From a virus, in the IMG/VR virus record IMGVR_UViG_3300001850_000162, positions 1-26,940 of that record: 26,940 nucleotides of DNA; one strand, written 5' to 3'. Shown piece by piece: positions 1-26,940 of the stretch (within the stretch, counting starts at the first letter, position 1; the number at the start of each line of letters is the position of its first letter). The position numbers and the translations under genes are program-made. The notes beneath the pieces are model-generated. The model was not told the origin of the DNA, searched no databases, and saw only the letters and a list, made by a program, of their open reading frames with translations.

Positions 1-53
1 CGGGCACGGGGCACGCCGGGCACTCTATTTCATCTAAGATGCACGCCACACAA

Positions 54-79
54 TAGGCACTTGATTTCCTAAGTGCCTA
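54..79. repeat. Perfect 9-bp inverted repeat (hairpin)
   Basis: TAGGCACTT (54-62) and AAGTGCCTA (71-79) are exact reverse complements around an 8-base loop. No T-tract follows on either strand, so it does not look like an intrinsic terminator. A packaging or protein-binding site is possible. Confidence 0.65.
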
Positions 80-199
80 ACCCTAGGCAGTCTTTAAGCC
101 CTCTAGGCTACCTAACCCATTGATCCCTATAGAGCCAACCAGTCTACGCCTACTTACCTCTAACCCCCTGAAACGATTGCGCTTTGCGGAAGGTCTGAC

Positions 200-237
200 C
201 TCGCCGGGGGGGCGCGGTTATGTAGCCCCGTGGCGAG
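200..237. repeat. GC-rich imperfect inverted repeat
   Basis: CTCGCC (200-205) pairs with GGCGAG (232-237), and the stem continues with a G-tract (208-211) against CCCC (226-229) after a G-T pair and a mismatch, leaving a loop of about 14 bases. An A-rich run follows on the + strand and no T-tract follows on either strand, so termination is unlikely. It lies about 110 bases upstream of the terminase start. Confidence 0.55.
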
Positions 238-349
238 AAGAATAAAAAAGGGCTTTGTGTCAACAGCGATGGGCTCTCACCCCCGGCAGATTAAACGGCT
301 CCAAGCGCCCCCTCGACCTAACCGCCCAAGTCCATAAGTTGAGTGGCGC

Positions 350-1816
350 ATGAGCACCCCCGGCAACCCTGGCACCCCTGGCACCCATCTTCCTGGCATC
401 AAGTCGTCCAAAGTCAAGACGCCCCAGGGGCTTGTGGAGAATCGGGAGGTTGAGACGCCTTGGTGGGTCTATGACGCTATTACGGACCTAACCCCTGAGC
501 GAATCTTTTGGGTAACGGGGGGCTTAGGGTCGGGCAAGACCACAGGTGGAGCCATGTGGTTCATAGACCGCTGGTTGCTCAATCGCAATTCTCGGTTTTC
601 GTGGGGCGTGGCACCGACGTACACGAAGGTAGAGCAGATTATTATCCCTGCGGTGGTCCAGGTTCTACATGACGTATATGGTTTGCGTGAGCGCATCCAT
701 TACTCGCTGACTCGGACGCCTTTCTGGAAGCTGACGTTGAAGGGCTATCAACACGAGATGCACTTCCTGTCTGGCGACAGACCTGAGCTGTTCGTGGGCT
801 CTAACATCGCGTGCTGGTGGATTACGGAGCCAGGGTTGCAGGACCGCGAGGTGTATGAGAAGTGCCAGACTCGTCTGCGCTGTCCGAGAGCTGTGGTTCG
901 GCAGGGCATAGGGGAGGGCACGCCGGAGGGTTTGAATTGGTACGCCGACTTAGCTGACATACCTGGGACCACATACTCTCGCGTGGACGACTACCGTAAC
1001 TTCCGACGGTTTATTGTGGAAACGACGATGAATCGGCACCTTACGCCATCGCCGGAGGTGTACGCGAAAACGAAGATTCGTGATGTGTATTCGTACGACC
1101 CGGCGAAGGCGCTGTCGTATGAGAAGGGGTTGTTTACGAAGTTCACGAAGGGGTCAGCGTATTGGGAGTTTGTTGAGAGTCGAAATGTGACTGACCGCTA
1201 CGAGCCGACGCCGGACCTTCCTGTGATGCTGACGTTTGACTTTAACGTGGCTCCGCTGGCGTGGGTGGCGATGCAGGAGTTTCGGCACAACGCGGGACCG
1301 TTCTCTCCAAGGGTTCATCGTATAGTGGCGCTTGCGGAGTCATCGGGCGAGAGCAGGGGATTGATGGATGCCGTGGCAGAGTTCGCGGCGAGTTTTCCAG
1401 CGACGGAGTACGCGAGCACGCCGATTGATGTGTTTGGCGACTCGTCTGGGTTTTCGAGGAACATTCACTCTGCCGGGAGTGATTACACTTCGATTGAGCA
1501 GTATTTACGTTCCCTTGGGTACTACAATGTTCGCATCAGGGCGTCGCGGGCGAACCCTCAAATCAAACACCGCTTGGAGCGCACGGCGGCTTTGATGGCT
1601 TACGAAAGGTTTTTGGTAAGTGTAAGCTGTAAAAGGCTAATTGGGTCTTTTGTAAAGACGGCGCTGAAGGACGGCACGTTTGAGATAGACAAGCCCCGCA
1701 ACGAGGATTGGACCCACTATGCTGACGCCTGCACATACTGTCTATTCCAGATTTCCAAGGACATACAGATTGATGGGCTCTATAATTACACGAAGCCTTT
1801 GGGGACTAGCCTCTAG
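350..1816 (+). CDS. terL: Terminase large subunit
   Basis: This is the DNA-packaging motor: the ATPase drives DNA into the prohead through the portal and the nuclease cuts the concatemer. The Walker A motif GGLGSGKTT is at residues 57-65. A Walker B-like segment IACWWITEPG is at 153-162, with E160 the probable catalytic glutamate. The C-terminal half looks like an RNase H-fold nuclease, with probable metal-binding acids D297 (in TFDFNV), D364 (in VFGDSSG) and D459 (in HYADACTY). Length 488 fits the family. The N-terminus is a Pro/Gly/Thr-rich repeat (PGNPGTPGT) encoded by 9-base units. The ATG at 350 has only a weak ribosome-binding site. The gene is followed by a tandem repeat and then the portal gene, the normal order. 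Family assignment is firm; the catalytic residues are read from motif spacing. Confidence 0.95.
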   Translation: MSTPGNPGTPGTHLPGIKSSKVKTPQGLVENREVETPWWVYDAITDLTPERIFWVTGGLGSGKTTGGAMWFIDRWLLNRNSRFSWGVAPTYTKVEQIIIPAVVQVLHDVYGLRERIHYSLTRTPFWKLTLKGYQHEMHFLSGDRPELFVGSNIACWWITEPGLQDREVYEKCQTRLRCPRAVVRQGIGEGTPEGLNWYADLADIPGTTYSRVDDYRNFRRFIVETTMNRHLTPSPEVYAKTKIRDVYSYDPAKALSYEKGLFTKFTKGSAYWEFVESRNVTDRYEPTPDLPVMLTFDFNVAPLAWVAMQEFRHNAGPFSPRVHRIVALAESSGESRGLMDAVAEFAASFPATEYASTPIDVFGDSSGFSRNIHSAGSDYTSIEQYLRSLGYYNVRIRASRANPQIKHRLERTAALMAYERFLVSVSCKRLIGSFVKTALKDGTFEIDKPRNEDWTHYADACTYCLFQISKDIQIDGLYNYTKPLGTSL

Positions 1817-1817
1817 C

Positions 1818-1871
1818 GACCTCAAAGACCTTAACGACCTCAAAAACCTTAACGACCTCAAAGACGTTGCA
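1818..1871 (+). repeat. 18-bp tandem repeat between terL and portal
   Basis: Three adjacent 18-base units lie at 1818-1835, 1836-1853 and 1854-1871. Each is built from two 9-base halves of the type GACCTCAAA and GACCTTAAC. Units 1 and 2 differ at one base; unit 3 diverges at its 3' end. The array begins just after the terminase stop. In another frame it encodes a DLKDLN-like hexapeptide repeat. Confidence 0.85.
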
Positions 1872-1903
1872 GGCACTCAGGGTCAATACAGGAAATTACA
1901 GCC

Positions 1904-3433
1904 ATGATAAAATTCTACTCTCATCCAGATTACGAAGCTCAGGTTGAGCATTGGGAGACGTATCGGGACTTGTACGAGGGGCAGCACCGGAAGCTCATCT
2001 CGCCCAAGTATCTGTGGCAGCACGAGCTTGAGTTCTCTCAGCAGTCTACGAGCACCGACCCTAATACTGGCACTTCTGAGACTGTCGGTGGGAAGATTCG
2101 CCGTATTCGCGCCTTACGCTCTAGGTACTTCAATCTGTTTGAGCCCGTGATTTCTACCTGGGTGTCGATGGCGCTGTCGAAGCCGATGCGGATAGACCCG
2201 GAGTTAGCTGACATGCTCGGCGAGGACATAAACGACATTGACGGCAAGGGGTCTAGTTTATCCAATTTCATTATGGGACCGCTGGCTGTGTCGTACTTCC
2301 GGGATGGGAAGGCTGCCGTGTTGGTGGATGCGCCGGAGAACACGGCGAGGACTCAAGCGGAGCAGGCGGCGAGTGGGTTTCGTCCGTACATGGAGATTAT
2401 TGATGTACTTGACTTGAAGGACTGGCAAGTGACGAACGGAAAGTTTGATGCCGTTCGGTACGAGTACGAGGTTATCGCGCCACGGTCGAGCATGATGGAG
2501 GAGCCGGAGGAGCGCGAGTATTGCAAAATTTTTCAAAAAGACCCTGTGACCGGAGAGGTCTTTGTTTCGGTTTACCTGGAGGACGAAGAGGGCGAGGAGT
2601 GGACGGAGGTAAACTCGCCGACGGTCCTTCAGGGTTTTGAGCAGATTCCGATTGCTGTGGCGCACAACAACGTATCATGGGTGCGCGATGTAGCGGAGTT
2701 GCAGTTGGTTCTATTTAATCTGATGTCTGCCCACTACAATCTGCTCAACACGCAGGCGTTTCAGCGCGTGTTTATCTCTGGCGACTTGCAGGACCGCCAC
2801 CTCATTAGCATTTCGGAGTACGCGGTATCTGTTCTACCGCAGGAAGCTAAGCCGTTTGTTGTGGAGCCGTCGGATACGCAGTCACTTATTGCGGCGATTA
2901 ACTCCACGATGGACCAGCTATACCGCGTAGCGTTTAACAGGACGCGGGGCGTGGCGATGGACTCCAAGGAAGCCCCAGGGGCATCCACGCTGCGGGAGAT
3001 GAGCACGGAGCTGATAGCTTTGCTCATTCACGCTGTTGGTGAGCTAGAGGGTGTGGTGAATGAGGCGCTGATGCACTACGCGGCGTTTAAGCTCGGACCT
3101 GAGAGAGCCAAGGAGTTTAAGGGGCGCGTGACGCTCTCCAGGGACATTACGGCAGACGACATAGCTCTCCAGATTCAGATGTTCCTCGCTTACAGGGACG
3201 AGATTCGCAACGTGCAAAGCTGGCGCAAGGCGCACTTGAAGAAAGTCGCCGTGACGATGGGCTACAACGAGGATGAGCGCGTGGCGATTCTGGACGACAT
3301 TGAGAACCTAGAGCCCCTGCCGCAGTTTAACCAGACGGCGTTGCCTCGTGGTCTGAACGCTCAGGGGATAAATGACACTAATACGAACGTGCCGCTGCCG
3401 GAGCCCAGGATTAGGGATCAGAACGGACAATGA
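1904..3433 (+). CDS. Portal protein (DUF4055-like)
   Basis: The portal forms the dodecameric ring at one capsid vertex that docks the terminase and later the connector and tail. The 509-residue protein has the features of DUF4055-type portals: an N-terminal helical region opening YSHPDYEAQVEHWETYRDLYEG, a long alpha/beta wing, a conserved-looking centre (roughly 245-330) with HNNVSW and an SAHYNLLN segment where the stem and clip are expected, and a helical C-terminus (roughly 340-470). It follows the terminase, separated by the tandem repeat, and its stop overlaps the next start (ATGA, 3430-3433), implying translational coupling to the MuF-like gene. The ATG at 1904 is preceded by a weak AGGA-like site. 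Recognition rests on family resemblance and position. Confidence 0.9.
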   Translation: MIKFYSHPDYEAQVEHWETYRDLYEGQHRKLISPKYLWQHELEFSQQSTSTDPNTGTSETVGGKIRRIRALRSRYFNLFEPVISTWVSMALSKPMRIDPELADMLGEDINDIDGKGSSLSNFIMGPLAVSYFRDGKAAVLVDAPENTARTQAEQAASGFRPYMEIIDVLDLKDWQVTNGKFDAVRYEYEVIAPRSSMMEEPEEREYCKIFQKDPVTGEVFVSVYLEDEEGEEWTEVNSPTVLQGFEQIPIAVAHNNVSWVRDVAELQLVLFNLMSAHYNLLNTQAFQRVFISGDLQDRHLISISEYAVSVLPQEAKPFVVEPSDTQSLIAAINSTMDQLYRVAFNRTRGVAMDSKEAPGASTLREMSTELIALLIHAVGELEGVVNEALMHYAAFKLGPERAKEFKGRVTLSRDITADDIALQIQMFLAYRDEIRNVQSWRKAHLKKVAVTMGYNEDERVAILDDIENLEPLPQFNQTALPRGLNAQGINDTNTNVPLPEPRIRDQNGQ

Positions 3434-4203
3434 CCGTCGAGGAAATACTTAGAGAGGTGGCGTTGAACATCCGGCGCGAGGACCGGAGCGTTGACGCCTA
3501 CATCGACGAGTTGCTTCTGTACTTAAACGATATGGCGCTCCGAGTTATTCAGGAGCTTCCAGCGGGCAGCAAGGTTCGGGAGAGAGCCATGCTGCGCTTT
3601 CTCGGTGGCATTGAGAGCCTATTGTACGACGGCGGGGGGCTCGATGAGAAAATTCAGGCTGTCCAGGATATGTTCGACCTCCAGCGCGAGGTGTCAGAGA
3701 AGTTGTTTGAGGACGCCGCCGACGCTCGACCGAGGCGGCGGTTGGAGCCTGAGACGGAGAGAAACCTAGGGGTGTTTGTCGGCACGCGGGCAGCCATTGT
3801 GGCGGCTGCGGTCGGCATGTACGCAGCATATCTCAGGGAGGGCGTCGTGGAGGCTGTCTTTGCCGAGCGCCCTATTCGGACAGCGGAGCTTATTAAGGCT
3901 GCCGGAGAGCAGGCGAAGAAGTACCTGAAGTTTGAGCTTACGGCGTCGATTACGGCGCACAACCAGATGGTGTTGATTGAGCAGGCGTTGGCGCTAGGGA
4001 TTCCGTATGTGCTGTACGCTGGACCGCTGGATGAGAGGAACAGACCCTTTTGCGCCGAGAGGGCGAAGAAGGTCTACCCGATTCAGGAGATTTTTAAGTG
4101 GCGTAACGATAACCGTGAGCCCGCCTGGATTTACCGTGGAGGGTGGGGATGTCGGCATCTTCTAGTGCCTCTTAGGAGTCCTGGGGAAGCCACTGGAGCA
4201 TAA
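3430..4203 (+). CDS. MuF-like minor head protein
   Basis: Minor capsid protein of the Mu gpF / SPP1 gp7 type. These proteins bind the portal, are packaged in the head in few copies and can travel with the DNA. The C-terminal MuF signature is clear: GPLDERNRPFC at residues 198-208, then GGWGCRH at 237-243, with the expected Cys and His residues. The N-terminal two thirds is helical, with an Ala-rich stretch around 115-135. Length 257 is compact for the family, and no toxin or enzymatic C-terminal extension is present. The start overlaps the portal stop by four bases. About 70 bases with no clear gene follow, containing a 7-bp inverted repeat (4202-4208 with 4265-4271). Confident on family from the two motifs and position. 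Confidence 0.9.
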   Translation: MTVEEILREVALNIRREDRSVDAYIDELLLYLNDMALRVIQELPAGSKVRERAMLRFLGGIESLLYDGGGLDEKIQAVQDMFDLQREVSEKLFEDAADARPRRRLEPETERNLGVFVGTRAAIVAAAVGMYAAYLREGVVEAVFAERPIRTAELIKAAGEQAKKYLKFELTASITAHNQMVLIEQALALGIPYVLYAGPLDERNRPFCAERAKKVYPIQEIFKWRNDNREPAWIYRGGWGCRHLLVPLRSPGEATGA

Positions 4204-4273
4204 GAAACGTGGACCCTAAAGGAGTCCTACGGCGACAAGGGAACACAGGGGCAAAAGAGGGCGGGTTTCTTCT

Positions 4274-4696
4274 ATGAATTTTAGCTACTCAGGGTTGGAG
4301 GTCGTGGAAGGGCTGGTGAAGGCGCGGCTTTCCAGGATTGAGAGCAACTTTCGCACTGCCGTTGAAGGCGCTAAGGACGGTATTCGTATCCGCACTCAAG
4401 GTGGGTTTGATATTGAGTCCAACCTATTCAAAGACTACAGCAAAAGTTGGGCAAAAAAGAGGCTTCGGGCGGGCAAGGGGATTGATCGCGTTGACCTGAC
4501 TTTCAGCGGGGATATGTTTAACTCACTAAGCGTTCGCTTTGAAGAACAGACGTATAAGCTCTCTGCTACCATTTACTTCAAGTCGCCAGAACAGGCGCAA
4601 AAGGCTAAGTGGAATCAGGTGGACCATAAGCGTCCGTTCTTTGGTTTAAGCGTAGAGCAGAAACGAAGCATTATAAAGCAAGTACGGAGCGCATGA
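4274..4696 (+). CDS. Mu gpG-like virion morphogenesis protein (putative)
   Basis: A basic 140-residue protein. The C-terminus contains HKRPFFGLSVEQKRSIIKQV, which resembles the closing motif of the phage virion morphogenesis (Mu gpG / tail completion S) family, in which an R-x-F-x-G-L-S segment is followed by a helix. The centre has a KDYSKSWAKKRL segment and a DLTFSGDMFNSL segment, also seen in gpG and gp10-type connector proteins. It sits between the MuF-like and scaffold genes, the same slot as gene G in Mu. Its stop overlaps the scaffold start (ATGATGA at 4693). An HK97 gp10-type head-tail joining role is the main alternative. The ribosome-binding site is weak (a purine run 12 or more bases upstream). 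Confidence 0.6.
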   Translation: MNFSYSGLEVVEGLVKARLSRIESNFRTAVEGAKDGIRIRTQGGFDIESNLFKDYSKSWAKKRLRAGKGIDRVDLTFSGDMFNSLSVRFEEQTYKLSATIYFKSPEQAQKAKWNQVDHKRPFFGLSVEQKRSIIKQVRSA

Positions 4697-5487
4697 TGAG
4701 CACTGGCGGCAATAACAATGGTAACGGGCACGATGATAATTCCTCGACCGGAGCAGGGTCCGGCGACTCGCAGCCGCAGCCGTCGATGGAGGAAGTTGGC
4801 AAGCTGCGGGAAAGAAACCAGCGGCTTCAGGGGCAGCTCGCCGAGCTGGAGAAGAAGTATCAAACTTTTTCCACTATGTATAAGGACATTGACCCGGACG
4901 AGGTGAAGTCCTTGCGCCAAAAGCTAGAGGAGACTGAGCGCACGGCGGCTGAGAAAGACCCGGCAAAGCTAGAGGAGCTGTTTGAAAAGAAGTTCAACAA
5001 GTACCGCAGCGAGGTTGAGACGGAAAAGGCACGGCTCTCCGAGGAGCTGACCAAGCTACAGCGGGTAAACAAGACTCTGGCGGTGACTGATAAGGTAATG
5101 GGCGAGATTGGCTCGCTTTTCAACCAAGACGCCGTTCGCTGGATTAAAAGAGAGGTAGAGGAAAGCTGTGACTTGGATGATGATGGTAGCATCGTCGTAA
5201 AGGACGAAAGCGGGGATATTTTATACAAGGGCGCTCGCCCCATGACTCTCAAGGAGTATGGAGAGCACCTTGTGGAGAAGTATCCGTCACTTGCCAAGGC
5301 ATCTGGTGTTGGCGGCGTTAAGGACTTTTCCCCTGGGCAGCAACGCTCTGGGCAAAGAGCCGTAAACAAGGTTCCACAGACTTTTGCGGAGCTTCAGTCA
5401 ATGCCAAACCCGAAGGAAGTGTTGGAACGGCTCAAAAAAGAAGATCCTGCGGCGGTGCAAAAGATTTTGCGTACTATTTCCGCATAG
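4693..5487 (+). CDS. Capsid scaffolding protein (putative)
   Basis: A 264-residue, highly charged protein just upstream of the capsid gene, as expected for a scaffold that guides capsid assembly and then leaves. The first 30 residues are low-complexity (Gly, Asn, Ser, Asp). Residues about 32-130 are rich in Glu, Lys and Leu with coiled-coil spacing. A segment about 165-195 contains the acidic DLDDDGSIVV, and the C-terminus (about 225-264) has a short basic and helical tail, NPKEVLERLKKEDPAAVQKI, typical of capsid-binding ends of scaffolds. No protease motif is seen. There are two adjacent possible starts (ATG 4693 and 4696); 4693 overlaps the upstream stop. The call rests on composition and position. 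Confidence 0.8.
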   Translation: MMSTGGNNNGNGHDDNSSTGAGSGDSQPQPSMEEVGKLRERNQRLQGQLAELEKKYQTFSTMYKDIDPDEVKSLRQKLEETERTAAEKDPAKLEELFEKKFNKYRSEVETEKARLSEELTKLQRVNKTLAVTDKVMGEIGSLFNQDAVRWIKREVEESCDLDDDGSIVVKDESGDILYKGARPMTLKEYGEHLVEKYPSLAKASGVGGVKDFSPGQQRSGQRAVNKVPQTFAELQSMPNPKEVLERLKKEDPAAVQKILRTISA

Positions 5488-5504
5488 CATAAGGGTGATG
5501 ATTT

Positions 5505-5747
5505 ATGGCGATGACAGAGTTCAAGGACGTTGATGGCGTGAAGGTCGTCAACGGCGTTGCCACCAAGATCGACACATCGAATGTGACCACGCCAACTGAA
5601 GCTGAGCTTGTGGCTGCCTTTGGCACCGCAGCGAGCCAGGCTGGCAAGGTTTTCATTCAGGACGATAACGGTGCAAATACGGCTGTAAAGCTCGTGGTGA
5701 GTAACGGAACAAGTTACTTCTTCGCAGCTCTTACGAAGGCTACTTAG
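5505..5747 (+). CDS. Small capsid-associated protein (unknown)
   Basis: An 80-residue protein between scaffold and capsid genes. Residues about 32-80 (EAELVAAFGTAASQAG, then IQDDNGANTAVKLVVSNG, then FFAALTKA) match a small module that I recognise from many phage genomes, where it appears near capsid genes or in fibres. It looks like a compact beta domain binding or decorating a larger structure. A head decoration or stabilisation role is inferred from its place only. The ATG at 5505 has a good upstream site (AAGGGTGATG); a second ATG follows two codons later. Confidence 0.7.
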   Translation: MAMTEFKDVDGVKVVNGVATKIDTSNVTTPTEAELVAAFGTAASQAGKVFIQDDNGANTAVKLVVSNGTSYFFAALTKAT

Positions 5748-5774
5748 TTTTTAAGTTTTTATAAGGATTAAATT
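5748..5774 (+). promoter_or_regulatory. AT-rich leader and ribosome-binding site of the capsid gene
   Basis: The gap consists of T-rich runs followed by ATAAGGATTAAATT and the ATG at 5775. AAGGA is a strong Shine-Dalgarno match with about 8 bases of spacing. The AU-rich, unstructured leader stands out from the GC-rich surroundings and would favour strong capsid translation. Confidence 0.6.
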
Positions 5775-6644
5775 ATGGGTGCTGTAAGCAACATCACTGA
5801 GTTTGGAAACTCAGTAAATGTAACAGACGTACTAGCAGCGGGCATTTCGCCTGCGCTGGTAAAAGCAAACTGCATGATGAATCTCATGCACGTTGAGGGA
5901 CTTCCGGCTGGCACGATGACTGCCAAGCTCGTAAAGAAGGGCTCTCTCTCGGCAGCTTCGCTCGCTGAGTCAACTGCCCTCGCTCCGAATGGAGATGGCG
6001 AGCTGACGGATACTTCGGTTAGCGCCACAATCGCTAAGTGCGCTGTTGTTTCTGGCGTATCGGTTGAGCAGGGACAATTCGGCAGCATCTCCGCTGACCG
6101 TATTGCCGCTGAGCACGGTGCTGCGATTGCTCGCTTCATCGACAACGATGCCCTCTCGCTCTTGTCGGGTCTTTCGACTGCCGTTACTTCGGCTTCGATT
6201 CTGACCATCGACGATGTGATGCTTGGGCAGTTTAACATCTTCAACAGCGAGTGCCCGAACAAGGAAGTGCCCCTAAAGGCGGTCCTTTCGCATCGTGGAC
6301 ACTACAATATCAAGAAGGAGATTGTTCAGTCTGGCGCTTCAGTTTGGACGAACCAATCCTTCCTTGAGATCCTTGCTGGCACTCCGCAGAACAACTGTCA
6401 CGTTGGCTCGCTCGGACCAATCGACTTCTATGCCACTTCGGGACACGCCACTGTGGGCGGTGACACCGTTCAGGGCATCTTCCACCCAATGTGGTGCTTC
6501 GCGGGCTTCTTTGCTCCAGCTCCTATGACATGGGTGAAGGCTAAGGGATCTGAAGGGTTCTACACTGAGTATGCTTCGTACATGTTCTACGACGTACTTG
6601 AGTGGAATGACCTCTGCGGCGTTAAGCTCTTGAGCGACACCTAA
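5775..6644 (+). CDS. Major capsid protein
   Basis: The 289-residue protein fits an HK97-fold major capsid protein. It follows the scaffold, has a strong ribosome-binding site, and is followed by a strong terminator. The sequence shows an N-terminal arm (about 1-40), then alternating strands, a DGELTDTSVSATIAKCAVVSG beta stretch, a long helix near 115-150 (AAEHGAAIARFIDND, the spine helix position), and a C-terminal axial-domain-like region ending EYASYMFYDVLEWNDLCGV. Six Cys residues are present. The first residues may be trimmed, but no dedicated protease gene is visible and the protein is already of mature length. A Mu gpT-type capsid is an alternative family label. Confidence 0.85.
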   Translation: MGAVSNITEFGNSVNVTDVLAAGISPALVKANCMMNLMHVEGLPAGTMTAKLVKKGSLSAASLAESTALAPNGDGELTDTSVSATIAKCAVVSGVSVEQGQFGSISADRIAAEHGAAIARFIDNDALSLLSGLSTAVTSASILTIDDVMLGQFNIFNSECPNKEVPLKAVLSHRGHYNIKKEIVQSGASVWTNQSFLEILAGTPQNNCHVGSLGPIDFYATSGHATVGGDTVQGIFHPMWCFAGFFAPAPMTWVKAKGSEGFYTEYASYMFYDVLEWNDLCGVKLLSDT

Positions 6645-6659
6645 GATGAAGTAAGTTTT

Positions 6660-6703
6660 GGGGCGGGGAGGGAGCAAGTCTCTTTCCCCGCCCTTAACTT
6701 TTT
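6660..6703 (+). terminator. Rho-independent terminator after the capsid gene
   Basis: GGGCGGGGA (6661-6669) pairs exactly with TCCCCGCCC (6685-6693), extended inward by G-T pairs, and is followed by TTAACTTTTT (6694-6703). It would end or attenuate transcription after the highly expressed head genes. Confidence 0.88.
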
Positions 6704-6718
6704 CATCATGGTTAGCGC

Positions 6719-7306
6719 ATGAGCGAGACGAAACTACCTAGAGCCCCACAGAAAGACGAGGTTTATCACACGATAGTTCAGCCTCGCCCGGAAACCATCC
6801 AGTACCTTACTGGTTGGAAGCGCCCGAAGCACGCCTATGTGCTGTTTGAGACAAAGGAGTGGCACATCAGCCACGACGGGCAGCGCAAGCCAGCCACGGG
6901 TCTAATGACCCTCAACGCCGAAAGCCGACCGGAGATAGCTCATCAGGTGGAGATTTATCTCCGCAAGGGCTACAGGCTTATTGATTACGGCAACTTCCCG
7001 AAGTTTAACGACCCAAATCCAGCCCGCGCCGCAAAGGCGACCCACTACAGCCAGGGCGCAGGCATTAACCCCTGGGACTCGCTTGAGCAGTTTATCAAGC
7101 AGAAGATGGCGAGCGAGATAGGGTGGGACGAGAAGGAAAAGCAGTACGAGAGTGAGCTGAACGTGCTTCGTCGCAAGCTCGCCGAAGAGCAGTCAAAGAG
7201 AGCAGTTAGAGAGTCCATTGTTCCACCGAGGCAGGGAGCCCAAGAGGCTGCCGCGCCTCAGAAGCAGGCAGTAAAAGATTCTGTTGTACCACCTAAGCAG
7301 GCGTAG
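6719..7306 (+). CDS. Unknown protein with coiled coil and Pro/Gln repeats
   Basis: I do not recognise this 195-residue protein. The N-terminal two thirds (about 1-120) looks globular, with many aromatic residues (GWKRPKHAYVLFETKEWHI, GYRLIDYGNF). Residues about 120-165 form a charged helix. The C-terminus (165-195) is a degenerate repeat of the type AVRESIVPPRQ / AVKDSVVPPKQ. The gene lies just after the capsid terminator, where head completion or decoration proteins are often encoded; Mu has a small unnamed gene here. The ATG at 6719 shows no clear ribosome-binding site. A four-codon frame beginning ATG 6708 ends across the start. Confidence 0.75.
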   Translation: MSETKLPRAPQKDEVYHTIVQPRPETIQYLTGWKRPKHAYVLFETKEWHISHDGQRKPATGLMTLNAESRPEIAHQVEIYLRKGYRLIDYGNFPKFNDPNPARAAKATHYSQGAGINPWDSLEQFIKQKMASEIGWDEKEKQYESELNVLRRKLAEEQSKRAVRESIVPPRQGAQEAAAPQKQAVKDSVVPPKQA

Positions 7307-7327
7307 CCACAGAGAGGGGACGGGTTT

Positions 7328-7708
7328 ATGACCGCATTTATTAAGAAAGAGAATCTGGGGTCTGGGGCACCACCCCGACGTATCATAAAGCCGCAGCACC
7401 CGCAGGCTATTTTGAATATGGTCGAGAGAACCAAGATATTTCAACAGACGCAGCAAAACCTAGCGCAAGCCAAGGCTGAGAGGGTTGAAGGGCTAAAGGG
7501 TGAGTACGAGTCGAACGCAGAGGTGCAGCGTTGGCGCACTCAGATGACCCAGGAGGAGCGCACCCGTGACGCTATTGACCGCATGATTCCGACGACGCGA
7601 GCCGTTGAGGAGATGCGTAGTGGCGGCAAGGAGGTTTCCTACGAGAAGGCTCGTAGCAAGGCAGAGGAGCTTGCCTATAAGGCAGAGCGCCAGAAGAAGG
7701 GCGAGTAG
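7328..7708 (+). CDS. Unknown charged helical protein
   Basis: A 126-residue protein that I do not recognise. It is basic and rich in Glu, Arg, Lys and Gln and looks almost wholly helical after a short N-terminal segment with SGAPPRR. The heptad-like stretch at about 30-75 suggests a coiled coil. It has no signal peptide or membrane segment. GAGGGG lies upstream of the ATG. Placed between capsid and connector genes, it may be a virion or assembly protein. Confidence 0.7.
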   Translation: MTAFIKKENLGSGAPPRRIIKPQHPQAILNMVERTKIFQQTQQNLAQAKAERVEGLKGEYESNAEVQRWRTQMTQEERTRDAIDRMIPTTRAVEEMRSGGKEVSYEKARSKAEELAYKAERQKKGE

Positions 7709-7721
7709 CCAGAAGTATACA

Positions 7722-8048
7722 ATGGACCGAGCCACCTACTGTCTGAGCGTGTGCGGTGGCAGGTGTTGTACTCTCCACTTTCCGGGGGAAGCGCCCGTGC
7801 GCTGCCCGAAGCAGGCAGAGGACGGCTCGTGTTCCATCTACGCCACGCGGTACGCCGGGGACGACCCGACGCCGCTAGTGGTTGTGGGACAGTGGAAAAC
7901 TGACCGACTTCGGACGGTAGACGGCGACCCGGTGGTAATGCCGTTCTACTGTGGTCGAATCGAGGACTTAATTGGAGCTGGCGTTTTACATCCTGAAGTT
8001 GAGAGCCAGTGCTGTTATGCTCATCCTGAGCTACTAGAGGACAAGTAA
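7722..8048 (+). CDS. Cysteine-rich YkgJ-like putative metal-binding protein
   Basis: The chosen start is ATG 7722, just after the upstream stop; a longer frame reaches 7605 but overlaps the previous gene and encodes an Arg-rich implausible stretch. The 108-residue product has nine Cys: 7, 11, 15, 16, 28, 37, 77, 97 and 98. The pattern CLSVCGGRCC, then RCPKQAEDGSCSIYATRY (28-44), resembles the YkgJ / UPF0153 zinc- or iron-chelating domain, whose hallmark is clustered Cys followed by a Cys-Pro and a C-S-I-Y-x-x-R segment. Members are of uncertain function, thought to bind Zn or Fe-S. What such a protein does in a phage structural operon is unknown. The homology call is from memory of the motif. 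Confidence 0.65.
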   Translation: MDRATYCLSVCGGRCCTLHFPGEAPVRCPKQAEDGSCSIYATRYAGDDPTPLVVVGQWKTDRLRTVDGDPVVMPFYCGRIEDLIGAGVLHPEVESQCCYAHPELLEDK

Positions 8049-8052
8049 GCCC

Positions 8053-8244
8053 ATGAAATACAAGATTGAAATGGAGTCCGAGAAGGGCATGAAAGAGAAG
8101 GACGTTCGCTCCAGCATCGAGAAGGCAGCGAACATGGCTCGTGAGATCGCCCGGCAGCGTGGCGAGGGCGACAAGTCGTTTGAGTCATTCAGGCGACAGA
8201 TGGAGCGCAACGCAGAGCGCGACAAGAAAGACGGTAAGATATAG
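8053..8244 (+). CDS. Small charged helical protein (unknown)
   Basis: A 63-residue protein, mostly Lys, Arg and Glu, with a predicted single long helix and no hydrophobic segment. It starts four bases after the upstream stop and ends 13 bases before the next start, so it fills an otherwise empty gap. I do not recognise it. A longer frame (from 8141) overlaps it but is an extension of the next gene. Confidence 0.6.
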   Translation: MKYKIEMESEKGMKEKDVRSSIEKAANMAREIARQRGEGDKSFESFRRQMERNAERDKKDGKI

Positions 8245-8257
8245 GCAGCGTGGGGTT

Positions 8258-8992
8258 ATGTATCCGTTTGGTCAAAACATCTCCTACTCTTTCTACCCTC
8301 TGTTGGATAACGAGGCTGCCACGATTCCAGCGGCAGTGCTGACTCAAGCACCAGATATTTTCGTTTTTACTGAAAACGCCCCTTCGCGCTCTACGGCTGC
8401 CAGTGGTGATGGAGCAATTCACTACATAAATAGCTGGACCTGGAATCCAAACAAGCGAGCATGGACGTTCATTATTCCGGCTATTGATGATCCAGATCCT
8501 CAGTCGAATATCCACCAACGGACCTACTGGATTGCGATTAACTTTGTGCTTCAGAGCACTCAGCAAATGCAGACGGTCCTCAAGCCTCTGCCCGTAGGGA
8601 GAGTAGTCGGGCATGACAAAGTTGTTGCAGTCAATCAGGACGATCTCAAGAAGTATTTTCCACAGGTTGAGGCGTATTCGTCCGAGCTTCAGCGGGTGGC
8701 ATACATTAGCCAGGCTATTGAGGAAGTGAAGGCATACCTTCGCGCCAAGGGCTTTGAGTGGGCTAAGATTCAGCGAGCCGACAGGCTTGAGCTGTGCGTC
8801 ATCTTTAAGGCGCTCTCGATGATTATGCTCGCTCAGGTGCAGGAGCCAGGCGATAAGTTTGCCCTAAAGTATCAAGAGTTTAAGCAGTCCTTCACGCAGA
8901 ACATTGAGAGCCTGCGCTTTGAGTACCAGGAGCAGGAGGGCGGGACAGTTTCAGAAGTGAAAACGAGCCCAACGCTCTTTATTGTGAGGTAG
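8258..8992 (+). CDS. Probable head-tail connector protein
   Basis: Start chosen at ATG 8258: the frame is open from 8141 but that part overlaps the small gene above and reads as an Arg/Ser-rich shadow, while GTGGGG lies just upstream of 8258. The 244-residue product has a beta-rich N-terminal half (about 1-120) that looks like an accessory domain (WTWNPNKRAWTFIIPAIDD), and a helical C-terminal half (about 128-225) beginning DLKKYFPQVEAYSSELQ and containing an LCVIFKALSMIMLAQ helix. The helical half resembles connector/adaptor proteins such as Mu gp36 (DUF1320) and gp6-type adaptors. Position before the tail terminator agrees. The N-terminal extension is unusual for a plain adaptor. Confidence 0.6.
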   Translation: MYPFGQNISYSFYPLLDNEAATIPAAVLTQAPDIFVFTENAPSRSTAASGDGAIHYINSWTWNPNKRAWTFIIPAIDDPDPQSNIHQRTYWIAINFVLQSTQQMQTVLKPLPVGRVVGHDKVVAVNQDDLKKYFPQVEAYSSELQRVAYISQAIEEVKAYLRAKGFEWAKIQRADRLELCVIFKALSMIMLAQVQEPGDKFALKYQEFKQSFTQNIESLRFEYQEQEGGTVSEVKTSPTLFIVR

Positions 8993-9004
8993 GTAGGGGC
9001 TGCC

Positions 9005-9478
9005 ATGACGAATACCTCCGCTGACGTAAGAGCTGCATGGAAGGCAGCTATATGGGACTCTGCAACAGTCCAAGCCTTCACGAAAAAGGCGTATCTGTAC
9101 GACGTTAGCGTTGACAGTGCTTTTAACATGGCAGAGCTGTACTACGGGTCGCCGACGGCAGTGCCTACCATTAACTTCTTTCTATGCCTCGTGTCCCGTC
9201 GGCAGGAGCCGCAAATTATGGGAAATACAAGGTACACTTTCCAGGTCCAGGTACAGTATTATCTCCAACAAGAGGAGATTTCCTCCAGCACATACAACAC
9301 GTTGGTAGATCGACTTGAAACGGTGGATGATCTCGTCAGGACAGAGCTGACAGGCACTTGGGGCGACACCGTTGACTACTACGATGGGGGTACTCCGCAG
9401 GGAATCCAAGTTGTCACGATTGACAACAAGGCGTGCTGGCGAGGCGGCTTTGTCTACGTCGGGACTAAAACTGTTTAG
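9005..9478 (+). CDS. Tail terminator / tail completion protein (putative)
   Basis: A 157-residue protein just upstream of the tail-tube gene, the standard place for the protein that caps the tail tube and joins it to the head (lambda gpU, Mu gp37 and relatives). A central stretch YTFQVQVQYYLQQEEISS followed by a helix TLVDRLETVDDLVRTELTGTW fits the alpha/beta fold of tail terminators, and the chain ends in strands (GGFVYVGTKTV). No specific catalytic motif is expected. The ATG at 9005 is preceded by a weak AGGTAGGGG site. Confidence 0.65.
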   Translation: MTNTSADVRAAWKAAIWDSATVQAFTKKAYLYDVSVDSAFNMAELYYGSPTAVPTINFFLCLVSRRQEPQIMGNTRYTFQVQVQYYLQQEEISSSTYNTLVDRLETVDDLVRTELTGTWGDTVDYYDGGTPQGIQVVTIDNKACWRGGFVYVGTKTV

Positions 9479-9498
9479 TTTTTCGGAGATTTTAATTT
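9479..9498 (+). promoter_or_regulatory. AT-rich leader and ribosome-binding site of the tail tube gene
   Basis: TTTTCGGAGATTTTAATTT precedes the ATG at 9499. CGGAG is a strong Shine-Dalgarno match. Like the capsid leader, it starts with a T-run right after the upstream stop and ends in a T/A-rich stretch, which fits strong translation. Confidence 0.55.
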
Positions 9499-10554
9499 AT
9501 GGCATCAATTACTGGATCACAAACTAAGGCGGGGCTCAAGATTGCTCCAACTTGGGGCACTGCGGTAGCGTGCGGAGCTGGAGACTCACTCGCAGCCGAG
9601 ATTTCGCCCAACTTTAACGTAAGCGAGATTACTTCGCGTCAGATTGGTTCGGGAGCCTACATGCTTTCGTCAGCCACTCGCGGAAACCTCATCCCAACCG
9701 TCTCTCTGACGATGGACCTTGGGTACCGCAACAACGCTGACGTTCTTATCGCTCAGATGATGGGCACTTCGGCTATACCGACTGAGCAGAACGTAGGAGA
9801 GGGTGACTACCTTCACCGCATTTTGTTCAACAACGTCCTAAACTCAAAGTTCGTCACGCTTGCTTATGAAAGCTCATCGGCAACCACAGTAGAGTTCCCG
9901 ACATGTGCTGTTCAGTCGATTGGACTCTCTTCGACCTCAATACCAGGGTACATTGATTTTACGGCAGAGCTTCTGGCGTACGGCGTTGAGCTTGCTTCAG
10001 CGACCAACACCAACGCGAGCCTTGCAAACTGCACGTTCTCCGAGGGCACCCCGGAGCTTGTCGCTGTGGACTTCAGCGACAACTACCAGACCAACGATGC
10101 AAGTGGTGGAGCTGTCGCTGGCGGTGATCAGTATAATATCACTGGCTTTGAGCTTTCGCTTAATCGCCCGCAGGAAATCATCCCTGAGATCAAGGGTTCT
10201 GCCGGAAACTCTGCCCCTATCGGGACTGACCTTTTCGACGGCACATTCAACGTGAACGTGAAAGAGTTGGTGGACCACACCTACTACTCGATCTGGAACG
10301 CTGAAACTGCCCGTAAGGCAAAGATTGTGATCACTGGCAAGCAGATTAACAGCGGTGCCAACAAGAGCTTTACGATTTATCTACCCAAGATGCTTCTCGT
10401 GACAGAGCCACAGTACGCCCTGACTGACCCAGGGACGAACACGCTGGCGCTCAACTTCCGGCTCCTAAAGGCTTCTTCAAACCCAACCGGGATGAACAGC
10501 ACTTACCCGTACTTTGAGATTGTAAACACCCTGGCAACTTCGCTCCTAGCGTAG
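9499..10554 (+). CDS. Major tail tube protein
   Basis: A 351-residue protein that fits phage tail tube proteins of the long-form siphovirus type. The N-terminus (MASITGSQTKAGLKIAPTWG) has the typical opening, followed by a long beta-rich chain with few charged residues and repeated strand-turn patterns. It sits between tail terminator and tail assembly chaperone and is flanked by an AT-rich ribosome-binding leader and a strong terminator, which marks a highly expressed gene. Only one tube gene and no sheath gene are seen, so a contractile tail is unlikely. The second half (about 200-340) may be an added Ig-like or duplicated tube domain. Confidence 0.85.
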   Translation: MASITGSQTKAGLKIAPTWGTAVACGAGDSLAAEISPNFNVSEITSRQIGSGAYMLSSATRGNLIPTVSLTMDLGYRNNADVLIAQMMGTSAIPTEQNVGEGDYLHRILFNNVLNSKFVTLAYESSSATTVEFPTCAVQSIGLSSTSIPGYIDFTAELLAYGVELASATNTNASLANCTFSEGTPELVAVDFSDNYQTNDASGGAVAGGDQYNITGFELSLNRPQEIIPEIKGSAGNSAPIGTDLFDGTFNVNVKELVDHTYYSIWNAETARKAKIVITGKQINSGANKSFTIYLPKMLLVTEPQYALTDPGTNTLALNFRLLKASSNPTGMNSTYPYFEIVNTLATSLLA

Positions 10555-10580
10555 TTATAGGGAAACGGTAGGAAACTAAA

Positions 10581-10635
10581 GGGGGGTGGCTCAAATGGGA
10601 TAAAACCCATCTTGAGCTACCTCCCTTCTTATTCA
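10581..10635 (+). terminator. Rho-independent terminator after the tail tube gene
   Basis: GGTGGCTCAA (10585-10594) pairs with TTGAGCTACC (10612-10621) with one G-T pair, extended outward by G-runs to 10625 and inward by ATGGG (10595-10599) with CCCAT (10606-10610), one base bulged. The TTCTTATTC that follows is a modest T-rich tail. The stem is very stable and would reduce expression of the chaperone and tape measure genes. Confidence 0.85.
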
Positions 10636-10667
10636 TACTGGCGCTGTCAACTTTTTAGGAGATTCCC

Positions 10668-10985
10668 ATGATTATCGACTCCGATCTGGAAGTCGCCATT
10701 GGCGATGGCGTTGCTGTATTTGAAGAACCAACGCTGCGCGATTGGGCGGTGATGGTTGAGATGAGCAACAAGACGCTTGAGGAGCAGGCTGACATTATTC
10801 TGCCAAAGCTCAAGGCGCTTCGTGGCTTTGAATACAAGGACGGAAGTGAAGTTACGATTGACGACCTTCGCAACAAGAAGTTCAGCGCAAAGTTCTTCCT
10901 GATGCTGATTAAGGCGTGGTCGGCTGCCATTGTGTCTGGCTTGCGTGACGAGGCAGACTCAAAAAACGTCGTAACGGTCAACTAA
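10668..10985 (+). CDS. Tail assembly chaperone, short form (gpG analogue)
   Basis: The 105-residue zero-frame product sits between tail tube and tape measure genes, the classical place for the short tail assembly chaperone, which coats the tape measure protein during tail building and is not in the final virion. It is acidic and helical, with PTLRDWAVMVEMSNKTLEEQ and a long C-terminal helix KFFLMLIKAWSAAIVSGL. Like lambda gpG it has no recognisable enzyme motif. AGGAG lies 9 bases upstream of the ATG. The last codons contain a -1 slippery heptamer (10961-10967) that gives a longer product, listed separately. Confidence 0.85.
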   Translation: MIIDSDLEVAIGDGVAVFEEPTLRDWAVMVEMSNKTLEEQADIILPKLKALRGFEYKDGSEVTIDDLRNKKFSAKFFLMLIKAWSAAIVSGLRDEADSKNVVTVN

Positions 10986-11314
10986 TCCGGCTCCTGAAAT
11001 ATAGGCTGAATGAGCCAGGGCTAAACTGCCCTAATTGCCACGTTATTTACCTAAACAACGGCAAGGCTCCGGCGTGTATTTCAGGGAAGTGCCCGATTGT
11101 TGACATAGCAGGGAGCCGTAGGCTCAATCGGCTATGTGACGCCTTTCTACAGGTGGAGATCCTTGATCAGTCGAGTGGCTACGGCTCTTTTCAGGACAAA
11201 ATCATCCGAGATAGCGGTTTAGGCGAAGAAAGCGCAGAGACTATCTTGGAGATGAGACACGTTTTAGCGGAATATAGGGAGTGGAAGTCTAGGCAGAATA
11301 AAGGTGGCAAGTAA
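10668..11314 (+). CDS. Tail assembly chaperone, -1 frameshift product (gpGT analogue)
   Basis: A -1 shift at A_AAA_AAC (10961-10967) joins the first 100 residues of the short chaperone to 115 residues in the next frame, ending at TAA 11312-11314, which overlaps the tape measure ATG (TAATG). The -1 frame has a stop at 10946-10948 just upstream and the zero frame stops at 10983-10985, so slippage must occur in that 35-base window, and the heptamer is inside it and in the correct phase. There is no ATG for independent start of the second part until near its end. The added domain opens RRNGQLIRLLKYRLNEPG, then has a four-Cys motif C-x2-C-x12-C-x4-C, then a helical C-terminus. Lambda gpGT recruits the tape measure to the tube; the same job is inferred here. 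Confidence 0.88.
10961..10967 (+). other. -1 ribosomal frameshift site (slippery heptamer)
   Basis: A_AAA_AAC in the zero-frame phase (TCA AAA AAC) is a canonical X_XXY_YYZ site. Re-pairing of both tRNAs on AAA AAA is possible. A modest stem (10989-10993 with 11012-11016) lies 21 bases downstream and could assist, but it is short. Confidence 0.9.
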
Positions 11315-14300
11315 TGGCTGGCGGGTTTGGAGACGGAAATGACATTAAGATTACCGTCTCCCTCGATACTACCGATGCGGTCGCAGGGCTAGAAGCCCTG
11401 AAGGGTTCCCTTGAGAAAACCCTTGAAGCTGGCACAAAGCAGTTTGAGGATCTTGCCAAGGCGTCTGCCAAGATTAACGCAGCCGAAGTTGCCCGAATCA
11501 AGGCGGCGTCGGCAGAAAAGGTAGCGCAGCTAAAGCTAGAGAAGGCTGCCATCGACGAGAGAACACAGGCAGACGCCAAGGCTCAAGCTGCCATTGAGGC
11601 TGCCGCGCAGAAGCGGGCTGACCTAGCCAAGCGAGAACTAACCGAGATAAAGAACCGCGCAGCCGAGCGTTTGAACGCTCAGAAGATTGAGCTTAACTCT
11701 CAGAAAATACAGCTCGACAGCACGACGAGATACCTTGCCGAGCTGCAAAAAGAAGGCAAGACTTTCCGCGAGACTGAGGCGACAAAACGGGCTGAAATTC
11801 AAAAGACCATCGCCCTTATCAAGCAGCAAACTCAGGAAATTAAGCGCCAAAGCGCGGGCGCTGGTGCGGGTGGCAGCGGAGGGCTTCTTGCAGGCTTTGG
11901 GTCAGGAAAGCAGTTTTCTGGTCTTATCAACTCGCTTGGGCTGATAAATAGCTCGACGTTACGCACGATTGTCAGTGTCGGAAAATTCGGTGGCGCTATT
12001 GGCGTTGTGGCTGCCGCTGGCTACGGATATGTAAAGGCGGTCAATGCCATGACCGAGGCGAGCAACAAGCTCGCCGCAGAAGCCTTCAAGATAGAGGGTC
12101 TGCGAACGGGCTTTGAGAACCTACAGCGCACTGTAGGAAACGATCCGGGCGTATCAATCAACGCGCTCCGAAAAGCAACTCAAGGGTTAGTTACTGATAC
12201 AGAGCTATATCAGAGAGCCAACCAAGCGGTTCTTCTCGGAGTACCTACGGAGACGTTCAACGCCGCCGCTGCCGCTGCCGTTAAGCTCGGTCGAGCGATG
12301 GGCATTGACGCCTCTCAGGGTCTTGAGTCCCTGTCGCTCGGTTTGGGCAGACAGTCCAGGCTCTACCTCGACAACCTTGGCATCATCGTGTCTGCCGAGG
12401 AGGCGTACAAGCGTTTTGCCGCAGCCAACAACCTTGTCGCTTCGCAGCTAAGCGACGGTGAAAAGAAGGCGGCGTTCTATGCCGAGGCGCTACGCAAGAT
12501 TTACGAGAGAGCCGCAGAGCTACCCGATGCCATTGATTCCGTTGCCGTCTCGTACAAAAAACTAGAGGTAGTTCAGGGAAACATTCAACAGAAAAGCACG
12601 GAAGCGTTTAATAACTCAGTAGAGCTTGCGGGCGCGTATCGTAGGCTTACAAAAGCCACCGAAGATTCAGGCGAAGCATCAAAACGATTCGCTATATTGT
12701 TCTCAGAAATAGCCGCGCCGTTCGTCAGAGCGAAAGCCTCTTTAGTAGATTTTATCACATCGCTAAAAGAAGGGGCGCTTTTCCTTGCGAGTTTTGTTCT
12801 CCCGACAACTGAGGCAGAGCAATTTGCCGCCGCGTTTGAGAGGCTTGCAGCGGCTCAACGAGAGGGCGCGGCGCTTCGCTACTTTGGTCAATATGCCAAG
12901 GCGGCAGAGGTTGAAGCTGAAGGCTTCAAAAAGGCTGCCGACTCTATTGAAGTATTAGTTCAAAAAGAAGCGGCGGCAACGAGGTCAACGGAGGCGTACG
13001 CAAAAGCAGTCGAATCGCTCAAAGCACAAAAGGCTGCCCTCGGAGATACAGATTCCAAAGCGGCTAAGTTTTTAGATCAGCAAATTGCTCAAGCTGAAGC
13101 CCTAGCCCGTGTATCGGAGTCACAGTCAAGCGCCCTCCAAAGAAACATAAGCGAACAAAGGCAAGCCCTTCAAGAGCGCGTGGCGCTGGCAGAGCAGGCG
13201 GCACGAGCCGAAGAGGAATCCATCTCGCAGCAACAACAGTTTAACGAGTTTTTGGTTAGGAACTTTGCAAAACAGCTAGATGGGATTTTCAACCTGCCGC
13301 TTGAGAAGTTGGTTGTTCAAAAGTTTGTTTCCGATGATGCACTCCGAGAGCTTGAGGATGCCAAAAATGCCCTAAATGTTTTTGAGGGAACATTAAATCA
13401 GGCGAGAGCCAATGCAGAAAAGCCAATCACTCTTCGCATCGACACGACAGAAATAGATGCGGCTGCAAATCGCTTACCAGAGCTATTCAATAAAATTCTT
13501 CAATCTGCGAGCCGAGACGTTGGCGTGTTTACTATCCCTGGTGTGGATAGCAGCAGCCTGGACAATGCCCTTGGACAAATAAGCACTATTGAGGAAAGGT
13601 TTAGAGTTGGAAAAATTAGCGCCCAGGATTATGTGGCAGCTCTCAGGGAGGCAACCACAGAACTTGGAAACCTGGTTGGTGAGGGGAGAATCGCAACGCT
13701 CTCTGCTCAACTTCAGGAGCTACAGAACGTCGTTGATAGCGGCGGAACACTCACAACCGAGCAGACTCAAAGCTATAGTGATCTAAGCAGGGCGCTGGAC
13801 GCCGCAAGGGAGTCTGCCTCCGCGTCAGCGCAAGCTACCGAAGAGCTTGGTGTGGCTATTGAATATGCTCGAAAGCAGGGGCAAAAAGCGGCGGGCGAAT
13901 TTCAACGCGACCAAAAGAAAATCTCCTCGGCAGTCGAGAAGGAGTCGAAGAAGGCAGCTAACGAGTACAAGAAATTTGTACGCGACCTAAATCGCACTTT
14001 TAATCAGGCGATTCCGAAGGATCTACAGAAAAAACTCACCGATCTTTTCAACACAGGAAAAATCGGTTCCAAGGAGTTTATCGAGGAGCTAGACAAGCTA
14101 GGCGAGGAAGCTATTAAAACGGGCGTCGATATTGAGGCGCTAAAGAAAGAGATCGAGGCGCTTAATAAGCTAAAAATTGAGAACCCGCTGAGAGATATAA
14201 AAGTAGACTCCACCACCGAGTCAAACATCCGAGACATAGAAAGCCAACTAGGCGACGTATTTAACATCAAAAAGCTCTTTGGCGGGGATACGTCTGGAGG

Positions 14301-17028
14301 TTTTTTTGGGTACGATTTAAGTGGTATTGAGATAGCTGGTGAGCAAGAGCTTGCGAGTACACTTCAAAGCTCGCTCAGCTCGGCACTTCAAATTGCGTCT
14401 GATGGCGTAACGCGGGAGGATGCCCCTCAGATTGGGCGAGTGATCGGCACTGTTGTTGGCGCTGCGATTGGCGCATACTTTGGCAGCCCCGAAGCTGGCG
14501 CGATGATCGGTGGTTTTGTTGGAGAAATTGCCGGAACAATACTTCAAAGTTTCGGAGCCGACAAGCCTGGGACAAAAGAACGCAAGAAAATTGATGCGTA
14601 CTTTGCTGAGCTATTTGACGGCAAAAGACTCGGAATTGTCATCGACAGCTCACTTCGACCAACGATTGCTGCCGTTTCGGAAAGTGTCTCGGAGGCGAAT
14701 GATGGTCTGATCAGAGATACCGACGCAACCTTCAGGCGGCTCTCCGACATTGTCTTTGAGGGGTTCACTCCGTTCGCTGGATACGTTCAGTTTGGTGGCG
14801 AAGCGTTCAGAAATTACTTTGATACACTTTCGACTGACATTCAGGCATCTTTCAACGGTGTCGGATTGGCTCTGGGAACGCTCGCCGGAATTGCACCCGA
14901 ACAGGCTCGCCTCGTTGGCGTCGCGCTCGCTAATAATATCGGAGGAAGCCTTCAGAATCTTCAAGTTCTTGTTCAGGCTACTGGCGAGTCTTTCGACGAC
15001 CTGGCACAAGCAATCGTAAACGGATTCTTAGATGCACAGCTTACAATCGAAGAGACATACAACTCTCTCGTGCAGCTCCAAAACCTTTACGGGGAGGGGA
15101 TTCCTGGAGCAATCGGCGACTATCAGCAGGCAATCGACAATCTTACCACTTCTCTTAGGGACAATGCCCCAGGGCGCTACGCGATTGATTCGCTCCGCGA
15201 CATTGGTGCCGAGGGGAGAGAGGCGGGTGCGAGCTTCCAGCAAGTCATTAGTGCTCTTGGGGCGACTTTTGGGTTTACGTCTCAACAGATGCAGCTATTT
15301 TTTGAGGCACTGCGAATAGCTGGAATTACGACACTAGATCAGTTGGCAAAGGCAAGTGACGCGCAGCTCATAACGATACTTGAAAACTACCGCAGAATTA
15401 AAGAAGAGAACGCGCAGACTATTGACGAGTTGGCTAAGGTACCCCAGACGGACTACCAAAAACCGCGAACACCGAGTGGGACGAGCAAAGCCGACGAGGC
15501 TAAGCGGAAAGCAGAGGAGGAGGCAAGAAGAGCAGAGGATGAGCGAAAGAGACAGCTAGAGAGTGCCTATAGGCTCACCGTCGAGTCTCAACGCTACGCC
15601 ATCATCTTAGAAAAGATCGCCAAGGGAGAGTTGACTCAAGTTGAGGGCGGCAAGGAGATCCTTAAACTTAGAAATGAAATACTTCGCGCCACTGCAAAAG
15701 TAGCCAAACTTGAAGCCGAATATCAGGCTGAGCTTGCTAAGGGTGGCAACGCTAATCGAAAGAGATTAGCAGAACTCGGTCAGGAGCTAGACAAAGCCAC
15801 AAACCGTCTCGATAACTTTAAGGAAAAGGCAAAAAACACAAAAGATGCAACAGCACAGCTCGATTTAGCTGCGGTGATTCCGCTTATTCGCAGTATGAAC
15901 TCGTTGGGCGTCGTAACGAAGCAGGCAGGAGTTGAAGTTGATAAGAACGTCAGCATACTTGTTAAAGGGTTTCTCCAGGGGAGACTTAGCATTGGAGAAC
16001 TCAACGATGAAATAAAGAAAACTAAAGACCTTCTTGGACCTGGTATCCCCGGTGCTATTGGTGCGGTAACTGATGCCTTTCAGAACCTCATAGATGCTGG
16101 TGAGCAGGGGGGGCAGTTCTCCGTCGATGCTTTTGTCGATATTTTTGCTGAGTTTAGGGAGAAGTTTCAGAAGGAAGGATCGGAGCTTCGTAAGGCTGAA
16201 AGAGAGCAGCTTGTTGCCAACGTGAACGCGGCGCGAGAGGCGTTTGATAAAGCTATTGGACCTGATGCCGTCGATAAGGCTCGAAAGTCTCTCGACACTG
16301 CCAAGAAAGCACTGGAAGATTTTTATGCTATTCAGCCCAAGCCCGATCTGGCAGACCTGAGATCAGAGCTTGAAAAGAGCTTTAGCGCAACACAGGTAGA
16401 CAAGTTCTTCCAGGCGCTTGACGAAAGCGGGCTCAGGACGTTTGACGATTTTGAGAAAGCCGGAGCTGATTCTGTTGTTGGCATCCTTGGAAAGCTCAAG
16501 GAGCTTGGCTTTAGCTTTGGCACGACCAGCAAGGAAATTAAGGACATAAACGACAACCTTCAGGAGCAGGAAAAGAAGGCAAACAACGGGCTAGATCCTC
16601 TCGCCAAAGCAATCGAGCTTGTTAAGCAGTTTAACGCTGGAGCCTCCACCCTGCCCCCGGTATTTAATGATACGACAGACGCCTTGGATAATCTGAATAA
16701 ACCACTGGCGCAGCTCGCAAGCGGCTTTGATAACATCATCGAAAAGCTCTCGCGGCTTAGCGGAAACAGCTTTGAAAATGAAGTGGTTTTTAACGTGAGG
16801 ACTGTTGGAGATACCACCTCTAAGAACCTAGTTGAGATTATTTACGGTGACGGCTCATCGACCGGAGGCGACTCCGGCTCCAACCCTGGCGGCGATGGGT
16901 CCATTCGGGAGCAGATTCAGCGGCTTCGCAAAGAGCTTAACCGACTCGTTAAAAGTGGAAAGGGAAGCACGCCGCGAGCTGATAAGCTCCGAGACAGAAT
17001 TAGAAAGCTAAGAGGCGAGCTGAGATAA
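11314..17028 (+). CDS. Tail tape measure protein
   Basis: At 1904 residues this is the longest gene, as is usual for the protein that sets tail length and passes into the host envelope on DNA entry. Residues about 25-180 are a long charged coiled coil; a hydrophobic segment lies at about 218-244; more coiled coil occurs at about 500-650 and 850-920. A Gly/Ala-rich hydrophobic hairpin, IGRVIGTVVGAAIGAYFG followed by AGAMIGGFVGEIAGTIL, is at about 1043-1080 and may cross the membrane. A block with GEGIPGAIG (1260) recurs with GPGIPGAIG (1575). The C-terminus has a Gly/Ser/Asp linker and a basic helical tail. No lysozyme or peptidase motif is seen. With about 1.5 angstrom per residue the tail would be near 280 nm. 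Its start overlaps the frameshift stop and its stop overlaps the next start. Confidence 0.92.
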   Translation: MAGGFGDGNDIKITVSLDTTDAVAGLEALKGSLEKTLEAGTKQFEDLAKASAKINAAEVARIKAASAEKVAQLKLEKAAIDERTQADAKAQAAIEAAAQKRADLAKRELTEIKNRAAERLNAQKIELNSQKIQLDSTTRYLAELQKEGKTFRETEATKRAEIQKTIALIKQQTQEIKRQSAGAGAGGSGGLLAGFGSGKQFSGLINSLGLINSSTLRTIVSVGKFGGAIGVVAAAGYGYVKAVNAMTEASNKLAAEAFKIEGLRTGFENLQRTVGNDPGVSINALRKATQGLVTDTELYQRANQAVLLGVPTETFNAAAAAAVKLGRAMGIDASQGLESLSLGLGRQSRLYLDNLGIIVSAEEAYKRFAAANNLVASQLSDGEKKAAFYAEALRKIYERAAELPDAIDSVAVSYKKLEVVQGNIQQKSTEAFNNSVELAGAYRRLTKATEDSGEASKRFAILFSEIAAPFVRAKASLVDFITSLKEGALFLASFVLPTTEAEQFAAAFERLAAAQREGAALRYFGQYAKAAEVEAEGFKKAADSIEVLVQKEAAATRSTEAYAKAVESLKAQKAALGDTDSKAAKFLDQQIAQAEALARVSESQSSALQRNISEQRQALQERVALAEQAARAEEESISQQQQFNEFLVRNFAKQLDGIFNLPLEKLVVQKFVSDDALRELEDAKNALNVFEGTLNQARANAEKPITLRIDTTEIDAAANRLPELFNKILQSASRDVGVFTIPGVDSSSLDNALGQISTIEERFRVGKISAQDYVAALREATTELGNLVGEGRIATLSAQLQELQNVVDSGGTLTTEQTQSYSDLSRALDAARESASASAQATEELGVAIEYARKQGQKAAGEFQRDQKKISSAVEKESKKAANEYKKFVRDLNRTFNQAIPKDLQKKLTDLFNTGKIGSKEFIEELDKLGEEAIKTGVDIEALKKEIEALNKLKIENPLRDIKVDSTTESNIRDIESQLGDVFNIKKLFGGDTSGGFFGYDLSGIEIAGEQELASTLQSSLSSALQIASDGVTREDAPQIGRVIGTVVGAAIGAYFGSPEAGAMIGGFVGEIAGTILQSFGADKPGTKERKKIDAYFAELFDGKRLGIVIDSSLRPTIAAVSESVSEANDGLIRDTDATFRRLSDIVFEGFTPFAGYVQFGGEAFRNYFDTLSTDIQASFNGVGLALGTLAGIAPEQARLVGVALANNIGGSLQNLQVLVQATGESFDDLAQAIVNGFLDAQLTIEETYNSLVQLQNLYGEGIPGAIGDYQQAIDNLTTSLRDNAPGRYAIDSLRDIGAEGREAGASFQQVISALGATFGFTSQQMQLFFEALRIAGITTLDQLAKASDAQLITILENYRRIKEENAQTIDELAKVPQTDYQKPRTPSGTSKADEAKRKAEEEARRAEDERKRQLESAYRLTVESQRYAIILEKIAKGELTQVEGGKEILKLRNEILRATAKVAKLEAEYQAELAKGGNANRKRLAELGQELDKATNRLDNFKEKAKNTKDATAQLDLAAVIPLIRSMNSLGVVTKQAGVEVDKNVSILVKGFLQGRLSIGELNDEIKKTKDLLGPGIPGAIGAVTDAFQNLIDAGEQGGQFSVDAFVDIFAEFREKFQKEGSELRKAEREQLVANVNAAREAFDKAIGPDAVDKARKSLDTAKKALEDFYAIQPKPDLADLRSELEKSFSATQVDKFFQALDESGLRTFDDFEKAGADSVVGILGKLKELGFSFGTTSKEIKDINDNLQEQEKKANNGLDPLAKAIELVKQFNAGASTLPPVFNDTTDALDNLNKPLAQLASGFDNIIEKLSRLSGNSFENEVVFNVRTVGDTTSKNLVEIIYGDGSSTGGDSGSNPGGDGSIREQIQRLRKELNRLVKSGKGSTPRADKLRDRIRKLRGELR
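15010..15411 (+). repeat. Duplicated block in the tape measure protein, copy A
   Basis: Residues about 1233-1366. Order of shared elements: GFL, then a helix starting AQLTIEETY, then GEGIPGAIG (G1260), a region with YAIDSLRDIG, then QMQLFFEALRIAGITTLDQL and ITILENY. The same order recurs about 315 residues later (copy B). Confidence 0.7.
15964..16527 (+). repeat. Duplicated block in the tape measure protein, copy B
   Basis: Residues about 1551-1738. The shared order is GFL, GRLSIGELND, GPGIPGAIG (G1575), a segment with FSVDAFVDIFAEF, a helical insertion absent from copy A, then VDKFFQALDESGLRTFDDFE and VVGILGKL. The insertion (about 1620-1680) holds charged coiled coil. Confidence 0.7.
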
Positions 17029-17873
17029 TGGCATCCAGCTTTTTAATTTACGCCCCAAGCATTACGACTAGCGCCGTTACGGTTTCGTCTAGCTTGAAGT
17101 TTGATGTGGACTATCCGCTTCGCTCTTCGTTTTCTGGGCGGTCATACGTTCACGCACGGACCTCTGAAACAGCCTCAAGTCTGACGGTTACTTTTAGGCT
17201 ATCAAATGGTCTACCAATCAAGGCAGACCATCTTATCATTGGCGGCGTCTCATCCCTCTTGGCTGCCGGGGTTGACTCGATAAAGCTCCAGGGGTCAAAC
17301 GATGGGGTGACTTGGGTGGATCAAATTGGGACGACAAATAGCCTGGCGTCCAAGATAAAGGATGGACCCTACAACGACGACATTATCTTTACCGCCACGA
17401 AGAATGACGACTTGAGTGGCGTTCTTGCTAGTTATCTGCGCTTTCGAGTCGTTATGGCTAAGGTGGCGTCACCATCGGCAGTGGCATACGCCTTTCGCAA
17501 GCTCTACATGGGCGAAGCCTTTGATATGGGTGAAGAGCCTGCCACCTACGACCTAGAGCTTGTTGCTGATGACGACCAGGACACCTGGCAGTACCCCCGT
17601 GGACACTTCATCATGTCCAAAGCCTTTCGTCCGAAGCACCGGATTACCGTTGAGTGGGATGGCGTTACTGATGCCAAAGCTAATGAGTTTGCAGAAAAGT
17701 TCCTTGGAGATCCGTATCGAAACACCGTCTATCTTTACACTCAAACGCACAAAGATCCCCTCTATGACAACGTGCTTATGCACTGTAGGGTAGTTCCTGA
17801 CAACACCCAGATAGTAAAAGCCAATGATGTAGAAAATTGGAATAACATTACGGCGGTGTTTGAAGAGGCGTAG
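17028..17873 (+). CDS. Distal tail-like protein 1
   Basis: A 281-residue beta-rich protein starting inside the tape measure stop (TAATG). By position it takes the place of the distal tail protein, the first ring of the tail tip complex. The N-terminal half has a jelly-roll look (LTVTFRLSNGLPIKADHLII, then KLQGSNDGVTWVDQIG, a pattern seen in carbohydrate-binding or discoidin-like folds). The C-terminal part, about 165-281, has LYMGEAFDMGEEP, then HRITVEWDGV and a final YLYTQTHKDPLYDNVLMHCR / ITAVFEEA. The next gene has the same layout, so the two are tandem paralogues. The function is inferred from position and layout. Confidence 0.7.
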   Translation: MASSFLIYAPSITTSAVTVSSSLKFDVDYPLRSSFSGRSYVHARTSETASSLTVTFRLSNGLPIKADHLIIGGVSSLLAAGVDSIKLQGSNDGVTWVDQIGTTNSLASKIKDGPYNDDIIFTATKNDDLSGVLASYLRFRVVMAKVASPSAVAYAFRKLYMGEAFDMGEEPATYDLELVADDDQDTWQYPRGHFIMSKAFRPKHRITVEWDGVTDAKANEFAEKFLGDPYRNTVYLYTQTHKDPLYDNVLMHCRVVPDNTQIVKANDVENWNNITAVFEEA

Positions 17874-17878
17874 GGCTA

Positions 17879-18637
17879 ATGGCGACTAATTTACTAATTG
17901 GATACCCTCGTATACCTAATGCTGCCTCAAGCTACTCAATAACAAATGGAGTCGCTGCCGAGAGATCGCCATTTTCCAACCTGTTTGGTGGCAATAAGAC
18001 AGACCTATTCATGCTCGATGGTGATTATAACCAGCCTACATTTCGCTTTGATCTTCCTTCGCCGGAGACTGCGGATTTTCTCTATATTGGCAGGTTCAGT
18101 ATTCTTCGAGGGTGGGTAGCTTCGCTTAACCTCCGGGGCGGGAACAGCACTGATTATAACGCCGCAACCCCGGTATTTGTTGAACCAGACCTATACGCTC
18201 AAACGCCCACAGGTCCAGGGGTTGATGACTATATTGCGACCTTTACGGAAAGTTCTGCCTATTCACATTGGTTTGTGAAGTATGGAACTACCAGCGCCAT
18301 TCCGCATGGTAAGCTCTTTTTTGGCAAGGCGTTTGATATAGGCAAAGACCCAAACGCTCCGGCAACCATCACGCGCCTCAAGATTGGGGGCGCTAAGCGT
18401 CGCGCAACTTTTTCCTTTGAGTTCTCATGGGAGGGTATTGCTTACCCGAAGGCTGTCGAGATGTACCAGATATTTTATCGCTCGCGCCGTTATCAGCCAG
18501 TAGTCCTATTTACCCGCGACTGGCACGACATTTTGATGGGCAATAAGGTGGTTTTTTGTCGCATAACATCAGTGACACTGCCTCCCAGGGTGACTGATTT
18601 TTGCGACGTAACAGCAACCTTTGAGGAAATGCCATGA
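17879..18637 (+). CDS. Distal tail-like protein 2 (paralogue)
   Basis: A 252-residue protein with the same architecture as its upstream neighbour: a short N-terminal peptide, a jelly-roll-like half, then LFFGKAFDIGKDP (compare LYMGEAFDMGEEP), then FEFSWEGI, VVLFTRDWHDILMGNKVVFCR and a closing VTATFEEMP (compare ITAVFEEA). Overall identity by eye is low, so the duplication is old. It begins five bases after the upstream stop and its stop overlaps the next start (ATGA, 18634). A second ring of the tail tip is the likely role, by inference. Confidence 0.7.
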   Translation: MATNLLIGYPRIPNAASSYSITNGVAAERSPFSNLFGGNKTDLFMLDGDYNQPTFRFDLPSPETADFLYIGRFSILRGWVASLNLRGGNSTDYNAATPVFVEPDLYAQTPTGPGVDDYIATFTESSAYSHWFVKYGTTSAIPHGKLFFGKAFDIGKDPNAPATITRLKIGGAKRRATFSFEFSWEGIAYPKAVEMYQIFYRSRRYQPVVLFTRDWHDILMGNKVVFCRITSVTLPPRVTDFCDVTATFEEMP

Positions 18638-21141
18638 CGAGTGCCGCCTTCAACTACTTTTATCGCGTCGATGTAACTTGCGCTCGCTATGTGCTTGGTG
18701 GCGTTGTCAGTGGCACTGATGAGGTTCGGGAGATTGAGACGAAAGTTTACAAGCTCGTGAATAAGTTTGTGCAAGACGCAGGAGATCCGACTGACCGAGA
18801 GACGATGCTTCCTATTTTGCAGTCTATTGGCGAAGTAACTCTTTCTTCCGGCGAGGTTCTTCCGAGCATTTCAATCTCTCAAGTAACGATAGATAACTCT
18901 CGTGGCTCTATAGGTAACGACCGAAGGTTCTCTGACATTCTGGAGCGTTACACAATTATTCAGCAACCAGTCGAGATATACTTCTCTCAATCGTCAAATC
19001 AGTCAGATGCCCCTACATCTTGGGTTAAAATAGCAACTGGCGTTATCCAGTCGTGGCAAATTGCCATATCGGGAGACTCACCGTCGCTAACCTTCTCAAT
19101 TACGCCGTATAACATCGAAGAAAAGCCGATGAACCTAGAGATTTCTAGGGACGTAGTTGGAATGGAGAACGCCCCAGATGCTAATCTAAATAAGCCTCTG
19201 CCAGTGCTTTTTAATAAGACAGAGATAAATACCCTCGATGCCATCACATACCCGGAGGTATCTCCAACGCGCATTTCCGCTGACGGAGCTACGACTGGCG
19301 TATACGCGCTCACGACCCAGATGTACCAAGTCACAAAGGCGAATACTATTTCGCGGCTTTTCATAAATAAAACCTGGGACGATGGAGAGTCACCGTGGGC
19401 AACGATTAAAACTGACGTTGCAACGCCAAGCTACCTAACGCCCAATGCCGCGTCGTACTACTCCATCAGAACCTTTGAAAGCGTCGCCTATAGGGTTCCG
19501 AACTTCACAACTTCAGCATTGTTAGTCACTGGTGTTCAGCTAAAAGCAAAGCCATCATCAAGTTCGCCAGCGCGAGTTTCAACAGGGTACCTTTCTGTTT
19601 TCGTCCTCCTGGTAAACTCACTAACGAAACTTGTCAAAGCAGAGCTGACTCGCGGAAGGGTATCCCTGGCAAATTACGATAGTCAAAATAACGGCACCCT
19701 TCCCTCGTTTTCCATTAACGTATCTTTTGCAACTCCAATCGTTATTGATCCGGGGATAAGCTCTGATTACGAATTTTACCTTGGGTGGGAGGGCACTGAC
19801 ATTAAGCCAGATGATGCTCAGCTATTTAAGTATTCGCCAGCGAGCCCAACTCAGTTTTCCGTCTTGAGAAAGGATAAGGATATTTCGGGCAACACCAGTC
19901 AAAATGAGTGGGCAATCGGAACGGACTCAAACCTAATTGCCCACAAGTTTCTAACTACGACCGCTACGTTTGATAACCATGTAAATACCTACACTAAGGA
20001 TGGTCTGACCTACTCAAAACTGACCTTAACTCAGGGGGAGCCAGACACCGGACAGGTCAACCCAACGCTCGACGCGCTTCAAATCATTGTGCCTATGGAG
20101 GGTATGTATGATTACGCGACCTCCGAGCCGTTGTATAAGCCACCGCAGATTCTCGAAAAGGCTGCCCGCACTTGGAATGGAGAGGAGTGGGTAGATGAAG
20201 GGCTAGTCGATACTACCTCACTTCAGGCGAGCCATTACGATATAGTTTTTTATGATATTGCAGCTCTAATATCTGACGGTCCATCGCACAGAGCGCGTTA
20301 CGTTTCTGGTATCTTCGACAGCAAGGTTTCCTACACTCAATTTATTACCGACGTATGTAAGGGATCTGCTTGTCGCCTGGGGTGCTTTTCAGACGGAAAA
20401 CTGTTTGTTTATCCGTGGGGGGTGACGGCAGCTCCGAGCTACCACATTCCGCAAGAGGACATTATCCCTTTGAATTGGGAGGGGCGTGACGGGCAAAGTA
20501 TTGTAAATCGCATCATCCTTACGGCTGAAAAGACCTATGCAATTAAGCAGGAGGCGCTAGATCGTGACGGCTATACCATCTCGATTGACTACTCGGCAGA
20601 GAACTACCCTGCCGTAAAGAACATAACCGAGCAAAGCTATAGCCTTTTTGGGACAAAAAACGCCCAAGAGACAACTTTTAACGTGTTTGGGTTTAACGAC
20701 AAAACGGCGAACATCGGCTTGCCGGGGTACCTCACTGGTGGTCCAAGTAGCAGTCAGATCGTCGATGGTGACGAAGTGGTTTATTCTATCGACTTCCTCG
20801 CCGAATACTACCTAGCGCGATTTGGACTCCCGATGACGTATTGCAGCTTTGTGGTGCCTTACCATCGGTACAAGGACATAAAGATGTTTGACGTAATCAC
20901 CTTTGCTCACACGGACTTCCCTGCGTACTACGGGACGGACCCCGCACCGGAGCCCGGAGTTGTCGAGTATGGGGCATCCGTTATTTACGCTTCACAGGCT
21001 AACGAGGGGTATGAGTTGGTTCGGGCTCAGACGTACCGAGGGCTCGTGGAGGCGGTGAGCTATGTTTTGGCGATGGAGCACGCTCCGGCTATTCGCCTTA
21101 CGGTGCAAGTAATTCTGAACAGAAATTTTGATCCGACGTAG
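18634..21141 (+). CDS. Tail hub / tip protein (putative)
   Basis: An 835-residue protein placed after the distal tail genes and before the fibres, where the central tail hub or tip protein is expected. It is beta-rich throughout. The N-terminal part holds ILQSIGEVTLSSGEVLPSIS, followed by an ILERYTIIQQPVEIYFSQ segment like the opening of hub proteins that describe a surface and line interval. The centre (about 230-470) has an Ig- or lectin-like look with NWDDGESPWATIK type patterns. The C-terminal third has IDFLAEYYLARFGLPMTYCS and a KMFDVITFAHTDFP stretch, typical of hub domains near the tail tube axis. I see no peptidase motif. The name is from position and general features; family homology cannot be confirmed by eye. 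Confidence 0.65.
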   Translation: MTSAAFNYFYRVDVTCARYVLGGVVSGTDEVREIETKVYKLVNKFVQDAGDPTDRETMLPILQSIGEVTLSSGEVLPSISISQVTIDNSRGSIGNDRRFSDILERYTIIQQPVEIYFSQSSNQSDAPTSWVKIATGVIQSWQIAISGDSPSLTFSITPYNIEEKPMNLEISRDVVGMENAPDANLNKPLPVLFNKTEINTLDAITYPEVSPTRISADGATTGVYALTTQMYQVTKANTISRLFINKTWDDGESPWATIKTDVATPSYLTPNAASYYSIRTFESVAYRVPNFTTSALLVTGVQLKAKPSSSSPARVSTGYLSVFVLLVNSLTKLVKAELTRGRVSLANYDSQNNGTLPSFSINVSFATPIVIDPGISSDYEFYLGWEGTDIKPDDAQLFKYSPASPTQFSVLRKDKDISGNTSQNEWAIGTDSNLIAHKFLTTTATFDNHVNTYTKDGLTYSKLTLTQGEPDTGQVNPTLDALQIIVPMEGMYDYATSEPLYKPPQILEKAARTWNGEEWVDEGLVDTTSLQASHYDIVFYDIAALISDGPSHRARYVSGIFDSKVSYTQFITDVCKGSACRLGCFSDGKLFVYPWGVTAAPSYHIPQEDIIPLNWEGRDGQSIVNRIILTAEKTYAIKQEALDRDGYTISIDYSAENYPAVKNITEQSYSLFGTKNAQETTFNVFGFNDKTANIGLPGYLTGGPSSSQIVDGDEVVYSIDFLAEYYLARFGLPMTYCSFVVPYHRYKDIKMFDVITFAHTDFPAYYGTDPAPEPGVVEYGASVIYASQANEGYELVRAQTYRGLVEAVSYVLAMEHAPAIRLTVQVILNRNFDPT

Positions 21142-21150
21142 GATAGGGCT

Positions 21151-23004
21151 ATGACTTACAGCGACGATTTTGACATACGAACTCCAGCGGTAAAGTTTAA
21201 TGACGTTGCCAACGCCATTGACGGTGTATTGACTCGCACTTACACCTCCAACGTGACGGGCACGAGCACCGCGTACATCGCGTCTCCGAACCCCCCGTGG
21301 TCAAGCTACGACTCGGCAGCCTTCCTGGTATTCGTGCCCCATGTAACATGCGGGACAGCTCCGAAAATCAAAGTGAGCGACTTGAGCTTTAAGGACTTAA
21401 AGCGAAACGGCACATCGCTTGTCGCGGGCGACCTCCAGGCAAACGTGCCAATAATGATCATTTATAACGGAAGCTGGTTTGAAACACTGGTTGTGGGCGA
21501 CTCGTATCTAGCGCCTCTTTACATCGACCGAACCAATCAGCGTATAGGCGTTGGAACAGCCAGCCCACTAGCTCGGCTATCCGTCGATCCAGGCGTCATC
21601 CAAATAAATCAAAACGCTAATAGCGCCAATAACTTCTATTTGAGCGCGGAGGCGAATGACGGGCTTCTAAGGCTCTACAACGGAAACTATGACACTGGTA
21701 CCGTCAAGGCGCTGTTTGGGAACAACGGGCACACTCTATATGGTCCAACAAGCGACTCGACGACCTCGACCTTATTGCTCCTTGGTGGGGTTGGAAGTGC
21801 TAAAAAGATACAGTTTATATCGTCTACAACTGCGGGCGCGTTCTCATCAATCGTGTCAGCGGGAAACTCGGCAATAGTCGCATCAGGATCGGCAGTTGAT
21901 ACGCAGGATCTTGTTATAGCCCCCTGGAGCACTCTAGGGGCTGGAATTAAAATAAAGGGGTCGAATGGCTACGTCGGAGTTGGCGAAGGCTCACCCCTAA
22001 CGGCGCTGCACTTTAAGCACTCTGTGCCGACGTTTACGATACAGGACTCCGACGCTGCGGCTGGTGTGTATGCGACCATTAGTGCTTCGGGAACAGTGGG
22101 CTCTCTTGTGCTTGCCGCAGACCCAGGCAACGCTGGTGCGTCTACGACGCTAAAGCTGGCAGTCGATGGGACAGACAGGCTTGAAATTAACTCTCAGGGC
22201 AACTTAGGAGTCGGCGTCGCCCCTGATGCAAGCAATCGCTCTCTATGGGTTCACGGGGCGTCGTCAACTATCTCCAGTCTCATTTTGACAAACTCTACGA
22301 CGGGCACTACGGCTGCCAATCAGACTAAAGTGGAGTTAAGTGGAAATGATATTTCCCTCCAGTCAAACGGCAGCGGAACAGCGATGCTATGGGCTGGAGC
22401 TGACGCAAACTTAGGAAAGCTCATAGCGTATTCAACCACGGGAGTAGTGAAAGCGTTTGGTTACTTTGAAACGACGCTGCAAACTAAGCTCGGAGTTGGG
22501 TACTCGTCTGCATATTCATCCTTTTCGGGAACATTTAATGGGACGACGAGTGTTTACGAAGCAAGGATGATTGCTGATGGTATTCAAACGGATATTGGTA
22601 TCCGTTTAGATACTAAAAACAACGGCAAGCTGTATTGTGATGCGGTCTACGCGCAAACCTCCGGTAGTTCAGCCAACGTGGTTATCGGATCAAATGGAGG
22701 ACTGGTGCGAGCTGGCTCTTCCTCAATCAGATACAAAAAGAACATTGAGCCGATGTCTAAAGGTCTTGCCGTCGTTGAGGCGCTTCAGCCCGTGACTTTT
22801 GAGACTAAAAATTCGGAGGAAGAGGGTGTCCGGTTTCTAGGCTTCATCGCCGAAGAGGTCGAAAAAGCTGGTTTGCCTGAAGTAATCGTTTACCGAGATA
22901 ACTTACCAGACGCGCTCTCGTACGACCGTTTTTGCGCCGTTTTAGTCAACGCCGTGAAAGAACTATCGGAGAAGGTGAAGCAGTTAGAAGCTCGGCTGCC
23001 ATAG
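21151..23004 (+). CDS. Tail fibre or spike with S74 self-cleaving chaperone
   Basis: A 617-residue receptor-binding-type protein. Residues about 60-115 match a common fibre beta module (KVSDLSFKDLKRNGTSLVAG, then a YNGSWFETL end). Glycine-rich turns of the VGxG..P..L type recur at about residues 133 (GVGTASPLARL), 274, 351 and 447, as in trimeric beta-helical spikes. The C-terminus is an S74-type intramolecular chaperone: S524-S-I-R-Y-K529-K-N-I, where S524 is the probable nucleophile and K529 the base, so cleavage before S524 would release about 94 residues after the trimer folds. The last part is a coiled coil (VNAVKELSEKVKQLEARL). Start ATG 21151 follows a purine-rich site. S74 is the most certain part of the call. 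Confidence 0.88.
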   Translation: MTYSDDFDIRTPAVKFNDVANAIDGVLTRTYTSNVTGTSTAYIASPNPPWSSYDSAAFLVFVPHVTCGTAPKIKVSDLSFKDLKRNGTSLVAGDLQANVPIMIIYNGSWFETLVVGDSYLAPLYIDRTNQRIGVGTASPLARLSVDPGVIQINQNANSANNFYLSAEANDGLLRLYNGNYDTGTVKALFGNNGHTLYGPTSDSTTSTLLLLGGVGSAKKIQFISSTTAGAFSSIVSAGNSAIVASGSAVDTQDLVIAPWSTLGAGIKIKGSNGYVGVGEGSPLTALHFKHSVPTFTIQDSDAAAGVYATISASGTVGSLVLAADPGNAGASTTLKLAVDGTDRLEINSQGNLGVGVAPDASNRSLWVHGASSTISSLILTNSTTGTTAANQTKVELSGNDISLQSNGSGTAMLWAGADANLGKLIAYSTTGVVKAFGYFETTLQTKLGVGYSSAYSSFSGTFNGTTSVYEARMIADGIQTDIGIRLDTKNNGKLYCDAVYAQTSGSSANVVIGSNGGLVRAGSSSIRYKKNIEPMSKGLAVVEALQPVTFETKNSEEEGVRFLGFIAEEVEKAGLPEVIVYRDNLPDALSYDRFCAVLVNAVKELSEKVKQLEARLP

Positions 23005-23085
23005 TATAGGGGTTGATAGTTGTAAAGAGGAAAACTCAAAACCCGTCTTTATGAGCTAGTGGGTGGGGGTTACAATAAGGGCACT

Positions 23086-23439
23086 ATGGCAGCAGGGTTA
23101 TACGACATTACGATTGAACAGGGAGCAAACCTTGTTATTCCGCTGACATGGAAGGGCGGTGACGGAAGCCCCATCAATATGACGGGGTATTCAGCCAGGA
23201 TGCAGATTAGGGAAAACTTTGACTCCGACGACTATCTAGTGGCTCTGACGAGCGAGCCGGGGGGCGGGATCTCAATCGATCCCCTCGTGGGCGCAATACT
23301 CATAGAGCTGGACGCGACAATTACGGCAGGGCTACCACAAGTCGATGCAGTCTACGATTTAGAGCTTATCTCCATATCAGGGTTTGTCACCAGGATGCTT
23401 CAGGGGCGGGTCTACATTATGAGGGAGGTAACGAGATGA
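23086..23439 (+). CDS. Small fibre-region protein (YDITIEQG family)
   Basis: Start taken at ATG 23086, with AAGGG six bases upstream; an in-frame GTG at 23059 has no good ribosome-binding site. The 117-residue product opens AAGLYDITIEQGANLVIPLT, followed by GSPINMTGYSARMQIRENF, a pattern widespread in phage tail-fibre loci whose function I do not know. It looks like a beta-sandwich. It ends overlapping the next gene by four bases (ATGA). A role as fibre adaptor or chaperone is possible but not shown. Confidence 0.75.
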   Translation: MAAGLYDITIEQGANLVIPLTWKGGDGSPINMTGYSARMQIRENFDSDDYLVALTSEPGGGISIDPLVGAILIELDATITAGLPQVDAVYDLELISISGFVTRMLQGRVYIMREVTR

Positions 23440-23654
23440 GTGGTGACAGACCCTTTGTTCGGGTGGGGGGCACCGTAGAGGTTTTAGAAATTGGAATCCA
23501 GGGTCCACAGGGAGCGCCTGGGGAAAGTTTGATAGGTGGTTATTTTGTATCTGTCTCTAACCTATCAAATGATGATTTAATCAAGTTCGACTCAGCCACC
23601 CAGAAGTGGGTAAATGTAAAAAAAGATGACGTATTAAACGGGGGAAATTTCTAG
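23436..23654 (+). CDS. Small protein with collagen-like triplets
   Basis: A 72-residue protein. Residues about 20-29 are collagen-like Gly-x-y triplets (GIQGPQGAPGES). The C-terminal half (GYFVSVSNLSNDDLIKFDSA then KWVNVKKDDVLNGGNF) matches a small module often found within or before phage fibre proteins. It overlaps the upstream gene and its stop is two bases before the next start. It may be a fibre linker that now is a separate gene. Confidence 0.7.
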   Translation: MSGDRPFVRVGGTVEVLEIGIQGPQGAPGESLIGGYFVSVSNLSNDDLIKFDSATQKWVNVKKDDVLNGGNF

Positions 23655-23656
23655 TT

Positions 23657-26167
23657 ATGGCAAATACAATCCGAATTAAGAGGCGACAAACAGGCTCAGC
23701 CGGAGCGCCTGTAAACCTCGCAAGCGCAGAGCTTGCTTTCAACGAAGTTGACGGAACGCTTTACTATGGAAAGGGCGGTAATGCTTCCGCAGCCGATTCC
23801 GTTATTGCAATCGCCGGATCTGGCGCGTTTGTTGATGTATTCAGCAATCAAGTAATTGATGGCGACAAAACTTTCGTTGCCACTCTCAATGCCAACAATC
23901 TCGCAATTCAGAACGTAGCGGTTACTGCCTCTGCCCCGGACCTCAATAAAATCGCTGGCGTCACAGACGGCGTTGCCTCGCCTTCAAAGGCGTTGGTTGT
24001 TGACGCAAACAAAGACCTCGACCTCGATGGTGGCGATCTCACGGCGCAAAACATCATTGTCGAAGGTGATTTGAGCGTACGCGGCACCACCACCACAATC
24101 AACAGCGTAGACCTCGTAGTAAAGGACAAGCTGATTGAGATTGCCGCTGTAGATAGCCCGACGGACGTTACTGCCAACGGCGGTGGGTTCCGTGTGAAGG
24201 GTGCGACCAACAAGGACTTTAAGTGGAGCAACACCTCCGGTGCTTTCACTTCGTCCGAGCACATGGATCTTGCTTCTGGCAAGAAGTACCATATCAACGG
24301 TGCGGAGGTACTCTCCTCAACTGCGCTTGGCTCGTCCGTAGTTAGCAGCTCGCTCACGAGCGTTGGTGTAATTAGCTCAGGCGAGTGGCAGGGAACCTCC
24401 ATCGCAATCGCGCACGGCGGCACTGGCGCTGATAATGAGCAAGACGCCATTAACGCGCTGACTCAGGTTAGCCAGGCTAATACCGGGCAAGTGCTGACAA
24501 AGAATGGCAACGGCGATGCGGTGTGGGCAGACAACAACCCAGACGGCATTACTGAGCTTAACGGCTCGACTGCCTCAAGCCAGTCCTTCAACACTGGAAT
24601 GGACGGGTCAGACTTTAACATCTCAACGCTGTCGGAGTCTGGAGCCCATATCTTTAATCTACCGGATGCTGGTGCTTCAGCTCGCGGTGCGGTCAATACT
24701 GGATCTCAGACGTTTGCAGGTGCCAAGACCTTCGCAAACAACCTGACGGTCAGTGCGTCAAACGTCAATCTTACTCTCCATAACACCGAGGGTGGTCGTG
24801 ACGCTTCGTTTGCGCTCTTTAACAACAAGATGTACCTCACTCGGTCGGGTGGAAACCTCGGTGGAAACTGGGCGCTCACCATCGACATGGAAGATCACCT
24901 TGTTGGTATCAACCGCTACACCCCCGGCGCACAGCTCCATGTCGGAACTCACTCCAGCTCAGAAAAGGGCTTGGTCGTTACTGGCAAGCCGGGGCAGACC
25001 GCAAACCTCTTTGAGCTTCAAAACTCAGACGAAGAGGCGTTGTTTAAGGTCAACCCATCCGGTGCTGTTAAGGCTGGAGCATGGGAAGGCGATGTAGTTG
25101 ATATTGCGTACGGCGGTAGCGGCGCTAATAACGAGCAGGATGCTATAAATAACCTGTCGCAAGTAGCAGGCGCGAGTGCCGGGCAGGTGCTTACTAAGGT
25201 TGGCTCCGATGCCGTCTGGGCAACTCCAGCCGACACTGGCATCAGCTCCCTAAATGGGCTTTCGGGCGACAGCCAGACCTTTGCGATTGGTACAGACGCT
25301 TCGCAAGAGGTTCCGTACTGGTCATCATCGGGAAGCGTTCATACTCTGAACCTGCCCTATGCTACCAACGCTGTACGCGGTCTTGTTAGCAACAGCAATC
25401 AGCTATTCGGTGGTCGCAAGGCTTTCCTTGACGGCGCAACGGTTGGCGAGGGCTCTGGAATCGGCGGGGTGTTTGATGTTTACAACACCGGAAGCGCACC
25501 AGCGGTCCTTATCAAGAAGGGAAATGGCGCGAGTGGCGAAGCGATCAAGTTTATTGATCACAGCGGCGCAAGCGTATTTGTCGTAGATGCCTCTGGCGCA
25601 ATAACAACTGGTAGCTGGTCTGGCTCCACAATCGCCGTTGCAAACGGTGGTACTGGCGCAACGACGGTTCTCGGTGCTCAGCAAAATCTTGGGGTTGAGC
25701 CGGGCGTTGATGTTCAGGCGTATAGCGACAAGCTGCAAGCACTTGTTGATCTCTCAGGGTCGTTTGCAAGTGGCGTTATTAAGCTCGTTGGCTACAGCGA
25801 TGGAGAGACAGCAGAGTATGTAGATACTACTGCGTTCTCTCGCTCCTTGCTTGACGACGCGTCGGCGAGTGCGGCACGCACAACCTTGGAACTTGTTCCA
25901 GGGGTGGACGTTATGGCGTACGATTCGGAGCTTGCCGCGCTGGCGGGGCTCGTATCGGCTGCCGACAAGCTGCCGTACTTCACGGGAAGTGGGACTGCCT
26001 CGCTCGCTGATTTCAGCAGCTTCGGTAGATCCCTCGTTGACGACGCGTCGGCGAGTGATGCGAGGACGACGTTGGGCTTGGGCAGCATGGCTGTTCAGTC
26101 TAGCTCCAGTGTCTCCATATCGGGCGGTAGTATCGACAACGTGGTTTTTGACGGAGGAACCTACTAA
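23657..26167 (+). CDS. Tail fibre protein
   Basis: An 836-residue fibre-like protein. The N-terminus, MANTIRIKRRQTGSAGAP then LASAELAFNEVDGTLYYGKG, is a known anchor module of phage fibres. The shaft includes a TTTINSVDLVVKDKLIEIA segment, then two long repeats beginning IAHGGTGADNEQDAIN (about residue 252) and IAYGGSGANNEQDAIN (about 483), each running through GQVLTK to an LP..xxxRGAV/RGLV stretch; a third partial copy (NGGTGATTVLGAQQNLGV, about 659) follows. The C-terminus has a twice-repeated SLxDDASASxARTTLxL segment. No S74 chaperone or coiled coil is seen at the end. The small collagen-like gene precedes it. The receptor is unknown. Confidence 0.85.
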   Translation: MANTIRIKRRQTGSAGAPVNLASAELAFNEVDGTLYYGKGGNASAADSVIAIAGSGAFVDVFSNQVIDGDKTFVATLNANNLAIQNVAVTASAPDLNKIAGVTDGVASPSKALVVDANKDLDLDGGDLTAQNIIVEGDLSVRGTTTTINSVDLVVKDKLIEIAAVDSPTDVTANGGGFRVKGATNKDFKWSNTSGAFTSSEHMDLASGKKYHINGAEVLSSTALGSSVVSSSLTSVGVISSGEWQGTSIAIAHGGTGADNEQDAINALTQVSQANTGQVLTKNGNGDAVWADNNPDGITELNGSTASSQSFNTGMDGSDFNISTLSESGAHIFNLPDAGASARGAVNTGSQTFAGAKTFANNLTVSASNVNLTLHNTEGGRDASFALFNNKMYLTRSGGNLGGNWALTIDMEDHLVGINRYTPGAQLHVGTHSSSEKGLVVTGKPGQTANLFELQNSDEEALFKVNPSGAVKAGAWEGDVVDIAYGGSGANNEQDAINNLSQVAGASAGQVLTKVGSDAVWATPADTGISSLNGLSGDSQTFAIGTDASQEVPYWSSSGSVHTLNLPYATNAVRGLVSNSNQLFGGRKAFLDGATVGEGSGIGGVFDVYNTGSAPAVLIKKGNGASGEAIKFIDHSGASVFVVDASGAITTGSWSGSTIAVANGGTGATTVLGAQQNLGVEPGVDVQAYSDKLQALVDLSGSFASGVIKLVGYSDGETAEYVDTTAFSRSLLDDASASAARTTLELVPGVDVMAYDSELAALAGLVSAADKLPYFTGSGTASLADFSSFGRSLVDDASASDARTTLGLGSMAVQSSSSVSISGGSIDNVVFDGGTY
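25851..26057 (+). repeat. Direct repeat within the fibre gene
   Basis: A 21-base sequence at 25851-25871 recurs without a change at 26037-26057, encoding the DDASAS segment of two protein repeats. Its core, GACGCGTC, is palindromic. The rest of the protein repeat has diverged more at DNA level. Confidence 0.75.
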
Positions 26168-26187
26168 GTAGTTTTTTTCTCAGACCA

Positions 26188-26215
26188 AGCGCCCCCCGTA
26201 TATACGGGGGGCGCT
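26188..26215. terminator. Perfect 28-bp palindrome, possible terminator
   Basis: AGCGCCCCCCGT and its exact complement ACGGGGGGCGCT flank a TATA centre, giving a 12-bp GC-rich stem. On the + strand the tail is only ATATAAAT; the clear T-run (26172-26178) lies upstream of the stem rather than downstream. It sits between two fibre genes, where a bidirectional or weak terminator or a protein or recombination site is possible. Confidence 0.6.
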
Positions 26216-26248
26216 ATATAAATGACGCCTACTTGCGGGTGATATAAA

Positions 26249-26940
26249 ATGGCAAACACAATCAAAGTAAAAAGAAGTGCCGTTCCAGGCAAAGTACCAA
26301 CGACGAGCGATCTTCAGCTCGGAGAGCTTGCGATTGCAACCTACGATGGAAAGCTCTACCTCAAGCGGGATAACGGCACTGAAAGTATTGTAGAGATTGG
26401 CGCTGGCAGCTCTTTTTCTGGCTCGTACAACGATCTTACCAACAAGCCCTCGATTCCATCGGCGCTGGACGATCTTTCAGACGTTGCAATCAGCTCTCCC
26501 TCCAGCGGGCAAGTGCTCAAGTACAATGGATCGTCTTGGGCAAACGCAGCCGACAGCACTTTTTCTGGCTCGTATACTGACCTAACGGATAAGCCGTCTT
26601 TAGCGACCGTTGCCACCTCTGGGGCATACTCAGACCTCTCTGGAGCGCCATCGCTGGCAAGTGTTGCGACAAGCGGCTCCTACGCTGACCTTACAAATAA
26701 ACCGACAATACCCTCCTCCCTCGACGACTTATCGGACGTGGCTATCACCACTCCCTCTAATGGGCAGGTTCTCAAATACAACGGGACAGTCTGGGCAAAC
26801 GCGACTGACAGCACATTCTCCGGTTCGTACACCGATTTAACGAACAAGCCGTCCTTTGCTACTGTCGCTACCTCCGGCGCGTATAGCGACTTGAGTGGAA
26901 TTCCAACCTTAGCTACTGTTGCTACCTCTGGGCTATACGC
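26249..26940 (+). CDS. Tail fibre protein, 5' part (runs off the window)
   Basis: An open frame of 230 codons from ATG 26249 with no stop before the window end. The N-terminus, MANTIKVKRSAVPGKVPTTS then LGELAIATYDGKLYLKRDNG, is a phage fibre anchor module related to the start of the upstream fibre. The shaft is repetitive: GSYxDLTxKPS and TSGxYSDLSGxPSLA units, and an 85-residue larger period marked by LDDLSDVAI at 26465 and 26720, each followed by GQVLKYNGxxWANA. This is a typical fibre shaft. There is no strong ribosome-binding site; AT-rich GATATAAA lies just upstream. Confidence 0.85.
   Translation, partial: MANTIKVKRSAVPGKVPTTSDLQLGELAIATYDGKLYLKRDNGTESIVEIGAGSSFSGSYNDLTNKPSIPSALDDLSDVAISSPSSGQVLKYNGSSWANAADSTFSGSYTDLTDKPSLATVATSGAYSDLSGAPSLASVATSGSYADLTNKPTIPSSLDDLSDVAITTPSNGQVLKYNGTVWANATDSTFSGSYTDLTNKPSFATVATSGAYSDLSGIPTLATVATSGLY
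26411..26940 (+). repeat. Fibre-shaft repeats with an 85-codon period
   Basis: The protein repeats (GSYxDLT, TSGxYSDLSG, LDDLSDVAI, GQVLKYNG) recur at 255-base spacing, with the first period starting near 26411 and the second near 26666. Bases differ at many third positions, so the copies are kept alike by protein function rather than by recent copying. Confidence 0.7.

Follow-up and report, generated by a model that had tools for sequence, protein, structure and literature searches.

In phage lambda, two overlapping open reading frames (ORFs), flanked by the tail tube gene and the tape measure gene, encode gpG and gpGT. A -1 slip at an XXXYYYZ heptamer (G_GGA_AAG) late in the first ORF adds an extension that has no start codon of its own. 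In phage P2, the corresponding E/E+E' frameshift takes place at T_TTT_TTG. Frameshifting of the G-T type is widely conserved in long-tailed phages, and the members of this chaperone class are known for their low mutual similarity (PMC5009743). A g-t frameshift at A_AAA_AAC has been reported for the haloarchaeal siphovirus HCTV-2, although in E. coli, which may not be the host of the virus considered here, this heptamer promotes shifting far less readily than A_AAA_AAG does (PMC5009743). One insertion sequence (IS) cluster with an A_AAA_AAC frameshift is listed as proven (PMC4066793), and rates of 6-7% have been measured in an HK97-like chaperone cluster (PMC3711429).

The stretch analyzed here, referred to as the window, is IMG/VR virus record IMGVR_UViG_3300001850_000162 (1-26,940; 26,940 nt), from an uncultivated phage. 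Two overlapping ORFs lie directly upstream of its tape measure gene, which is the architecture expected of G/GT chaperones (Table 1). The locus very probably uses a programmed -1 ribosomal frameshift of the G/GT type to make its tail assembly chaperone, a reading that fits the overlap of the ORFs, their place next to the tape measure gene, and the lack of a usable start codon in the second. The arrangement is that of lambda, including the late position of the heptamer in the first ORF and the lack of a start for the extension, but the heptamer is A_AAA_AAC, the -1 domain carries four invariant cysteines, and there is no detectable similarity to known families. HCTV-2 has the same heptamer at the same gene position but an archaeal host, and showed no sequence relation in phage-collection searches. 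The P2 heptamer is the one found in a distant relative of the window (L043, see below), in a gene of the same putative role, but P2 is a myovirus and no sequence similarity was seen. The bacterial IS example shows that A_AAA_AAC can work in bacteria, although in a transposition gene rather than a tail gene.

Table 1. Features of the chaperone locus and flanking genes, in window coordinates.
Feature	Position	Strand	Remarks
Putative major tail (tube) protein gene, 351 aa	9499-10554	+	Directly upstream; assigned by position only
Zero-frame ORF, predicted G-like short chaperone, 105 aa	10668-10985	+	Start ATG 10668; 70-78% aa identity in nearer lineages
TGA closing the -1 frame, upstream of the heptamer	10946-10948	+	Read from sequence
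GAGG, Shine-Dalgarno-like candidate 5' stimulator	10950-10953	+	7 nt before the heptamer; putative role
Slippery heptamer A_AAA_AAC, in phase	10961-10967	+	Zero-frame codons TCA AAA AAC; X_XXY_YYZ phase
-1 frame extension, predicted T-like domain, 115 codons + TAA, four invariant cysteines	10967-11314	+	Open in 11 lineages
Candidate 3' stem-loop	10977-11041	+	Columns 10-74 of alignment A11; covariation; stem onset 9-15 nt past the heptamer
Zero-frame stop TAA	10983-10985	+	Read from sequence
Tape measure protein gene, 1904 aa	11314-17028	+	PHROGs phrog_24, E 6.8e-4

A preliminary description, made from the window sequence alone, had placed an in-phase heptamer and two limiting stop codons at this site, and all three are found on direct reading, the heptamer as TC[A AAA AAC], close to the 3' end of the 105-codon ORF. 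Its argument that slippage is permitted only between the two stops, with the heptamer inside, holds; the size of 35 bases that it gave does not, as the two frames overlap by 37 nt if the zero-frame stop is counted and by 34 nt if it is not. The first -1 codon past the slip is CGT (10967-10969), and the frame runs, as had been described, through 115 codons to a TAA (11312-11314) that shares its last A with the tape measure ATG (11314-11316). The stretch that a gene caller was expected to leave as a 328-base gap counts to exactly that length (10986-11313).

The PHROGs match of the downstream protein to a tape measure family has a parallel in L043, where the counterpart matches phrog_3779 (E 2.4e-4). 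At 1904 aa, the tape measure ORF of the window is about twice the length of the L043 one (968 aa), and its residues 1041-1076 form a glycine-zipper-like stretch. Searches of Pfam, PHROGs, PDB sequences and isolate phages gave no convincing match for either half of the chaperone or for the putative tail tube protein; a single isolate-phage match to the -1 ORF was weak and partial (E 0.9), and was taken as chance. AlphaFold produced a poor model of the short form (pLDDT 50), too poor to use, and a moderate one of the extension (pLDDT 71) for which no fold match was found. Since neither half matches a known family, the putative chaperone role was assigned by synteny and architecture; the sequence family is new, while the frameshift is of a known kind. 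The putative tail tube ORF keeps its synteny and is 50-75% conserved in relatives. Elsewhere in the window, the head-tail region encodes a small cysteine-rich protein (7722-8045; CxxxCGGxCC...) that has a counterpart in L043 (9776-10105) and no Pfam match, and a fibre-like protein (21151-23004) ends in an intramolecular chaperone domain (C-terminal Peptidase_S74, E 1.5e-10).

Relatives were reached via the portal protein, the capsid, and alignments of both chaperone halves. In IMG/VR, the portal protein search gave nine loci and a single-sequence search with the -1 ORF gave no relative; none was found in the prokaryote genomes scanned. Once duplicates were removed, the site was covered by eleven distinct lineages, the window itself and ten from other metagenome contigs, namely L014 (= L008-L010), L012 (= L013), L016, L017 (= L011), L018 (= L005), L023, L053 (= L054), L055, L056 and L043 (= L057). 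The -1 ORF is open in all ten further lineages, with 38-71% amino acid identity. It begins behind a stop in every one of the eleven, with an overlap to the zero-frame stop of 28-79 nt, and terminates at the tape measure start or next to it wherever the contig extends that far (the L018 contig runs out inside the extension). L043 is divergent, with identities of 55% for the capsid, 50% for the putative tail tube and 38-40% for the extension. A relative whose tail is intact but whose -1 frame contains stops had been set beforehand as refuting the frameshift; such relatives were sought, and there were none among the eleven lineages.

A_AAA_AAC occurs in the same phase three times in the genes of the window; since the heptamer is not rare in itself, it is the comparison between lineages that has to carry the case. 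It is in phase in ten of the eleven, and L043 (with its duplicate L057), among the most divergent, has an in-phase T_TTT_TTG at the same place instead (L043 12946-12952). The first A of A_AAA_AAC belongs to a TCA, GCA, GGA, CCA, GAA or CAA codon, specifying six amino acids with a constant third-position A, so it is the base and not the residue that is kept. The Lys codon at the A_AAA_AAC site is always AAA, though AAG makes up 73% of the Lys codons of the window. That one slippery heptamer has been swapped for another at this position is strong evidence for function. As the -1 frame is open and conserved in all eleven lineages, each with a slippery heptamer, the proposal of a programmed -1 frameshift yielding a long tail assembly chaperone, put forward in the preliminary description, is supported.

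Nearly the same fusion would arise if RNA polymerase added an A within the A6-A7 run, so that some mRNAs encoded both halves in one frame, and a homopolymer run is indeed present in all lineages (A6 mostly, A7 in L053, L055 and L056, and T6 in L043). However, six to seven residues are few for polymerase slippage, which usually takes runs of about 8-9 residues or longer, or fewer where a stem-loop is present, and here the run stays short and always closes as an X_XXY_YYZ heptamer. Known tail chaperone fusions use ribosomal slippage (PMC5009743), and we regard the transcriptional route as improbable.

In six lineages, variable sites fall at zero-frame position 3 as far as the heptamer and at position 2 beyond it; as zero-frame position 2 is position 3 of the -1 frame, the variability switches frame at the heptamer. 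Downstream of it, pS is well above pN in the -1 frame only (six lineages). The second ORF, which lacks a start of its own, is thus conserved in the shifted frame and selected there at the protein level, and this conservation extends from the heptamer onward. The extension contains four invariant cysteines, arranged as a CxxC pair followed 12 residues on by a second pair, and the same pattern is seen in L053, L055 and L056. No ATG, GTG or TTG upstream of the conserved cysteine region is shared across lineages. The -1 ORF could in principle be a separate gene, with its own start or reached by reinitiation past the zero-frame stop: the stop and the ORF are adjacent, so that coupling is possible, near-cognate CTG and ATT codons are present, and a TTG lies at the zero-frame stop of L053 and another in the overlap of L043. 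In the window, however, the first ATG, GTG or TTG of the -1 frame is codon 64, past all four cysteines, and L055 and L056 have no early start codon in this frame, so a protein initiated separately would lack the conserved domain; conservation, moreover, already begins at the heptamer. Independent initiation is therefore very unlikely. A sequencing or assembly error that split one continuous gene, for which the A6 run is an error-prone context, is extremely unlikely given that ten further distinct lineages on other metagenome contigs have the same frame relation, one of them with a T6 run.

Ribosomal frameshifting may be aided by sequences on either side of the heptamer. GAGG is found 7-8 nt upstream in nine of the eleven lineages, as GGAGG in several; it is present in L043 too, but in a different codon phase. 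It resembles the Shine-Dalgarno-like stimulator of dnaX, where the spacing is about 10 nt rather than 7-8 nt. On the 3' side, a stem-loop is common to eight lineages; 86-88% of its cells are paired and its covariation score is higher than in any of 500 shuffles, while slid versions scored much worse. Compared with synonymous shuffles, downstream folding energy is low in L014, L012, L016 and L055 (z -2.4 to -3.8), but the window folds no better than its shuffles (z -0.25), and L017 and L053 are also not low; single-sequence folding was accordingly rejected as proof of a stimulator. Both the GAGG and the stem-loop probably act as stimulators, though weak ones in the window itself.

Under programmed ribosomal frameshifting, most ribosomes would translate the first ORF to its stop and release the 105-aa chaperone, while a minority would slip back one base on A_AAA_AAC, probably aided by the upstream GAGG and the downstream stem-loop. 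The slipped ribosomes would read 115 more codons in the -1 frame to give a fusion of about 215 aa, with an extra domain bearing the four cysteines. On the model of lambda gpG/gpGT, the 105-aa form would serve to coat the tape measure protein, and the task of the fusion would be to recruit tail tube subunits. The architecture, the heptamer, the conservation and the selection on the -1 frame are established here, and slippage, its rate, the stimulators and the protein roles are inferred; the programmed frameshift is very probable, and it is ordinary in kind.

A strong terminator-like hairpin (10578-10628), with a stem of about 21 bp (z about -7) followed by a T-rich tail, lies in the gap of 113 nt that separates the chaperone gene from the putative tail tube gene. 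It was not listed by a terminator pattern scan, and Rfam, run over 10500-11400, gave only sub-threshold microRNA matches on it, which were taken as chance. Hairpins of differing sequence occur in the same gap in L014, L012, L016, L017, L018, L023 and L043 (with a T7 tail), making eight lineages with the window, while L055 and L056, with gaps of 7 and 28 nt, have none. In L017 there are two consecutive long hairpins rather than one (2575-2716). The hairpin could lower expression of the chaperone relative to the tail tube. It is tentatively suggested that chaperone dose may be set twice, with an intrinsic terminator cutting transcription and the frameshift fixing the ratio of short to long form, and that the T domain of the long form may be new and metal-binding-like, as its four cysteines hint.

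The programmed frameshift proposed here would extend the lambda G/GT rule to a group of uncultivated phages without a recognizable chaperone sequence. It would also supply well-supported phage examples of A_AAA_AAC, which is a weak heptamer in E. coli, together with its replacement by T_TTT_TTG in a relative, and it annotates half of a protein that a standard gene caller would miss.
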